From Pseudothermotoga thermarum DSM 5069 (GTDB taxonomy: Bacteria > Thermotogota > Thermotogae > Thermotogales > DSM-5069), in the NCBI RefSeq assembly GCF_000217815.1, contig NC_015707.1, positions 1,476,014-1,540,013 of the forward strand: DNA of 64,000 nucleotides, in the 5' to 3' direction. The stretch's first letter is position 1; the number at the start of each line of letters is the position of its first letter. The position numbers and the translations under genes were made by a program. The notes under the pieces are model-generated. The model was not told where the DNA came from. It ran no database searches and worked only from the letters and a program-made list of their open reading frames with translations. Positions 1-64,000 of the stretch are shown here, piece after piece.

Positions 1-507
1 TTGGAAGGTTATGTGGACATATACCTGGCAGACATAAAATACGCTGATGATGAAACTGGGATGAAATATTCAAAGGTACCAGATTATTTCACCGTAGCCA
101 AGAAAGCAGTCGTTGAAATGCTACGGCAGGTTGGACCATTCAAAGAAGAAAAGATGAGGGGTTTGATAATAAGACATCTTGTTCTTCCGAACGATGTTTC
201 GTCAACTGAAAAAGTTCTTGAATTTGTCTACTTTGGACTTTCTCCAAATGTACCAGTTTCTTTGATGGCCCAATACAATCCTCTTTTTGGCGCAAGAAAT
301 GATGAACTTTTGAACCGCAGGATAACTAAAGAGGAGTACGAGAAGGCAATAGAAAGAGCACTGGCTTTGGGTTTAGATGGCTGGGTTCAAACGGAAGAGA
401 AGAAAAAAGTTACCGTAAAGCCAGTGCCTTCAACTTATTTAATCATTGAGAAGTTGAAAGCAAAAAGAACAAAAGCACTCCAAAAAGGCCTATCCCAAGC
501 ACTGTAA
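1..507 (+). CDS. Radical SAM protein of the COG1313/PflX type, C-terminal part
   Basis: Only the last 168 residues are in the window; the gene begins upstream, so the TTG at base 1 is not a real start. The visible part has the C-terminal barrel features of PflA-like COG1313 proteins: an early DIYLADIKY strand, RHLVLPND near residue 58, a VSLMAQYNP strand and a late NRRITKEEYEKA helix. The CxxxCxxC iron-sulfur site expected in this family would lie upstream. Such proteins resemble pyruvate formate-lyase activating enzyme, but their substrate is generally unknown. The 3' end overlaps the convergent gene on the minus strand by 65 bp. Confidence 0.8.
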   Translation: MEGYVDIYLADIKYADDETGMKYSKVPDYFTVAKKAVVEMLRQVGPFKEEKMRGLIIRHLVLPNDVSSTEKVLEFVYFGLSPNVPVSLMAQYNPLFGARNDELLNRRITKEEYEKAIERALALGLDGWVQTEEKKKVTVKPVPSTYLIIEKLKAKRTKALQKGLSQAL

Positions 508-1324
508 GCGTTATTTCCTTGGTGTAGGTGTAAACACTTCTATCGATGGTAACTGGCCTGCTGACGTAATAAGCCTCAGAATCGGTCAAAGCAGTTACTC
601 TTATTTCGTAAGTACCATCGGGAAGTCCCACACCAGTCCAAATTATCGTGTTGGTTCCGCTTTTTCCTTTTCCTCTCCAGCTCCAAACTACATTTTTATT
701 CTGGTCAATTGCCTCAACAACAAGCTGTGCTGGTTTACTCAGATAAATGTAAAAGGTTGTGGTATCTTTGTACCAATCTCCGTTTGGCGAGAAAGCCTCA
801 GGTTCGATTTTCAAATCAACCATCAAAGCTTCTGGAATTAGGTTGATATTCACAGCCGTCTCTTTCGTGTAGTTAAAAGTCAACATACGCGTTTCGGGGA
901 TGTACCCATCCGATTTGAAAGTAACATATTGCGTTCCTTCGGGCACATAGAGTAAATCTTTGACGGAATTTGCTCTTCCAATGAATTTCCCCTCAATATA
1001 AACTTCAACTGGATAAACATTTGAGAAAATTCTAAGAGCACCTGCTCTTTTCATCTGAGCGGCAATCACGATTCGCGTATTTGGAGATGTATAAACAACC
1101 GATTCGTAAGCTACAAACCAATCTTTCACAACTCTAACCCTGTATTGCCCATAGCTTGTCAAGGTTATCTCAAGCTTTCCGTCGATACCAACCATTCCGT
1201 AATAGATGTCGTTCAGATAAACCATGGAAAATGGCTCTGCCTGCACGACAACAAGAACTTGTCCTAAAGCTATTACGCCAACGCATAAAATTGCAAAAAT
1301 GGCTAAAAATTTAGCTTTAATCAT
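443..1324 (-). CDS. Secreted or anchored protein with PEGA-like and FlgD-like domains
   Basis: The start is the ATG at 1324, preceded by GGAGGTGATGCTTG. Residues 1-28 form a signal peptide or N-terminal anchor. Two PEGA-like beta repeats follow (about 30-90 and 95-150; the second contains VEVYIEGKFIG). Next comes a FlgD-type Ig-like module at about 175-245 with the SPNGDWYKD and LPDGTYEIRV motifs seen at the ends of many secreted proteins. A C-terminal hydrophobic helix (about 268-288) suggests membrane anchoring. The role is probably envelope or toga surface structure; no enzyme motif is visible. It is codirectional with, and 61 bp downstream of, the broken secreted gene. Confidence 0.7.
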   Translation of the reverse strand: MIKAKFLAIFAILCVGVIALGQVLVVVQAEPFSMVYLNDIYYGMVGIDGKLEITLTSYGQYRVRVVKDWFVAYESVVYTSPNTRIVIAAQMKRAGALRIFSNVYPVEVYIEGKFIGRANSVKDLLYVPEGTQYVTFKSDGYIPETRMLTFNYTKETAVNINLIPEALMVDLKIEPEAFSPNGDWYKDTTTFYIYLSKPAQLVVEAIDQNKNVVWSWRGKGKSGTNTIIWTGVGLPDGTYEIRVTALTDSEAYYVSRPVTIDRSVYTYTKEITLTVLGIGLFGVLLFFLLSTSQ

Positions 1325-1388
1325 CAAGCATCACCTCCGACTCTAAAAATTCTACATACAAATTAAAAAAGCCTTAAAGCAAATAGAT

Positions 1389-2090
1389 TTACCAATTTGT
1401 GGTTGTATACCAATTGACTATGTTCTTTATAGACCAGCTTTTTCCATCCCTGATGTATTCAACGGCTATTATCAAAGGTTCTGTAGAGCGAATGTCGATC
1501 ACTCCAACAGTTTCAACGTCAAGCTCATCGTAAAGACTCACGTATGCGGTAGCTTTTGGACTTATTGTTCCAGAAAGCTCCTTTAAAATCTTACCCTGAA
1601 AATCGTATATCCAAACGTAGACATCGGCTTCCCTTGTAGAAATGTTTGAAATCATAACGTCTGTTTCAGCCATCCCAACTTTTTCATAATAAGCGCTGTA
1701 CCAATATTATTTTGCATCCATTGAACTTTGTGCAGGTTCCGTGATGATATCGCGTGAAAATAAAGCATCATCCTGAAGGTAGGAAACAGATATGGAAAGA
1801 AGCTGATCGCTCTGCACAAGTACCAATCCCCACGTGTTGATATCCGGATTTATGATTTTGGTGAGATCGATCAAAATCGTTTCGTAAAGGTTGAGCCGAT
1901 AGGTGTTTTTCCAAAGCTCATCTCCCGTTGAATTGTAAACGACAACTCTCAAATAGGCTTTTTCTTCGCTCATGTTTGAAATGAAAATCGCAGTACCTCT
2001 GTCAAACGTCGAATCGTGATAAACACCATAATTTGCCGCGATCATTGTAGCAACAACGAACATCAGAGTTATGAAAAAGAACCTTTTCAT
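1389..2090 (-). pseudogene. Two-domain secreted protein interrupted by an in-frame TAA
   Basis: Reading starts at the ATG at 2090 after GAGGTGATTTCT, with a clear signal peptide (residues 1-19). The frame runs to a TAA at 1707-1709 and then stays open in the same frame to 1389. The two halves resemble each other: AIFISNMSEEKAYLRVVVYN before the stop, and DVMISNISTREADVYVWIYD after it, each followed by a similar pattern of strands. This suggests one protein of about 233 residues with two tandem beta-sandwich domains, now cut by a nonsense codon. No good ribosome site precedes the ATG at 1673, so independent translation of the second half is unlikely. The function is unknown and the protein is predicted to be secreted. 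Confidence 0.75.
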
Positions 2091-2186
2091 AGAAATCACC
2101 TCGCAGAAAGTTTGATTCTATTTTACACCAAAATAAAAAATTTGTGGCTCTATAGAGAACCACCTTTTGAAAGGTCGCCAACTGTT

Positions 2187-5100
2187 TTAGAAAGTATCCA
2201 CCCTGATGGTCTTTATCTCAAAAGGTTTCAATTCGAAAATGAAACTGTTTGGTTCAGTGAGGTCGATTTCATGTTCAATTTCGTCCAAAAGATTTGTCGT
2301 CCAAACTTTTTCAACCTTTTGATTGAAAGATACCTTTACCTTTTCGTGGCTTCCAACGGTTTCTCCAAACCTTAGATAGTAACTTTTTCCAATTCGCCTT
2401 AACGATAGTGTTTTCGAATTCTTTTTGCAAAAACTGATCAAGCAACTTTGTGCAAGTCCACCTTTAAGAACTTCGATGGGTTTGTTGAAAACATCGGCAA
2501 ATTTCACAACATCTCCTAAGTCAAGTTTTAGGTGTGGATATACAGCGTAGGAAAATTCATGAATGCCAACGTCTGCGTAAAAATCAGGAAAAATGCCAGA
2601 TTTTATCAACGACAAAGAAATGGTTCCATCTTTGGCTGAATGACCGTATTTGCAATTGTTTGCTATCGTAACACCGTAATCGTATTCGGATAGATCAACC
2701 CACCTGTGAGCTGGCACTTCAAATTTTGCCATTTCAAAGCTTGTGTTTCTGGTTGTCGGACGATCGATGAAACCACAATCCAAATCGTACTTTGCATATC
2801 TGCTTTTTATATCCGTTTCGAAAACAGCCTTAAGAATAGTCCTTTTTTCGCTCCAATCGAGTTTTGTTCTTATTTCGACAAACTCTTCGTCAAACCAAAA
2901 GATGTAATGCTGAACAATCCAGGACTTGCCATATTTAAACACAACCTCAAAAACCGCTCTCAGCTCGTTCTCCTCAACGAGTTTTATGGATTGTGCGTTC
3001 AATTTGAAAAGATGCCTTTCATGGTTTATGTCTATATCCCAGTTGTCATAATAAGCAGGAACATCCCTTGCGACAACAAGTTTGTTACCACCGTTTTCCT
3101 TGAAAATCCATCTTTCAAGTCTTTTGTCGTAGATGTTGAAGGTTCCATCTTCAAACACCACAAACCTTAAGTTTTTCGATTCAACCGAAGACTTATCCTT
3201 GGGCTTTTCAAATTTTTCATTCAATTCGGTTGACTGTTTTACATCAAAAACCTTTGTACCCAAAGGTGGCAAAGTTTCTTGAGAATAGTACAAATATTTT
3301 TCATCGTAAGTTCTCACCTTGTCAAAACCTTCTATGGTAAGGTTTTCTTTAAGCTCGAATTTAATGCGTTGTTCGAAACTAGAGGGGTTAAAGAGGGTGA
3401 TTTTTGCCTCACTTTGATTCACACAATTTTTTATGATTTTTTCACATTCTTCAATAACTTGGCTTAGTTCTTTTTCTGTGGTTTTGTAAACCTTTCGAAT
3501 CGAAGAGCCTGGAAGTATGTCGTGAAATTCATTTCTAAGCAGGATTTTCCAAAGTTCGTCTATTTTTTCTTGGTAATCTTTTTCGCTGAGTGCATTTATA
3601 ATTTCAGCTTTTCTAAGGCTATCTTCTGCCAGCTTGTGAAGTTTTTTCACCTTTGACTGAGAAGTGTAAGTTCCACGGTGAAATTCAAGGTACAGCTCGT
3701 CATTCCAAACAGGAAGATTGGTATCTTCAAACTTCATCGAATTCAAATACTTTGATACCGTTGAAAATTCAACCTTTGGAATGCCTGGGATTTCATTCAG
3801 GTGAATGTAGTTTTGACACATCTCTTCCGTTGGTCCACCGCCTCCATCACCATAGCCAACGGTTATCAGTATTTTATTGGTCAATTCTTTCTGTCGAAAG
3901 TTTTTCCAAGAATTTATCAACGATTTTGCATTGATGTTGCCGTTGTATCCTCCGTCGTCGTTTTTGTACGAATAGTACAAAACCCTACTGCCGTCTATTC
4001 CTTGCCACCAGCATATGTCGTACGGAAATCTGTTTGATTCGTTCCAACTAAGTTTTGTCGTCACAAAGTACTTGATTCCAGATTTGACAAGTATTTGTGG
4101 CAAAACCCAGCTAAAGCCAAAAACGTCCGGAAGCCAGCAAAAATCGGATCGTTTTCCAAACTCTTTCTCAAAAAATTTCTGCCCGTAGTAAAATTGCCTT
4201 ATAAGCGATTCAACGGAAACAAGGTTTGTGTCAGATTCAACCCACATTCCTCCGGCTGGTTCCCACTGCCCTTTTTCAACCAGTTTCTTTACCTCTTCAA
4301 ATAACTCCGGATCAATTTCCTTGAGATCTTGGTACATTTGTGCAGAAGATTGGCTGTAGATGAAATAATCGTACTTTTTGGCAAGGAAAACCGCGTTGGC
4401 AAAAGTTCGTATTATCTTTCTTTTTGTTTCCTCAACTGGCCACAGCCACGCGTAATCTATGTGAGAATGACCCACAACGTAAACTGTACCGTGCTTTGAA
4501 AAAGGAGCCTTTTTGACTTTCTCTTTGAACGATTCGAACTTTTCCAAAACTGTATCCAAAACTTCTTTGCTGAACAATCCCTCGTTTGGAACTATTTCAA
4601 CCGAATCCCAAACCTTTTCAACTTCCCATGCTGTGATGTTGTCGAAAAGCCCCTTTTTGAAAGTTTCCAAATCCCTTGGAAAATCCAGCGACTGAAGAAA
4701 ATCGTTGGTTACGTCTATCAAGTAGTTTGCCAAACTTTCATCGTCCGTTTCTTCTATCACCGAAATAACGTTCTTTGTAAAGAAAAAAATTTCCCTCATT
4801 TTTTTGTCGTAAACAACCACGTAGGAGTATTTGAAAATGGGTTCTTCTTTTGTCCCAAATAACCCTCTTGGAACTACAACTGCTTCAATCCGATGCTTTT
4901 TACCATCGCAAAAGCTCGTTAAGTCGATCTCTTTGTGAAATTCATTAACTTCCCCGTAAGATTTTCCGTCGATTTTTACAAGAGTTTCTCCACCAAACCA
5001 AGCGTTTAAGTAAACTTCGCGTTCTGCTGTTGGCAATTCTTGATTAAAAAAACACTCAAAGGTCGTCATATCTTTTCCAGACCAATTGAAAGGCAAAGAA

Positions 5101-5222
5101 ATTTTGTTTCCCTCATTTGTCCAATCACCAATTTGATACCTTTTAACAACGCAAAACGGCGCCAATTCAAAAAGAGCTCTCTTCAAGTGAGAAACTTCCA
5201 TCTCCCTTTTGCGGTAAGCCAT
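2187..5222 (-). CDS. Alpha-mannosidase, glycoside hydrolase family 38
   Basis: Hydrolyses alpha-mannosidic bonds in the cytoplasm; there is no signal peptide. The ATG at 5222 is chosen because GGAGGTATTAAC precedes it; a longer frame to 5252 has no such site. At 1011 residues the length is normal for bacterial GH38. Family motifs: GHSHIDYAWLWP near residues 251-262 (metal-binding His and Asp), EPAGGMWVESD near 321, WLPDVFGF near 364 with the predicted nucleophile Asp, and DGGGGPTEE further on. The C-terminal half has the expected beta-sandwich domains. It lies 11 bp downstream of its likely regulator and divergent from a sugar ABC operon, so it probably processes imported mannosyl oligosaccharides. 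Confidence 0.9.
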   Translation of the reverse strand: MAYRKREMEVSHLKRALFELAPFCVVKRYQIGDWTNEGNKISLPFNWSGKDMTTFECFFNQELPTAEREVYLNAWFGGETLVKIDGKSYGEVNEFHKEIDLTSFCDGKKHRIEAVVVPRGLFGTKEEPIFKYSYVVVYDKKMREIFFFTKNVISVIEETDDESLANYLIDVTNDFLQSLDFPRDLETFKKGLFDNITAWEVEKVWDSVEIVPNEGLFSKEVLDTVLEKFESFKEKVKKAPFSKHGTVYVVGHSHIDYAWLWPVEETKRKIIRTFANAVFLAKKYDYFIYSQSSAQMYQDLKEIDPELFEEVKKLVEKGQWEPAGGMWVESDTNLVSVESLIRQFYYGQKFFEKEFGKRSDFCWLPDVFGFSWVLPQILVKSGIKYFVTTKLSWNESNRFPYDICWWQGIDGSRVLYYSYKNDDGGYNGNINAKSLINSWKNFRQKELTNKILITVGYGDGGGGPTEEMCQNYIHLNEIPGIPKVEFSTVSKYLNSMKFEDTNLPVWNDELYLEFHRGTYTSQSKVKKLHKLAEDSLRKAEIINALSEKDYQEKIDELWKILLRNEFHDILPGSSIRKVYKTTEKELSQVIEECEKIIKNCVNQSEAKITLFNPSSFEQRIKFELKENLTIEGFDKVRTYDEKYLYYSQETLPPLGTKVFDVKQSTELNEKFEKPKDKSSVESKNLRFVVFEDGTFNIYDKRLERWIFKENGGNKLVVARDVPAYYDNWDIDINHERHLFKLNAQSIKLVEENELRAVFEVVFKYGKSWIVQHYIFWFDEEFVEIRTKLDWSEKRTILKAVFETDIKSRYAKYDLDCGFIDRPTTRNTSFEMAKFEVPAHRWVDLSEYDYGVTIANNCKYGHSAKDGTISLSLIKSGIFPDFYADVGIHEFSYAVYPHLKLDLGDVVKFADVFNKPIEVLKGGLAQSCLISFCKKNSKTLSLRRIGKSYYLRFGETVGSHEKVKVSFNQKVEKVWTTNLLDEIEHEIDLTEPNSFIFELKPFEIKTIRVDTF

Positions 5223-5233
5223 GTTAATACCTC

Positions 5234-6259
5234 CTACAAATTGCAGCCACAAGATTTTCTGATTACCAACTCGGTTTTTATGCGTAACAATTTCCCAACG
5301 CTCTCACCTTTGATTAGCTTGACAAGCGTTAAAACCGCAAGGCTTCCAACCTGCTCTAAATCTTGCTTGACTGTTGTCAACTCCGGAATAGTTAAAGCTG
5401 AAACTGGTTCATCGTCAAATCCAACCACTTTTACATCTTCTGGAACCTTCAAGCCGCTTTTTAAAAGATAACCCAACCCTCTCACAGCAAGAAAATCATT
5501 GCAGAAGAATATTGTGTCAATATTTCTTGTTTTCACTAAATCAAGAAGAGGCAAAAAATCTCCTTGAAGACCATCAACTTCTACAACCTCTATTTTTTGC
5601 TTGAATTGTTCACATATTCCCTCATATCTCTCTTTGACGCTTGAAATGTTGACCCCTTCAAAAGTGACGAAAACGGCGTTATTCGATTTATGACGTTCTT
5701 TCATGTGTTTGGCAAGTAAACTCGCCCCAAGGTAGTTATCGGATAAAACCGTTGGTATATCCGTGTATCCTTCCACAAGTCTATCAACAAAAACAACCGG
5801 GAAACTCGCATTCACAAGGCGATGAAAGACATGATTTTCTACGGTAAATGCCCTTGGCTCTATTATCAAACCGTCAATTTTGTGCTCTAAAAGATGTTTC
5901 AATCCTCTTATTTCACTTGTTACATCTTGTCCTGTATCTTCTACGTAGCATTTGATTCCAAGAGCTGTACATGTTTTGACTATTCCAAATACGATGGTTG
6001 GGCTTCGAGCCAGAACACCTATTCTTCTGGTTGAGAGCAGATCATCGCTACTGACAAAAGTTCCTAAACCGCGTATCTTGAAGATCAAACCTTTCTTTTC
6101 GAGCTCCAACAAAGCTCGTCTAACGGTCATGCGTGTGACACCAAATTGCTTGGAAATATCATTCTCAGAAGGCAGTTTTTCGCCTACTTTGATTTTCTCA
6201 GTCAGTATGAGCCTCTCTAAATATCTTGTGATCATTTCGTACTTTTTCATTTCATCCAT
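5234..6259 (-). CDS. GntR-type DNA-binding / LacI-type sensor transcriptional repressor
   Basis: A chimera of the AraR kind. A winged-helix GntR domain spans residues 1-75 (KLPSENDISKQFGVTRMTVR is typical), followed by a periplasmic-binding-protein fold of the LacI class (about 80-340). The latter should bind a sugar effector and release DNA. The start is placed at the ATG at 6259 after TTGGGAGAAG; the ATG at 6250 is a close alternative, and a TTG at 6322 lacks an SD. It is cotranscribed with the mannosidase and divergent from the ABC operon. The two TTGTATATACAA-type palindromes in the divergent region are its likely targets. The family call is secure; the sugar is inferred from the neighbouring GH38 gene. 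Confidence 0.85.
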   Translation of the reverse strand: MDEMKKYEMITRYLERLILTEKIKVGEKLPSENDISKQFGVTRMTVRRALLELEKKGLIFKIRGLGTFVSSDDLLSTRRIGVLARSPTIVFGIVKTCTALGIKCYVEDTGQDVTSEIRGLKHLLEHKIDGLIIEPRAFTVENHVFHRLVNASFPVVFVDRLVEGYTDIPTVLSDNYLGASLLAKHMKERHKSNNAVFVTFEGVNISSVKERYEGICEQFKQKIEVVEVDGLQGDFLPLLDLVKTRNIDTIFFCNDFLAVRGLGYLLKSGLKVPEDVKVVGFDDEPVSALTIPELTTVKQDLEQVGSLAVLTLVKLIKGESVGKLLRIKTELVIRKSCGCNL

Positions 6260-6386
6260 CTTCTCCCAATTTTGTGAGAGATCTTTCTGTTGAAATGATA
6301 TCAAGTATTTTTTAGGAATCAAAAGTTAATATTTTGAAGAAAAAACTTGAAAAAACAAGGAAGAAAGAGAAAGAAAAAATACCATG

Positions 6387-6398
6387 TTGTATATACAA
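6387..6398. promoter_or_regulatory. Operator O1, palindrome TTGTATATACAA
   Basis: A perfect 12-bp palindrome in the region between the divergent regulator and ABC genes. The half-site TTGTA resembles targets of AraR-type GntR/LacI chimeras. A near copy lies 92 bp away (centre to centre), which would allow looping by a dimeric or tetrameric repressor. Confidence 0.6.
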
Positions 6399-6440
6399 TC
6401 TTTTTTGGCGATAATTGCCTATAATCACGAATAATTAGGC

Positions 6441-6470
6441 TTGAAATTGGCACATGATCCCGTTTATACT
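6441..6470 (+). promoter_or_regulatory. Sigma-70-type promoter of the mannoside ABC operon
   Basis: A -35 box TTGAAA (6441-6446) and a -10 box TATACT (6465-6470) are separated by 18 bp. Transcription would start near 6477, only a few bases before operator O2. The leader would be about 40 nt to the GTG start at 6517. Confidence 0.6.
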
Positions 6471-6478
6471 GACAATAG

Positions 6479-6490
6479 AAGTATATACAA
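6479..6490. promoter_or_regulatory. Operator O2, AAGTATATACAA
   Basis: Matches O1 at 10 of 12 positions and keeps the GTATATAC core. It sits just after the predicted transcription start, where bound repressor would block polymerase. Confidence 0.55.
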
Positions 6491-6516
6491 CTGCCATTCC
6501 AAAGGGGGGGGTTGCT

Positions 6517-7884
6517 GTGAAATGGTTTAAGTTAATGGTAACTGTAATGGTTTGTGTGCTGGTTGCATCGATGGTGTTTGGACAACCAATTACGCTTACA
6601 GTTATTTCAAGAGCCGTTCGAGGAGGGGTCAACACTCAACTTGTTGAGTGGTTTGAGGACATCGTTGTACCTGCATTCACCGCCGCAATGAAAGAGAAAG
6701 GCATTGATGTGAAAGTTGAATTCATTCAGTTCAGCGGAAGCGATGAGGCACTTAAGCAGCAATATGCACTCGATTTGAGCGTTGGTAGAGGAGCAGACAT
6801 CCTGGGATTCGACGGCTTTTGGATCCCTGAATTTGCCGAAGCCGGTTTGGTCAAACCTCTTGAAGAAATTGTCGGACCTTCGGTATGGGACTGGGAAGGA
6901 TGGCAGTATATACCTCAAGGAATGAGAGAAATTTTGAGTTATCGTGGAAAAGTTTATGGACTAGCAGCTGGTACAGACGTTCGTGTCATTTTCTATCGTC
7001 GTGATTTGTTCCAAAAAGCTGGCATCCCAGAACCATGGCAACCACGTTCTTGGGAAGAACTTTTGGAAACGGCGAGGTTGATCAAGAAGCAACTGCCTGG
7101 TGTAATTCCACTTCAAATCAACGCAGGTACTGAAATGGGTGAAGCTACCACCATGCAAGGTTGGTTCATGGTCCTACTCGGTACGGGAATTCACATGTTT
7201 GACTTTGAATCTGAAAAATGGATCGTTGAACATCCAGGAATTTTGGAAGCCCTTCAGTTCTACAAAAAAGTCTATGTTGACGAGAAACTTGGAGATGCCC
7301 GAATGCAGCTGACATCAGGTGCTCGTGCCAAAACTTTCGAAGCCTTTAGAGAAGGAAAAATTGCCATGCTTGTCGAAGGAGATTGGTTCTGGAGATCAGT
7401 CCTTGCTCCTGGTTCCGAGTGGGCAATTCCAAACCGCGAGCAAATAGTTGGTTGGGCAAAGATGCCAGCTAAAGAACCTGGCGCTGGATACCGTGGACAA
7501 GATTTTGTCTCCATCTCCGGTGGAACTGGTTTTATCATCAATCCAAACACTCGTCATCCCGATCTGGCGTGGGCTTTGCTGAGTTTTGCAATGAGTAAAG
7601 AGATGCAGATAGAATTTCAAAAGATACAACCCAGAATTCGCGCAAGAGTTGATGTACCAGTTATAGGTGATCCCGTGATGTCCGCCATGGCTGAAGCAGT
7701 TTTGCCACTTACGACCGTTCGACCGATGTATCCGGAATATCCAAAGATTTCTTACCAAGCCCAGCTCATGACAGAGCGAGTAATATCTGGAATAATGACA
7801 CCAAAGGAGGCTATGGAAGCATACAAAGAAGCGGTGATTGAAATAGTAGACCGCGAGAGAGTAATCATCGTACCTACTAAGTAA
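6517..7884 (+). CDS. Extracellular sugar-binding protein of an ABC transporter
   Basis: A 455-residue family-1 solute-binding protein (MalE/UgpB type). The GTG at 6517 follows a run of seven G's at proper distance. It is favoured over an upstream ATG at 6454, because that ATG lies before the predicted transcription start. A signal peptide covers residues 1-23 (KLMVTVMVCVLVASMVFG). The mature protein has the usual two-lobe pattern, with GRGADILGFDGFWIPEFAE near residue 90 and EGKIAMLVEGDWFW near 290. It captures a carbohydrate, probably mannose-containing given the GH38 neighbour, and delivers it to the downstream permeases. Control by the divergent GntR/LacI regulator is inferred from the operators. 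Confidence 0.85.
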   Translation: MKWFKLMVTVMVCVLVASMVFGQPITLTVISRAVRGGVNTQLVEWFEDIVVPAFTAAMKEKGIDVKVEFIQFSGSDEALKQQYALDLSVGRGADILGFDGFWIPEFAEAGLVKPLEEIVGPSVWDWEGWQYIPQGMREILSYRGKVYGLAAGTDVRVIFYRRDLFQKAGIPEPWQPRSWEELLETARLIKKQLPGVIPLQINAGTEMGEATTMQGWFMVLLGTGIHMFDFESEKWIVEHPGILEALQFYKKVYVDEKLGDARMQLTSGARAKTFEAFREGKIAMLVEGDWFWRSVLAPGSEWAIPNREQIVGWAKMPAKEPGAGYRGQDFVSISGGTGFIINPNTRHPDLAWALLSFAMSKEMQIEFQKIQPRIRARVDVPVIGDPVMSAMAEAVLPLTTVRPMYPEYPKISYQAQLMTERVISGIMTPKEAMEAYKEAVIEIVDRERVIIVPTK

Positions 7885-7916
7885 CTTTAATTATAAATCA
7901 TAGCAAAACGCTGATC

Positions 7917-7942
7917 GGGTCCGGCTTATGCCGGACCCTTTT
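7917..7942 (+). terminator. Hairpin after the binding-protein gene
   Basis: GGGTCCGGC, a TTAT loop and GCCGGACCC form a perfect 9-bp stem followed by TTTT. Located between the binding-protein and permease genes, it probably lowers downstream expression or protects the 3' end of the abundant upstream mRNA. Confidence 0.75.
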
Positions 7943-7965
7943 GTCAACGAAGGGAGGAAAGGCCA

Positions 7966-8865
7966 ATGGAGATTTTGCCAAAAAAAGTTGGTTTTTTGTT
8001 TTTGGTGCCTGCTCTATTGTTCATCTGCCTTTTTCTTCTGTTTCCATTCTTTTGGGTGATCGTGATAAGTTTCACCAATCGAGCACTCACCGGTCCAGCC
8101 GCACTTTCTCCTACGTTTGTAGGACTAAGGAACTATCTTCGATTGTTCAACTTTCAACGCTGGATGCGCCCAGGAGAATTTGGTAATGCCTTGAAAAATA
8201 CGGCGATTTTCGTCGTTGGTTCTGCAATTCTTGGGCAGGTTCCGTTGGGGTTAGGTATAGCTCTTTTGCTTCATAGATTTAAATGGAAAACAATTCGTGA
8301 AATTGTTTACACGCTTGCCATAGCTGCTTGGATTTTACCAGGTGTGCCTGTTGCGTTCGCCTGGATTGCCTTTTTGGATAGAGATTTTGGGACTTTGAAT
8401 GCCATTTTGAAATTCTTCAAAATAGGTCCAATAGATTGGTACTTTGAGCAGCCTCTTCTTGCAATAATTTTATTCAACATTTGGAGAGGAACGGCTTTTT
8501 CAATGCTTTTGTTTTCCGCAGCCCTCGGATCGATTCCGCCTTCTTACTGGGATATATCCGAAGTGATCGGAGCAACGGCTTGGCAAAGATTTAGAGACGT
8601 GATTTTTCCTTTGATCAAACCGCACATACTCACCGATTTGATTTTGGTCACACTTTGGACGTTCAACTCATTCACACCATATCTTATAACCGGCGGGGGA
8701 CCTTTGTTCAAAAGTGAGACAATTCCGATGTACACTTATCGAGAGGCTTTCAGATTTCTTGAGTTTGGAAGAGGAGCAAGTGCAGCCGTAGTAACGATGA
8801 CCATCAATTTGATTTTGGCAATAATTTACCTCACGTTTCTAAAGCGTCAGGAGGTGTACAAATGA
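7966..8865 (+). CDS. Sugar ABC transporter permease, MalF type
   Basis: A 299-residue inner-membrane protein with about six transmembrane helices (first at about 10-32). The inner-membrane EAA loop with its conserved glycine is represented by SEVIGATAWQRFRDVIFPLI near residue 200, which contacts the ATPase. The start at 7966 follows GGGAGGAAAGGCCA. It pairs with the next gene, whose ATG overlaps its stop by 4 bp, as usual for heterodimeric sugar permeases. Confidence 0.88.
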   Translation: MEILPKKVGFLFLVPALLFICLFLLFPFFWVIVISFTNRALTGPAALSPTFVGLRNYLRLFNFQRWMRPGEFGNALKNTAIFVVGSAILGQVPLGLGIALLLHRFKWKTIREIVYTLAIAAWILPGVPVAFAWIAFLDRDFGTLNAILKFFKIGPIDWYFEQPLLAIILFNIWRGTAFSMLLFSAALGSIPPSYWDISEVIGATAWQRFRDVIFPLIKPHILTDLILVTLWTFNSFTPYLITGGGPLFKSETIPMYTYREAFRFLEFGRGASAAVVTMTINLILAIIYLTFLKRQEVYK

Positions 8866-9692
8866 GGCGTTTGAAATCCTTTTTATCAAATTTGGCCCGA
8901 ATATTGCTGATAGTAATTTTGATCGCGTTCTTTTTGTTACCGCTCCTTTGGCTTTTCACTGCTCCGTTCAGTAGAGCTGCTACTTTGAGAATTTCACTTC
9001 CAACTAAACCTACTTTGAACAACTTTCGAGTAGTTTTATCAAATCCAATATCGTTTCGAGCACTGTTTGTAAACAGTCCAATAATAGCTGGCGGCGCAAT
9101 GATCGGAGTTACTTTGATAGCATCACTTGCAGCTTACGCTCTTTCCAGGATAAAAGTTCCTGGTCAAAGTTTGATAGTTTACATTTTGATATTATTCTCC
9201 GCTGTGGTTACTGGAACGGCTGCAATGGTTCCAATCTTTCTGCTTTTGTATTCCCTAAAGTTGATTGACACACACCTTGGGACTATACTCGTCTACATTG
9301 GTGGATTGTTACCAACTGGGATTTTCCTCATGCGAGGTTTTGTAGACAGTGTTCCGCGTTCCTACGAGGAAGCAGCTATTGTTAGTGGCGCAAAACCTTT
9401 GCAAATGTTTAGAGATGTTGTTATTCCTATCATAAGACCTGGAATGATGGTTGTTGCTGTGTGGGCTTTTGTTCAGTCTTGGGGAGATTTTCTAATCCCG
9501 ATGGTTTTAATTAGAAGTCCTTTGAAAATGCCGGCTCCGATTGCCATTTACACGTTTTACACCGAAGGTGGAACTCCGGTGCTAACTTTGGTTTCGGCGT
9601 ATTCTTTGATATACATGCTTCCAGCTATAGTACTTTATCTATTTGTGAATTGGAAATACGGATTCAGATTCTTTGGAGGGATAAAAAGATGA
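8862..9692 (+). CDS. Sugar ABC transporter permease, MalG type
   Basis: A 276-residue second permease subunit with six predicted helices. The EAA loop reads EEAAIVSGAKPLQMFRDVVI near residue 168. Start and stop both overlap neighbouring genes by 4 bp (ATGA), showing translational coupling with the first permease and with the ATPase. Together these form the channel for the sugar delivered by the 6517 binding protein. Confidence 0.88.
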   Translation: MRRLKSFLSNLARILLIVILIAFFLLPLLWLFTAPFSRAATLRISLPTKPTLNNFRVVLSNPISFRALFVNSPIIAGGAMIGVTLIASLAAYALSRIKVPGQSLIVYILILFSAVVTGTAAMVPIFLLLYSLKLIDTHLGTILVYIGGLLPTGIFLMRGFVDSVPRSYEEAAIVSGAKPLQMFRDVVIPIIRPGMMVVAVWAFVQSWGDFLIPMVLIRSPLKMPAPIAIYTFYTEGGTPVLTLVSAYSLIYMLPAIVLYLFVNWKYGFRFFGGIKR

Positions 9693-10834
9693 TTACAAAG
9701 GAAAATCAACTTGTACCGCAGGAACAAAACAAGATAACAAAGGATTATCTTCTTTTGGACAACGTCACGAAAAAGTTTGGCACAACTGTTGCCGTGGATC
9801 ACTTGACTATTTCCGTCGCAAAAGGCGAATTCATTGCATTACTTGGACCTTCAGGATGTGGAAAAACAACAACCCTTCGACTCATAGCGGGATTGGAAAA
9901 GCCAACCGAAGGAAAGATTTTCCTTGATGGTCAGGATATAACAAACGTACATCCAAGAGAAAGAGATGTGGCCATGGTTTTTCAAGATTATGCTTTGTAC
10001 CCACACATGACTCTTTTTGAGAACATCGCTTATCCATTGAAGCTACGAAAAGTTCCGCGCAAAACAATAGAGGAAAAAGTTCTAGAAGTCGCAACGCGTC
10101 TTGGGATCAAGGATCTTTTGTCTCGAAGGCCTGGTCAAGTATCAGGTGGACAACAACAAAGAGCAGCTGTTGCCAGGGCTTTGGTTTATCGACCAAAAAT
10201 TTTTCTATTTGATGAACCGCTTTCAAATCTTGATGCAAAGCTAAGACTTGAAGCCCGCGCTTTTTTGCAGCACTTGTGCAAGGAAGAAAAGATAACCACC
10301 ATATATGTGACTCACGATCAAGCTGAGGCCATGGCAATGGCAGACAGAATAGGAGTTATGGATCAAGGGAAATTGCTTCAAATTGGTACACCTTTTGAAA
10401 TTTACCACAGGCCAAACAACATATTTGTGGCTGGATTCATCGGAAACCCACCGATGAACTTACTCACATGCTTTTTAAAACAAGAAAAAGATCTCACAAT
10501 AATCGTAGGAAACGAGTTTGAGCTTGATCTGACTTTACCGCTTGAGCAAAAATTTTCATTTGAAAAACTAGGTGAAAAGTATCTTATGCTTGGTTTCAGG
10601 CCGGAGCATGTAAAGCTATCAAGCGAACCAGGTCCTTACGCCATACCTGGTCATCTGTACGCGATTCAACCACTCGGTGCGGAGACTTTGATCACGCTAC
10701 AAGTTGGAACTTCTTTGGTTTCAGTAAGACTTTTTACAGATCAACCTCCCACTTTTTCCAACCAGATGTATATTCATCTAAATCCCAACAGAATTTACAT
10801 CTTTGCGGAAACAGGTGAAAGGTTATGGCCATGA
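9689..10834 (+). CDS. Sugar ABC transporter ATPase, MalK/UgpC type
   Basis: A 381-residue ATPase. The ATG at 9689 overlaps the permease stop (ATGA) and has TTTGGAGGGATAAAAAG before it. Walker A is GPSGCGKTT, the Q-loop lies in VFQDYALYPHM, the signature is VSGGQQQR, Walker B is IFLFDEP, and the switch histidine is in YVTHDQAEAMAMAD. The last 130 residues form the TOBE-type regulatory domain of MalK proteins (LMLGFRPEHVKL). Many Thermotogales sugar operons lack their own ATPase and share one, so this four-part transporter is unusually self-contained. Confidence 0.92.
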   Translation: MITKENQLVPQEQNKITKDYLLLDNVTKKFGTTVAVDHLTISVAKGEFIALLGPSGCGKTTTLRLIAGLEKPTEGKIFLDGQDITNVHPRERDVAMVFQDYALYPHMTLFENIAYPLKLRKVPRKTIEEKVLEVATRLGIKDLLSRRPGQVSGGQQQRAAVARALVYRPKIFLFDEPLSNLDAKLRLEARAFLQHLCKEEKITTIYVTHDQAEAMAMADRIGVMDQGKLLQIGTPFEIYHRPNNIFVAGFIGNPPMNLLTCFLKQEKDLTIIVGNEFELDLTLPLEQKFSFEKLGEKYLMLGFRPEHVKLSSEPGPYAIPGHLYAIQPLGAETLITLQVGTSLVSVRLFTDQPPTFSNQMYIHLNPNRIYIFAETGERLWP

Positions 10835-12264
10835 AGATTGTTTATTCTGGAAGCTTCAAACCTTCAGATCGTCTTTCATCCGTGTATCGACTTTTTGCGT
10901 TCAGTGTGCCAGAGAACGTCAAGTATTTGGAAATACGATATGATTACGATCGCAGCCAGGGGAATGTAATAGATCTTGGTTTATTCGATCCACGAGGTGG
11001 TTCGTTTTTATCATCAGAAGGATTTCGAGGTTGGAGCGGCAGCGCTAAAAGCCACGTGATAATTGCTGAAACTTTTGCCACACCTGGATATATACCAGGT
11101 CCGATAATTCCTGGCGTTTGGAAAGTCATCTTAGGACTTTACAAGATAAACTCCGAAAGATGTGACTACACCGTGGAAATACTGCTTCATGATTCAGAGA
11201 TTTCTTTGACAAACATGAGCATTCCTTTGGTAAAAATAACCACTAGCGAAAATTATCCACACATTTGTAGCAAAACTGGTCCAGCTTGGTTTAAAGGAGA
11301 TTTGCACTCTCATACTTATCATTCCGACGCTCAGTGTGGTGTGGATGAACTGATCGCCGCAGCAAGACGACGTGGACTTGATTTTCTTGCCATCACCGAT
11401 CACAACACTGTTAGTCACCTTTTGGATATTCAAAGACTGAAATGCCAAGATTTCTGTGTTATACCTGGTGAAGAGATCACCACTTACCTTGGTCATGCAA
11501 ACGTTTGGGGAATAAAACAGTGGTTTGATTTCAGATGCATTTCTCAACAACAAATAAAACAATTGTGCGAAGAAGTTCATCGCAAAAGGCTTTTATTTTC
11601 AATAAATCATCCAAAGCCAGGAGGTCCAGAGTGGGAATTTGGCTATTCGTTTGATTTTGACTGTATGGAAGTCTGGCAATCCATTTGGAGCAGGAACAAC
11701 GAACACAGCTTGAAAGTTTGGAACGATCTTTTGCTTTCTGGAAGAAGAATCATCGCAGTCGGCGGCAGTGATAGTCATCCAATTAAACTGGGAAATGGCA
11801 TATTTGAATGGCTTGGGTATCCGACAACCTGGGTTTACGCAAAAGATTTAACCGTTGAATCCATTCTTGAAGGTATTCGCGCTGGGCATGTGACTATATC
11901 CGCTTGTCCTTTGGGACCATTCTTGGCTTTGGAAATTTTCAAAAACAACGAAAAAATCGCAATGCAAGGTGATGTTGTAAAAACCAACAAATATACAGTC
12001 AAAGTGATTGCCAAAAAAGCAAAAGGTTTGATCTTAAGATTGCTTTCACCACAAGGTGGATTACTGCAGAAAAAATTAAACGAAGAATCAAGCGAAACGG
12101 TGTTAGATGTTGACCTCAGAGAACATGGGTACGTCAGAGCAGAACTTCGCGTGCCTTCAACTTTTTGGCAAGGAGAAACTTCCATTGAAAGTTTGCCAGT
12201 AGGCGCTCTCACAAACCCAGTGTGGAGTGAGGATTTCTTGAAAAAATGCAACCGCTGTAATTGA
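10831..12264 (+). CDS. PHP-domain metallohydrolase, CehA/McbA-like
   Basis: A 477-residue protein. The ATG at 10831 overlaps the ATPase stop by 4 bp, so it belongs to the transport operon. An N-terminal beta-sandwich (residues 1-140) precedes a PHP domain. That domain starts at GDLHSHTYHSD (about 157-167) and continues through FLAITDHN, a glutamate in IPGEEITT, SINHPKPGG and VGGSDSHP, all metal-ligand motifs of the family. A small beta domain ends the protein. PHP enzymes hydrolyse phosphate or other ester bonds; the substrate here is unknown. Its place in a mannoside operon suggests removal of a substituent from an imported glycan, which is inference. Confidence 0.75.
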   Translation: MKIVYSGSFKPSDRLSSVYRLFAFSVPENVKYLEIRYDYDRSQGNVIDLGLFDPRGGSFLSSEGFRGWSGSAKSHVIIAETFATPGYIPGPIIPGVWKVILGLYKINSERCDYTVEILLHDSEISLTNMSIPLVKITTSENYPHICSKTGPAWFKGDLHSHTYHSDAQCGVDELIAAARRRGLDFLAITDHNTVSHLLDIQRLKCQDFCVIPGEEITTYLGHANVWGIKQWFDFRCISQQQIKQLCEEVHRKRLLFSINHPKPGGPEWEFGYSFDFDCMEVWQSIWSRNNEHSLKVWNDLLLSGRRIIAVGGSDSHPIKLGNGIFEWLGYPTTWVYAKDLTVESILEGIRAGHVTISACPLGPFLALEIFKNNEKIAMQGDVVKTNKYTVKVIAKKAKGLILRLLSPQGGLLQKKLNEESSETVLDVDLREHGYVRAELRVPSTFWQGETSIESLPVGALTNPVWSEDFLKKCNRCN

Positions 12265-12385
12265 GTAAGCAGGTTTCGATAAGTCTTAGACCAGTCTTGT
12301 TAGAAACACTCGAAAAGACATCCGAAAAGGCATAGAGATGATTTCCAGAAACTAAGATAAACCATTTCGAAAAAGGCAGTCTGAC

Positions 12386-14668
12386 TTAATGTGTGAAATC
12401 AATGGAAAGATAATGGTCGTTCATTTCAACTACATAGAGATTGGATTCAGCAAAGTAGGATAGGATTTTACCACCTTTAACGGTTTCAATTTTTCTTTTT
12501 GCCCTGACGAAGAAGTATCTCGGAAAAAGGCTGTCTTTCGGGACATTTATGTACAGCCCATGGTCATCCAGATCATATCTAACGCTTTTTGTCATGTAAT
12601 CAACCATGTACTTGTAGAACTCAGAAACCGTGTGGAATCTCAAGAACGGAAAAGTTGATTTCACCTGCGAATATATTCCTACAAGACTTCGATAAAGTGC
12701 GTTCCAGTCCTTTCCATCTGGATTTCGATCTGATGCGAAAACATCGTCTGTGTGTATGAAGTGTGCAAAGCTTCCAAAATGTGCGAGACTGCTTGCAATG
12801 GTTAGCACCACACTCTCTTCCGGATAATAACCGTATGTTGACCTCGGCACAATCAAAACGTTGCCGCTGAGGATTTCGTATTCAGAGAAGTTTGGATAAT
12901 AATAAGAAGTACAAATTACCCTGATCTCAGGAATTGCCTTAAGCAGATTTTCAACACCATACAGGTCAATAATGTTGTTTGCAGCAGTGTAAGTAGTAAA
13001 GAAAATACTGTGACCGACTAATCTTTCAACAAATTCTTTAGAAACCCCCAGGCTGAGAATCAAATTTTCCGGATTCTTCCAGTTTTCTGCTGTTAAAGAG
13101 ATATGGTTGTACCCATGGAATCCCAGCTCGTGGTGCGATTGATTTAACTCAAGAACAGCTTTCAAAGGTCCAGCAGAACGGCTCACGAAAAATTCGGTGA
13201 AATCGAATGGAGGAGAACTTGACCCGTTGTAAGTCAGAATCAACATCGCTGTGAACGGAATGCCGAAGCGTTCAGAGAAGTTTTTCATATCCTTCCACCA
13301 GACATCGTAGTAGAACTCATCGTCCAATATACCGTTTTTCTCGACGTTGTACGATGGCAATGAAAAGTCGTCAAGATGGAAGGTAACAGAATTCAGAAAG
13401 CCAGAAATCGAGAAATTCTGCATTTCAAGTATTGCTTGAAGAATTAATCCACGAATTGGCTTCAAAACAGTGATTGGATAGATATAGCCAACAAATCCTT
13501 TTCCTCGTTCTTCATACCATATAACTGGTGTAGAACCATCCCCTTCGAGCTTGGCAAGTACCGTTGATTTGTCTGATAGCACAACGGAAAAACCAACGAC
13601 AAAATTAGCTATTTTATACTTGATACCATCGGCTGAATTGTGAAGTGGGAAAAGTTCCTTTACAAAGACCAACTTTTCCACGTTTATTCTTTGGCTTACA
13701 ACGTTCTTATTCCAAGGTGTGTTGAAAATGTTTGTGCAAAAAATGAAAGTACCTCCACTTTCCACATATCTTTTGATCGTCTGTGTTTCGAAATAGGTTG
13801 ACTCAGTGTTCCATATGATGAAACGATATTTGCACAACTCAAAGAAGGAGAGCCGATAGAATTCGGTTACGTCAACGAAATCCACCTCGATTTTTGCGAG
13901 TTCAAAGATTTCTATAAATTCCTTTTGTGTTCTTACATATTCATCCGGATCAAAAACGCTCTTGACAACTAAGACCTTGTTCTCATTACCGACGGCTGTT
14001 TCAAAGAAAGACTCAATGATTTTCTGAACGTTTAGAATCACGCGTCCATCTTTGTCTATGAAACTGTTGAAAACAGCTCCACCACCCGTTTTCGACAAAA
14101 AGATCATCGGATATTCAGATCCGGTTTCATCCAAGTAAGATAAGATCTTCTTAACATCGCTACCAAAAATGTCATACTTTTCAGCTGGGACACTTGTGGT
14201 TCCATAAGGAGCCCGTACGAAATACTCCTTCTCAAACTGCGCAGTTGAATTTTCCAATGTTTTGAAACCACCGCGATAGTGAACACCAAGCAAGTTCATC
14301 AGATTGTTCACTTCTCTGAAAGATGTTTTCACACCGAGATTGTTGAGGAAGAAGAATTTTCCGCCATTCTTGACAAAAATCGATAGCTGCCGAAGGTATG
14401 ATTCAGGATAGGGAACGTTTTGTGAATAATACCAAGAAATCACGAAAGCATATTTTTGATGATCAATCTCGTTGTAATTCAGCCCGAAAATGCTCCTAAG
14501 TTCATAGGGGATACCAAGTTTCTCAAGAACGGGTACAACGTGATTTTTCATCATGTATTCACCGTACTGCTCGGTTGGATTGTACAACAAAAGAAAAGGT
14601 TTCTCGCCAAAGGCAACGCAGCTGAGCGTTAACAACAGTATCAATAGCGTTATCAACACCCTTTTCAT
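12386..14668 (-). CDS. PelA-like secreted polysaccharide deacetylase (DUF2194/CE18-like)
   Basis: A 760-residue protein with a signal peptide (residues 1-21). An N-terminal Rossmann/flavodoxin-like region (25-410) precedes a NodB-like deacetylase domain with HLDDFSLP (431-438, metal-binding aspartates) and HHELGFHGYNH (512-522). This matches the deacetylase half of PelA-type proteins, which remove acetyl groups from N-acetylgalactosamine-rich Pel polymer outside the cell. Its ATG overlaps the stop of pelG by 4 bp, so it is the last gene of the Pel operon. The hydrolase half found at the N-terminus of Pseudomonas PelA is absent here; a separate GH114 gene lies at 19977. Confidence 0.75.
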   Translation of the reverse strand: MKRVLITLLILLLTLSCVAFGEKPFLLLYNPTEQYGEYMMKNHVVPVLEKLGIPYELRSIFGLNYNEIDHQKYAFVISWYYSQNVPYPESYLRQLSIFVKNGGKFFFLNNLGVKTSFREVNNLMNLLGVHYRGGFKTLENSTAQFEKEYFVRAPYGTTSVPAEKYDIFGSDVKKILSYLDETGSEYPMIFLSKTGGGAVFNSFIDKDGRVILNVQKIIESFFETAVGNENKVLVVKSVFDPDEYVRTQKEFIEIFELAKIEVDFVDVTEFYRLSFFELCKYRFIIWNTESTYFETQTIKRYVESGGTFIFCTNIFNTPWNKNVVSQRINVEKLVFVKELFPLHNSADGIKYKIANFVVGFSVVLSDKSTVLAKLEGDGSTPVIWYEERGKGFVGYIYPITVLKPIRGLILQAILEMQNFSISGFLNSVTFHLDDFSLPSYNVEKNGILDDEFYYDVWWKDMKNFSERFGIPFTAMLILTYNGSSSPPFDFTEFFVSRSAGPLKAVLELNQSHHELGFHGYNHISLTAENWKNPENLILSLGVSKEFVERLVGHSIFFTTYTAANNIIDLYGVENLLKAIPEIRVICTSYYYPNFSEYEILSGNVLIVPRSTYGYYPEESVVLTIASSLAHFGSFAHFIHTDDVFASDRNPDGKDWNALYRSLVGIYSQVKSTFPFLRFHTVSEFYKYMVDYMTKSVRYDLDDHGLYINVPKDSLFPRYFFVRAKRKIETVKGGKILSYFAESNLYVVEMNDHYLSIDFTH

Positions 14669-16068
14669 CGCAGATCACCTCTCAGGTCCTTCAACGTTCT
14701 CACCACACCTTTCTCTATCTGGATCTTCTGCCTCGAAAATTCAATCTGGATTATCTTTTCTACTTTCTTCAACAAGATAGCATAACTGACGAAGGTGAAA
14801 ATAGTGAAGGATATTGTATATGAAGCCGGTAAAAGAGTATACGGTGCTTTGTTGACAAACCAAATTGACAATGAAAGATTACACAAGAATGTGAGAGTAT
14901 TCAACCACAGAACATCCCTACGAAAATCAAAGTAGAGAAGTAACAGGGTGATCGTTAGGTAGAATCCGTTGAACATCGCTCCAACTATACCTATTCTGAG
15001 TATTGCCTTCTCAACATAAAAAGCTCTGGAAAAGATTCCGATTTCATTTGCAATAAACAACAAAGTCGAGAAGAACAGCTGAATGATCACCGTCAGTTCG
15101 ACACTTTTTCTGAGTTCTTCAGCCATATTGTCTTTCGCCAACTCCATGTCGTTCAAAGTTGATCTCGAGATTATTATCGAATAGAATTCATGGTATCTTC
15201 TGTAGAACCTCGTTTCGAGTACCATGACAAACATCACAACCGTTGGAATTATTGAAAGATAAGATATGAACATCGGTAAATCGTAGTAAGAAGAAAACCT
15301 GAAGCCTTTCAAAATCTCTTGTGAATAAGTCTTCGATCTCCAGACTACGAACTCATCAATCCATATAGCCAGGTTGTAGGCAAGTCCTATGAATATGTTT
15401 TCCCAGTATTTTTTCAGCGCACCGAACCACTTAAATGAAATGAATTCTTCGGTTCCAAAAGATCTTAAAGTGTTGATCAAGTGCAAGAACATGGACAGAT
15501 TGACTGAAAGAGAAAAACCCATGATTTTGTCGAAGGAACCGTCGCCGAAAAATCGAACGAACAAAGCTGCGGTCACACCAAAGATGATGTAGCTTACAAT
15601 GTATAGCTGAATATTCTCCGTAGCCAGTGATGCAACTGAAACAATCCACAAGGAAAGCAAAGATACGCACAAATACGTAAAAGCAAATATAAACCAAGCT
15701 TCGTGTTTGTTGATGCCAAGGAAAAGCACACAGAAAAGTGCTAGCAATGAATTCGCTACCAAAAGCAATCCCATCGTCTCTGGAAAGATCTTCTTGTAAT
15801 TGCGGGTATAGACATGATCAGAAACCCTACGAGTTAGGAAAGTGTTTGTCAAACCAGAGAAGATAACGGAGATGATAAACCCGTAAACAAGCGAAACAAA
15901 CAGGTACGGATCCTCGATATCGAAGAAATAAAGTATTGCAAAAAGGGAGGCAGCTGTAATAATCCACGGTCCTGCAGCTACAAGCATTGAATAGAAAATG
16001 GCTAAAATGTCCGAACTTACAGAACCTCGATAAAACATTCTGTTCAACCTAAAACCAATACCAGCCAT
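14665..16068 (-). CDS. pelG: PelG, polysaccharide transporter membrane protein
   Basis: A 467-residue integral membrane protein with about 12 helices. It starts with MAGIGFRLNRMFYRGS, followed by the first helices (LVAAGPWIITAASLFAI), a pattern typical of PelG, a MOP-superfamily flippase. It should form the inner-membrane synthase/export complex with PelF, PelD and PelE. It lies 2 bp after pelF and overlaps the next gene by 4 bp; AAAGGAGAAATAGGA precedes the ATG. Confidence 0.88.
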   Translation of the reverse strand: MAGIGFRLNRMFYRGSVSSDILAIFYSMLVAAGPWIITAASLFAILYFFDIEDPYLFVSLVYGFIISVIFSGLTNTFLTRRVSDHVYTRNYKKIFPETMGLLLVANSLLALFCVLFLGINKHEAWFIFAFTYLCVSLLSLWIVSVASLATENIQLYIVSYIIFGVTAALFVRFFGDGSFDKIMGFSLSVNLSMFLHLINTLRSFGTEEFISFKWFGALKKYWENIFIGLAYNLAIWIDEFVVWRSKTYSQEILKGFRFSSYYDLPMFISYLSIIPTVVMFVMVLETRFYRRYHEFYSIIISRSTLNDMELAKDNMAEELRKSVELTVIIQLFFSTLLFIANEIGIFSRAFYVEKAILRIGIVGAMFNGFYLTITLLLLYFDFRRDVLWLNTLTFLCNLSLSIWFVNKAPYTLLPASYTISFTIFTFVSYAILLKKVEKIIQIEFSRQKIQIEKGVVRTLKDLRGDLR

Positions 16069-16070
16069 TC

Positions 16071-17480
16071 CTATTTCTCCTTTGATACTTCTTCATAAAG
16101 TCTTCTATAATTCTCGATCATTCTCTCAATCGTGTATCTTCTCTCAACCCTCTGTTTGGCAACTCTTGAAGCTGCTTGCCTGAACTCATCGTCTTCGTAT
16201 AGTTTTATCAATCCCTCGCCTATACCTACGAAATCCTTGGGCTTTGCAATTACACCGGCTGGAGCCAACAGATCTTCTTTGGATCCGTACACCAACTCAG
16301 AACAACCACCAACATCCGTAGCAACAACCGGTATACCCGCTGAAAAAGCTTCCAATATCACCAAAGGTTGTCCTTCACTTACGCTGGTGAGAAGAAGTAC
16401 ATCTATCTCTGGATAGTACTTCGTCACGTCAACAGGTCCGGTGAACTCAACCGTGTCCTGAAGCTTGAAGAGTTCAACAAGTTGCAGACATTCACGATAA
16501 TACTGCTCATCTTCATCAGTAGGTCCTATTATCAACAGTTTAAAATCCGGGATTCTATCTTTTACGTATCGGGCAACTTTCACAGCGGTTTTTATATCCT
16601 TGATCTCAACAACCCTACCGACTAAACCTGCCACAAAAGGCTTCTTAGACTTTTTCCTTGGTAGTGATGAGAATTTGATGTAATCAACACCATTTGGAAT
16701 GACCCGAAGTTTCGAATAATCCTTACAAAGTTCCCTTTGGAATAGTTGATTCTTCTCAAAAAGTGTCGTAACAACATTGGATCTCTGGTATGCAAGAGCG
16801 CTCATGACTTTAAACAACTTTATCCAGCCCTTTTTGTAAGCTTCAGGAATCCATCTTGACTTTAGTATCTCAAGTTCCCTTTCCCTGTGGTAGATGCCAT
16901 GTTCCGTTAAGATCAAAGGCTTTTTATGCCTTAAGCTGTTCATCGTAGCACATAACCCAGCATAGCCCGTCGTGACAGTGTGATAAAGATCACACTTGGG
17001 TAGACCCATTGTCATACTGTTGACAACAGGTATGAGCATGCCTCTGACAGTCCAATAATAATTCGTAAAACTCTCGTCCGGAAGGTAGATCTTGTAAAAA
17101 TCGGTTATTGCACTCCAGTAGCAATCACACTGGAAGACTTTTGTGAAATCGTTGTCGCTATATCTCTCGAGCAATTTGTAAAGCTCCTGCGAAATCTGTA
17201 GTTCATCGAAGGGATATTTGATCGAATTTCCAAGCTTCTCGAAAAACTCGCGCTGAACTCGTTTTTCCGTGAAATCGTACTGTGCAAAAAGTTGAAACTC
17301 AAAGAACTCCACAACATTTTCGGGGAGTTTGTACTTTGGGATTTTTTCTTTCGGAATATCACCTATATGTATTACACAAAACTCAAAATCTCTAAGATGC
17401 TGAATTAAAAGATGTCCCCATGTGGACACCCCACCGGTAACATAAGGATAAGTCCCTTCAAAAATCAAACCAACCCTCAT
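16071..17480 (-). CDS. pelF: PelF, GT4-family glycosyltransferase of Pel synthesis
   Basis: About 469 residues, cytosolic. The ATG at 17480 is preferred because ATAGGTGAATGAT precedes it; an ATG at 17489 sits too close to the SD. The PelF hallmark EGTYPYVTGGVSTW appears near residue 7. The GT-B fold is complete: ILTEHGIYHRERE, then RVIPNGVDY, GLVGRVVEIKDIKTAV and the nucleotide-sugar motif EGQPLVILEAFSAGIPVVATDVGG. PelF polymerises UDP-activated GalNAc/GlcNAc in characterised systems. The gene sits between an unnamed membrane-protein gene and pelG. Confidence 0.92.
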   Translation of the reverse strand: MRVGLIFEGTYPYVTGGVSTWGHLLIQHLRDFEFCVIHIGDIPKEKIPKYKLPENVVEFFEFQLFAQYDFTEKRVQREFFEKLGNSIKYPFDELQISQELYKLLERYSDNDFTKVFQCDCYWSAITDFYKIYLPDESFTNYYWTVRGMLIPVVNSMTMGLPKCDLYHTVTTGYAGLCATMNSLRHKKPLILTEHGIYHRERELEILKSRWIPEAYKKGWIKLFKVMSALAYQRSNVVTTLFEKNQLFQRELCKDYSKLRVIPNGVDYIKFSSLPRKKSKKPFVAGLVGRVVEIKDIKTAVKVARYVKDRIPDFKLLIIGPTDEDEQYYRECLQLVELFKLQDTVEFTGPVDVTKYYPEIDVLLLTSVSEGQPLVILEAFSAGIPVVATDVGGCSELVYGSKEDLLAPAGVIAKPKDFVGIGEGLIKLYEDDEFRQAASRVAKQRVERRYTIERMIENYRRLYEEVSKEK

Positions 17481-17481
17481 A

Positions 17482-17928
17482 TCATTCACCTATCAACCTT
17501 ACAATTTCGTCCTTCACTTTCCGAAGCTGTTCCACAGGTAGGTTCTCAATCATCGTTCTAAAAAGTTCCACAATGGATTCTTCTTGCTCGAGTGATGAGA
17601 GTAACTCTTTCAAAAGCGTTTGCCTCTTGATTTGGACAGCGATTTTTTGAGTTTCTTTATCCCCAAGAAAACTGGATATCCTTAAAAGTTCATCAAGCAA
17701 AACAAGTCGTTCTGATGTAATCTTTGTATCTTCAATTTTCTTGAGTAGCTCTTTTTGCTTCAGATAAATCATCCTTTTGTTCAAACTCAAGATCTGCGAG
17801 CCATCAGCCGGTATTTCAACATGGGTCTCATAATTCACCGCAATGATTAAAGAAAGGGCAATCACCGTCGCCGTCAACGCAATGAAAAATTTCGCATTAC
17901 GTCTCATTATCTCGAGTAGTTTTGCCAT
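17482..17928 (-). CDS. Small one-helix membrane protein in the Pel operon, function unknown
   Basis: A 148-residue protein. The ATG at 17928 follows GGGGTGAGAAAG and lies 32 bp inside the end of the upstream gene, in another frame. One transmembrane helix (about 12-33) is followed by a helical, charged segment rich in Leu, Glu and Lys. I do not recognise it. Its position between the PelE-like gene and pelF suggests an accessory of the synthase complex, possibly a detached part of PelE. pelF starts one base after its stop. Confidence 0.6.
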   Translation of the reverse strand: MAKLLEIMRRNAKFFIALTATVIALSLIIAVNYETHVEIPADGSQILSLNKRMIYLKQKELLKKIEDTKITSERLVLLDELLRISSFLGDKETQKIAVQIKRQTLLKELLSSLEQEESIVELFRTMIENLPVEQLRKVKDEIVRLIGE

Positions 17929-18691
17929 CTTTCTCACCCCAAGCAAAAATCTTTCTTGCATATGAAAGAAGCACGGCTTTTTCTGCGTTTGTGTACAAGT
18001 TCTCAAAGCTTTTAAACTTTTGTTCAAAAACTTCCTTCTCACCGAGATCCACGAGAATTCTCAGATACAGATCTGCGAGGTTCTTATCGAAAAATTCATT
18101 CGGAGATTGCTCCAATTTCTCTCTGACAAACCGCAGGATTTCGATTTTCTGTTCATCTATCAAGAATGGTGTCTTCGAATACTGATATGAGTAGAGTGCA
18201 AAATTAAACAAACCGTCTTTCGTATGAACGAGTTTTGAATATCTTCCTATCTGCGAAATGAGAAAACTTTCGATTTGCTCCAAATACTCTGTACAGTAAA
18301 GCACAATGTCCTGTGAAGTTTCATTCATCAGGAACGTGTAGAGTATTGCAGCTGCCCTATCAGCTTCCAATCTTAACTCCTCGACCATTTTGTAAACTGT
18401 CTCAATTGCTTTTTTCTTCTGTTCGATAGATCCATATTTCATGATCAGATCTATAGGCACTACATCAAGTTTGTCGTAACTAACCTTGACGCCAGCCGAA
18501 GGAAGTTCAAAATCCGGCGTTTCTTTATACTTTGGTTTCCAATTTTTCTTGCTCAACCCGTAAATCAAAGGAAGAATGGGAAACATGACAAATGACAAGA
18601 TAAAGGACAACAAATCCTTTTTGGTAAGAAAAAGGCAAAGCACCGCATAAACGATGACGAACAACCATGATTTAAAATAGAATGCCAACAT
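17897..18691 (-). CDS. PelE-like membrane protein with a helical-repeat domain
   Basis: At least 264 residues: two or three N-terminal transmembrane helices (about 5-22 and 27-46), then an all-helical TPR-like soluble domain (about 75-255). Pseudomonas PelE has the same layout, and the gene follows pelD directly. Sequence identity is not obvious, so the assignment rests on topology and position. The ATG at 18691 has only a weak ribosome site and begins in the middle of a hydrophobic stretch. The frame is open and hydrophobic back to a TAG at 18731, with an unused AGGAGG inside the end of pelD, so the true start may lie upstream. Confidence 0.55.
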   Translation of the reverse strand: MLAFYFKSWLFVIVYAVLCLFLTKKDLLSFILSFVMFPILPLIYGLSKKNWKPKYKETPDFELPSAGVKVSYDKLDVVPIDLIMKYGSIEQKKKAIETVYKMVEELRLEADRAAAILYTFLMNETSQDIVLYCTEYLEQIESFLISQIGRYSKLVHTKDGLFNFALYSYQYSKTPFLIDEQKIEILRFVREKLEQSPNEFFDKNLADLYLRILVDLGEKEVFEQKFKSFENLYTNAEKAVLLSYARKIFAWGEKDGKTTRDNET

Positions 18692-18720
18692 TCCGACAAT
18701 CGTTGATAATAGCCCTAAGA

Positions 18721-19896
18721 TTACGATCTGCTATACGCCTCCTCTATTGTCAAACTTGGAACCTTTTGCAGCCTTTCCAAGACTCGCTTCAAGCCATCTT
18801 CGCCACATACAGTCAAGATTATCCTAAGTTCTCCTTCTTTATGTAGGACAAAATCCGTTTCTCTCAACAAACGTTTCAATTCATCAAATTCCTTGGAATT
18901 ACCCAGTTTTGCGTGGATAACAGAGTAAGGTATTTTGTACTTTTCATATCTTTCGCTTATTTTCAGCAAAAACGAATAGAACTTCATCTCATCGTCAGTC
19001 ACAACCAAATTTGTAAGATCTGATGATATCTCAAGCAAGGAAGCCAACCAGTCAGCCAAAACTTGCAGGTACGTCTGTGTGGATCTGTTAAGATGTTCTG
19101 GTGAAATGACTTCAACAAGGATGAATCCGAACACCTTTTCCTGGCTTCTTATTGCAACAGATATCGCAGGTTCAATGCTGAAGTCAACGTTTTCAGAGGT
19201 GAAGTAAAGATCAGCGACTGAGAAAACTCCAAGTTCCGCTGACTTGGATACAACCAAAGACCTGTTCATTGGGAAAGAGTTTGGAAGGAAACCAGGACCT
19301 TTTCTTACTCTCAACCTCAGAAAGTTATTACTCGAAAGAAGATAAATGGATATTGTTGTTGCTTCAATGAATTTGGATATCAAATCAATTGCCTGGTTGA
19401 AAATGTCTTCCCTGTTGTACAGCTCTATCTGCCTAAGTTTTTCGACAAAAGCCGATACACCTTCTTCAAGAACTATTCTCTTCTGAAGAGTGTTTGTGAT
19501 AGTTTCATACTTCTCCAAGTTTTGCTTGTATTCCTTTATCGTATTTCGAGTTATTACCAGCTCATTCTCAAGATCTCTTATTTTCCTCTCGCGCAAATCT
19601 GTGAGAATTCCTGCAACGATCGATATCATTAGAATCAAAAGTGGCACTCGCAAGGTTGCCCAGCTGAGAACGATCTGTGTTGCCGCTTTACCATAGTGCA
19701 TGTAAACTGATAGGATCGTAAGTAAGGTTGAAAGAAAAGTCAGAATGAGTGACGACATCAGACCATACCTTGCCGCAACGTAAACGGCAAAAAGGACGTA
19801 GGGGTTGATATCAGCTGTTAGATAACCATAGTATTTGAAAACAATATCCACAAGAAATATCAAACCCGAAAAAATAAATATTTCGTAAACTCTCAT
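18721..19896 (-). CDS. pelD: PelD, c-di-GMP-responsive regulator of Pel synthesis
   Basis: A 391-residue protein with four N-terminal transmembrane helices (8-99), a coiled coil (101-145), a GAF domain (about 150-290) and a degenerate GGDEF domain (about 300-385). The catalytic signature is replaced by EGELR (354-358), so no cyclase activity is expected. The inhibitory-site motif RETD (345-348) lies exactly five residues before it, the spacing of RxxD in canonical GGDEF domains. In Pseudomonas, PelD binds c-di-GMP through this site and activates the synthase. The first gene of the minus-strand operon; GTGGTGATCAA precedes the ATG and a TATAAT box lies near 19920. Confidence 0.85.
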   Translation of the reverse strand: MRVYEIFIFSGLIFLVDIVFKYYGYLTADINPYVLFAVYVAARYGLMSSLILTFLSTLLTILSVYMHYGKAATQIVLSWATLRVPLLILMISIVAGILTDLRERKIRDLENELVITRNTIKEYKQNLEKYETITNTLQKRIVLEEGVSAFVEKLRQIELYNREDIFNQAIDLISKFIEATTISIYLLSSNNFLRLRVRKGPGFLPNSFPMNRSLVVSKSAELGVFSVADLYFTSENVDFSIEPAISVAIRSQEKVFGFILVEVISPEHLNRSTQTYLQVLADWLASLLEISSDLTNLVVTDDEMKFYSFLLKISERYEKYKIPYSVIHAKLGNSKEFDELKRLLRETDFVLHKEGELRIILTVCGEDGLKRVLERLQKVPSLTIEEAYSRS

Positions 19897-19976
19897 TTGA
19901 TCACCACTAAAGATAATTATAAAAAGAATATCGCGGTTGTGATAAAATGAAACCGATCAAATTCTATACTTAAAGG

Positions 19977-20807
19977 ATGATTCTCTTGAGAATAGCGATT
20001 GTAATGTTTTTACTCATGAGCTGTTCTCTTGCGGCTCTTCAGTTTCCCAGATCCGTTGCGTTTCTCTACCACGGCAAGCCATCGGAATCCGCCTACAGAT
20101 ACTTCGATTGGATAGTTGTAGATCCCAACGATCTCGAAACTGAGGATTTTGTCAGGAGAAAAAACCTTGTTTTCGCTTATCTCAACGTTGGGGAAGCCGA
20201 AAAACTTAGCCCTTCTCTCAATCGGCAATGGGTCATCGGAAGAAACGATCTTTGGAACAGTTACATCATGGACATAAGAGTCAGAGAATATCGTGAATAC
20301 CTTTTTAGAAAAATCGAACGTGAAATAGTTCCTAAAAAATTCGCAGGGATTTTTTTGGACACCCTCGATTCGTATCAGCTTGTTCTAAAGGGAAAAGATG
20401 CGGAGGAGTACGAAATTGCTCTGGCTGATTTCATTATACAGTTGAGCAATCGCTATCCGCATTTACGGATACTTGTAAACAGAGCCTTTCACATACTCGA
20501 TAATATCGAACATTTGATCAGCGGTTTTGTCTTCGAGGGCTTATACAGCACGTGGGAAAAAACCAAGGATAACAAGGTCAACTACTTTTCAGTTCCAGAA
20601 AATCTCACTCAGTTCTACATTCCAAAGCTGAAATCGATTAAGAAAAAAGGCATCCCTGTGATTGTGATAGATTACACAGACATAAGAAACAAAAAACAAG
20701 TAAAGGAATTAATTGAAAAGATTTCCAACCATGGATTTATCCCCTACATATCGGTGAGGAATTTGGATACACTCGGCTATGGACCACTGAACATTCCAAG
20801 CAATTAA
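19977..20807 (+). CDS. Secreted GH114 (TM1410-like) glycosidase, PelA hydrolase-like
   Basis: About 276 residues with a signal peptide (residues 1-20, LLMSCSLAAL). A TIM-barrel of the endo-alpha-1,4-polygalactosaminidase type follows: FDWIVVDPND, LVFAYLNVGEAE, AGIFLDTLDSY (the aspartate probably catalytic) and FVFEGLYSTWE (the glutamate probably catalytic). GH114 domains form the hydrolase half of PelA, so this gene seems to carry the activity missing from the deacetylase at 12386. It is divergent from pelD with only 80 bp between them. The start may be the ATG at 19977 or the TTG at 19986; AAAGG lies directly before the ATG, which favours the TTG. Confidence 0.8.
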   Translation: MILLRIAIVMFLLMSCSLAALQFPRSVAFLYHGKPSESAYRYFDWIVVDPNDLETEDFVRRKNLVFAYLNVGEAEKLSPSLNRQWVIGRNDLWNSYIMDIRVREYREYLFRKIEREIVPKKFAGIFLDTLDSYQLVLKGKDAEEYEIALADFIIQLSNRYPHLRILVNRAFHILDNIEHLISGFVFEGLYSTWEKTKDNKVNYFSVPENLTQFYIPKLKSIKKKGIPVIVIDYTDIRNKKQVKELIEKISNHGFIPYISVRNLDTLGYGPLNIPSN

Positions 20808-20992
20808 GGAAAATCCATCATAGATCTAACTGACACTTTGTAGGGGTACAATGTGCCTTCACAAAGTAATCGTCATCTGCCTCATGGCTGTCTGTCGGAG
20901 ATTTTGTAACTGCAATTTTGAGATTTTTCTGTATAATTGCTTTTAGATTAAAATATAATCGATCAACAATTCTTGATACAGGAGGTCAAACT

Positions 20993-22210
20993 TTGGCTGA
21001 CGTGGTTATTCATGAACCAATTCGTGAGTTTCAACGTGAATTGCTCACAGAATTGATTTTAAACCTATTCAGAGAAGATTTGGATCAAATACGACAGTAT
21101 GAGGTTTTCGCTCAATTGTCTCCTGTTTACAATGTGGAGTCGTTTATAGAACAAGTGTGAGAAGCTGTTCAGAAGATCATCGGGTGCGAAAGATTTTCGA
21201 TAGCCTTCATCGATCCAGAGGGATTCGTTGTAGCGGAAACTGCGTATGCACCCTCGGGAAAAGAACTTAGACTGAAGCCAAATTTCAAGCAGCACATCAC
21301 AGAAACATCTTTAAGAAAACTGGTGACTGGTGAATACGCTTTCAGAATCATCAACGATCTTGAAGACCAAGAGTTTTCAAATTCTCTTGCAACCAAGCTG
21401 ATACTTGAGGAGGGATTTCGCTCAAGTTTAACTGTTCCAGTCTTCAGAAATAACAAAGTTTTCGCATTTTTGTTCGTGAATTCGAGGAAGAAATACGCCT
21501 ATTCACGAGTGGATGGAAAAAAGCTTTTCTTCATCTCACAAACATTGGGCAAAATTTTGCACTACTGCTACATTATACAAACAGCTCTTTCAGCTATGGC
21601 TCAATCCTTTGTTAACTTGGTTGAGTTCAAGGATACTGAAACCGGCAACCACATTAAGCGCGTGGCAAATTATTCAAGAATCTTGGCTGAGAAATACTCC
21701 GACGAAGTGATAGAACTACCTGCTGTAAAAGTCAGAGAAATATACAATTTTGCACCAATCCACGACATTGGGAAAGTTGGAATCCCCGACACCATCCTTC
21801 TAAAGCCCGGTAGGCTTGACCCACAGGAATGGGAAATAATGAAAAGACATGTCGAAATAGGTCAGAAGATTGTGAAAAACGCTAACGTACTAATTCGACA
21901 GATGACAGAAGAAGACCTACTTAGCACAGCGATGAAAATAATCTCTGATCACCACGAAAAATACGATGGGACAGGTTACCCAGTTGGAAAGAAAGGAGAA
22001 GAAATATCCATAGAAGGTAGAATAGTTGCGATAGCCGATGTTTTCGATGCGCTAACGACAAAAAGACCATACAAAGATCCCTTTCCATTCGACCAAGCTG
22101 TGGATATGATCAGATCAGAAGCAGGCAAACACTTTGACCCAGTACTCGTCGAATTGTTTTTGAAGGCAACAAATGAGATAAGAAAGGTGTTTGAAACTTA
22201 CAAGGACTGA
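20993..22210 (+). pseudogene. GAF-HD-GYP c-di-GMP phosphodiesterase with an in-frame TGA
   Basis: Translation would start at the TTG at 20993, seven bases after GGAGG, and meets a TGA at 21158-21160. The same frame stays open to 22210. The sequence across the stop (VESFIEQV, stop, EAVQKIIGCERFSIAFID) reads as the start of a GAF domain, which continues to about residue 185. A complete HD-GYP domain follows: GNHIKRVANYSRI, HDIGKVGIPD, HHEKYDGTGYP and IADVFDALT. Intact, it would hydrolyse c-di-GMP. There is no strong ribosome site just after the stop. It lies beside the Pel cluster, whose PelD is a c-di-GMP receptor. Sequencing error must be excluded before calling it dead. Confidence 0.75.
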
Positions 22211-22238
22211 ACCTGAGAAAGTTGTTTTGAGGTGTCAT

Positions 22239-22994
22239 ATGTTGCTCAGAATTTTAATGTTGTGTCTTGTTTTCTTACAGCTTGTATGTGTTTTTGCAGA
22301 GAAGGTGAGTGACTTGGATTTTAATAACTTGCAGGATGCCGATAGAATCTTTCAAAGTCTGCGAAGAGAAAGAGACGTCACCGGTCTGAAAAAATTCATT
22401 GAAGCCGCGAAAGCCAAGCCAGATTATTCAGCTGATTCACATCTTCTAACCATCTTATCCGAGGCAATCTTGGAATATGCGATCTAGGGTGCGACGGAGA
22501 AAGAGAAATTGTCCTATTACAGCGAAGCGAGAAATCTTGCAGAGAACGCTATTAAACTCGACCCAACAAACGGTAGATCTTGGTTCGTTGCCGCTTTGGC
22601 AATTTCGAGAATTATCGACTACAGCGATCCATTTACCAAGCTCAGGTTGCTTCGCGATTTTGATGTTTACATTGAAAAGGCGATAGAACTTCTTGAAGAT
22701 CCGTTGTACAAAGCCCTTGCGCTGATTGGTTCTGCGATAAGGTACAGAGAACCACCGTGGCCATTCAACAACTACAAGGAGGCAGAAAAGCGTTTCTTGA
22801 AAGCGATTGAGTACGCTCCTGATCTTCCAAATGTATATTTGGAACTCGGTTTGCTTTACAGAAAAACAGGGAATAATACCAAGGCAAAGGAGGCATTCCT
22901 GAAAGCGATTGAGTTATCCTCCCGTTCTCCCCTCACTAAGGCACAGGAAGAAATTGTAACGAGAGCTGAGCAAGAACTGAGCAAGATGAGATAA
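22239..22994 (+). pseudogene. Secreted TPR protein with an in-frame TAG
   Basis: Start ATG at 22239 after GAGGTGTCAT, with a signal peptide (residues 1-23). TAG at 22485-22487 interrupts the frame, which continues to 22994. The intact paralogue at 39274-40017 aligns through the break: EYGDWGAEEKEK there against EYAI-stop-GATEKEK here, so the stop replaces a tryptophan codon (TGG to TAG is one change). Both carry NGR followed by helical repeats and PWPxNxYKE. Predicted full length is 251 residues against 247 in the paralogue. A periplasmic TPR protein of unknown role. Confidence 0.8.
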
Positions 22995-23045
22995 TGCGCC
23001 AGATACCTTGTCAAATCAAACCTATCAAAGACCCACGAATTTTTC

Positions 23046-23448
23046 TCATACAGTGATCTTTCTGAATAAACATAAGCCTAATAAACCTACCTGGATAATC
23101 GAAAGGTTGTACAATACTATCAACAAAGTTACAGCAACAAATGGCCATCCCTTGGGTTCAATAGATCCAGAAGCAAGTCCTGTTATAACAGCTAATCCCC
23201 GTGCACCCAACAGTGCTGCAGCAGCTATTATGATTCCCAAATTTGAAATACATGCCTTTCTTCCTTGAAATCCACAATAACAGAAAAGCCCCTATAAAGA
23301 ATACAAAACTCATCTCGGCAGGCATCAAGAAGTCAAACAAAAACACACTCCGTTGAACTAAAACTATGAATGAAAGCACAACAGGAATAATTAATGTAAC
23401 CCAAACCATGATTAAACCCAATAACGTCAAAACCTTATCGATTCTCAC
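23046..23448 (-). pseudogene. Small polytopic membrane protein, frameshifted
   Basis: A GTG start at 23448 with AAAGGAGTGATTCGAC before it opens a frame encoding three hydrophobic helices (about residues 6-28, 36-50 and beyond). Near 23238 the frame loses its membrane character. The overlapping frame (23240-23046) continues with IIIAAAALLGARGLAVITG and a last helix. Removing one base from the GGG at that point joins the halves into a protein of about 133 residues with four helices. The family is not recognised. It is the third broken gene in a row. Confidence 0.6.
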
Positions 23449-23560
23449 GTCGAATCACTCCTTTAATCAATTTTACGCTTTTTGCAGTAGATTTATTCCT
23501 GTGAATCAGATTCATTGTTGCTCGTATTATGGATAACAAAGTACATAAGAAAAATAAAAA

Positions 23561-23583
23561 AAGGCCGCAAAAAGCGGCCTTTT
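23561..23583 (-). terminator. Terminator of the chemoreceptor gene (bidirectional shape)
   Basis: AAGGCCGC, loop AAAAA and GCGGCCTT form an 8-bp GC-rich stem. On the minus strand it is followed by a T-rich run, matching the gene ending at 23607; on the plus strand TTT also follows. Confidence 0.8.
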
Positions 23584-23606
23584 CGCATCATTATCAAAAC
23601 GTATTA

Positions 23607-25604
23607 TTATGATAACTTAAATCTTTTTACTGCTTCAACAAGGCTTTTAGCCAGTTCATCAAGTTCATCAGCCGTTTCTGCTGCCGATTCAGTTGCTTTC
23701 GTTTGTTGCCTTAGTGAGTTCACCATATCGCTAATTTGCTCTACGATTGTGGCAACCGATTTACTTGCATTGTTCATTGCACTGCTCATTTCCTCAGCAG
23801 ATGCACTTTGTTGTTGAGCACTAGCAGCCAAGCTTTCAATCATACTAGTTATGTTGTTCACGCTTCTTAATATACTTTCAAACCTTTCTGTTACTTCCTT
23901 TGCGCTTTCAGTAGCTTGTTCTACAACTTGGACCGTTTCTTGAGTTGCCTTGCCTGCCATCATACTTTCTTCGAATATACCTTTGAGTATGTTTTCTATA
24001 TTCTGAGTTGCTTGTTTGCTTTCTTCCGCTAGTTTTCTAATCTCGTCTGCCACAACCGCAAAACCTCTACCGGCTTCTCCTGCTCTTGCAGCTTCTATAG
24101 CAGCGTTAAGAGCCAATAAGTTGGTCTGTTCAGCTATTGAATTGATTGTCTCAACTATTTTTCCTATATTTTTAGCGTTCTCGGAAAGCTTGCTCACTAT
24201 TTCATAAGTGTTCGTGACCTTTTCCTTCGTAGTTTGAATTATGGTAGAAACATTTTCAATTGCATTTTTACCGTCAACTGCAAGCTTGTTAACCATTTGA
24301 GCTTCTTCACTTAATTTCTGTGAAGCATTTGCGATATTTTGAGCGCTTGCCGCAACTTCTTCAACACCAGATGTTATTTCTTCAATAGCTGCCGCAGCGC
24401 TGTTTGCATTTGTAGATAGTACGTCAAACTTATGTGAGATCTCTTCTATGCTCGCATTCAATTCCTCTGTGATAGCTGCAACGTTGGCAGCGCTTTTTTC
24501 AATGATTGTGGTTTTATCGTTGATATTCGTCGCAATTTCTTTTAATGAAGCGACGGTAACATTCAAGGCTTCCGCAACCTTTCCAATTTCATCTTTACTA
24601 TCGTACGCAAATTTCACCGTTAAATCTCCTTGACCTAGTTGAACTGCTGCTTTGGCAACAGTTTTCAGAGGGTTGACAATGTATCTTGCCGTGATCAGCA
24701 TACCAATGATTGTTGCCACCACAACACCGGTGATTATTATTAAAAGCAATATCAATGTTGCCTTGTTAGCCTCAGCCAAGGCTATTTTTTCTGGAATCAT
24801 CGCCGCCACAATCCAACCATTTGGAAGTCTATAATGCGCGGCAAAATACTTCTCTTTTTCATAGGTGTATTCAGAAATACCACTTTGCCCAATTGAGAGC
24901 CATTTTTTGAAAAATTCCTGACTTACAACGCTTTTACCTATCATTTGAACATCAGTATGAAGCATAACTTGACCGGCTTCGGAAATGACAACATTCACAT
25001 ATCCAGATTCTTTTCCTTTTGCCATAAGAGCGTTTGAAAGATTTGAACAATCAAAATCTAGTGCAACAACTCCGACATATCTACCATCATGGTCTTTAAC
25101 AGCTTTTGCAACTGTTATAACGACTTTTCCCGTTGCAATATCTGCATAAGGCTCTGTAATTACAACTTCTCCTTTTTTTGCCATTGCAGCTGTATACCAG
25201 GGCCTGATGGTTGGATCAAATCCCTCTGGCAACTGAATTTCCGGAGCTATGTAAAACCTTTTATCTTGTAGTCCAATGTAAACATACATTAAATCTTTAT
25301 AGGCACCTATCAAGGCTTTGAAAAACTTCAACAATTGCTTGTCTTCCTCATTTATATTCCTGTAAACCCCTTTTACGTTTGCTTCTTCAGAAAGAAAATC
25401 AACAAGTTGTTTGTAGCTAAGGATAAACGTATCCAAAGTTTCAGCATTCGTACTAGCCTGCACTAGCAAACTTTTTTGAACATTTTCTTTGAGTTTGCTT
25501 CTAAACTCCTGTACAAAGTAAAATCCTACGATTAAGAAGGTTGCGACAAAAAATGTGATCACAACCAAAACCTTTCCAGCCATTTTTAAGTTTCGCACGA
25601 CCAT
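23607..25604 (-). CDS. Methyl-accepting chemotaxis protein with a dCache sensor
   Basis: About 665 residues. A first transmembrane helix (about 8-32) is followed by a periplasmic double-Cache ligand domain (about 35-290; [20 protein letters not shown] and [10 protein letters not shown] are typical), a second helix (about 292-312), HAMP (about 313-365) and the cytoplasmic signalling domain. The hairpin tip [19 protein letters not shown] is conserved and would bind CheA and CheW. AAGGAGG lies just upstream of the ATG at 25604; a GTG at 25598 has better SD spacing. Cache domains usually sense small molecules such as amino or organic acids; the ligand is unknown. Confidence 0.92.
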
Positions 25605-25660
25605 CTCCTCCTTTTTCGTTTTTCTTTTGACCTTTTGCAATATGACATTAAATCTTTTTG

Positions 25661-26800
25661 TTATAAATTTACCAACTCTGCATTAACCTTCTTGAGAAGG
25701 TTGGGTATATCCAACTTCTGCGGGCACTTGCTCAAACACTCTCCACATTGGATACAGAACGAAGCTGCTATCTTTTGACTTTGGAACCACTTGTATGTTC
25801 CTCTTCCACCTTCCCAATCTTCGAACATAACAGTTTCATTGTAATTTCTAAAGTTTGCTGGAATGTCCACACCGTTTGGACAAGGCATGCAATAACCACA
25901 TTCTGTACAATTTATAACCGCAAAGGATTCCAAAGCTTTTCTAAGCTTTTCAAATATTTCCATATCCTTTTCACTCAAACTGTTTGGAACTATTTTATCC
26001 ATTATGTCTATGTTTTGCTTTACCTGTTCCAACGTACTCATGCCGCTCAGTATCACTGACACTTCCGGGAAATTTCCAAGCCATCTAAGGCTCCATTCAA
26101 CAGCTGACCAATCCTTGCCAGATTTTTCAAGAACATTTTGAACCTTCTTCGGCAACCTTGCCAATTTGCCTCCTTTGAGCGGTTCCATAATCACAATCGC
26201 AAGATCTTTTGAAGCAGCGTACTTTAAACCTCTCAACCCCGCTTGGTAGTTGATATCCATGTAGTTAAGCTGTATTTGGCAAAATTCCCATCCATCATAA
26301 CCATCGATTATTTCTTTGAAGATGGGGTATTTATCGTGGAAGGAAAAGCCTATGAACTTGATTTTCCCACTTGCTTTTGCTTTATCCACAAATTGCCAAA
26401 ATTTCAAAGCTTTTATCTTCTCCCATCTTTCTTTGTTCAAAGCGTGCATCAAGTACATATCGATGTGATCAGTTTGAAGTTTTGCAAGCTGTTCATCGAG
26501 AAATCGTTCAAAATCCTCGTGTTTTTCAACTGCCCAAACAGGAGATTTGGTGGCAAGAAAAACTTTTTCTCTATAACCGTTTTGCAAAGCTTTTCCCACC
26601 ACTTTTTCGCTGTTTCCACCGTGGTATGGGTATGCCGTGTCAACGTAGTTTACCCCGTGGTCGATGGCATACCTTATCATTTCAATTGCTTTTTCTTCAT
26701 CGATTTGAGACGCATCTTGACCAATTGTGGGAAGCCTCATTGCACCGAAGCCAAGAAGAGATACCTTTACACCTGTTTTGCCAAATTGTTTGTATTGCAT
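25661..26800 (-). CDS. Aldo-keto reductase with C-terminal ferredoxin-like cysteine clusters
   Basis: A 379-residue NADPH-dependent oxidoreductase of the YhdN/COG1453 type. A TIM barrel covers residues 1-285 with the catalytic DTAYPYHGG (Asp/Tyr) and TKSPVW (Lys). The C-terminal 90 residues carry [17 protein letters not shown] and [13 protein letters not shown], which should hold [4Fe-4S] clusters. TGGAGGTGCCCGAAA precedes the ATG. Such enzymes reduce aldehydes or ketones, possibly with a link to ferredoxin. A flavodoxin gene lies 174 bp upstream on the same strand. Confidence 0.88.
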
Positions 26801-26974
26801 TTTCGGGCACCTCCATTGATTATTTTAGCATCACACATATCATAAGAATTGATAAACTTCTCGTCTTCTAACAGATTCCAGCATACTTTTCGCCGACAAC
26901 TAATTTTGTACACTTAGCTCAAATCGCAGAACTTCTGGAACATTCTTTCCAAACCTATACTTTCTTGTTTGCTC

Positions 26975-27502
26975 TCACAATAATTTTAGTTCTTTGAGCC
27001 AGTCGAGAATAACTTTGTCCGCATTGTATACGCGACTGCCACGAATCGCCAAACCCGGCAAAACAACGGCACTTGGACACAATTTACGTATGTCTCTTTC
27101 ACTTGTTCCAAGTCCTCCACCTTCGTGTGTGCAAAACGGAGCTATGATTTTTCCTGAAAAATCATAAGATTCCAAGAACGTAAACACTGCCATGGGCATC
27201 GTTCCCCACCAGTTTGGATATCCAAGAAAGATGACTTCGTACTGGCTAATGTTCTCAAGCTTGTTTATAAGCTCTGGCCTGGCATTTTGTTTCTTCTCTT
27301 CTTTGGCTATTTCTACTGTTTCGTAATAATCCTTTGGGTATTGTTTTACCGTCTTGATTTCAAACAAATCCCCACCAGTGATCTCTTTGATCTTTCTTGC
27401 GACGATCTCGGTGTTGCCAACTTCTAATGTAACGATTTTTCCTTTGAACCAGTTATCACCTTTCCGAGAGAAGTACGCTATCAAGCTTTTCTTTGAAATC
27501 AC
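26975..27502 (-). CDS. Flavodoxin-like protein
   Basis: A 175-residue protein with a GTG start at 27502 after GGGGTGATGTGA. The flavodoxin fold is visible: the LIAYFSRKGDNW phosphate loop, FLGYPNWWGTMPMAVFTFLE and APFCTHEGGGLGTSERDIRK are features of the WrbA/long-loop flavodoxin_4 group. It would carry FMN and act in cytosolic electron transfer or quinone/disulfide reduction. It probably shares a transcript with the ATPase gene 53 bp upstream. Confidence 0.82.
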   Translation of the reverse strand: MISKKSLIAYFSRKGDNWFKGKIVTLEVGNTEIVARKIKEITGGDLFEIKTVKQYPKDYYETVEIAKEEKKQNARPELINKLENISQYEVIFLGYPNWWGTMPMAVFTFLESYDFSGKIIAPFCTHEGGGLGTSERDIRKLCPSAVVLPGLAIRGSRVYNADKVILDWLKELKLL

Positions 27503-27555
27503 TCACATCACCCCAATCATTATAAATTCCATTCCTTTTAAGGAATGATAGGAAG

Positions 27556-28722
27556 TCACCATAACATTCCAAGTATCCACAACGGAATCTTATTACCTAA
27601 CGGCAAATCAAGATCATCTCGAATCACGATGTCGCTTGACTTTATTTTTTTCTTCTTACCACCAACTTCTAATTTTATGTCTTTGAACACAAAGTCTCCT
27701 TCTTGCTCGTTATCGCAAGCCCAAACTGGTCCCAATTCTTTCAACGCAAAGACCACGAAAGCTTCCCTAAAGTTTCCGATTTCACCTTTGAAAACATTGT
27801 AGAAAACAGGATCTGAGAAGAACATCTTTTCACCCTTGGAAAAAGGCTTCTCTTTTCCTTTTTTGTAGACTATATTCAAGAAATCTATTTCAGCCAAGGT
27901 CTTTAGGATCTCGTAGATTTTTGCCCTTCCAATTCCCCATTCCTTACTCATTGATTCAATATTTATTGTAGGAATTTTTGAGTGCACCAAATGACTAACC
28001 ATTGCTTTCACAACCGCAAAGTAGTTTTCGGTGGTGCTTCCTAACATCAAAGGCAAGTCATAGTAAAGAACTTTCTCCATAGTCCTTAAGACTTTTTCTG
28101 AGAAATCCGGCTCCTTGTAGAACGGTCTTGTACCTTTTTCTGAATAAAGTTCGAAGTAATGCAAGACATCCAGCTGTTTAATCACCCTCATGCAAAATTC
28201 ATCTAACTTTTCATATGGAAAAGTTATTTTTTCCAGATAAATACCTGTTTCAAGGTAAATGAACTCCCTAAAAGACATTAGTGGCAATCTCTTAAGAACG
28301 AATCTTCTTGAAAGATCTGCAACAGACTTTCTAATGATGATAGAACTGCTGTCGCAGGCATAAATAATCTTGTTTGGGAAAGAATCGTATAACGTCTTTA
28401 AAATGGCACCGTAATTCGGTAGTCCATGGATTTCGTCGATCACTATCCCCGGATAATGAGCTAAAACTTTTTCCGCAAGCTCCAAGAAAGGAAAAAGCAT
28501 AATTGTCGGATCATCCGCTGAGATGTAGAACAAATTCTTCTCAAGTGCTTGGATCAAAAGAAAAGTGGTCTTTCCAGCACCTCTTGGACCATACAGGAGG
28601 ATAGCACGGTTTTGAAATTCTTTTTTCAAGTTATCAAAATAAGGTCTTCTGATTTCCGGCAGAAAACCAAAAAGCCTTTTCTTTCTACTTTCAAGGATCT
28701 CAATAAATTCAGTCAAAGTCAT
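27556..28722 (-). CDS. AAA_14/DUF4143 ATPase
   Basis: A 388-residue protein. An AAA module covers residues 1-200 with Walker A GPRGAGKTT (about 45-53), Walker B GIVIDEIHGL (about 95-104) and sensor ACDSSS. A winged-helix-like segment follows (about 235-300). The C-terminal DUF4143-type region (GDFVFKDIKLEVGGKKK) has the spacing of a decayed PD-(D/E)xK nuclease. These proteins are common in thermophiles and archaea and have no settled function; links to mobile or toxin-like elements have been suggested. The start at 28722 follows GGGGGTGTTCAC. Its promoter region carries the repeated TGTTCT-N5-AGAACA-like motif. Confidence 0.78.
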   Translation of the reverse strand: MTLTEFIEILESRKKRLFGFLPEIRRPYFDNLKKEFQNRAILLYGPRGAGKTTFLLIQALEKNLFYISADDPTIMLFPFLELAEKVLAHYPGIVIDEIHGLPNYGAILKTLYDSFPNKIIYACDSSSIIIRKSVADLSRRFVLKRLPLMSFREFIYLETGIYLEKITFPYEKLDEFCMRVIKQLDVLHYFELYSEKGTRPFYKEPDFSEKVLRTMEKVLYYDLPLMLGSTTENYFAVVKAMVSHLVHSKIPTINIESMSKEWGIGRAKIYEILKTLAEIDFLNIVYKKGKEKPFSKGEKMFFSDPVFYNVFKGEIGNFREAFVVFALKELGPVWACDNEQEGDFVFKDIKLEVGGKKKKIKSSDIVIRDDLDLPLGNKIPLWILGMLW

Positions 28723-28737
28723 GTGAACACCCCCATG

Positions 28738-28858
28738 TGTTCTCTCTCAAAACATATTTTATCACATTTTGTTCTTATGTAAAACAAAAAATCCATTTTT
28801 GACAAATATTGTTCTGTAAAAGAACAAATAAACATGAAATTTGTTCTCTGCCAGAACA
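28738..28858. promoter_or_regulatory. Array of four inverted-repeat operator-like sites
   Basis: Four sites share the form TGTTCT, five bases, then AGAACA or AAAACA: 28738-28754 (imperfect), 28770-28786 (imperfect), 28810-28826 (perfect; the arms extend to TTGTTCT/AGAACAA at 28809-28827) and 28842-28858 (perfect). Centres are 32, 40 and 32 bp apart, about three to four helical turns. On the minus strand a TTTACA/TAAAAT promoter with a 16-bp spacer for the ATPase gene overlaps site 2, and site 1 lies just downstream of its -10 box. Strong candidate for cooperative binding of one regulator. Confidence 0.6.
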
Positions 28859-29015
28859 CTTGCTTTAAGATCCTTTCATCTTGCGGTTTTCAAGTGTTTC
28901 GTTCACATTATCATCCAGAAATAGGCTTTGGAGTTCAAAAATATAAAGTCCGATGAATGAATTCGACTCTTACGAGGATTCTCGCTATGAAAAAACAAGG
29001 TACGTAGATGTCAAT

Positions 29016-29031
29016 TGTTCTCTGATATAAT
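29016..29031 (+). promoter_or_regulatory. Extended -10 promoter with a TGTTCT half-site
   Basis: TGATATAAT gives a TATAAT at 29026-29031 with the TG extension, suitable for the TM1266-like gene starting at 29054. TGTTCT at 29016-29021 matches the left arm of the four-site array 160-280 bp away; the right arm is missing. No good -35 box is seen. Confidence 0.45.
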
Positions 29032-29053
29032 TTTGACAAGGAGGGATGGTCTC

Positions 29054-29332
29054 ATGGCTGAAAAAGTACCTGTGAAAACGATAATGGCTATATTGGTGGA
29101 GAACAGAAAGGAAACTGCTGAGAAGGTGCAAAAGATTTTGACTGGCTGGGGATGCTTAATCAAAACACGACTCGGTCTGCATGACGGCGTGCTTGATAAT
29201 TGCTCTGATGCCGGTTTAATTGTTCTCGAACTGGTTGGAAACCCAGAACAGCACAAAGAATTGTGCGACAAGTTGAACAAGCTACCCGGTGTGAAAGCAG
29301 ACTATATGGAGCTTTCGTTTGATCAGAAATAA
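29054..29332 (+). CDS. TM1266-family putative iron-only hydrogenase system regulator
   Basis: A 92-residue small cytosolic protein with a ferredoxin-like (ACT/NikR-C-like) fold. IMAILVENRKETAEKVQKIL and GLIVLELVGNPEQHKEL mark the paired beta-alpha-beta units, and LHDGVLDNCSDAGL the middle. Members often lie beside hydrogenase maturation genes and are named as regulators without direct proof. The ATG at 29054 follows AAGGAGG. No hydrogenase or maturation gene is in this window. Confidence 0.78.
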   Translation: MAEKVPVKTIMAILVENRKETAEKVQKILTGWGCLIKTRLGLHDGVLDNCSDAGLIVLELVGNPEQHKELCDKLNKLPGVKADYMELSFDQK

Positions 29333-29394
29333 GCCTTTGTCTGTTCCAAAAATCAACTCTTTTAACTATTCCAGAATATCTGAATTAGAACGGT

Positions 29395-30132
29395 TCAATT
29401 TGCAAGAACTTTGCCCTCTTCGTTCATCGTTGCTCTTCGAATATCATCCTGCACCGTTTTGGATTTTGCCGCGCTTCTAGCCAAGTAAATGAACGGCGTA
29501 TCAAGGAGTGCTACGATCCATTTGAAAATGTAAGTGGTGAACAGAATTTCCATGAAAGTTCTTGCATCGTACAATCCGACAAAGGCTATCGTGCAGAATA
29601 CGACGGTGTCAATTGCTTGGGACACCATTGTGGAAAGATTGTTTCTAAGCCAAAGGTGTTTGCCTTTTGTCACCTTTTTCCAAAACTCAAAAGCCCACAC
29701 ATCGTGCATCTGTGCAACAAGATATGCTGTAAGACTTGCGGCGGCAATTCTTGGCATCATGCCAAAAATATATTCTAAATGCGGTGAAGCTGTATCGACA
29801 GGGGAGGGTTTCATCAAAATGGCAAACTGCATCACAGCTGTCATCATGATCAAACTTATGAATCCAAGCCAGACGGCTTTTTGCGAATGTTTTTTGCCAT
29901 AAAATTCAGAAAGAATATCTGTTGCCAAAAAGGTCGTTCCATATATCGCGTTACCAAGGGTTGAAGTTATACCGAAAAGTTCAACGATTTTGAGCACTTC
30001 GATGTTGCACAAAACGGTGTTTAAAACAACGTAAGCCATCAAACCCGATCTACCAAACAACCTAAAGATCAACACAGTGCCAGACAAAAGCAGCAAAGCT
30101 TGTGCAATCCACAAAAGTTCATTCCAACCCAT
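29395..30132 (-). CDS. Queuosine precursor transporter (YhhQ/VUT family)
   Basis: About 245 residues, with six or seven transmembrane helices. Family motifs are present: NAIYGTTFLATDILSEFYGKK near residue 60, AAASLTAYLVAQMHDVW near 130 and LWLRNNLSTMVSQAIDTVVF near 155. These carriers import queuine or preQ1 for tRNA modification. AAGGAGGGATTGATCAAG precedes the ATG at 30132; an alternative TTG lies at 30141. I looked for a preQ1 riboswitch upstream and found none. Confidence 0.88.
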   Translation of the reverse strand: MGWNELLWIAQALLLLSGTVLIFRLFGRSGLMAYVVLNTVLCNIEVLKIVELFGITSTLGNAIYGTTFLATDILSEFYGKKHSQKAVWLGFISLIMMTAVMQFAILMKPSPVDTASPHLEYIFGMMPRIAAASLTAYLVAQMHDVWAFEFWKKVTKGKHLWLRNNLSTMVSQAIDTVVFCTIAFVGLYDARTFMEILFTTYIFKWIVALLDTPFIYLARSAAKSKTVQDDIRRATMNEEGKVLAN

Positions 30133-30225
30133 CTTGATCAATCCCTCCTTGCATGGATAATTTTAAACGTGGTTTGTGAAAATTGAAACAGCAAAACTAT
30201 GAAAAACAATCGACTAGAAAGAAAA

Positions 30226-30244
30226 GGTCCCCGGTTTGGGGACC
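30226..30244 (-). terminator. Terminator of the sodium symporter gene
   Basis: GGTCCCC, loop GGTTT and GGGGACC form a 7-bp stem; on the minus strand TTTTC follows. It lies 37 bp after the stop of the symporter gene. Confidence 0.75.
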
Positions 30245-30280
30245 TTCATGGAATTTCTATAACCTTTATAACTTAAACCT

Positions 30281-31687
30281 TTATAACTTATGCGAGAATA
30301 TAGCGGCCAAAATCACTATCAAAATTCCAAGGACCATAACAGCAGGTTGATGAGCAGAGATTATTCCTGTCACGGTGATTATACCAATGAGAACAGGTAT
30401 GACGTACTTGACAAGGTTGTACCACAGCGCAAACGGGAATTTAACCGTTCCATTGTTTGTGACTTCCATATGGATATTCTCTTTTTTAACTACCCAAGTC
30501 ACAAAGATCGCAACCAAGAGTCCACCTACGGTTAGAAACACTTTATCAGACAAAAGATCGAACAAATCAAAGAACCCAACACCAAGTATGGTGAAACCAG
30601 AAAGTACTCCGAGTGACAGCGATGAGAGAATACTCATGAAAAACATGATTGCAGATGAAACTAAAACGGCTTTCTTTCTGTTCCAACCTTTTTGGTCTAT
30701 GAAATAAGCTGCTGCGACTTCAAGCAATGAAATCGAAGAAGTCAACGCCGCAACAAATAGCGCCAAGAAGAACAGCAAGGAAAAAAGTGGTCCAAAAACG
30801 CCAAGTTTTGCAAAAACCTGTGGCACAACAATGAACACAAGACCTGGTCCTGTTGCAGGTTCAACGCCGAATGCAAAAACTGCTGGGAATATTACCAATC
30901 CTGCCAAAATAGCTATCAATGTGTCCATAGCGGTAACTACAAAAGCGCTGGCTGGAATGTTTTCCTCTTTCTTTAAATAACTACCGTAGGTTATCATACA
31001 TCCCATTCCCAAACTGAGTGAAAAGAAAGCTTGACCTAAAGCTGCCAAAAGAACATTTCCATTTATCTTACTAAAATCAGGTTTGAACAAAAATTCAAGT
31101 CCTCCACTTGCACCTGGTAAAGTCCAACTTCTCAAACCAATAGCAAGCAAAAGCAAAAGAAGCGAAGGCATCAGAATCTTGTTTGCAAGTTCTATACCCT
31201 TGGATATACCACGTGCTACTATGATAACGTTGAATGCAAGGAAAAGAGCCAGCCAGAAAATCGGTTCAACTGGGCTTGTTATGAACTTTCCAAAAGCATC
31301 CCTCAAGGTCTCTGCATTTCTCAAAAGCCCAGTAACCGATTTAAACGCGTAAGCCAGCGTCCAACCACCAACGACAGGATAAAAACCCATTATGATAAAT
31401 GCAGTTAGAAATCCCAAAAATCCAGCAAAAGTCCATCTTTTGCTTATCGATTTGAAAGCGCCAACTGCAGAAAGTTTCGTATACCTTCCAAGCGTAAACT
31501 CTGCGACCATAATGCTAAGTCCAACAACAAGCGCAATAAAAAAGTACACAACGATGAAAGCACTACCGCCGTTCATGCCTGCTACGTACGGAAATCTCCA
31601 AATGTTTCCAAGACCAACGGCTGAACCTGCCGCTGCCAAGATGAATCCCAGCCTACTCGTCCAGGATTCACGAGCCTTCTCTATCAC
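30281..31687 (-). CDS. Sodium-dependent amino-acid symporter (NSS/SNF family)
   Basis: About 468 residues with some 11-12 transmembrane helices in the LeuT fold. The first helix holds the unwound sodium and substrate site: SRLGFILAAAGSAVGLGNIW. A later helix has LGQAFFSLSLGMGCMITYGS. The GTG at 31687 is chosen because AAGGAGGGTAAAGCT lies just upstream; the TTG at 31726 has none. Bacterial members import amino acids such as tryptophan or leucine with sodium. The upstream flank contains IS fragments that may have replaced its original promoter region. Confidence 0.9.
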   Translation of the reverse strand: MIEKARESWTSRLGFILAAAGSAVGLGNIWRFPYVAGMNGGSAFIVVYFFIALVVGLSIMVAEFTLGRYTKLSAVGAFKSISKRWTFAGFLGFLTAFIIMGFYPVVGGWTLAYAFKSVTGLLRNAETLRDAFGKFITSPVEPIFWLALFLAFNVIIVARGISKGIELANKILMPSLLLLLLAIGLRSWTLPGASGGLEFLFKPDFSKINGNVLLAALGQAFFSLSLGMGCMITYGSYLKKEENIPASAFVVTAMDTLIAILAGLVIFPAVFAFGVEPATGPGLVFIVVPQVFAKLGVFGPLFSLLFFLALFVAALTSSISLLEVAAAYFIDQKGWNRKKAVLVSSAIMFFMSILSSLSLGVLSGFTILGVGFFDLFDLLSDKVFLTVGGLLVAIFVTWVVKKENIHMEVTNNGTVKFPFALWYNLVKYVIPVLIGIITVTGIISAHQPAVMVLGILIVILAAIFSHKL

Positions 31688-31762
31688 AGCTTTACCCTCC
31701 TTCAAAAGTGCGACGAATTTTTGCAAACACTATTGTAAAAATATGCCGAAAAAATTTTAAAA

Positions 31763-31868
31763 GGACCTGTCAACTTAAGAAGGAAAACTGCACTAATAGA
31801 AGAAATAGAAGAAATGGAAATAGCCACTTAACTATGTCCTCATCCCTCCTCTTGTACCATAACCTGTT
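31763..31868. mobile_element. Left-end fragment of the IS found intact at 35237
   Basis: Starts with the terminal repeat GGACCTGTCAACTTAAG and matches the left about 100 bp of the complete copy, with a 9-bp tandem duplication (AGAAGAAAT twice). It stops after CATAACCTGTT; the rest of the element is missing. It lies upstream of the symporter gene, 76 bp from its start. Confidence 0.8.
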
Positions 31869-31942
31869 TGCGTTAAAAGTATACCATAATTTTTTTCAAT
31901 AGTGCAACCAATCCGATTGACTTGTTAACTTTTCACCAAACA

Positions 31943-32515
31943 GGACCTGTCAACTTAAGAAGGAAAACTGCACTAATAGAAGAAATGGAAATAGCCACTT
32001 AACTATGTCCTCAGCCTGTACCTTGTTATCCCTATCACGCTCTCAACAAGACTTCTTTCCCCAAACCTCTCATGCTCGTGTTCCCAATATCCCATATTCT
32101 TTTTTCTCGCTTCCCAGTACCATGGCCCTTGCTTTGCCTTTCTCTCGTGTCTTACTGACCAACGCATAGATCACTTTCTTCCTCTTAACCTCATTTATGT
32201 TCACCTTCATCTCGTCTATAGCTACTACTGCATTGCCTTCTATCTTCTCAGCAAATATCTCTTCTTTCATTCTTGCCCACCATTTCCTCAAGGCTTCATG
32301 ACTGACTCCAATTATGGCTGCTGCCTTCCTTAATGCAAGTTCATACTTTCGCCTCATGTGGAACTCTTTGTCTTTGAAAAAGGTTTGGTATAATTTGGTA
32401 TAGGTACTCGGTGATATTTGTTGTTGTAACTTTCATCTTTACGGGAACCTCCTTTCGGTGAGAAGGTTGGTTCCCGTTTATTTTATCTTATTCCCCAGCT
32501 TAAGTTGACACCTCC
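31943..32515. mobile_element. Internally deleted copy of the 35237 IS
   Basis: Both terminal repeats remain (GGACCTGTCAACTTAAG and CTTAAGTTGACACCTCC), but only 573 of 732 bp are left. At least four internal blocks are missing relative to the complete copy, several bounded in that copy by short direct repeats such as CCTCA. No target duplication is visible. It cannot encode a full transposase, though its intact ends might still be moved in trans. Confidence 0.85.
32070..32357 (-). pseudogene. Remnant transposase of the deleted IS copy
   Basis: Encodes LALRKAAAIIGVSHEALRKW and the first catalytic aspartate region (AIDEMKVNIN), almost identical to the intact transposase. It lacks the following strand (GYCWYVWIAF), and the second Asp and final Glu of the DDE triad are lost by deletion and frameshift. 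Not functional. Confidence 0.8.
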
Positions 32516-32572
32516 CCTTATAAGTATAAGTTTTTTAAACGTAAGGTTATGAAAATAGTAATACTTATAAGG
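32516..32572. repeat. 12-bp perfect inverted repeat, 33-nt spacer
   Basis: CCTTATAAGTAT at 32516-32527 and ATACTTATAAGG at 32561-32572. Each arm contains the palindrome CTTATAAG. It begins exactly where the IS copy ends and lies 46 bp downstream of the HTH gene on the minus strand. Possible paired protein sites, or an IS target hot spot; too AT-rich for a convincing terminator. Confidence 0.5.
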
Positions 32573-32618
32573 TAAATCAACAATCTTGACGTAGTTTAAA
32601 AATGTTGTTTTAGACTTT

Positions 32619-33110
32619 TTAATCTAGCAGGTTGGCCAGTTCCTTGATTTTTCCTTTCAAAGTTTCATATTTATTTTCGAGCTCTTTGACTTTTTTTGTC
32701 AACTCTTCGTTTTGGCTTCTCAACTTTTCGAATTCCTCTTTTGATACAGCTTCAGCCAAACCGCTTTTGTCAGCTGTCTCAATTGTTTTGAGAAGATCAT
32801 CTAACTTACCACTTTTGATCAATTCATAGGTTTCTCTGACCAATTCTCCAGCTTTGCTTTCTCCTTTTAAATGTTTTCTTATGGTTTGATCAGTTCTTCC
32901 AAGTTCGCGTGCTATTTCGCTTGCCGTCATGCCTGCTTTTTCCCTTGCTATGGCACCGGCTGCGACAGCTAAGCTGTCAACCCAAGTTAACCTTTCGGCA
33001 GGATCTCTTATTATTTCCAAAACCTCAGGTCTAAAAAGTGTTGCAAACAAAAGTATGCTTTCAAGTTGGTGAATTTCTTGCCTTCCCGTGGGATTGATTG
33101 GTATTTGCAT
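32619..33110 (-). CDS. HTH protein with C-terminal coiled coil, partner of KaiC-like ATPase
   Basis: About 163 residues. An N-terminal helical region (1-60) precedes a helix-turn-helix (about 60-85; MTASEIARELGRTDQTIRKH), which resembles the DNA-binding part of KaiC-associated regulatory proteins. Residues 118-160 form a coiled coil. The ATG at 33110 has AAGGAGGTGAGTGAGG before it and starts 3 bp after the KaiC stop. It likely regulates transcription together with the ATPase; the target is unknown. Confidence 0.65.
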   Translation of the reverse strand: MQIPINPTGRQEIHQLESILLFATLFRPEVLEIIRDPAERLTWVDSLAVAAGAIAREKAGMTASEIARELGRTDQTIRKHLKGESKAGELVRETYELIKSGKLDDLLKTIETADKSGLAEAVSKEEFEKLRSQNEELTKKVKELENKYETLKGKIKELANLLD

Positions 33111-33112
33111 CC

Positions 33113-33865
33113 TCACTCACCTCCTTGAAGCTTTTCCACACCGGTGTTTTTTAGGATTTTGTCAGAGTGTACAAAGATGCCGTTTGAGGTTATGTCAAAA
33201 GGATGTCTTCTCATTGAATGGCTTGTTCCACGCATTTTCCAAACTATGAGTGAACGGTAAAGTTCGCCGTCTATTTCGTCAAGATCAAGCCTTATTATCC
33301 CATCAACGCCGTGTTCAACACCAGGTCCACCAAAACCTGTTTCACCCACGCTGATTTGGCTGACGAAAATGCTGGTGCAGCCGGTACCTGCCAAGACCCT
33401 TTTAAGTTGAAGAATCGTACTTCTTGCCATCGCGGGTTTGTTGATGTACAAGGTTGTTACTGAATCAACCACAACCCTTTTTGCACCGATATCGCTTATG
33501 GCTTGTCTAAGAACATCTATAAACTCACGAACATCTGTTAAATCTTGAACGATGTATTTCTCATACTCTTTGGATTTTCCAACACCAGCGGTGAAAGCGT
33601 CTACGAGCGCAAAGATTCCCTTTTCTTCAAAGGGTTTAACATCCCAACCAAACTGTTCCATGTTTTGCCTTACTTGAACTGGATGTTCTTCCAGCGCAAC
33701 GTAGATGCCAGGTTCTCCGGCTTGTAAACCATTCCACAAAAATTGTTGGCTGAAAATGGTTTTACCCGTTCCTGGTCCCCCACTCAATAGAACAACATTT
33801 CTTTCTGGAATACCACCGTGAAGTATTTCATCTAAACCCGGGATCCCTGTCTTGACCTTTTTCAT
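33113..33865 (-). CDS. KaiC-like RecA-superfamily ATPase, single domain
   Basis: A 250-residue protein resembling archaeal and Thermotogales KaiC homologues, not a clock KaiC, which has two such domains. Starts with [18 protein letters not shown], then Walker [10 protein letters not shown] (about 28-36), paired catalytic glutamates in YVALEEHP, and Walker [13 protein letters not shown]-terminal strands follow ([17 protein letters not shown]). Such proteins are used in signalling and may autophosphorylate. Cotranscribed with the HTH partner. Confidence 0.85.
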
Positions 33866-34103
33866 TGCCCATCCCCCCTTTGGGAATCGAGAAGGCTTTC
33901 TTCATTTTTATTTTAGCACGCTAAGTGCTTAAAATCAAATTTTTAACAGCCAATTTAATTGTTCCAAGATCGAAAACAGTTATTTTTAGCTAAAAATAAG
34001 CAAACGAGTGAAAAAACAAAAGAGAAAAAGCGATTTGGAATGTTTTTCAGGAATAATAGGAAAAATTCAGAGATAGTTTCAGCTATTGGTTCTTTTTTAG
34101 TCG

Positions 34104-34132
34104 TTGCATTTGTATGTTACAAGTGATATAAA
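34104..34132 (+). promoter_or_regulatory. Promoter of the ROK gene with an internal operator-like palindrome
   Basis: A -35 box TTGCAT (34104-34109) and a -10 box TATAAA (34127-34132) with a 17-bp spacer. Inside the spacer lies the inverted repeat TTGTA-TGT-TACAA (34110-34122), well placed for repression, possibly by the ROK protein itself. Confidence 0.55.
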
Positions 34133-34144
34133 TGTTTATTGGAA

Positions 34145-34165
34145 ATCTATCTGAGAAAGATAGAT
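34145..34165 (+). promoter_or_regulatory. Inverted repeat next to the ROK ribosome site
   Basis: ATCTATCT, loop GAGAA, AGATAGAT: an 8-bp perfect repeat ending 2 bases before the GAGG of the ribosome site. It could be a second operator or a weak 5' hairpin. The remainder of the 314-bp stretch 33866-34103 is AT-rich and shows nothing further that I can assign. Confidence 0.4.
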
Positions 34166-35227
34166 AGAGGTATAAAGCCATGTCAAGAAAAATCAACCCC
34201 AAATCGATGAAACAGATTAACAAAGCCATCATTCTTCGCAATATCATCGAAACTGGTGCAATGAGTAGAACGGAATTGGCCAAAGCAACAGGCCTTGCAA
34301 ACAGCGCAGTATGGAGAATAGTACAAGAACTGGAAAACGAAAGTTTAATAGAGAAAAGAAGTTACCTAAAAAAGACAGCAACAAAAGGAGCCGTTGTATA
34401 CGGTCCATCAAAAAAATTTGCATGTTCAATCATCGTTGATGTCCAAGTCACCCATTCATCAATAGCACTTGGCTTTCTTGACAAAAGTTGGAAAATTATT
34501 GAAACTTTTGAAACCAATGGGCTTGAAAGGTTTTTGGAAAAAGTTGATAGGATAATTTCCACGTTATCGACAGATGAAATGGTCAACGTTGACAAAACAA
34601 TTTTGACGATATCTGTGCCAGGTGTGGTCAATCAAGAAGGACAAATACTGGTTTGCGCACCAAATTTGAACTGGAGCAACGTGAACTTGCTGGAGATCTT
34701 TTCGAAGTACGGTTTTAAAGTCATAGCTGAAAACGACGCGAATTTATCGCTGCTTGCAGAGTGGTTCTTTTCACAGGATGTTCGAAGATCAAACAACGCT
34801 TTTTTCTTATACTTTGGCGAGGGAATCGGAGGGGCTTTGATAATAAACGGAAAAATCATCAAAGGGAAAAATTTTGCAGCAGGAGAAGTGGGACATAGCA
34901 TTGTAAATGTCTCGCCTTCGGGATATGTCGAAGTGGAATCGCTTTTGTCAATTTCACAATTGATCGAAAGGTTTGAAAAAGCTTCAAGACAAAAGTTGAG
35001 TGGAACGCTAAAAGAAAAATTTGACAGGTTGATTGGAAAATGGCGAGCATCGGACAAGTTAGCAGTAAAACTTGTGGAAGAATTCACCAACGCAATTGCA
35101 GTAACTCTTTTGAACATAGGTTACATAGTAAATCCAGACGTTGTAATATTTGGAGGAATTGTGAACAACCTTTGGGAAAATTTAGGACAAATTATTCACA
35201 AAAAGCTTCAAAAACTTGATAAGTACA

Positions 35228-35236
35228 ATTTTATCA
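35228..35236. repeat. Target-site duplication, left copy
   Basis: ATTTTATCA immediately before the left end of the IS; identical to the copy at the right end. Part of the original ROK coding sequence (codons for Asn-Phe-Ile). Confidence 0.9.
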
Positions 35237-35968
35237 GGACCTGTCAACTTAAGAAGGAAAACTGCACTAATAGAAGAAATGGAAATAGCCACTTCACTAT
35301 GTCCTCATCCCTCCTCTTGTACCATAACTTGTTCCTGTTGAAACGCCTCAGCCTGTACCTCGTTATCCCTATCACGCTCTCAACAAGACTCCTCTCCCCA
35401 AACCTCTCATGCTCGTGTTCCCAATATCCCATATTCTCTTCGCTCGCTTCCCAGTACCATGGCCCTTTGTCCGTTATTATCCTCAACTTACCTGTCACTC
35501 TCTTCTTCACCATCTTCATCACCAAGCTCGCTTTGTCCTTCTCTCGCGTTTTGCTGACCAACGCATAGATCACTTTCTTCCTCTTAACCTCAAACGCTAT
35601 CCATACATACCAGCAGTAACCGTTTATGTTCACCTTCATCTCGTCTACAGCTACTACTGCATTGCCTTCTATCTTCTCAGCAAATATCTCTTCTTTCATT
35701 CTTGCCCACCATTTCCTCAAGGCTTCATGACTGACTCCAATTATGGCTGCTGCCTTCCTTAATGCAAGTCCATAAAAGTACAAAACCAATGCAGATACTT
35801 TCGCCTCATGTGGAACTCTTTGTCTTTGAAAAAGGTTTGGTATAATTTGGTATAGGTACTCGGTGATATTTGTTGTTGTAACTTTCATCTTTACGGGAAC
35901 CTCCTTTCGGTGAGAAGAGTTGGTTCCCGTTTATTTTATCGTATTTCCCGGCTTAAGTTGACACCTCC
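35237..35968. mobile_element. Complete 732-bp insertion sequence
   Basis: Terminal inverted repeats GGACCTGTCAACTTAAG (left) and GGAGGTGTCAACTTAAG (right end, read inward) match at 15 of 17 positions. A single transposase gene fills the element on the minus strand. A perfect 9-bp target duplication and an open transposase frame indicate a recent, possibly active, insertion. Each terminal repeat reads TTGACA outward, a potential -35 box. Compact size and layout resemble small IS6/IS240-like elements, but the family is uncertain; the 9-bp duplication is longer than the 8 bp usual for IS6. Confidence 0.9.
35244..35888 (-). CDS. DDE-type transposase
   Basis: A 214-residue protein. The N-terminal HTH (about 41-62, LALRKAAAIIGVSHEALRKW) should bind the terminal repeats. 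Likely catalytic residues are D82 (VAVDEMKVN), D140 (IITDKGPWY) and E170 (LVESVIG), followed by RYRLRRFNR. CCGAAAGGAGGTTCCCGTAAAG precedes the ATG in two overlapping pieces, the SD being AAAGGAGG. The stop codon lies inside the terminal repeat, so the gene uses the whole element. All residues expected for activity seem present. Confidence 0.85.
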   Translation of the reverse strand: MKVTTTNITEYLYQIIPNLFQRQRVPHEAKVSALVLYFYGLALRKAAAIIGVSHEALRKWWARMKEEIFAEKIEGNAVVAVDEMKVNINGYCWYVWIAFEVKRKKVIYALVSKTREKDKASLVMKMVKKRVTGKLRIITDKGPWYWEASEENMGYWEHEHERFGERSLVESVIGITRYRLRRFNRNKLWYKRRDEDIVKWLFPFLLLVQFSFLS

Positions 35969-35977
35969 ATTTTATCA
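35969..35977. repeat. Target-site duplication, right copy
   Basis: ATTTTATCA directly after the right end of the IS, identical to 35228-35236. The interrupted ROK reading frame resumes here. Confidence 0.9.
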
Positions 35978-36117
35978 AAGATATCAGATTCAGAGACACA
36001 ATTTTCAAAGAGGTTTCACCATCACTAGTTGGTTGTAACGTTGCGGCGATTGAAAAAGTTTTGTCAAGCGTTTAAAGGTTCGTTTCACATACTGTTTTTA
36101 AGGGAGGTGGTATCTTT

Positions 36118-37344
36118 ATGGTGAAGAGGCTTCTTGTGGTATTGCTGGCACTAGTTGTCACACTAGCCGTCGCTTCAAAACTCGAAGTTTTCAGTTGGTG
36201 GACAGCAGGAGGAGAAGCAGAAGGACTTCAGGAACTTTTCAACATTTACTCGAAACTGTACCCAGGTGTGGAAATCATCAACGCAACGGTTGCTGGTGGA
36301 GCGGGGGCACAAGCAAAAGCTGTTTTGAAAACAAGAATGCTTGGTGGAGATCCTCCCGATACTTTCCAAGTCCATGCTGGACGTGAGTTGATCGACACAT
36401 GGGTTAAAACCGGCTTCATGGAACCGTTGACAGAACTTTTCATCAGCGAAGGCTGGACAAAAGTTATGCCAAAAGGAATTCTTGATATCATCAGTTACAA
36501 CGGCGAGTATTGGTCTGTCCCAGTCAACATCCACAGGGCAAATGTTCTTTGGTACAACAAAACCATCTTTGAAAAGTACGGGTTGAAACCCCCAAAGACC
36601 TTCGATGAATTCTTCGATGTTGCTGAAAAACTCAAAGCCAAGGGAATAATACCTCTTGCTTTTGGAACAAAAGACGGTTGGGAAGCAGCACACGTTTTTG
36701 AAACAGTTCTCATAGGAACACTTGGCGCAGAGGGTTACAGAGGACTTTGGACCGGTAAAACAAAATGGTCAGACCCAAGGGTTACACAAGCGCTTGAAAT
36801 CTTTGCAAAAATGTTGAAGTACGTGAACCCAGATCATGCTGCTAGAACTTGGGATGAAGCTTGTGCACTCATCGTGGAAGGAAAGGCTGCCATGAACATA
36901 ATGGGGGACTGGGCTGCAGGTTATTTCATGGCAAAAGGCTTTGAAGATTTCGGTTGGACACTTGCACCAAACAACGAAGGCATATTCGATGCACTTTCAG
37001 ACAGCTTTGGTTTGCCTAAAGGCGCAAAGAACAGAGAGAATGTCATAGCGTTCTTGAAAGTTCTAGGTTCAAAGGAAGGACAGGAAGCGTTCAACATCAA
37101 GAAAGGTTCTATTCCAGCAAGAACAGATGTTAACAAAGACTTGTTCCCAGCATATCAAAAATCGGCCATGGAAGATTGGTTGAAGCATGAAATTGTTCCA
37201 AGCGTCATGCACGGAGCAGCTGCACCTGAAAGTTGGGTCACGGAATTCAAAGATGTCATAGCGCTGTTTGTTGCAAGGCCGGATGTTAAAACAACCCAAA
37301 AAGCTTTGATCAGCATAGCAAGGTTGCACGGCATGCCAGAGTAA
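36118..37344 (+). CDS. Extracellular sugar-binding protein of a second ABC transporter
   Basis: A 408-residue family-1 solute-binding protein with a signal peptide (residues 1-19). GGGAGGTGGTATCTTT precedes the ATG at 36118. Recognisable segments are EVFSWWTAGGEAEGLQEL at the mature N-terminus, DTFQVHAGRELIDTW near residue 80 and GKAAMNIMGDWAAGYFMAKG near 260. Such proteins bind glucose-like or short oligosaccharides. Expression was probably controlled by the upstream ROK protein, now disrupted. No ATPase is encoded here, so a shared one is presumably used. Confidence 0.87.
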   Translation: MVKRLLVVLLALVVTLAVASKLEVFSWWTAGGEAEGLQELFNIYSKLYPGVEIINATVAGGAGAQAKAVLKTRMLGGDPPDTFQVHAGRELIDTWVKTGFMEPLTELFISEGWTKVMPKGILDIISYNGEYWSVPVNIHRANVLWYNKTIFEKYGLKPPKTFDEFFDVAEKLKAKGIIPLAFGTKDGWEAAHVFETVLIGTLGAEGYRGLWTGKTKWSDPRVTQALEIFAKMLKYVNPDHAARTWDEACALIVEGKAAMNIMGDWAAGYFMAKGFEDFGWTLAPNNEGIFDALSDSFGLPKGAKNRENVIAFLKVLGSKEGQEAFNIKKGSIPARTDVNKDLFPAYQKSAMEDWLKHEIVPSVMHGAAAPESWVTEFKDVIALFVARPDVKTTQKALISIARLHGMPE

Positions 37345-37359
37345 AAGTTTCAGTTATAA

Positions 37360-37390
37360 CCAAGGGGGGTTGCTTGCCCCCTTGGTTTTA
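37360..37390 (+). terminator. Hairpin after the binding-protein gene
   Basis: CCAAGGGGG and CCCCCTTGG form a 9-bp stem with an 8-nt loop, followed by TTTTA. It occupies the same position as the hairpin at 7917 in the mannoside operon, so probably sets binding protein above permease. Confidence 0.75.
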
Positions 37391-37415
37391 AAATCAGCAG
37401 TTTGGGAGGTTGTCT

Positions 37416-38315
37416 ATGAGAATTACAAAAAGTAAGGATAGAATTTTAGCCATTTTATTTATACTTCCATCCATAGCTTTGGTTGCCATATTTGTATACA
37501 TGTTTATAGGTTGGACAGGATTTGTTTCGTTAGTGAACTGGAGAGATATTCATCCGGATTTTACTTTCGTTGGACTTGCAAATTACAAAAGACTGTTTCA
37601 ACACTTTCGGTTTATCGTATCGATGAAAAACACAGCTATTTTTACGGCACTCTTTTTGTCTTCAAGCATAGTTATAGGTTTATTGCTAGCCATTTTGCTT
37701 GACAGAAAAGTTCGATTTGAATGGGTTTTTCGAACTATTTATCTTTTTCCCATGTCGATATCCTTTGTTGTAACAGGGGTTGTTTGGAGATGGATATTAA
37801 ACCCAGGGCCAGGAATTGAAAGCGTTGGGTTGAATTACCTTCTTGAAAAAATTGGACTTGGATTTTTGAAAAGTGGTTGGTACACAGACCCAAGGATTGG
37901 AATAAAAGCAGTTGTCATAGCTGCAACTTGGCAGATGTCTGGTTATGTGATGGCAATGTATTTAGCTGGAATAAGGGGAATACCCACGGAACTTTATGAA
38001 GCAGCGCAATTGGATGGAGCCACTACTTTTCAAGTCTATAGGTACGTGGTTTTACCTTTGTTAAAACCCATAACCCTTGGGGCAATAATCGTTCTTGGAC
38101 ATATATCTTTAAAAATTTTTGATTTGGTTTTTGCTATGACTGGTAGTGGAATAGGATTTTCATGCGATGTACCAGCTTTGTTCATGTACGATACAACCTT
38201 TAGGGGAAATTATTTCTCACAAGGTGCGGCAATAGCCATTGTTCTGCTTGCATTTGTAGCGGCTTTGATTATTCCATACCTAATCTATGGAATGAAAACG
38301 GAGGTTCAAAGATGA
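37416..38315 (+). CDS. Sugar ABC transporter permease, MalF type
   Basis: About 299 residues with six transmembrane helices. The EAA loop is TELYEAAQLDGATTFQVYRY near residue 190. The ATG at 37416 is preferred to a TTG six bases earlier because GGGAGGTTGTCT then has correct spacing. The stop overlaps the next permease by 4 bp. Confidence 0.87.
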   Translation: MRITKSKDRILAILFILPSIALVAIFVYMFIGWTGFVSLVNWRDIHPDFTFVGLANYKRLFQHFRFIVSMKNTAIFTALFLSSSIVIGLLLAILLDRKVRFEWVFRTIYLFPMSISFVVTGVVWRWILNPGPGIESVGLNYLLEKIGLGFLKSGWYTDPRIGIKAVVIAATWQMSGYVMAMYLAGIRGIPTELYEAAQLDGATTFQVYRYVVLPLLKPITLGAIIVLGHISLKIFDLVFAMTGSGIGFSCDVPALFMYDTTFRGNYFSQGAAIAIVLLAFVAALIIPYLIYGMKTEVQR

Positions 38316-39154
38316 GCTGGAAAAGAATTCTGCTTTATGTTGTCCTTATACTTTTTGCAATCTACTATTTGATGCCGGTGTACGTCCTATTGGTCACAAG
38401 CATGAAGGATTTTAAGGAAGTAAGTCTTAGGGGAATGTGGAATCCCCCAAAATCGATCAGTTTTCAAAGCTTTGTTCAAGCGTGGAAGGGTGATCCACGA
38501 AGAGGTCTAAGAGGACTTTCTCAAAATTTCATGAACAGTGTTTATCTAGTTGTTCCAGCTACTTTGATTTCAGCTTTCCTAGGTTCAATGAACGGTTACG
38601 TTTTGACAAAATGGAAGTTCAAAGGAGCCGATGTTGTATTTCCAATTTTGCTGTTTGGAATGTTCATACCATATCAAAGCATATTGATACCGCTTGTTCA
38701 GTTTTTGCAAAAAACCAGATTGTACGGATCGATACCAGGGCTAATACTCGTTCACTGCGTTTATGGGATACCAATAACAACTCTCATATTCAGAAATTAT
38801 TATTCGACGATTCCAACATCCATAATCGAAGCATCTAAAATAGACGGTGCAGGATTTTTGAGAATATACACAAACATCGTTCTTCCCGTTTCGATGCCAG
38901 CTTTTGCCGTGGTGATGATTTGGCAATTCACCTCGATATGGAACGATTTTCTGTTTGGACTTGTGGTGACACCAAATCCCGCCGTTCAACCAATAACCGT
39001 TGCGCTGAACAACCTTGCCGGAAGTTATTTTGTCGAATGGAACATCCAAATGGCAGGAGCTTTGATCACAGCCTTGCCAACGTTGCTTGTCTACATATTC
39101 CTTGGAAGATTCTTCATGAGAGGACTTTTGGCGGGAAGTTTAGCTGGAACTTAG
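38312..39154 (+). CDS. Sugar ABC transporter permease, MalG type
   Basis: A 280-residue inner-membrane protein with six predicted helices, starting within the stop of the previous permease (ATGA). The EAA loop is SIIEASKIDGAGFLRIYTNI near residue 170. The final segment FLGRFFMRGLLAGSLAG is characteristic of this subunit. It completes the channel with the 37416 product; no ATPase gene follows. Confidence 0.87.
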   Translation: MSWKRILLYVVLILFAIYYLMPVYVLLVTSMKDFKEVSLRGMWNPPKSISFQSFVQAWKGDPRRGLRGLSQNFMNSVYLVVPATLISAFLGSMNGYVLTKWKFKGADVVFPILLFGMFIPYQSILIPLVQFLQKTRLYGSIPGLILVHCVYGIPITTLIFRNYYSTIPTSIIEASKIDGAGFLRIYTNIVLPVSMPAFAVVMIWQFTSIWNDFLFGLVVTPNPAVQPITVALNNLAGSYFVEWNIQMAGALITALPTLLVYIFLGRFFMRGLLAGSLAGT

Positions 39155-39273
39155 TCATGTTATCCACCTTGTATTGAATGAAAAAGGTTTAAAAAAGGTT
39201 TAAAAGGTCATTTGTGAAAAAATCAATGGCATAATATTTTTAGAACCCAAAATTTTTAAGGGGGAATAAAAAT

Positions 39274-40017
39274 ATGAAATTCGGATTTGCTTTGGCTTTT
39301 GTTTTGCTTTCAATAGTTGTTTTCGCTCAACCTATTTTTCAAATTTCAGACCACGAAAAAGCTGAAGAACTTTTTGTTGAGTTTAGAAAAGTTCGAGATG
39401 CAGAAGGAATGAGGCAACTTATCGACTTTTTGGAAAATCTTGATGGACTTTTTGAGGATCCAAAGCTTTTGACTCTTTTAGCCGACGCTCTTGTTGAGTA
39501 TGGAGATTGGGGAGCAGAGGAAAAGGAAAAAGAAAGGATTTTTGAAAGGGCAAGAAAGTACGCTGAAAAGGCCATAGCGTTAGACCCGGAGAATGGAAGG
39601 GCTTACTATGTAGCTGGCGCGGCAATTGGAAGGCTTGCTCAGTACAGGGGAATCATCGTCAGCTTGTTCATGCTTGGAGATTTTGACAAGTACATGAACA
39701 AGGCGGTAGAACTTTTGGACGATCCACTTTATAAATCTTTCGCACTTATAGCTTTGGGAATGCGTTATAGAGACGTTCCCTGGCCTTTGAACGATTACAA
39801 AGAATCCGAAAAGAAGTTTTTCGAAGCTCTTAAGTACACGCCGAACTTTCCAAACATCTATCTTGAACTTGGATTTTTGTATTTGAAAACAAAGCAAACC
39901 CAAAAAGCGATTGAAATGTTTGAAAAGGTTATAAGCAGCGAGCCTCATCCTCTTCTTTTGGCAATTCATGAAGAAGCAATTAAAACTGCGAAGGAAGAGC
40001 TTGAAAAGTTAAAATAA
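39274..40017 (+). CDS. Secreted TPR-repeat protein
   Basis: A 247-residue protein with a signal peptide (residues 1-18, ending VVFA). The rest is helical and contains TPR-like units: ARKYAEKAIALDPENGRAYY near residue 90 and PNIYLELGFLYLKTKQTQKA near 195. It is the intact paralogue of the broken gene at 22239 and shows that the latter's stop replaces Trp in EYGDWGAEEKEK. The function is unknown; probably protein binding in the periplasm. It stands alone between the sugar operon and a minus-strand block. Confidence 0.75.
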   Translation: MKFGFALAFVLLSIVVFAQPIFQISDHEKAEELFVEFRKVRDAEGMRQLIDFLENLDGLFEDPKLLTLLADALVEYGDWGAEEKEKERIFERARKYAEKAIALDPENGRAYYVAGAAIGRLAQYRGIIVSLFMLGDFDKYMNKAVELLDDPLYKSFALIALGMRYRDVPWPLNDYKESEKKFFEALKYTPNFPNIYLELGFLYLKTKQTQKAIEMFEKVISSEPHPLLLAIHEEAIKTAKEELEKLK

Positions 40018-40027
40018 AAAGCAAAAA

Positions 40028-40047
40028 GCCCCCGCGTGTGCGGGGGC
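40028..40047 (-). terminator. GC-rich hairpin between convergent genes
   Basis: GCCCCCGC, loop GTGT, GCGGGGGC: a perfect 8-bp stem. TTTTT follows on the minus strand, making it the terminator of the 40059-40479 genes; on the plus strand no T-run follows. Confidence 0.8.
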
Positions 40048-40058
40048 AAAGGTTCAAA

Positions 40059-40268
40059 TTAAAGAAGATTGAAAAATTCATCCGTCGTCGTTTCCACTAT
40101 CGCAGCCCTGTCTTTCACATACCCTTCCGGTAAGGCCTTTTGTTCTATAAGCCGGTCCATAACCTGACTCACATACTCTGCCGTCAAACCTTCCTTCGGC
40201 TCAGGTATCACTATCCTCCTTCTTTTCCCATCCAAAGTGTTTACAAAGTCAAGCAAAAGTCTTTTCAT
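40059..40268 (-). CDS. DUF2922-like small protein
   Basis: A 69-residue protein (RIVIPEPKEGLTAEYVSQVM) matching the short DUF2922 pattern of strand, Pro-x-Pro, helix. Such genes usually sit next to a DUF1659 gene, as here (16 bp downstream of it). The function is unknown. An AGGAGG lies just before the ATG. Confidence 0.65.
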   Translation of the reverse strand: MKRLLLDFVNTLDGKRRRIVIPEPKEGLTAEYVSQVMDRLIEQKALPEGYVKDRAAIVETTTDEFFNLL

Positions 40269-40284
40269 CCTTTACCTCCTTTCA

Positions 40285-40479
40285 TCAATAAACCTGTTCG
40301 ACTATGACCATGTGTGCTTCTAAGGCTGTGTACTTTGTCAATGAATCAAGAAGTTGAACTATTTGTTCGCAGTTTTGAGCTGTCGCTTCGTCGGATGTCA
40401 CAAGTGCTGTTCTTCTTCGAATAGGTCTTGCGTTTTGGCCTAATTCGCCTGTGTCATAGACTATGCGCAGCTGTTTCAT
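40285..40479 (-). CDS. DUF1659-like small protein
   Basis: A 64-residue cytosolic protein (LRIVYDTGELGQNARPIRRRTA near the start). It resembles DUF1659, usually paired with DUF2922 in Firmicutes and Thermotogae. The function is unknown. GAAAGGAGGCTGAGC precedes the ATG at 40479. It is the first gene of a two-gene operon ending at the 40028 terminator. Confidence 0.6.
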   Translation of the reverse strand: MKQLRIVYDTGELGQNARPIRRRTALVTSDEATAQNCEQIVQLLDSLTKYTALEAHMVIVEQVY

Positions 40480-40691
40480 GCTCAGCCTCCTTTCAAAAGT
40501 TTGTTTTCCTCAGACAGCGCTGTCCATTAATACAGTATACGAAAGTGGATTGAAGGAAGAATATGAAAAAGCACACCTATAAGCTTTGAAGAAACTCTTG
40601 GCTTTTGAAAACCTTTAAGCCAAGGGCTTTGGGGAATCTTAGACAGTTAAAACTTTTTGTCGAAACAGATTTGCAAAGGAAAGTTAAAAAT

Positions 40692-42167
40692 TCAAGTGGT
40701 TTGCCTTATCAACGTTTCAGCGGTTTCTTTGAGTTTTTCGATATTTTTCAACGCCTGTTGTTTATTCTCTGCAACGGCCATGGCGTAGACTTTGAGTTTT
40801 GGTTCTGTTCCAGACGGTCGAATGAAGAGTTTTCCAAAGGTAAAGTCGAGTCTGATCGTTTCGTTTGGAAGAACGTTTTCATATCCTTTGGAATAATCGA
40901 TGATCCTTATAAGTTGGGGGAAATTGTCTATGTTTTTTAGCTTTTCATACAGTTTCAAAGCCTCTTGAACATCTTTCAAAGAATAGTTCAAAAGTTCTTC
41001 GATGTAATAACCGTATTTCGAGCGAAGCTCTTCAAGCTTTTCCAAAAAGTCGTAGTGTTTGAAAGCGATGGCTATCAGCGCAGAAGCGATGACTCCATCT
41101 TTGTCCCTGGCATGGTCTCCTAGCAGATATCCACAGCTTTCCTCAAACCCAAACAAGAATTTCTTTTCAGGATGTTTTTCTATGTAGTCTCCTATGAATT
41201 TAAATCCAGTTGGAGTTTCAACAAGTTCGACTTTCCTTTCAAGGCACATTGGTCTAACCATGTCGGTTGTGACTATGGTTTTCACAATGTAAGAACTATC
41301 CGGAATTTGATAAGCCGTTTTTTCAAACCTAAGGGCAGTCAAAAGAACTCCAACTTCGTTTCCAGTGAGCCTTTGACCTTTGTAAACAACCCCGACTCTG
41401 TCGCAGTCTGGATCGGTTGCTATTCCCAAGTTTATGTTGTTTTCCAAACAAGTTTTTTCAAGCAACCACAAAGCAACAGGTTCTTCGGGATTTGGTGTTT
41501 GCACAGTTGGAAAGCCGCCATCCTGAATCATTTGCTTTTCAACTGTAAAAACTTCACATTCAAGCTTTTTCAAAAGCGCTGGCACAGGTTTTGCCCCAGT
41601 TCCGTGAAGTGGGGTGTAGGCTATTTTCAAACCAGAAAGATCGACTGCTTTCTCCCCAAATTCTTGAACAAGTGTTTCAAAGCATTTTTCGACGAATTTT
41701 TCCAAAATCGTCTGATCAGGCTTTGTAATTTTTCCCTTTTTGCTGCTAGTACAACCTTTTTCAGGAGCGTTTTTGACGTATTCTGCAAGTACATCCGTGA
41801 TCTGGGGGACAGCCTGTACACCGTTTGAGGAATATACTTTGTAGCCGTTGTACTGCGGTGGGTTGTGGCTGGCTGTTATGACAACGCCAAGGTCTGTCTT
41901 TAGATACCTTACCGCAAAAGAAAGCACAGGGGTCGGAGTCGGTTCTGCAAAAAGAAAAACATCTATACCGCAGTTTGAAAATGCGTTGGCTGCGATTTCG
42001 GCAAATTTTTCCGAGTTCAACCTGGTGTCGTAGGCTATGACGACAGATTTAAGGTTGTTGTCCTTCATGTAATTGCTTACACCAACGCTGACAGTCCAAA
42101 CCAGTTTTTCATCGAATTCGCCTGGTTTCATTATTCCGCGAATCCCGCCGGTTCCAAAGAGGATCAT
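40692..42167 (-). CDS. Phosphohexomutase (phosphoglucomutase/phosphomannomutase)
   Basis: A 491-residue alpha-D-phosphohexomutase. The catalytic phosphoserine is in VITASHNPPQYNGYK (about 98-112), the metal loop in ATDPDCDRVG (about 250-259), the sugar-binding loop in GFEESCGY (about 335-342) and the phosphate-binding loop in FIRPSGTEPKLKVY (about 452-465). It interconverts sugar 1- and 6-phosphates in the cytosol. AAAGGAGGACGATTT precedes the ATG. It is divergent from the next gene with 79 bp between them. Confidence 0.92.
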   Translation of the reverse strand: MILFGTGGIRGIMKPGEFDEKLVWTVSVGVSNYMKDNNLKSVVIAYDTRLNSEKFAEIAANAFSNCGIDVFLFAEPTPTPVLSFAVRYLKTDLGVVITASHNPPQYNGYKVYSSNGVQAVPQITDVLAEYVKNAPEKGCTSSKKGKITKPDQTILEKFVEKCFETLVQEFGEKAVDLSGLKIAYTPLHGTGAKPVPALLKKLECEVFTVEKQMIQDGGFPTVQTPNPEEPVALWLLEKTCLENNINLGIATDPDCDRVGVVYKGQRLTGNEVGVLLTALRFEKTAYQIPDSSYIVKTIVTTDMVRPMCLERKVELVETPTGFKFIGDYIEKHPEKKFLFGFEESCGYLLGDHARDKDGVIASALIAIAFKHYDFLEKLEELRSKYGYYIEELLNYSLKDVQEALKLYEKLKNIDNFPQLIRIIDYSKGYENVLPNETIRLDFTFGKLFIRPSGTEPKLKVYAMAVAENKQQALKNIEKLKETAETLIRQTT

Positions 42168-42246
42168 AAATCGTCCTCCTTTTGTTTGTCTTCAAGTAAT
42201 ATACTACTATAGTTGTAGACTCTCTTTTGCCAAGGAGGAAAAGAGA

Positions 42247-43800
42247 ATGGTGGATAGAAGAAAAACCTCTTCGGTGAAATGGGATATGATATTGAAACTC
42301 CACGGTGAGGACGTTCTGCCTTTGTGGATTGCGGACATGGACTTTGAAAGCTGTCCGGCGCTGGTTGAAGCGCTCAAGAAGAGGGCGGAACATGGTATTT
42401 TCGGCTACACTTTCAAAGATGAAGATTATTACAAAACGATAATGGATTGGTATCTGAAAAGATATGGTGTAAAGATTAAAAGAGAATGGATTGTGGATGG
42501 ACCGGGTGTTATACCGATGCTCGCACTGCTTTTAAACGCTTTGACTGAACCTGGCGATAAAGTGATGATCCAACCGCCGGTTTATCCACCTTTTTTCCGT
42601 TTGATCGCCTCAAACGGAAGGATAATCGTTGAAAACAGGTTGAAAAAAGATGGAATGTACTATACGATGGATTTTGAAGATTTGGAAAGCAAAATAGATG
42701 AGAAAACCAAGATGTTGATTCTTTGTAATCCACACAACCCAGTTGGAAGAGTTTGGAAAAAAGAAGAACTCGAAAGGTTGGTCGAGATAGTCAGAAAACA
42801 CAACCTTGTTCTTGTGAGCGATGAAATTCATGGTGACATCGTTTATACAGGGCATAAGTTTGTGAGTATTTTGAACTTCGGCTACGATAAAGCGATTGTC
42901 TTGAATTCAGCTGGAAAAACTTTCAACGTTCCAGGTTTGACAAATTCCTACGGTATAATAAAGGATGAACATTTGAGAAACATTTACAACGTTTGGCTAG
43001 CCAGGTTTGAATTGACAAACGTGAATATCTTTGGAATGGAGGCTTTGAAGGTCGCTTACAGTGAATGCGAACGCTGGGTGGACGAACTTCTTCAGATCCT
43101 TGAAAAAAACAGAAATTTCGCAGTTGATTTTATAAAAAAACAGATGCCACTTTTAGATTGCACCACTCCGGAAGGAACCTTCCTTTTGTGGATAGACTGC
43201 GGCAAGACAAAACTTGAGAATCCACAGAAATTCTTTTTGGAAAAGGCAAGGGTTTATTTGAACGATGGTAGTGCTTTTGGGGATCCTTTGTGTGTGAGAC
43301 TTAACTTTGCAACTTCGTTTGAGATTTTGTCCGAAGCTTTAAAAAGGATGAAAAAAGCCTACGATGAGCAGATGGAATTTTTGGTTTTAAGAAGCGATTC
43401 AAAAGAGTTTGAGAAATGTCTGAAAATCCGTGAAGAAGTTTTCGTGAAAGAACAAGGAATAGACAAAAGCCTCGAGGTAGATGGAAAAGACCAAGAGGCT
43501 TTGCACTATCTTTTAAAGCACTTTTCAATACCTGTTGCAACAGCTAGAAGTCGCAAGATTGAGGAAGACACCTACAAGATCGAAAGAGTCGCCGTTTTAA
43601 AAGAATACAGAAAGCTTGGTTATGGAAAAACGATCATGAACAAGATCGAAGAATATCTGATGCAAAAAGGCGCAAAAAAGTTTGTTTTAAATTCTCAACT
43701 TTGGATTGCTGGTTTTTATGAAAGACTTGGCTATGAAAAGGTGGGGGAAATCTTTGAGGAAGCCGGTATACCACATGTGAGGATGCAAAAAATGGTTTAA
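42247..43800 (+). CDS. PatB/MalY-type C-S lyase fused to a GNAT acetyltransferase
   Basis: A 517-residue protein with the ATG at 42247 after AAGGAGGAAAAGAGA. Residues 1-372 form a class I/II PLP aminotransferase-fold enzyme of the PatB (cystathionine beta-lyase-like) type: PLWIADMDFESCP near residue 23, LCNPHNPVGR near 160, SDEIHGDI near 193, and the PLP lysine K224 in NSAGKTFNVPG. Residues 376-517 form a GNAT domain with the acetyl-CoA motif YRKLGYGKTIMNKIEEY and final FYERLGYEKVG. The fusion suggests that an amine released or held by the lyase is acetylated. Substrate unknown. Confidence 0.85.
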   Translation: MVDRRKTSSVKWDMILKLHGEDVLPLWIADMDFESCPALVEALKKRAEHGIFGYTFKDEDYYKTIMDWYLKRYGVKIKREWIVDGPGVIPMLALLLNALTEPGDKVMIQPPVYPPFFRLIASNGRIIVENRLKKDGMYYTMDFEDLESKIDEKTKMLILCNPHNPVGRVWKKEELERLVEIVRKHNLVLVSDEIHGDIVYTGHKFVSILNFGYDKAIVLNSAGKTFNVPGLTNSYGIIKDEHLRNIYNVWLARFELTNVNIFGMEALKVAYSECERWVDELLQILEKNRNFAVDFIKKQMPLLDCTTPEGTFLLWIDCGKTKLENPQKFFLEKARVYLNDGSAFGDPLCVRLNFATSFEILSEALKRMKKAYDEQMEFLVLRSDSKEFEKCLKIREEVFVKEQGIDKSLEVDGKDQEALHYLLKHFSIPVATARSRKIEEDTYKIERVAVLKEYRKLGYGKTIMNKIEEYLMQKGAKKFVLNSQLWIAGFYERLGYEKVGEIFEEAGIPHVRMQKMV

Positions 43801-43840
43801 GGTTTTTTAAGCAAACGATTTGTCACAAAAGTTACAACAC

Positions 43841-43870
43841 TTGACAAGATAATGTTTTGTATGTTATTTT
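43841..43870 (+). promoter_or_regulatory. Promoter of the opine/ATP-grasp/B12 operon
   Basis: A perfect -35 TTGACA (43841-43846) and a -10 TATTTT (43865-43870) with an 18-bp spacer. The opine dehydrogenase ATG lies 35 bases downstream. It indicates that the three-gene operon is transcribed separately from the lyase fusion. Confidence 0.6.
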
Positions 43871-43904
43871 ATAACAGCAAAATTTTCTCAAAGGAGTGAA
43901 ATTT

Positions 43905-44987
43905 ATGAAAATTTGCGTAATTGGCGCTGGAAATGGCGGGCAGGCTTTGGCTGCTTTTCTTGCTTTAAGAGGTCACGATGTGGCTTTGTACAACAGAAGC
44001 GAATGGAGAATTGCTCCAATAATAAAAACAAGGAAAATAAAAGTTGAAGGCGAAATCAACGCAACTGCACAGATTTCCTTTGCTACGACGGATATTGCAG
44101 AAGCCATGAAAGATAGAGAACTGATAATGGTTGTTTTACCCGCAAACGCTCACAGGGAAATTGCCACAAAGATGGCTCCGCATCTAAAGGATGGACAGGT
44201 TGTTGTTTTAAATCCAGGAAGAACAGCTGGCGCTTTAGAATTTTACAACGTTTTAAAGGAATTAAACGTTAAAAAGGATATCACTATAGCCGAAGCTCAG
44301 ACTTTCATATTCGCTTCGCGCATGTCGAACCCAGGCGTTGTCAGGATATTTCGCATCAAAAACGCTGTTCCAGTGGCTGCGTTGCCTTCGACTAAGAACC
44401 CTCAGCTTGAGAGGACTTTGATAAAGGTTATGCCTGAGTTTGAAATAGTCGAAAGCACTCTTTACACGAGTTTCAACAACATAGGTGCTGTTTTCCACCC
44501 CGCAACGATAATTTTAAACGCGGGATGGGTTGAGACGACTTTTGGAAAGTTTGAATTTTACTTTGAAGGTATCAGCAAATCTGTTGCAAAAGTGCTTGAA
44601 GCTATCGATTTTGAAAGATGTGAAATCGCAAGAAAATTTGGAATAGAGCCGATGACAGCAGTTCAATGGCTTGCTTACGCTTACGATGTCAGAGGCTCAG
44701 ATCTTTACGAGGCAATACACAAAAACGAAGGATACCGAGGAATACAGGCTCCGACAAGTCTTGATAATCGATACATAACCGAGGACGTTCCAACGAGTTT
44801 GGTCCCGCTTTCTGCCTTTGGAAAGCTTGTAAACGTCCCAACTCCAACGATAGATTCCATAATTCAAATTGCCTCCGTGATAATGGGGGTAGACTATTTC
44901 AAAGAGGGTAGAAACTTTGAAAGACTACACCTTGAAGGTAAAACTGTTGAGCAAGTTAAACGCATCATGGAAAGAGGTGAAGAATGA
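43905..44987 (+). CDS. Opine dehydrogenase family protein (octopine/nopaline type)
   Basis: About 360 residues. The Rossmann loop GAGNGGQALAAFLALRGHDV lies at about 7-26. The C-terminal helical domain carries NNIGAVFHPATIILN (about 195-209), where the histidine corresponds to the catalytic His of octopine dehydrogenase. These enzymes reductively join an amino acid to a 2-oxo acid with NAD(P)H, or run in reverse. AAAGGAGTGAAATTT precedes the ATG at 43905. The stop overlaps the ATG of the ATP-grasp gene by 4 bp. Confidence 0.82.
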   Translation: MKICVIGAGNGGQALAAFLALRGHDVALYNRSEWRIAPIIKTRKIKVEGEINATAQISFATTDIAEAMKDRELIMVVLPANAHREIATKMAPHLKDGQVVVLNPGRTAGALEFYNVLKELNVKKDITIAEAQTFIFASRMSNPGVVRIFRIKNAVPVAALPSTKNPQLERTLIKVMPEFEIVESTLYTSFNNIGAVFHPATIILNAGWVETTFGKFEFYFEGISKSVAKVLEAIDFERCEIARKFGIEPMTAVQWLAYAYDVRGSDLYEAIHKNEGYRGIQAPTSLDNRYITEDVPTSLVPLSAFGKLVNVPTPTIDSIIQIASVIMGVDYFKEGRNFERLHLEGKTVEQVKRIMERGEE

Positions 44988-45904
44988 TCAAGGTCGCAGT
45001 TGTTTTTGACATGGTTAACCTTGATGAAGAAAGAAAAAGAATGATTGACGCAGTTGCAAGTGCTTTGAGTAAAAAATTCGAGGTGGAAAAACTCCCGTTT
45101 GACGATGATTTTGTCAAAAAGGTCAAAAAATTCGACGCGGTTTTCAATTTGTCAACCGCGTACAAACAAATTCATGTTCCTGCGATTTTAGACGTTTTGA
45201 ACATACCATACACTGGTTCAGATGCGCTGGCTCATGCCCTTTGCATAGATAAGGTTATAACAAAGACGATCCTTGTTCAAAACAACGTTCCAACCCCAGA
45301 GTTTGTCGCCGTTGAGGTGGGACAGCTTCCACCGCAGATCGATTTTTACCCAGCCATAGTCAAACCTTCGAGGCAGGGAAGCGCAAAGGGAATCCATGCA
45401 GATTCGGTTGTTCACAACTACGACGAGCTTTGTAGAATTGTCAAAAGGGTTCACGAACAGTTCAACGAACCTGCTTTGGTTGAAAAGTTCATAGAAGGAA
45501 AGGAATTGAGCGTTGGCATCGTTGCTGGTGAAGTCCTTCCAATACTCGAGATAGATTTTTCAGAACTTGGAGAAGGTTTGGAAAGGTTTTATTCCTACAG
45601 GGTTAAACACTACTACGGGGATAAAACAAAATATTACTGCCCAGCAAGGATCGATGAAACTGTTAGGAAAAAGATAGAGTTTTACGCCAAAAGAGCTTTT
45701 GAAGCTTTGAGACTCAAAAACTACGCGAGGATGGATTTAAGACTCAAGGATGACGAGATTTACTTTCTTGAGGTCAACTCTTTGCCAATGCTCACACCAG
45801 GTTATTCTGACATTATCAAAATGGCCGAAGCAACTGGCTACAGCTACGATGAGCTTATACTCAAAATATTCGAAGACGGTGTGATGAAATGCTTTGGTAC
45901 TTGA
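44984..45904 (+). CDS. D-alanine-D-alanine ligase-like ATP-grasp enzyme
   Basis: A 306-residue protein. An N-terminal preATP-grasp fold precedes the ATP-grasp core: IPYTGSDALAHALCIDK (about 72-88), VKPSRQGSAKGIHA (about 125-138), VEKFIEGKELSVGI (about 165-178) and the metal site RMDLRL ... FLEVNSLPMLTPG (about 248-270). These resemble Ddl, but the setting, directly coupled to an opine dehydrogenase and a B12 protein, is not a cell-wall one. It probably ligates an amino acid or opine carboxylate to an amine. The substrate is unknown. Confidence 0.82.
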   Translation: MIKVAVVFDMVNLDEERKRMIDAVASALSKKFEVEKLPFDDDFVKKVKKFDAVFNLSTAYKQIHVPAILDVLNIPYTGSDALAHALCIDKVITKTILVQNNVPTPEFVAVEVGQLPPQIDFYPAIVKPSRQGSAKGIHADSVVHNYDELCRIVKRVHEQFNEPALVEKFIEGKELSVGIVAGEVLPILEIDFSELGEGLERFYSYRVKHYYGDKTKYYCPARIDETVRKKIEFYAKRAFEALRLKNYARMDLRLKDDEIYFLEVNSLPMLTPGYSDIIKMAEATGYSYDELILKIFEDGVMKCFGT

Positions 45905-45925
45905 AACTTTTTGGAGGTAATTTTT

Positions 45926-47815
45926 ATGTCAAACAAGATAAAGTACGGTTTTGTAAAACCTTACAACGATGCCCACACACTTGGTTTGACAACGGTTGCA
46001 GAACTTTTGAAAGATTGCGGCTACGATGTGTTGATAGCCGATGAGAAGGTTTCAAAGGCGATTACAGATTACAAAGATGAAAGGCAAAGAAAAGTTGTAA
46101 CCGAATGGATCAGGCAAAATGGTGTCACAAGGGTTGGTTTTAGTTACAGACTAGATCCAATTGATGCTTTCAACATGGTCAGCTACATTATCTTGCAGAT
46201 GAAAAAAGAAAGGATGTTCAAGTTTCAAGGTGGCCAAGTTGAACTTGTCTTTTTCGGTGGGCTTCCTAAGGCCTGCGAACTGATAGAAAAGGAATTTGAA
46301 GGATTGGTTATCACTTTCAAAGGAGCCGAGTCTGCAAGTGAAACTTTGTTGAAAATGGGTGTTCCTCCTTCAAAAATATCGAAGGATATCGTTGAGGCTG
46401 CGAAATACGATGAGATGCTTTTGCAGTTTGGAAAAGAAGTTATCGATTCACAGGAGTATTTGAAGTATCCACCGCCGAACAGGGCTACCTACGAAGAATT
46501 TGGCACAAAGAAAGACACGGTTGTGAAAAGACTCGATGCAAACATGAAAGACAACTTTGAACCGTTGATAAGAGCCCACGTTGGACCATATCGAGCCGAG
46601 CTGAAGCGAGAAGAAGCGGTGCAAGAATTCATTTCTTGGTGTAAGATTCTTGCAAAATCGAATTATTTGGACATACTCTCCATAGGTACTTCACAACTTA
46701 CACAGTCGAATTTCGGTGAAGATTGGACGGGTTTACCAAACGGTGGAGGAGTTCCCATAAACTCACCTGAGGAGTTCAGGATGGTTTGGGAAGCTTCAAG
46801 ACCGATGCTTGTGAGAACTTATGCGGGAACAAAGAATATCCTGTGGCTTGCGAAAATGTACGAAGAAACTATAAACATATGCTGGCATGCTCTTTCGCTT
46901 TGGTGGTTCAACAAATTGGACGGAAGAGGACCATATGATCTTTACACGAATTTGAAAGAACACATTGAAACTATCAAATACATCGCAACGACGAACAAAC
47001 CTTTTGAAGCGAACGTTCCGCACCATTTTGCATTCAGGGGAGCTGACGACGTAACGTATATCGTTTCGGCATACCTTTCCGCAAAACTTGCAAAAAAGCT
47101 TGGAATAAAAACCTTCATCCTCCAGAACATGCTCAACACTCCAAGATCAACTTGGGGAGTACAGGACTTGGCAAAATCTAGGGCGATGCTCAAACTTGTT
47201 AGAACCTTGGAGGATGAAAATTTCAGGGTAATACTTCAACCACGAGCAGGACTTGATTATTTCAAACCAGACCTTTACGAAGCGAAGATACAACTTGCTG
47301 CTGTAACAGCGTTGATGGATGACATAGAACCTTACAACGAGTCAAGTCCACCGATAATACACGTCGTAAGCTATTCTGAAGCAGTTCACCTTGCAACACC
47401 GGATGTCATAATTGAAAGCATTCAGATAACACATCATGCACTTCAAAAGTACAGAGAACTTAAACGAAAGGGAAAAGTCGACGACATGGGAAAGAACGAG
47501 GATGTAAAACAAAGAATGGAAGAACTTTACAACGACGCTGTAAAGTTGATAAACGCAGTTGAAGAAATCATTCCGGATCTTTACACACCTGAGGGCTTTT
47601 ACAAAGTCTTTGCAGCGGGATTTTTGCCCGTACCGTATCTTTGGCTGGAGGTTGAAGAGTTCAAGCACGCCAAAAATTGGAAAACAAAGTTTGTAAAAGG
47701 CGGCGTGAAAGTGGTTGACGACGAAGGCAAACCAATGCCGATCGAAAAGAGAATAGAAATCGCAAAAAGTCATCTGCCGGATGCCGAGTACAACTTGAAA
47801 AATCTAAGCCTTTAG
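45926..47815 (+). CDS. B12-binding-domain protein with a mutase-like C-terminal region
   Basis: A 629-residue protein with the ATG at 45926 after TTGGAGGTAATTTTT. The N-terminus has the base-off/His-on cobalamin motif DAHTLG (D15-x-H17-x-x-G20), then GFSYRLDP near 71 in the place of SxL, and FFGGLPKA with the GG near 111. Residues about 200-629 look like an alpha/beta barrel of the glutamate-mutase/aminomutase kind (VPHHFAFRGADDVTYI, LQPRAGLDYFKPDLYEAK). The layout suggests an adenosylcobalamin-dependent carbon-skeleton or amino mutase in one chain. I cannot assign the reaction. It is 21 bp after the ATP-grasp gene. Confidence 0.68.
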   Translation: MSNKIKYGFVKPYNDAHTLGLTTVAELLKDCGYDVLIADEKVSKAITDYKDERQRKVVTEWIRQNGVTRVGFSYRLDPIDAFNMVSYIILQMKKERMFKFQGGQVELVFFGGLPKACELIEKEFEGLVITFKGAESASETLLKMGVPPSKISKDIVEAAKYDEMLLQFGKEVIDSQEYLKYPPPNRATYEEFGTKKDTVVKRLDANMKDNFEPLIRAHVGPYRAELKREEAVQEFISWCKILAKSNYLDILSIGTSQLTQSNFGEDWTGLPNGGGVPINSPEEFRMVWEASRPMLVRTYAGTKNILWLAKMYEETINICWHALSLWWFNKLDGRGPYDLYTNLKEHIETIKYIATTNKPFEANVPHHFAFRGADDVTYIVSAYLSAKLAKKLGIKTFILQNMLNTPRSTWGVQDLAKSRAMLKLVRTLEDENFRVILQPRAGLDYFKPDLYEAKIQLAAVTALMDDIEPYNESSPPIIHVVSYSEAVHLATPDVIIESIQITHHALQKYRELKRKGKVDDMGKNEDVKQRMEELYNDAVKLINAVEEIIPDLYTPEGFYKVFAAGFLPVPYLWLEVEEFKHAKNWKTKFVKGGVKVVDDEGKPMPIEKRIEIAKSHLPDAEYNLKNLSL

Positions 47816-48218
47816 CAATTTGATTATAGTATCTGTCCAAAGTGCAGGCTTTCCATTTGCCAAAGTTGAGTTAAGCAAAACTTCCATCAAAAAGCTTGCC
47901 AGAAAGCCAAGTTGCCTTTTAAAAGCCTTCTATAGTTAGTTTCACTGGTTTTGTGTGTTGAATTATTTGCGCTAAAAATTCTATTTGCTTTCTTGTCAGA
48001 CAAGAACAGCAGTTTATTTATTCCAACTATGCAAATGATGCAATTATTGGCATGATCAAAAGATTTCATCATAAAAAGCATGCTCAAAAGTTTCCTAAAG
48101 TAAGATGAAAGCTGAAGATGGGAAAGCTTATTCTCAAGTTCTATTTTAAATTAGAGTTTGATTAAAAACAGCAGCTACAACGACCTTATGGGGGGACAAT
48201 ATATACGGAGGTGGTAAT
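47816..48218. other. 403-bp region without a convincing gene
   Basis: No open frame here has a ribosome site and protein-like composition. A 17-bp palindrome, TTCTTGTC-A-GACAAGAA (47990-48006), is the only clear element and could be an operator or a short hairpin. No obvious terminator follows the B12 gene. The last bases hold GGAGGTGG, the ribosome site of the next gene. Confidence 0.5.
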
Positions 48219-48773
48219 ATGAAGAAATTCTTGGCAATCTTATTAGTGGTGATACTTGCTTCAACGGTTGTGCTTGCTGCTCCAATGATGAAAGTTAAGT
48301 CTTTCGGCCCAGGTTATGGTCCTGTCAAACCATGGTTTGGATGGCAAGCTCGAGAAGAACTTAGGTTCCAGGAAAAGGAACAGCTAAAAGAAAGGGCAAG
48401 AGAAACTTTGAAAGAAATGTACAAAAAAGCTTTTGAAACAGGAAAACTTACGAAAGAGCAAGCTCAGCAAATTTTGAACATAATCAACGAAGCAAAGGAA
48501 AAGTTGAATGCGCTGCAGAAAGAATTTGAAGAACTCAGACAAAAAGCTAGCAAGATGACTTTGAACGAATACCGCAACGCTGTTCGAGAGTTGAATCAAA
48601 AAAGAGCCGAAATCACGAAAGAAGCAGCTCAAAAAATAGGAGATATCGTAACGGTTGAACAACTAGAGCTTTTAAGAAGTCAGTTGCGATTTACTTTTAA
48701 AAAATGCTATGTCCCAACTTTGAACTTTTTCGATGAAGTAATTTTAAAAGCGCTTGAAGAATATGCAAAGTGA
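48219..48773 (+). CDS. Small secreted helical protein
   Basis: A 184-residue protein with a signal peptide (residues 1-20). The mature part starts with a Gly/Pro/Trp-rich stretch (GPGYGPVKPWFGW) and then is almost entirely helical and charged (about 45-165), with heptad-like Leu spacing. The layout resembles Spy/CpxP-type periplasmic chaperones or metal-binding helical proteins, but the LTxxQ motif is only partly present (LTKEQAQQIL). The function is unknown. A strong terminator follows. Confidence 0.65.
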   Translation: MKKFLAILLVVILASTVVLAAPMMKVKSFGPGYGPVKPWFGWQAREELRFQEKEQLKERARETLKEMYKKAFETGKLTKEQAQQILNIINEAKEKLNALQKEFEELRQKASKMTLNEYRNAVRELNQKRAEITKEAAQKIGDIVTVEQLELLRSQLRFTFKKCYVPTLNFFDEVILKALEEYAK

Positions 48774-48797
48774 AAAAACAATGCTTTGATAATTTTT

Positions 48798-48825
48798 AGC
48801 GCCGGTGCAATGCCGGCGCTTTTTA
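48798..48825 (+). terminator. Terminator of the small secreted protein gene
   Basis: AGCGCCGG, loop TGCAATG, CCGGCGCT form an 8-bp stem followed by TTTTT. It abuts the end of the convergent bpsA gene. Confidence 0.85.
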
Positions 48826-49875
48826 TGTTGTAGAGCTTTCGTCATCGTCATAAAGTTCTTGGTTTGCGGTAACTTCTTCTTTGTAACCTTTTGAGCTTTC
48901 AACTGTTTGAATTCTAAAGAAATAACTTTTGTACCAGTTATATTCAGGGACGCTTTTGACTGGTACAAGTTTCCATCCCCTGGTTTGCTGAATGTAATCC
49001 CAGTTGACATATTCGTTGAAGTTTCTGATTATGTCAGTTATCACAACCTGAAATTCTTCTATGAGAATTCTTTGGATCTTTTGCCACTTGTCCACGGAAC
49101 TTTCCATTTTTGTCAAGCCAAAATATCCCGCACATCCAGGACCTTTCAACATTGCAATCCCTCTTCCTATGAAAGCCCTTATTGCGTCAATAGTCTCTGG
49201 TGGATCAGTTATGAAAGTATCGAACTTTTTTGAAAATTCTTCCGGTAGAGGTTTTCTAAGATCAAAGGTCAATATTTCAACATTTGTACATCCAAGCTTT
49301 TCTGCGACTCTTTCTATAAATCTTGTAAGCCTTGAGTCTATGTCGAGAACGGAAATTTTCTTTGGGAGTTTTGACAGCATCAAAGCAACACTTGTGAGAT
49401 CGTCATCACCCAAAACGAAGATTTCTTTGTTTTCAACATCACCACGCGAATGCATGAACACAACCCTGGCCACGGTCGTTTCAGGCGTTACATAAGCTTG
49501 GTCAAATTCATGCTTTGGTTCAGGTCTATCTTTCGCAATTTCCGTGAATCTTCTAAGAAGGTCTTTAAATTCATCAAGATCAACGGTTTTTCCTTTACAA
49601 TGCTTACAAGTAAAATCTTTCTTGCTCGTTATTCTAAATTCTTTAAGCAGTTCCTTGCCTTTCTTGGTCAATTCAATCCCTTCGTTCAACTTTACATATC
49701 CTTTTTCTGAAAGAACGTTGATAACGGCCATAACAAGAGGGAAGGGTTCTTCACTTAAATCTGCTATTTTCCAAGGATCATTCGAAGTGCAAAGAGCGCT
49801 CAAAATATTTTCAACTTTTCTTTCATAAATAGGTATACTGGTTCTTTGCCTAACTCTTTCTACAATCTCTCTCAT
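48823..49875 (-). CDS. bpsA: BpsA, N4-bis(aminopropyl)spermidine synthase
   Basis: A 350-residue branched-chain polyamine synthase (DUF43 family). The N-terminal winged-helix domain (about 20-80) is followed by a CxxC pair (C90, C93). The Rossmann domain then carries the family motifs GDDDLTS (about 156-162), VLDIDSRLTRFI and DPPE (about 224-227). It adds aminopropyl groups from decarboxylated S-adenosylmethionine to a secondary amine of spermidine, making branched polyamines that protect nucleic acids in thermophiles. A spermidine-synthase-family gene is 5 kb away at 54143. AAAGGAGGGATGCAGA precedes the ATG. Confidence 0.88.
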   Translation of the reverse strand: MREIVERVRQRTSIPIYERKVENILSALCTSNDPWKIADLSEEPFPLVMAVINVLSEKGYVKLNEGIELTKKGKELLKEFRITSKKDFTCKHCKGKTVDLDEFKDLLRRFTEIAKDRPEPKHEFDQAYVTPETTVARVVFMHSRGDVENKEIFVLGDDDLTSVALMLSKLPKKISVLDIDSRLTRFIERVAEKLGCTNVEILTFDLRKPLPEEFSKKFDTFITDPPETIDAIRAFIGRGIAMLKGPGCAGYFGLTKMESSVDKWQKIQRILIEEFQVVITDIIRNFNEYVNWDYIQQTRGWKLVPVKSVPEYNWYKSYFFRIQTVESSKGYKEEVTANQELYDDDESSTT

Positions 49876-50139
49876 TCTGCATCCCTCCTTTTTGCGGCAT
49901 CATTTGCCAAAGTTGTTTCCTTAACTTGTACCACATCATAACATAATACCATATTTAAAAAGATGACTCAAATGTGAGATTTAAACTTTTGTAAACAATG
50001 TTTTGCGTTTATTACTCTCAAAACATCAGATTGAAAATGGTTTTGGTAGGTCCATGGTAAAATAAAAAACGCTAACCACTCATGAGTTTGTTTTGAAGCG
50101 AAAAGCAAATGTTTCTGAAGGGAAAGAGAGGTGCTTTTT

Positions 50140-50862
50140 ATGCTTACAGATTACCATATACACAGCAATTTTTCTTTAGATTGTAAATCCTCAATTTCTG
50201 AAATTGTTCTTGCATGTCGAGAAAAGGGAATAACAAGTTTCATAATAACGGATCATTACGAGGTATCAACCAAGGATGTGTGGAAAGATTGGGTGTTCAA
50301 TGTTGATGAGTACAAAAAGCAGATGGAAAAATATTCTCTGCCAGTTGGGATAGAACTTGGTTGGGACGGTATTGCGCCGATTAACATAGATCTTGAAATA
50401 TTCGACTACGTGCTTCTTTCACACCACGATTTGGATGAGCCGGTTACTAAAGAAAGCTATGTTAAATATCTTGAAAGACTTAACAAATTAATTCGTAAAA
50501 TCGATCATTTTCATTGCTTGGCTCATTTGGATTTTCCAAGAAGGTACAACAAAGACTACGAACCGTTTTCAAAAGATACCTACGATTTGATCAAGGAAAT
50601 ATTGAAATATTTGATCGAAGAAGGAAAATTTCTTGAGGTAAATACACGTTCGATAAGTATGTTTGGCGAGCCAAATCCAAGTGTGGAGATTTTGAAACTT
50701 TATAGAGAGCTTGGTGGTGAAATGATTACACTTGGTTCAGATGCGCATTACATAGAAAACATTGGGTTGGGGATACAGCAGGGACTTGAGATGATCAAAA
50801 GCGTGGGTTTTAGATACATGATGGTTTTCAACAACGGTTGGGAGGCTGTTGAGTTGAAATAA
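50140..50862 (+). CDS. PHP-domain phosphatase, histidinol-phosphatase-like
   Basis: About 240 residues. Metal-site motifs are complete: DYHIHSNFSLD (residues 3-13), FIITDHYE (about 38), GIELGWDG, LLSHHDLD, LAHLDFPRR, EVNTR and LGSDAHYIE. The ATG at 50140 has GAGAGGTGCTTTTT before it. The family includes HisK histidinol phosphatase; with no his genes nearby the substrate is open. It lies 28 bp upstream of lactate dehydrogenase on the same strand, so probably shares a transcript. Confidence 0.75.
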   Translation: MLTDYHIHSNFSLDCKSSISEIVLACREKGITSFIITDHYEVSTKDVWKDWVFNVDEYKKQMEKYSLPVGIELGWDGIAPINIDLEIFDYVLLSHHDLDEPVTKESYVKYLERLNKLIRKIDHFHCLAHLDFPRRYNKDYEPFSKDTYDLIKEILKYLIEEGKFLEVNTRSISMFGEPNPSVEILKLYRELGGEMITLGSDAHYIENIGLGIQQGLEMIKSVGFRYMMVFNNGWEAVELK

Positions 50863-50890
50863 GAACGTTGAATTGGAAAGGAGGTTTTTC

Positions 50891-51802
50891 ATGAAGTTAA
50901 GCATTTACGGAGCAGGAAGGGTTGGTGCAACAACTGCTTTTGCAATACTTGAAAAGCGATTGTTTGATGAAATTGTTTTAGTGGACATCAACAAAAGTCT
51001 TGCTGAAGGCGAGGCTATGGATTTGCTTCACTCAACACCTTTTTTGAAAAGGACGATCATTCGTTCTGGAAATGCCGAGGATATAACTGGCAGCGATGTC
51101 ATAATAATTACCGCTGGAGCGTCTCAAAAAGAAGGTGAGACCAGATTACAGCTTCTTGATCGAAACGTTGGCATAATTCAAAAGATAGCAGATGAAATAA
51201 AACAATATTCACCGCAGAGCATCGTGATAAATGTCACAAATCCTGTGGATGTACTCACCTATGTCTTGTGGAAAAGATTGGAAACAGATTCAGCAAAAGT
51301 CTTGGGAACCGGTACTATCTTGGACACAGCACGCTTGAGATCTTTAATAGGTATTAATTGCCAGGTTTCACCAGTTAGTGTTCACGCATATGTGATAGGA
51401 GAACATGGTGATTCAGAGGTAGTTGCTTGGTCAGCCGCTACAATTGGAGGAGTTAAGATTAAAGAATTTTGTAATTGTTGTGATCGAAAAAATTGTTTAG
51501 GTTTAGAAAAAATAGAAGAAGAAGTAAGAAATGCTGCCTACGAAATAATAAAACGAAAAGGTGCGACAAATTACGCAATTGCACAAGCAACTGCTAATTT
51601 TGTTGAAAGCATACTAAAAGATGAACAAAGAGTCTGGACTCCCTCGGTATTGTACGAAGATATCTACATAGGTTATCCAGCCATAGTGGGGCGACAAGGT
51701 GTACAACGAATAATTCCTCTTCAGTTATCAAGGGAGGAAGAGCAGAAATTCATTCACTCGTGTGAGATAATAAGAAACACGCTGAGGCAATTGAAGGCTT
51801 AG
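50891..51802 (+). CDS. ldh: L-lactate dehydrogenase
   Basis: About 303 residues with the ATG at 50891 after AAAGGAGGTTTTTC. The NAD loop is YGAGRVGATTAF. The active-site loop GASQKEGETR has Gln at the specificity position, pointing to lactate rather than malate, followed by NVTNPVDVLTYV and the catalytic His in IGEHGDSEV. A cysteine-rich loop (FCNCCDRKNCLG) follows, a feature also known from Thermotoga LDH. Catalyses pyruvate reduction to L-lactate during fermentation. Confidence 0.9.
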   Translation: MKLSIYGAGRVGATTAFAILEKRLFDEIVLVDINKSLAEGEAMDLLHSTPFLKRTIIRSGNAEDITGSDVIIITAGASQKEGETRLQLLDRNVGIIQKIADEIKQYSPQSIVINVTNPVDVLTYVLWKRLETDSAKVLGTGTILDTARLRSLIGINCQVSPVSVHAYVIGEHGDSEVVAWSAATIGGVKIKEFCNCCDRKNCLGLEKIEEEVRNAAYEIIKRKGATNYAIAQATANFVESILKDEQRVWTPSVLYEDIYIGYPAIVGRQGVQRIIPLQLSREEEQKFIHSCEIIRNTLRQLKA

Positions 51803-51834
51803 CGATGTGGTAGCTTTTTGAGGAGGAAAATCAC

Positions 51835-51870
51835 ATGATATTCTGTTGCTTTTATGGGAGTGGAGTATGA
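51835..51870 (+). CDS. Possible 11-residue leader peptide
   Basis: An ATG with GAGGAGGAAAATCAC upstream opens a frame encoding MIFCCFYGSGV. Its TGA overlaps the ATG of the next gene (ATGA). The strong ribosome site and exact coupling suggest it is translated, but so short a frame could arise by chance. Confidence 0.35.
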   Translation: MIFCCFYGSGV

Positions 51871-52109
51871 ACTTCAAAACGAAGTTAATCGTAGGTGGTT
51901 CGCTGCTTGTGGGTAGCTGGATCTTAGTTGTTTTGATGTTTTTGGGGATAATACCGTTGTCTTTTGTCTTGAGCTTTGTCATCTATGGAGCTTCCGTTGC
52001 AGGCTTGTTCATAGGTATGTTGGGTGTTTTCGAATACGTTAGAATCCAGCGAGCAAGAGGAAAAAAGAATGATGAAGACGACGAAAATAGGATCGACAAA
52101 ATGTTTTGA
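51867..52109 (+). CDS. Small two-helix membrane protein
   Basis: An 80-residue protein with the ATG at 51867 after GGGAGTGGAGT. Two transmembrane helices (about 7-28 and 33-57) and a charged, acidic tail (KKNDEDDENRIDK). The family is not recognised. It follows ldh by 64 bp on the same strand and ends just before a strong terminator, so is probably the last gene of the PHP-ldh transcript. Confidence 0.6.
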   Translation: MNFKTKLIVGGSLLVGSWILVVLMFLGIIPLSFVLSFVIYGASVAGLFIGMLGVFEYVRIQRARGKKNDEDDENRIDKMF

Positions 52110-52131
52110 GCTATTTAGTGTTAATTGAAAG

Positions 52132-52155
52132 GGGTTGCCTTGGCAACCCTTTTTT
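52132..52155 (+). terminator. Terminator after the PHP-ldh transcript
   Basis: GGGTTGCC, loop TT, GGCAACCC with a following run of six T's. A tight, textbook intrinsic terminator. Confidence 0.85.
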
Positions 52156-52198
52156 CATTTGATATATTTGTGTATCATAAAACATGGGGGGATTTCAT

Positions 52199-53137
52199 GT
52201 GAATTTTGAAAAACCCATCTTGGTGCTGAGTGCCTGTTTGGACCTTCAGCCAGTCAGATACAACGGTCAATTAGTGAAAGATGAGTTTGTTTTGAAGTTG
52301 AGAGATTTTTGTCAAGTTATAACAGTTTGTCCAGAAGTTTCAATTGGACTTGGAGTACCTAGGGAAAAAATCATCGTGTACGTTGAAGATGGCATTTATA
52401 AAGTTTCCCAGCCAGCAACTGGAAGGGATTTGACAAATGAACTGAACGACTTTGCCGAAAAATTTATAGAAAATTTGAAAGAAGTAGATGGCTTTTTGCT
52501 GAAGAGCAAATCACCTTCCTGCGGGGTTTCAAACACGTTGGTTTACAAAGATTCTCAAGGTTTGTTTTTCCACAGCAAAGGCAAAGGACTTTTTGCGATG
52601 AAGGTTTTGAAGACTTTTCCACTTGTTCCAGTAGAAGATGAAGGAAGGTTGAAAAATCCTTCTATAAAGGACCATTTTCTCACAAGGCTTTTTTCGCTCG
52701 CACACTGGAGGGTTTTCAGCAAACAGGTTAACAGCATAAAAGATCTTTACGAATTTCACAGAAGGTACAAGTATCTGCTCATGGTTCACAGCCAGCAGAT
52801 GTTGAGAAAAATGGGAAAGCTTTTGGCAAATTACAGCAAAGAACAAGATTTGCAAAAGATTGTAAATGAGTATGGTGAAATGTTTAAGTTGGCTCTTTGC
52901 AAAAAGCCAACGGTTGGTAGTCACATCAACGTTATGATGCACATTTTTGGGCATTTTTCAGACTTTATCAACCAATCTGAAAAAAGGCATTTTTTGAACG
53001 TATTGCAAAAACTTAGAGAAGGAAAAATTCCCATCACCGTCCCAAGGGAAATTCTCAGAAGTTGGGCATATAGATTTGACGATAAATACGTGCTTTCACA
53101 AGTTTACTTGAATCCATACCCGCAGGAGTTGGAATAG
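52199..53137 (+). CDS. DUF523/DUF1722 fusion protein (YbgA type)
   Basis: About 312 residues. The start is the GTG at 52199, with GGGGGG ten bases earlier; an ATG at 52184 overlaps that G-run. The N-terminal DUF523 domain has LVLSACLDLQPVRYNG, VCPEVSIGLGVPRE and LLKSKSPSCGV, with conserved cysteines. The C-terminal DUF1722 domain (about 170-310) has YKYLLMVHSQQMLRKMG. YbgA-like proteins are often linked to photolyase or thiouracil metabolism; the biochemical role is not firm. Confidence 0.8.
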   Translation: MNFEKPILVLSACLDLQPVRYNGQLVKDEFVLKLRDFCQVITVCPEVSIGLGVPREKIIVYVEDGIYKVSQPATGRDLTNELNDFAEKFIENLKEVDGFLLKSKSPSCGVSNTLVYKDSQGLFFHSKGKGLFAMKVLKTFPLVPVEDEGRLKNPSIKDHFLTRLFSLAHWRVFSKQVNSIKDLYEFHRRYKYLLMVHSQQMLRKMGKLLANYSKEQDLQKIVNEYGEMFKLALCKKPTVGSHINVMMHIFGHFSDFINQSEKRHFLNVLQKLREGKIPITVPREILRSWAYRFDDKYVLSQVYLNPYPQELE

Positions 53138-53146
53138 AAATGACTT

Positions 53147-54088
53147 TCAACGAAGGTTTGGTTCTACCTTCTGTCTCAACAACGCAAGATATGTACGAAC
53201 AAAGAGAACCGATCCTCTTATTTGAAGAAGCTCTTCGGCAGATAGATTTGGAAAGTAATAATTCCTCAGCAATTCAAAGGTGTAAAGATCTTGCTTTTCG
53301 TTACCAATATCATCATACAGTTTTGCTAGGAATGAGAAGCTGTCTGCATCAACCAATATGTGACCAAGTCCAAGCGAGATAGAAAGAATTTTTCCACCAT
53401 TTATTTCAGCTCTGAAAGAGGCTGGAAAAAGTCTTGATTCTTTGTACATGATTGCAAGAACAAGTTCGGTTGGTATCGAGTTGAGATTTACCCTCGATGT
53501 GAAGAACCCTGAACCACTTTGGTAAGATTGCATTTCAAAGGTATAACTCTCCGCTATTTCCACAAGTGTTTTGGCATACTCATAAATTGCCTTTTCAGAA
53601 AGCTCATCCTCGAAGTATTTCTCGTACCAAGTTCGAAACAATCCAATCGTTGAATAATCGTGCTTTATCAGTTCATAGACTCTCTTTGACAGGTCCTCAT
53701 TGCTAACTTTCTGTGGGTTTAGATGGTCCAAAGGCAGAGGCTTGTTAAAATAATCCACAAAGTCGGTTGAGGAGTTGTTCGAGAAAAGCACCGATTTAAA
53801 ATAATCAATAATTCTTGTATCATAAACTGTGGGTTCTCTGAGTGCTACGAACGTTGGCAAGTCAATTTTTCCTAAAAAATAGAGGTAACTGTTCCACACA
53901 TCGTCATCGTAGTTGGTTTCATCGATCAATCCGACAAGTTGTTCGACGGACCAATTATGCCCCTTGTTGTACGCGATGGCAATACATCGAACAAGATGCT
54001 CGTCCAAAGCTGGTGTATACTGCAACTGAACGCATGTTGTAAGCAAAAGAATTGTTGGTAAAATAAAGATAAACCAATATCGATTCAT
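53147..54088 (-). CDS. Lipoprotein with a lytic-transglycosylase-like C-terminal domain
   Basis: A 313-residue protein with an N-terminal hydrophobic segment ending LLLTTC, a plausible lipobox. A helical region (25-200) precedes a segment resembling SLT-type transglycosylases: TELVLAIMYKESRLFPASFR (about 210-229, Glu catalytic) and SLGLGHIL in the place of GLMQ. The fold resembles Slt70-like muramidases that cut peptidoglycan glycan strands. The weaker GLMQ match lowers confidence. It is convergent with the previous gene (9 bp apart) and divergent from speE. Confidence 0.6.
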   Translation of the reverse strand: MNRYWFIFILPTILLLTTCVQLQYTPALDEHLVRCIAIAYNKGHNWSVEQLVGLIDETNYDDDVWNSYLYFLGKIDLPTFVALREPTVYDTRIIDYFKSVLFSNNSSTDFVDYFNKPLPLDHLNPQKVSNEDLSKRVYELIKHDYSTIGLFRTWYEKYFEDELSEKAIYEYAKTLVEIAESYTFEMQSYQSGSGFFTSRVNLNSIPTELVLAIMYKESRLFPASFRAEINGGKILSISLGLGHILVDADSFSFLAKLYDDIGNEKQDLYTFELLRNYYFPNLSAEELLQIRGSVLFVRTYLALLRQKVEPNLR

Positions 54089-54142
54089 ATCACCCTGTAT
54101 TATATATTGGTTGCCAAAAATTTCAAAAGGGTGGGTGAAGGG

Positions 54143-54985
54143 ATGTCAGATGTCTATTTTATCGAAAGGGATCCTTATGCGCCGATAAGACATTGTTATC
54201 CTGTGTCCAAGGTCTTGTACGAGGCAAAGAGCGAATATCAAGACATTTTGGTCTTTGAATCTCCAAAGTTTGGAAAGGTTTTAGTACTCGACGGGGTTGC
54301 CCAATTCGACGAAAAGTTTGAGTTCATCTACCACGAATTTATGGCGCATGTTCCTTTGTGCGCTCACCCAAATCCCGAAACGGTGTTGATAATCGGAGGA
54401 GGGGATGGAGGAGTTTTAAGGGAAGTTCTAAAACACCCGGAAGTTAAAAGGGCTGTCCTTGTGGATATCGACAAAGAAGTGATAGAAACATCGAAAAAAT
54501 TCTTCCCAACACTCGCTGTGGCTTTTGAAGACGAAAGAACGGAAATTCTTTGTGAAGACGGTTTTGCCTACATGCAAAGACACAAAAACGAATTTGACGT
54601 TATCATCGTTGATTCAACCGATCCAGTTGGAATTGCAAGCAGTTTGACGACGGAACAGTTCTTCAAATACGTTTACGAAGCCTTGAAAGATGATGGAATA
54701 TACGTCGGTCAAACCGAGTCGATATATTACCATCTGGAAATAGTTAGAAAAATTCAGCACGAGCTAAAGAAAGTTTTTCCAGTTGTGGATCTTTATACAG
54801 CCGTTATACCAGGATATGCTGGTTATTGGTGGACGATATCTGTTGGTTCCAAAAAATACCAAGTGAGAGAGCCACTCAGGGAATTAAAAGCACCGACGAA
54901 ACTTTACAGCGCGGATATGCACAAACACGCGTTTTTGCCGCAAAGTTTTTACAAAAAATTGCTCAGTGGAGAATACAATCCATAA
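54143..54985 (+). CDS. speE: Spermidine synthase-family aminopropyltransferase
   Basis: About 280 residues with the ATG at 54143 after GGGTGAAGGG. The decarboxylated-SAM site is VLIIGGGDGGVLREVLKH (about 82-99). Further motifs are FIYHEFMAHVPL, LVDIDKEVIE, DVIIVDSTDPVG and GYAGYWWT. It transfers aminopropyl groups to putrescine, agmatine or longer amines; in thermophiles agmatine is a common acceptor, so the exact product is open. With bpsA nearby it suggests a branched-polyamine pathway. A terminator follows 23 bp later. Confidence 0.88.
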   Translation: MSDVYFIERDPYAPIRHCYPVSKVLYEAKSEYQDILVFESPKFGKVLVLDGVAQFDEKFEFIYHEFMAHVPLCAHPNPETVLIIGGGDGGVLREVLKHPEVKRAVLVDIDKEVIETSKKFFPTLAVAFEDERTEILCEDGFAYMQRHKNEFDVIIVDSTDPVGIASSLTTEQFFKYVYEALKDDGIYVGQTESIYYHLEIVRKIQHELKKVFPVVDLYTAVIPGYAGYWWTISVGSKKYQVREPLRELKAPTKLYSADMHKHAFLPQSFYKKLLSGEYNP

Positions 54986-55007
54986 AGAGTGTGGAAGATT
55001 TGAAAAG

Positions 55008-55036
55008 ACAGCAGGGTTTAAGTCCTGCTGTTTTTG
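55008..55036 (+). terminator. Terminator of speE
   Basis: ACAGCAGG, loop GTTTAAGT, CCTGCTGT form an 8-bp stem followed by TTTTG. It argues against the long upstream extension of the next frame. Confidence 0.8.
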
Positions 55037-55074
55037 TTCTGAAAAAAGCTAAAATTGATCAAGGGATGACAACA

Positions 55075-55530
55075 ATGACGCAAGGCATACTTGGCGCAGA
55101 CGTCTTAGTGCAGATTGGAATTGTGGTCAAAGATATAGAGAAAACAGCAAAAGATTATGCGGAATTTTTCGGGGTCGAGGTTCCGCAGATAATTGAAACC
55201 GATGAGTGGGAGAAAGCTCACACCGAATACAATGGTCATCCAACGAAAGCTCGTGCAAAGCTTGTCTTTTTCAAAAATTTCAAAAACATCGAAATCGAGT
55301 TGATTCAACCGAATGAAAATCCTTCTACGTGGAGAGAATTTTTGGACAAACATGGAGAAGGAATTCACCATGTAGCTATTTTGGTGAAGAACATGGATGA
55401 AAAATTGGAAAGCCTCAAGAAGATCGGAATCGGTGTTCTTCAAAAAGGTGATTACGAAGGTGGTAGGTATGCCTACGTGAACAGCGTTGAGAAGCTGAAA
55501 TTCATATTGGAACTTTTGGAGAATTATTGA
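55075..55530 (+). CDS. Methylmalonyl-CoA epimerase-like VOC protein
   Basis: About 151 residues. The start is the ATG at 55075, with AAGGG nine bases earlier; an ATG at 55066 is the alternative. Two VOC (glyoxalase-fold) repeats contain VQIGIVVKDIEKTAKDYAEF and GIHHVAILVKNMDEKLESL, with metal ligands in VQIG, IEIELIQP and IHHVA. The length and LDKHGEGIHHVA motif match methylmalonyl-CoA epimerase, but no mutase or decarboxylase is nearby, so the substrate could differ. Confidence 0.72.
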   Translation: MTQGILGADVLVQIGIVVKDIEKTAKDYAEFFGVEVPQIIETDEWEKAHTEYNGHPTKARAKLVFFKNFKNIEIELIQPNENPSTWREFLDKHGEGIHHVAILVKNMDEKLESLKKIGIGVLQKGDYEGGRYAYVNSVEKLKFILELLENY

Positions 55531-55542
55531 GGGGTGTTGTCA

Positions 55543-56187
55543 ATGAAGACCATTTTGACTTTGTTTGGCGATCATTACCACGACCGTGAGAATCTCTTCA
55601 ACGCCTTCAGGACTGTTCTTGAAGTGGCTGTCAAGGATTGGATATTAGTCGATACAACTGTTGAAGACTTTGAATCTTTTTTGGATCAGCAACCAACCGT
55701 TGTTGTCATAGCAAGGGAAAACAGAATAAATCCAGAGGAGAAAGATGTCAAATACTGGATGACTCAACAAATTGAAGAAAAGATAAAAGATTATGTTCAA
55801 AACGGTGGGAGGCTTTTCGTGTGGCATTCCGGCTTGGCTTCTTATCCGGAAAACGGCGTGTATTGTTCTTTGGTTAAAGGTTATTTCAAATATCATCCAG
55901 ACAAACAAAAGCTCGTTCGGTATCATTCCGATGGCAAACTTGTTTTTGGCAAACAGAAGGTGAACTTTTCGATCTTGGATGAGCACTATTTTGTTTACTG
56001 CGATGAAAAAAGCACCAATGTTTATCTGTACTCAGAGTCGGAGGATGGAAAATCCTTAGCTGGTTGGTGGCATAACTTTGGAAAAGGAAAGGTGGTAGTA
56101 CTTACACCTGCGCATAGCAAAGACGGACTTTTCGATGAAAACTTTCAGATTCTGCTGAAAATGGTGGTCGAAGAACTTTTTGACTAA
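55543..56187 (+). CDS. ThuA-like class I glutamine-amidotransferase-fold protein
   Basis: About 214 residues with the ATG at 55543 after GAGGGGTGTTGTCA. The fold pattern fits ThuA: LTLFGDHYHDRE at the start, YVQNGGRLFVWHSGLASYPE (about 88-107) in the elbow region, and GKGKVVVLTPAHSKDGL near the end. No catalytic cysteine is visible at the elbow. ThuA-type proteins act in sugar metabolism; the substrate is unknown. It follows the epimerase-like gene by 12 bp. Confidence 0.7.
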   Translation: MKTILTLFGDHYHDRENLFNAFRTVLEVAVKDWILVDTTVEDFESFLDQQPTVVVIARENRINPEEKDVKYWMTQQIEEKIKDYVQNGGRLFVWHSGLASYPENGVYCSLVKGYFKYHPDKQKLVRYHSDGKLVFGKQKVNFSILDEHYFVYCDEKSTNVYLYSESEDGKSLAGWWHNFGKGKVVVLTPAHSKDGLFDENFQILLKMVVEELFD

Positions 56188-56233
56188 GTCATCCGCGGGG
56201 TCACAGTATGATGTTATTCTCGGGAGGAGTGCG

Positions 56234-57988
56234 ATGGATGATGTGTTGAAGTGGGTCTTGTTGATTTTATCTTGTCAAGCATTAAATCTGCTCACCAACT
56301 TTGTTCACAGAAATATTCGAAAGTTCGTGAAGGTCTTTGTCAGCGCCTTGCTCGTTTTTGGCTTGGGTTTTTTGTTGCTTCAGTTTCTAAGATTTGAGGG
56401 CAAAGTCTTCTATTTTGATTTGTTTGTTCTAAACTCCTTTCGATTCGGCATTTTGCTTGATCTTTTTTCGATAATTTTTCTATCGATCCTCTCGATTGTG
56501 TATTTGCTTGTTTTGATTCGTTATCTCCCACAACTTGTATCAGATCGTGGTTATTCGTTCTTGATGGATCTTTTTATACTCTTCGCATCGATTGTGGTTT
56601 TGGCTCCGAATTATCTTCAGCTTCTTGTTGGTATGGAACTTGTCGGTATTGTAGAGGTGTTTTTGATCAGCAATGGGTTGAGGAACAAAAGGCAAGCTTC
56701 AAACGTTTATCTGTACTTTAAGTTTGCGGATGTGTTCTATATAACGGGAATGTTGATTCTGTTTGCCTTGTTTGATTCTTTCGATTTTCTGCCATCCTTT
56801 GCCAATCTTTCAGCAAACAACTTGATAGCTGTTTCTGCTGCTTGGCTGTTTCTGATAGTTGCCGCTTTTATAAAGGCAGCACAGTTTCCATTTTATGAAT
56901 GGCTCTACAATTCAGTAGCAGCACCAATTTCGGCATTCATTTTCATCATGATTTTCAAAAGCGGTGTTCTTATAATCTTACGTTCCTTCCCATTGCTTAT
57001 GGCGTGGCAGAGTTTTCACGATACAACCTTTGTCTGGCGGACTTTAACTTGGACTGGAGCAGTTGGCTCGATTGTTGCCGGTGTCCACGGTCTTTTTCAG
57101 AGAGAACACATGAAGATTTTTGCGTTCTCTTCTGCCAGTCAATACGGCTTGATTTTTGCAAGTTTTGGTTTAGCTGGACTTTCCAGAAATCCAACGATTG
57201 GTGTAGCTGGAGCGGTTTTTCATGTTTTGACTTATTCGTTTAGTAAGTCTGCGTTGATTTTTTCTTACGATGTAAAGGCTCTCAACTATAAAGTTCACAA
57301 AGTACTGCTTTTAAGTACGGTTTTGATTTTTACGGGTCTGCCGTTTGCATCCGGTACTTTTTGGAGCAAGGAGTTTATACTTGAATTGGCGTTGGAGACG
57401 CAGAATTTGGCTATTTTCACACTGGTTTTGCTTTCGACAATCTTAACCATTGGTTACTCGTTGAGGATCTATTGGGAATATGACTTCAACAGGGATAAGG
57501 GTAAATTGATTGGATTTTCTATGGTTTTACCGTCGCTAATCCTGATGATGGCTGCTGTTTTTGCAAACAAATCTTTCGGGTATTCTCTCAAAAAGCTGAT
57601 TGGTTATTTATTCGGCTTTCCAACCTATCAATATCATACTCTGTTGTTACCAATTCTTCCGATAACAGTTTACGTTTTCGGTATTTTCATGAGTGTGGTT
57701 CTTGCAAGAAAAACAAGTACGTTGCACGCATCATCTGTTGGTACAATATTGAATGAAAACATGAGTTTGCTTTCGAATATGGCAAAGAAAGTTTTTCAGT
57801 CAGTTTCAAACGGTTTTGGCTCTCTGGAATCATCGATTGATGGATTCAACATCGGTGTGGCAACATTTGTGAATGAGATTTTCTCCTGTCTTCGAAAAAG
57901 TGAATCGAAACTAAATCAAAGTACGCTTATGTTCACCATAGGTTTGTTTGCCCTGATTCTGTTCACCGTGCTTCTTTTGTTCAGATGA
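56234..57988 (+). CDS. NuoL/MrpA-like antiporter subunit, copy 1
   Basis: A 584-residue membrane protein with about 14 helices plus a C-terminal extension. The ATG at 56234 follows GGGAGGAGTGCG. The proton-channel core is recognisable: the glutamate in LLVGMELVGIVEVFL and the lysine in AAFIKAAQFPFYEWLYNS. The usual PD..PTPVSAL stretch is altered to APISAFI. After about residue 500 a long amphipathic segment leads to a last helix (FTIGLFALILFTVLLLF), recalling the NuoL lateral helix. First gene of the operon; the next gene is a close paralogue. Confidence 0.82.
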   Translation: MDDVLKWVLLILSCQALNLLTNFVHRNIRKFVKVFVSALLVFGLGFLLLQFLRFEGKVFYFDLFVLNSFRFGILLDLFSIIFLSILSIVYLLVLIRYLPQLVSDRGYSFLMDLFILFASIVVLAPNYLQLLVGMELVGIVEVFLISNGLRNKRQASNVYLYFKFADVFYITGMLILFALFDSFDFLPSFANLSANNLIAVSAAWLFLIVAAFIKAAQFPFYEWLYNSVAAPISAFIFIMIFKSGVLIILRSFPLLMAWQSFHDTTFVWRTLTWTGAVGSIVAGVHGLFQREHMKIFAFSSASQYGLIFASFGLAGLSRNPTIGVAGAVFHVLTYSFSKSALIFSYDVKALNYKVHKVLLLSTVLIFTGLPFASGTFWSKEFILELALETQNLAIFTLVLLSTILTIGYSLRIYWEYDFNRDKGKLIGFSMVLPSLILMMAAVFANKSFGYSLKKLIGYLFGFPTYQYHTLLLPILPITVYVFGIFMSVVLARKTSTLHASSVGTILNENMSLLSNMAKKVFQSVSNGFGSLESSIDGFNIGVATFVNEIFSCLRKSESKLNQSTLMFTIGLFALILFTVLLLFR

Positions 57989-58062
57989 CTGTGAGAATTG
58001 CCGGTGCGATTTGAATTGATCCAAAAATTAGTGATAATAGTAAGTGGATGAGGTGTTTTTGG

Positions 58063-59904
58063 ATGTCCATGCTGGTCGGAATGATGTTTGGATGTCATGG
58101 ACTGAATATGTTTTCCAACCTTCTTTCTCTTGGTTTGAGAAAGATTTTCAAAATAGTCTCTGGATTGACTATACTTTTAGTGCTTGGGTTTCTACTTGTT
58201 GAATTCTTTAAAGCTGAAGAAGAATTTGTTTTTCTTGATTTAAACCTCGTTGGTGCGTTGCCTTTTAGTTTTGGGATTTTGATTGATCTGTTTTCGCTGG
58301 TTTTTTTGAGCGTTCTTACGATCGTGTATTTTGGAATCTTGATGCGTTATTTTGACAAAATCGTTCACAATCAAAAAAGGTCTTTTCTGCTTGACTTCTT
58401 GTTGCTCTCAGCTTCCTTTGCTGCTTTGTCGCAAAATTACCTTCAGCTTCTTGTTGGCATAGAGCTTGTCGCTATTGCAGAAGTTTTTTTGATCAGCGAT
58501 GGGCTGAAGCATAAGAAAGAAACAGTTAACATCTATCTTTATTTCAAGTTTGCCGATGCTTTGTATATAACTGGTGCTTTGATACTTTTCGCCTGTTTTG
58601 GCAGTTTTGATTTTTTGCCATATAGCTTAGATGCTTCATCGGTAAATCTATTGGTTGTTCCGATAGCCTTGATGCTGTTGCTGGCAGGTGCTTTTGTGAA
58701 GGCGGCACAGTTTCCATTTTACGAGTGGCTTTACAATTCGACCGTGGCACCAATTGAAGTTTTCACCTTCATAATGGTTTTCAAATCTGGTGTTTTGATT
58801 GCTTTTCGAACACTTCCCTTGCTCATGGTATTACAAGATTTTCAGAACATGAATCTCATTTGGCAAACCATGGCATGGGTTGGAACTATAGGTTCGGTTT
58901 TAGCCGGTTTATGCGCGTTGATTCAAGGGAATCATTTAAAACTTTTTGCCTTTTCTTCGGCAAGCCAGTACGGGTTGATTTTTGCAAGCTTAGGGTTGGC
59001 TGGTCTTTCTGAAAATCCTGCAGTTGGTTTGACTGGTGCTCTTTTTCATCTGATGACGTATTCGTTCAGCAAATCTGCCTTGCTTTTTGCATACAGCATG
59101 AGAAACGGCAAATTTCAAAGACTGCTGTTTTTGATTTCAGTACTGGTATACACAGGCTTGCCGTTTGTATCCGGTACTTTTTGGAGCAAAGAACTCATAC
59201 TAGAGTCTGCGTTGCAAGCGCACAGTATAACCATTTTCGGGCTGATGTTGATTTCGGCAACTTTGACAGTTGTTTATTCGACGAGATTGTATTTCGAGTA
59301 TTTGGAAAATGATACGGACACATTGAATAGCAGAGGATATTCGCCGTTGATGAAGTTATCTTCTGGTTTGCCTACCATAATCTTTTTGGCTGCAGCAATT
59401 GTCGAAAACAACTTGTTTGGTCACAAGTTGGAACATCAAATAGAAGAACTTTTACATGTTCCTCACCAAGTTCACCATTCGGCTTTGCTTCCTGTTTTGC
59501 CAATACTTGCCTACGGGATTGGCATCAGCTTGGCTGTTTCTATTTCAAGACTGTCTGATTTTTCACATATTTCAGTTTTTGAAAAGATGGTAAACAAAGG
59601 AATCGGATTGATTTCTGAGGCAGGGAAAGAGTTTTTGAAAGTTACATCAAGCTTTCTTTTACTGGTTGAAAAATTCATGGATGGCATGAACTTTCTTGCA
59701 GTTAGAGTGTTCAATGAAGTATCATCGCTTTTTCTTGTGTTTGAGAAATCTGTTGAACAGATGAACAAATCAGCCATTGTGCCGTTGTTACAAACTTTTA
59801 GATGCCTTAAGAAACTCGAATATAAATTGAACCATGCAACCATCATGTTTATGTCAACTGTTTTGTTTTTGGTTCTGTTTGTAGTCTTTTTGATGGTGAG
59901 GTGA
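58063..59904 (+). CDS. NuoL/MrpA-like antiporter subunit, copy 2
   Basis: A 613-residue paralogue of the previous gene. Matched segments include LLVGIELVAIAEVFLISDGL, VNIYLYFKFADALYITGALI and VKAAQFPFYEWLYNSTVAPI. The channel Glu and Lys are kept, and PTPVSA is again replaced (APIEVFT). The C-terminal extension is longer than in copy 1 and heptad-like before the final helix. The ATG at 58063 follows GAGGTGTTTTTGG. The tandem pair probably arose by duplication and may form two ion-pumping modules in one complex. Confidence 0.82.
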   Translation: MSMLVGMMFGCHGLNMFSNLLSLGLRKIFKIVSGLTILLVLGFLLVEFFKAEEEFVFLDLNLVGALPFSFGILIDLFSLVFLSVLTIVYFGILMRYFDKIVHNQKRSFLLDFLLLSASFAALSQNYLQLLVGIELVAIAEVFLISDGLKHKKETVNIYLYFKFADALYITGALILFACFGSFDFLPYSLDASSVNLLVVPIALMLLLAGAFVKAAQFPFYEWLYNSTVAPIEVFTFIMVFKSGVLIAFRTLPLLMVLQDFQNMNLIWQTMAWVGTIGSVLAGLCALIQGNHLKLFAFSSASQYGLIFASLGLAGLSENPAVGLTGALFHLMTYSFSKSALLFAYSMRNGKFQRLLFLISVLVYTGLPFVSGTFWSKELILESALQAHSITIFGLMLISATLTVVYSTRLYFEYLENDTDTLNSRGYSPLMKLSSGLPTIIFLAAAIVENNLFGHKLEHQIEELLHVPHQVHHSALLPVLPILAYGIGISLAVSISRLSDFSHISVFEKMVNKGIGLISEAGKEFLKVTSSFLLLVEKFMDGMNFLAVRVFNEVSSLFLVFEKSVEQMNKSAIVPLLQTFRCLKKLEYKLNHATIMFMSTVLFLVLFVVFLMVR

Positions 59905-59911
59905 AAATGAT

Positions 59912-61147
59912 ATGATCGTTTTAAATCCGGATATGCTCATCCTTGGAACAATTGTTGTTGTTTCGGTTCTTGTATGGATTTACCAAGTTGAATATATGAA
60001 AGGGGTTAGCAAAGGCTATTATTTTCTCTTTGCAGGATATGTTCTGTCGATGATACTTCTTGCTTTTTCCTTCGGCAATTTGCTTATGTTTTTGATTGCT
60101 TTTGAGTTGACGCTTGTTTTCTCATGGCTGTTGATCAATTTCTGGGGAAGTGGTGAAAGACAAAAAGTTGCTTTGAAATACTTCATCTACACCGAGATTG
60201 GTGCTTTGATGCTTTTTGTAGCCTTCTCAATTTTGTTTGCTTCCTATTCTACCTTTGACGTTGAAAAGCTCAGCTTGTTTACCAAAGATATGCAGAACGT
60301 AGCAGTTTTGATAACCTTAGCTCTTTTCATAAAGAGCGCCATCTTTCCATTTCACAGTTGGATGCCCGATGCTCATGCTGAAGCGCCGACACCGGTAAGT
60401 GCTCTTTTGTCACCTGTCATGATAGGCCTTTCAAATTACTCAATTTTCAGAGTGGTCTTTAGAGTGTTCCCTACTGTTGTATCAAACGAAAGATTTTTGT
60501 TGTTCTTGACAGTTTGTGGGATGTTCAACCTTGTTTACGGCGGAGTTCTTGCAACAAGACAAATTGATCTGAAAAGATACTTAGCCTACTCGAGTATGAG
60601 TCAAATGGGTTATATGCTCCTTGGAATCGCAAGTGCAAACTACTACGGCATAATTGGCAGTATCATAGTTTACGTCAACCACGCTTTTGCAAAGGCAGCT
60701 TTATTCATGATAGCAGGTGCCGTTCACAAAAAGTTTGGTACCAGACAGATAACCGAGCTGAAGGATCTGAGAAATGTTATGCCAAGTTTTTCAACTGCAG
60801 GAATAATGTCGCTTCTTTCACTTTCAGCTGTTCCGCCTTTCGTTGGCTTTTGGGGTGAAATATTCGTTTTCATAGGGTTAATCAAAAGAGGTTTGCAAAG
60901 CGGTCTAAGTTTCTTTATACTCAGTGTGATGGCAATACTTTTCTCGATTTTCACATCTGTTTATGCGATTATTCTCATGAAGAACATCTTTTTTGGTGAA
61001 AAGAAAGTCAGTGAAAAACCAAAGGAAAACAAGCTCATGCTTTTTCCAATCTATGGACTTATCGGATTATCGCTGCTTGTAGGTTTGACGCCGAATTTCG
61101 TTATAAAGTTTATTTCAAAAACAGTTGAACAGTTGTTGGGAAGGTGA
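59912..61147 (+). CDS. MrpD/NuoM/N-like antiporter subunit
   Basis: A 411-residue protein with about 12 helices and canonical proton-channel motifs: FELTLVFSW (Glu) and FIKSAIFPFHSWMPDAHAEAPTPVSALLSP (key Lys, shown here only by its ends FIKSAIF and PTPVSALL in function), then VNHAFAKAALFMIAGA. It should pump H+ or exchange Na+/H+ within the Mrp-type complex. GAGGTGAAAATGAT precedes the ATG. Confidence 0.87.
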   Translation: MIVLNPDMLILGTIVVVSVLVWIYQVEYMKGVSKGYYFLFAGYVLSMILLAFSFGNLLMFLIAFELTLVFSWLLINFWGSGERQKVALKYFIYTEIGALMLFVAFSILFASYSTFDVEKLSLFTKDMQNVAVLITLALFIKSAIFPFHSWMPDAHAEAPTPVSALLSPVMIGLSNYSIFRVVFRVFPTVVSNERFLLFLTVCGMFNLVYGGVLATRQIDLKRYLAYSSMSQMGYMLLGIASANYYGIIGSIIVYVNHAFAKAALFMIAGAVHKKFGTRQITELKDLRNVMPSFSTAGIMSLLSLSAVPPFVGFWGEIFVFIGLIKRGLQSGLSFFILSVMAILFSIFTSVYAIILMKNIFFGEKKVSEKPKENKLMLFPIYGLIGLSLLVGLTPNFVIKFISKTVEQLLGR

Positions 61148-61151
61148 GAGT

Positions 61152-61427
61152 ATGATCGATCTATTGTTGAGAGTGCTTGTTTTTTGTATTCCGGTTTATG
61201 TTTTTGCTTTCTTGCTGCTTGTTGTAAGGATAGTGAAAGGTCCAAAGGTGTACGATAGTTTGCTTGCTTTGGACAACATGAGTTTCCAAGCCGGGGTTAT
61301 AATTGCGCTTATATCGCTCTTGCTTAACTCTTGGAAGTTATCCTTAGTGCCGTTGGTTTTGAGCATAGTTGTATTCTGCGTCGATGTCTACGTAGCCAGA
61401 TATCTTTCCGACAAAGGGGATGAATGA
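61152..61427 (+). CDS. mrpF: MrpF-like antiporter subunit
   Basis: A 91-residue protein with three helices. The motif RIVKGPKVYDSLLALDNMS (about 26-44) is characteristic of MrpF/MnhF. AAGGTGAGAGT precedes the ATG. It overlaps mrpG by 8 bp. Confidence 0.88.
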   Translation: MIDLLLRVLVFCIPVYVFAFLLLVVRIVKGPKVYDSLLALDNMSFQAGVIIALISLLLNSWKLSLVPLVLSIVVFCVDVYVARYLSDKGDE

Positions 61428-61785
61428 TTTGGAAATTGTCAAAAATGTTTTTTTAATCTTCAGCTCTTTTCTCATAATCCTTGGTGCGTTTGCAAGTTTA
61501 ATGTCTGCCATCGGAATGTTCAGGTTCAAAGACTATTTTTTGAGAATCCATGCAAGTACGGTTGGAACGATATGGGGATCTGTGGTACCACTTCTTGGAG
61601 TTGCTCTGTTTGCACTCTTTGATGACAAACTTGGAAGTGGAAGATATGTAATCGCATCCAATTCTTTTTTGACAGCTGCTGTCTTTTTCATCGTAGGTCC
61701 ACTTGGTACTCATCTTCTGACAAGATCTGTGTACAAATTGAGAAAGGGGAAGTGTGGCGATGCTAACACCAAAGTTGATATTTGA
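61420..61785 (+). CDS. mrpG: MrpG-like antiporter subunit
   Basis: A 121-residue protein with three helices. ASLMSAIGMFRFKDYFLRIH (about 25-44) followed by ASTVGT is the MrpG/MnhG signature. The ATG at 61420 sits directly on AAAGGGG; the TTG at 61429 has better spacing and may be the real start. It ends inside the next gene. Confidence 0.86.
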   Translation: MNDLEIVKNVFLIFSSFLIILGAFASLMSAIGMFRFKDYFLRIHASTVGTIWGSVVPLLGVALFALFDDKLGSGRYVIASNSFLTAAVFFIVGPLGTHLLTRSVYKLRKGKCGDANTKVDI

Positions 61786-62020
61786 TCTTACACTTGTATC
61801 GATGGCGTTTTTCTCGTTGGTTGCGGTTTACTTTTGCATAGTTGAGAAAGATTTGCTAAAAGCTTTGATAATATCTGCTCTTCAGAGTCTTATGTACACG
61901 GTGATATTTTTCCTCTTGAAAGCACCCGACATCGCCTTAGTTTACATCGCAGTTTCCGGTGGTATTTATTCGGCGGTGATACTCTTTCTGATTTACAAAA
62001 CAAAGAGATTTGAAGACTGA
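61760..62020 (+). CDS. DUF4040/MbhD-like antiporter subunit
   Basis: About 86 residues with three helices. LKALIISALQSLMYTVIFFL and APDIALVYIAVSGGIYSAV match the DUF4040 module that forms part of the C-terminus of MrpA, or stands alone as MbhD. The ATG at 61760 is chosen over a GTG six bases earlier. It overlaps the end of mrpG by 26 bp. Confidence 0.82.
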   Translation: MLTPKLIFDLTLVSMAFFSLVAVYFCIVEKDLLKALIISALQSLMYTVIFFLLKAPDIALVYIAVSGGIYSAVILFLIYKTKRFED

Positions 62021-62031
62021 GGAGAGGGACA

Positions 62032-62793
62032 ATGAAAAGACTTGTTCACATAACAGTGTTGACAGCTTGCGCCGTTTTGTTGAGCTTTTTTGTGCATTCT
62101 TTAACTGGATTGGATGTGGAAGAACGTGTGTCAATCTGGTATTTCAAAGCAGCTTTTAACCCAGAGAATCGCTATGAATCTTGTATGTCTCCACAGACAG
62201 TTGCATCAATAGTTTGGGATTTTAGGGGAATTGATACGTTCTTCGAAACTGCCACGCTGTTTTTCTCTTTGGTTGGAATATTGGTTCTTTTCAAAGAGGA
62301 AAAAATCGGTTCAGGAGAGCAATGTGACAGCATTTATGCTCAGACGGGTTTGAAGATAACCTTTCTGTTGATGCTTGTGATGAGTTTCTCTTTGACAATT
62401 TTTGGTCACATTTCACCTGGTGGTGGTTTTCAAGGAGGTACACTTGCTGCTACAGCTGTTCTTGTTTTGGTTGTAGGTTATTCTTTGGAATTTTTGGTAA
62501 AAGAAAAAGGTATCACTTTGGATAAGTTTATATACCTTCGCATGTTTGGGCTAACTGGTATATTTGTGGTATCACTTTTACCGCTGATTGGAAGAATCTT
62601 TGGAAAAGGTGGATATATATTCCAGAATCTTGCAAAAAGCCAGGAAAACTTTGGCTTTCCAGCAACCTTACTTGGAATGCACATAAGTGGTTCCATATTT
62701 CTCTACAATTTGTTCGAGTTTTTGGCAGTTCTTGGTGGTTTTTCGCTGGTGACAATTATCCTGAGCCATGTTGAATTGGACAGAGGTGAATGA
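62032..62793 (+). CDS. mrpB: MrpB-like antiporter subunit (MbhE+MbhF layout)
   Basis: A 253-residue protein. The N-terminal part (FRGIDTFFETATLFFSLVGI, about 63-82) matches the MbhE/MrpA-C module. The C-terminal part (FGHISPGGGFQGGTLAATAV, about 124-143) is the MrpB signature. So two subunits that are separate in Mbh clusters are fused here. GAGGAGAGGGACA precedes the ATG. Confidence 0.85.
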   Translation: MKRLVHITVLTACAVLLSFFVHSLTGLDVEERVSIWYFKAAFNPENRYESCMSPQTVASIVWDFRGIDTFFETATLFFSLVGILVLFKEEKIGSGEQCDSIYAQTGLKITFLLMLVMSFSLTIFGHISPGGGFQGGTLAATAVLVLVVGYSLEFLVKEKGITLDKFIYLRMFGLTGIFVVSLLPLIGRIFGKGGYIFQNLAKSQENFGFPATLLGMHISGSIFLYNLFEFLAVLGGFSLVTIILSHVELDRGE

Positions 62794-63194
62794 AAATGGA
62801 TTGGGCGCTTTCCTTGACAGCGTCTTTCGTGATACTCAACTTTCTTCTTGCCTTGATATTCTTCATCGTCAAGAAGAACTTGATCAAGAAACTGATACTG
62901 CTTACGATTGCAACCGATTCGATAAACCTTCTTGCCATTTTTGTGGGTTATCGCAAATGGATTGACAAACAAACTTCTCCAGAGGTACCGATTTTTGACA
63001 ACCTTTATCCAAACTTAAACCAAGTTGAAGAACTTGCAAAAAGAGCCGTGGATCCACTTCCACAGGCTTTCGTTTTGACTTCGATAGTTATAGAGCTTGC
63101 CATTCTGATGGTCATAGTCTTTTTCATTCTCAAATTCTACATTCTTACAAAGACTCTGAATTACGATAGCATTGAAAGGCGTGAAAATGAGTGA
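62790..63194 (+). CDS. mrpC: MrpC/NuoK-like antiporter subunit
   Basis: A 134-residue protein with three helices, starting in the stop of mrpB (ATGA). DSINLLAIFVGY and DPLPQAFVLTSIVIELAILM (about 84-103) are typical of MrpC/NuoK. A 30-residue loop (about 58-85) between helices 2 and 3 is longer than usual. The stop overlaps the GTG of mrpE. Confidence 0.85.
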   Translation: MKMDWALSLTASFVILNFLLALIFFIVKKNLIKKLILLTIATDSINLLAIFVGYRKWIDKQTSPEVPIFDNLYPNLNQVEELAKRAVDPLPQAFVLTSIVIELAILMVIVFFILKFYILTKTLNYDSIERRENE

Positions 63195-63691
63195 AAAAAG
63201 TTTCCATTACGATGGCAGCGTTGATTTTTGCCTTATTTATCTTTGCAATATACATAGCTTTCTCAGCTAATACAAGTCCTTTGGCTATTGTATCTGGAAT
63301 TTTCATCGCGCTGGTGATGGGATTTGCATTCGGAAAAAACTATGTTCGCAGTGCAAGGAAATTTCTTCAGCTTAAAAGGTATTGGCATTTTTTGGTGTTT
63401 ATTTTCAAGTATTTTCTGATCGATGAAGTCAAAGCTCATTTGGAGGTAATTCATCTAATTCTCAAGCCTTCGAAGATAACAAATCCCAAGATAGTCAAGC
63501 TTAAATACGACGTGGAAAATGAATATTCTGTCTTTTTGCTTTCTACTTGTATAACCAACACACCGGGTACTGTGGTCGTTGATGTGGACAAAAAACAAAA
63601 GATACTTTATGTTCACTGGATAAATGCAAAAGACGATGAAAAACAGATTTCAGAACCTTTTGAAAAATACATCAAAAAGATTTTCGAATAG
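63191..63691 (+). CDS. mrpE: MrpE-like antiporter subunit
   Basis: A 166-residue protein with a GTG start overlapping the mrpC stop. Two N-terminal helices (about 6-48) are followed by a cytosolic domain with FIFKYFLIDEVKAHLEVIHL, then LLSTCITNTPGTVVVDVD, the MrpE hallmark. It structures the Mrp complex. Confidence 0.86.
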   Translation: MKKVSITMAALIFALFIFAIYIAFSANTSPLAIVSGIFIALVMGFAFGKNYVRSARKFLQLKRYWHFLVFIFKYFLIDEVKAHLEVIHLILKPSKITNPKIVKLKYDVENEYSVFLLSTCITNTPGTVVVDVDKKQKILYVHWINAKDDEKQISEPFEKYIKKIFE

Positions 63692-63703
63692 GGTGAAAAA
63701 GTT

Positions 63704-64000
63704 ATGGAAAATATCATCGGTTTAGGACCTTATCTGCTTGTTGGAGCTGCCTTTTTTCTTCTTGCAACAAGTTTTGTGATAAGAAAAAACATCTATTATC
63801 ACATTTTTTCTGCCATCGTTTCGGTTATGGTATTTTCAATATCCACGTATATTTTGATTAAAATTTGGAACAACCAACTTTTAAGGTATACCTTTGGCGG
63901 ATGGAAAGCACCTTACGGTGTGGAATATCGAATAGATAAATTGGCTGCAATTGTTGCTTTTGCATTCTCGATCACAATCTTTGCGATAATGCTTTTCAGT
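63704..64000 (+). CDS. mrpD: MrpD-like antiporter subunit, N-terminal part
   Basis: An ATG at 63704 after GGGTGAAAAAGTT opens a frame that continues past the window. The 99 visible residues have three helices and YTFGGWKAPYGVEYRIDKLA, the conserved N-terminal loop of MrpD/NuoM-type proteins. It would be the second canonical pump subunit of the operon, in addition to the 59912 gene. Confidence 0.78.
   Translation, partial: MENIIGLGPYLLVGAAFFLLATSFVIRKNIYYHIFSAIVSVMVFSISTYILIKIWNNQLLRYTFGGWKAPYGVEYRIDKLAAIVAFAFSITIFAIMLFS

Follow-up and report, generated by a model that had tools for sequence, protein, structure and literature searches.

A family of B12 proteins "always adjacent" to an octopine/nopaline dehydrogenase was predicted by comparative genomics in Clostridia and Thermotogae, among other bacteria, with a D-Ala:D-Ala ligase and an asparagine synthase in its vicinity (Zhang, Rodionov, Gelfand and Gladyshev, 2009; PMC2667541). 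That paper gave neither a glutamate-mutase assignment nor a substrate or mode of regulation, and in the literature searched we found no functional study of the family after the prediction. For the dehydrogenase, the nearest characterised enzymes are ArODH/CENDH of Arthrobacter 1C (PDB 1BG6) and the hot-spring mODHs (PMC10787698), whose activity was tested in vitro only. That study reports that an Arg/Gly pair switches these enzymes between Phe and Asp, and that Arg111/Gly198 (ArODH numbering) confers specificity for pyruvate plus L-Asp/L-Glu. The closest counterpart of the B12 protein is glutamate mutase (GlmS plus GlmE, EC 5.4.99.1), which consists of separate sigma and epsilon subunits.

We analysed a 64,000-nucleotide stretch of the Pseudothermotoga thermarum DSM 5069 chromosome (the window), which contains a locus of this kind with the following features:

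42247..43800, + strand: PatB-type C-S lyase fused to a GNAT domain (TIGR04350, 421 bits, plus GNAT), directly upstream and judged to lie outside the module
43841..43870, + strand: sigma-70-like promoter match, unproven (TTGACA at 43841-43846, 18 nt, TATTTT; TG before the second hexamer)
43905..44987, + strand: opine dehydrogenase (ODH), 360 aa (PF02317, E=2e-49; CENDH/1BG6, E=3e-79)
44984..45904, + strand: D-Ala-D-Ala-ligase-like ATP-grasp protein (DDL), a predicted amide ligase, 306 aa (Dala_Dala_lig_C, E=3e-33)
45926..47815, + strand: single-chain glutamate-mutase-like B12 protein, "long form", 629 aa
45926..46375, + strand: its predicted N-terminal B12-binding domain (D15-A-H17-T-L-G20, S73-Y-R-L76, G111-G112)
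46508..47620, + strand: its predicted glutamate-mutase-E-like barrel domain, residues about 195-565 (AlphaFold/Foldseek, profile-profile alignment, and Pfam PF06368 on homologues)

The tight packing described in the first-pass annotation was found as claimed. The ODH stop and DDL start share 4 bp (ATGA), and a 21-bp gap separates DDL from the B12 gene, whose start is preceded by GGAGG. The annotation had also given the genes a TTGACA promoter of their own. TTGACA/TATTTT did score highest of all promoter-like sites in the region. The region held 13 sites of this kind and shuffled sequence 10.4 +/- 4.1, so that an operon promoter here is plausible, though unproven. No Rfam match to a cobalamin riboswitch was obtained within the window. 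The PLP lyase-acetyltransferase fusion lies directly upstream, as had been noted. As a fourth member of the module it was rejected, since in the nearest relatives ODH is preceded by an unrelated, divergent gene. Neighbouring DapL genes, which a script had tagged as PatB-like, turned out on inspection by eye to be aminotransferases and were excluded.

To see how widely the gene association is conserved, we collected 133 B12-gene loci from Thermotogota and Clostridia. In 123 of them a same-strand ODH gene lay no more than two genes from the B12 gene, and in 118 it was the immediate upstream neighbour; a few long-form loci lacked an adjacent ODH. DDL was present at 49 of the 133 loci. An AsnB-like gene was seen in 13 loci, and in the neighbourhood survey the recurrent partners were limited to ODH, B12, DDL and AsnB. 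The family, predicted in 2009 and without a reaction in the literature searched, nevertheless has members in 64 of the 103 Thermotogota genomes and in 86 of the 398 from a clostridial phylum. DDL is often encoded at a locus distant from the ODH-B12 pair. It occurred in 54/64 pair-positive versus 2/39 pair-negative Thermotogota genomes, and in 30/86 versus 3/312 genomes of the clostridial phylum; ten Thermotogota genomes had the pair without DDL. The ODH and B12 trees were correlated when the window was excluded (r=0.74; 0/999 permutations). Because the same genes adjoin, in several different orders, across two phyla, their clustering is far from chance, and these data support ODH, DDL and the B12 protein as a conserved functional unit; the check for independent scattering of the three genes in relatives did not refute it.

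Other neighbours did not qualify as partners. A MutL-like reactivase was recognised by eye beside the pair at four loci, but it is not obligatory, since PF13941 is missing from the window genome and its whole family, which do have the pair. Its occurrence at those four loci, like that of a corrinoid adenosyltransferase gene in the genome, speaks for a mutase. UPF0047 and glycerate-kinase genes were confined to one Thermotogota lineage and judged to be local synteny. A beta-lactam-synthetase-like role, considered for AsnB neighbours without an N-terminal Cys, was dismissed as most clostridial copies retain this residue.

The assignment of the first gene as an opine dehydrogenase was borne out by its Pfam and 1BG6 matches, by the Rossmann motif at the N-terminus (GAGNGG, corresponding to GxGxxG) and by the catalytic dyad. 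His198 and Asp294 of the dyad and Trp255, which belong with the fold to the features shared with ArODH/CENDH and the mODHs, were kept in 122/122 sequences. R106 was found in 122/122 and G194 in 119/122 sequences, with both together in 119/122 including the window ODH, which also carries R31 (NADPH type). It thereby appears to share the mODH Arg111/Gly198 signature and the Arg at position 35. By these residues, interpreted from the positions given in PMC10787698, the enzyme is predicted to fall in the CENDH/ArODH class and its acidic-amino-acid plus pyruvate subclass. Window-type ODHs sit beside a B12 protein, whereas the part of PMC10787698 consulted links ArODH and the mODHs to no such partner.

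In the third protein, the DAHTLG cobalamin motif noted earlier occupies residues 15-20, and its His is conserved to 98% in 127 homologues. The DxHxxG, SxL and GG elements of a B12-binding domain are all present. The corresponding Pfam model matched the window protein with E=6e-4 and a homologue with 1e-8, and the family profile matched solved B12 domains with E of about 1e-7. A phmmer search with the 629-aa protein as query gave no match among PDB sequences, which is why we turned to alignment profiles and fold comparison. The best Foldseek match of the barrel was the glutamate mutase E chain (6h9e_B/1cb7_B, E=3e-10), with a high rmsd and low-confidence loops in the AlphaFold model. Alignment to glutamate mutase by hhalign covered the whole barrel (E=1e-6), while the long-form family alone aligned weakly (E=0.05), and some homologues scored above the PF06368 cut-off. 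The mutase-like barrel of the first-pass annotation thus found a match, albeit in one of the two folds it had proposed for comparison: a lysine 5,6-/ornithine 4,5-aminomutase barrel was rejected, with no Pfam aminomutase match and none among the best fold matches, the likeness being limited to the B12 domain. The fold comparison, which might have spoken against cobalamin binding, instead yielded a predicted B12 domain and a mutase barrel. On the modelled fold and the profile matches, the protein is best described as a one-chain glutamate-mutase-type enzyme, with the B12 domain preceding a GlmE-like barrel.

The family is nevertheless distinct from glutamate mutase, with which it shares 20% identity and, in some members, an adjacent MutL-like reactivase, and it is separate from the true GlmE of the same clostridial genomes. 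Invariant barrel residues are R216, H218, Q257, Q260, R297, Y299, R334, E361, R371, R440 and E485. The arginine claw of glutamate mutase (R66, R100 and R149) aligned to H218, Q260 and Y299, stably over six hhalign runs, and each of these replacements was at least 99% conserved in 127 members. With other invariant residues at all three claw positions, the substrate probably differs from that of glutamate mutase; the loss of the claw together with seven invariant arginines retained in the active site would suit a bulkier polycarboxylate.

With its N-terminal B12-binding domain, ODH adjacency and nearby ligase genes, the window protein fits the description given of the 11-protein family of Zhang et al. 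(2009). It departs from that description in being a long variant of Firmicutes type, set in an operon that is native to Thermotogota. The gene is an import beside native ODH and DDL, with a product 31% identical to the version of the relatives. That so divergent an import sits beside native partners implies that the two B12 forms are interchangeable.

The second gene could be confirmed as encoding an ATP-grasp protein, a putative ligase. It shares this fold with D-alanine-D-alanine ligase (Ddl/VanA), whose acceptor-side Lys, Arg, Asn and Ser align with DDL. However, it scored below every Ddl family cut-off (173 bits versus the curated 243 for PRK01372), and a Pfam search recognised no N-terminal Ddl substrate domain (PF01820), for which reasons a true D-Ala-D-Ala ligase was rejected. 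Another Ddl-type gene is located elsewhere in the genome.

In clostridia, a riboswitch for c-di-AMP (RF00379), a salt-stress signal, was found just upstream of 29 of 57 loci. Across 760 kb of sequence from clostridial loci, 31 riboswitches of this class were counted, and every one of them heads the module or, in a single case, its AsnB neighbour. In another bacterium, a switch of the same class shuts down synthesis of a beta-lysine osmolyte, the ablA/N-acetyl-beta-lysine system (PMC9337991), the enzymes and presumably the solute of which differ. Unlike clostridial versions, the 14 Thermotogota loci tested (the window and 13 others) gave no RF00379 match, which counts against an osmolyte role.

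Taking these data together, we consider it an evenly balanced proposition that the operon is a B12-dependent biosynthetic module for an amide-capped opine, probably an osmolyte, with substrate, product and role inferred. As suggested by homology and specificity residues, ODH would reductively condense pyruvate and an acidic L-amino acid (Asp/Glu type) with NADPH to an N-(1-carboxyethyl) amino acid, i.e., an opine with three carboxylates. The 629-aa protein, by its predicted fold and its profile matches, would use adenosylcobalamin for a glutamate-mutase-type carbon-skeleton rearrangement, either on this opine or on the acidic amino acid prior to condensation. DDL would convert a carboxylate to an amide and lower the charge, a step for which an AsnB-like enzyme may replace it in some other bacteria. 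The first-pass annotation had proposed a new route making or degrading an opine-like conjugate. Such a conjugate is the most likely intermediate, but c-di-AMP riboswitches on the clostridial operons favour biosynthesis over degradation, and as they are very frequent there, the final product most likely serves as a compatible solute. The more specific reading, a c-di-AMP-controlled, B12-dependent route to a new compatible solute via an opine-type-polycarboxylate mutase and amide capping, is put forward tentatively, at somewhat below an even chance.

c-di-AMP riboswitches also regulate cell-wall remodelling genes (PMC9337991), and an unusual amino acid or opine might instead be ligated into peptidoglycan or surface polysaccharide, with c-di-AMP control reflecting wall homeostasis and the Ddl-like and AsnB-like enzymes acting on envelope precursors. 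DDL belongs to the D-Ala-D-Ala ligase superfamily, three loci are part of polysaccharide gene clusters, three others have a nucleotide-sugar dehydrogenase gene ahead of ODH, and MurD-like genes follow in two. The link of c-di-AMP to cell-wall genes and the MurD-like and polysaccharide neighbours also weigh against an osmolyte. Yet envelope genes are missing from the operon at most loci, the set of recurrent partners includes none, and DDL lacks the Ddl-level scores and the N-terminal domain discussed above, which makes an envelope function unlikely. It is even less probable that mutase and ODH work degradatively and ferment an opine or acidic amino acid, much as glutamate is fermented via methylaspartate. 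Opine dehydrogenases can run in either direction in vitro, the barrel is related to glutamate mutase and the hosts are anaerobic fermenters, but genes for a methylaspartase, mesaconase, thiolase or transporter are not among the recurrent neighbours of the pair, a ligase that consumes ATP and control by a c-di-AMP riboswitch are poorly compatible with catabolism, and true glutamate mutase forms a separate family within the same clostridial genomes. In the making of pyrrolysine, PylB, PylC and PylD act as mutase, ATP-grasp ligase and CH-NH dehydrogenase, and this same set of reaction types, plus a match of the ATP-grasp neighbour to PylC-like_N (E=5e-5) at one of the loci in polysaccharide clusters, would allow a route in which a branched amino acid from the mutase is joined to a second amino acid by the ligase and the dehydrogenase acts on the conjugate to give a dipeptide-like metabolite or cofactor. 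We regard this route as very improbable, since the enzymes belong to families other than those of the Pyl proteins, condensation of pyruvate with an acidic amino acid is what the ODH signature predicts, and neither the varying gene order nor the optional DDL requires it.

The first-pass annotation was right that no pathway is known for the trio, but the gene association itself had already been predicted (PMC2667541). New here are the glutamate-mutase fold without the claw, the ODH specificity signature, the clostridial riboswitch and the imported B12 gene of the window. For the proposed osmolyte module, the specificity residues of ODH, the mutase fold with its remodelled active site and the riboswitch narrow an unassigned function to a few candidate substrates and a single physiological test. 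Were the proposal correct, it would add to the reactions of adenosylcobalamin mutases, give bacterial opine dehydrogenases for acidic amino acids a role in physiology, and establish a new class of osmolyte tied to c-di-AMP and B12 supply.

The first-pass annotation had placed genes for an opine dehydrogenase (ODH), an ATP-grasp ligase (here DDL, for its likeness to D-Ala-D-Ala ligase) and a 629-residue protein with a cobalamin motif and a mutase-like barrel (B12 protein) in one operon. This arrangement was confirmed in the window, which spans 1,476,014-1,540,013 of a complete Thermotogota genome (2,039,943 bp):

43905-44987, ODH gene
44984-45904, DDL gene, with a 4-bp ATGA overlap with the ODH gene
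45926-47815, B12 protein gene, after a 21-bp gap behind the DDL gene

The TTGACA promoter proposed for the operon is the top promoter-like site of the region, but such sites are not commoner than in shuffled DNA. No Rfam family matched anywhere in the 64-kb window. A 350-aa protein, judged by eye to be BpsA-like (branched-chain polyamine synthase), is encoded at 48823-49875 (-).

Searches with the window's B12 protein retrieved full-length relatives (long form) in Firmicutes with 60-71% identity and relatives of about 550 aa (short form) with 32-40% in most Thermotogota. By an alignment-based search, the family was present in 64 of 103 genomes from Thermotogota and 86 of 398 from the clostridial phylum. 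Among 133 neighbourhoods fetched around B12 genes, 123 had a same-strand ODH gene no more than two genes away. In 118 it was the gene directly upstream, in most cases with an overlap or close to one. A DDL gene was located within three genes in 49. The gene orders were ODH-B12-DDL, DDL-ODH-B12 and, in the window only, ODH-DDL-B12. A non-adjacent DDL gene was often found at another place in the same genome. Counted without regard to shared ancestry, DDL occurred in 54 of 64 Thermotogota genomes with the ODH-B12 pair versus 2 of 39 without it, and in 30 of 86 versus 3 of 312 genomes of the clostridial phylum. An asparagine-synthetase-like (AsnB-like) gene was close to the pair in 13 other loci. 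The gene association as such was already known (Zhang et al., 2009, PMC2667541).

Several individual loci (L numbers) are also recorded. Long-form genes lacking an adjacent ODH gene occur in L016, L017, L019 and L020 (Tissierellia/Clostridium), some near a contig end. In L135, two tandem ODH genes directly precede the B12 gene, which is followed by a MutL-like and then a MurD-like gene. In L013, L132 and L046 the pair is part of surface-polysaccharide gene clusters, and L013 has an ATP-grasp partner of PylC-like rather than Ddl-like type. A 1214-1245-aa protein containing a B12-family region, possibly a fused variant, is encoded at L063:443-5383 (genome G219) and in genome G188; in L063 a divergent 413-aa ODH-like gene precedes it.

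Rfam searches of 57 clostridial loci (760 kb) identified 31 c-di-AMP riboswitches (RF00379, 64-115 bits). Of these, 29 precede the module (the pair with or without DDL), at a distance of less than 700 bp from its first gene and with no gene intervening, among them a tandem (8549-8675 and 8815-8938) ahead of the ODH-B12 operon of L114. In L048 a riboswitch likewise lies ahead of the module, except for a small dubious ORF between them. Together, these cover 29 of the 57 loci. The last of the 31 heads the AsnB-like gene close to the operon in L112 (11541-11706). Within DDL-ODH-B12 operons, three riboswitches precede DDL (L060, L131, L140). The same search found none in 14 Thermotogota loci, including the window. 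Osmotic and cell-wall genes are known to be under c-di-AMP riboswitches, and in Dehalobacter such a riboswitch turns off synthesis of a beta-lysine osmolyte precursor (PMC9337991).

The N-terminal domain of the B12 protein bears DAHTLG, SYRL and GG, and the family profile matches solved B12 domains at about 1e-7. The mutase-like barrel suspected earlier was supported by an AlphaFold model (pLDDT 82, pTM 0.85), whose top PDB match was glutamate mutase E (E=3e-10; next unrelated match 7e-5). In agreement, members of the family match PF06368 with E-values of 1e-4 to 1e-7, in part exceeding the Pfam cut-off; true glutamate mutase E genes score near 1e-230. Profile-profile alignment of the family with glutamate mutase gave E=1e-6 over 349-422 columns, but the long-form alignment alone only E=0.05. 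From sequence and model, we concluded that the B12 protein is a putative adenosylcobalamin-type carbon-skeleton mutase. Glutamate mutase grips its substrate via R66, R100 and R149 (PMC10947579). This arginine claw is absent from the B12 protein, where H218, Q260 and Y299 align to these positions under six alignment settings, each at least 99% conserved among 127 members. Seven arginines are invariant (R75, R202, R216, R297, R334, R371, R440). E328 of L145, a glutamate-mutase position which we take to be the adenosine-binding E330 of the C. cochlearium enzyme, aligns to invariant E485. Free glutamate in its normal binding pose is an unlikely substrate for such a site; a larger polycarboxylate is a possible one. 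In L108, L116, L120 and L135 the pair adjoins a MutL-like reactivase, recognised by eye in the sequence, but MutL is not universal among pair-bearing genomes. The window's genome encodes a CobA/BtuR adenosyltransferase; it also carries a methylmalonyl-CoA-mutase-like pair (L160, about 889,800-893,300 of contig C1; 569-aa large and adjoining 138-aa B12 subunit).

Of all the evidence, the residue signature of ODH narrows down the substrate furthest. The family profile matches the Arthrobacter 1C enzyme (ArODH/CENDH, 1BG6) full-length at 5e-117. According to Telek et al. (2024, PMC10787698), hot-spring enzymes nearest ArODH use pyruvate with L-Asp and L-Glu, a preference determined by Arg111 and Gly198 (Ala and Asn in ArODH), and Arg at position 35 accompanies NADPH use. 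The window's ODH has R106, G194 and R31 at the equivalent positions, conserved in 122, 119 and 110 of 122 homologues, respectively. This makes an acidic amino acid and pyruvate the most likely substrates. By sequence, DDL clearly belongs to the Ddl superfamily, and it scores below every Ddl cut-off. On the acceptor side, its Lys, Arg, Asn and Ser residues align with those of Ddl, whereas the Ddl N-terminal region binding the first D-Ala has no aligned counterpart. A second, more ordinary Ddl-type gene is located at 1,792,354-1,793,184 of the genome.

In trees, the window's ODH and DDL cluster with their own family (ODH 84% identical to L032), whereas its B12 protein clusters with Firmicutes (71% to L013, 31% to L032). 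Relatives carry a short-form gene between ODH and DDL; the window carries a long form after DDL. Judging by tree placement, form and gene position, the native mutase was apparently exchanged for a foreign homologue, and the ODH and DDL genes were retained. Such an exchange suggests an equivalent function for both forms, and a link between the module genes via metabolites rather than specific protein contact.

Judged against the literature searched, this analysis adds to prior knowledge the fold of the B12 protein, its lack of the arginine claw, the signature for ODH specificity, the association with riboswitches and the replacement within the operon; older ydaO riboswitch papers might list these genes. 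In the proposed pathway, ODH would join pyruvate and an acidic amino acid to an opine, the B12 protein would catalyze a glutamate-mutase-type rearrangement before or after this step, and an amide-forming step would yield a low-charge polar metabolite, a product that fits osmotic control.
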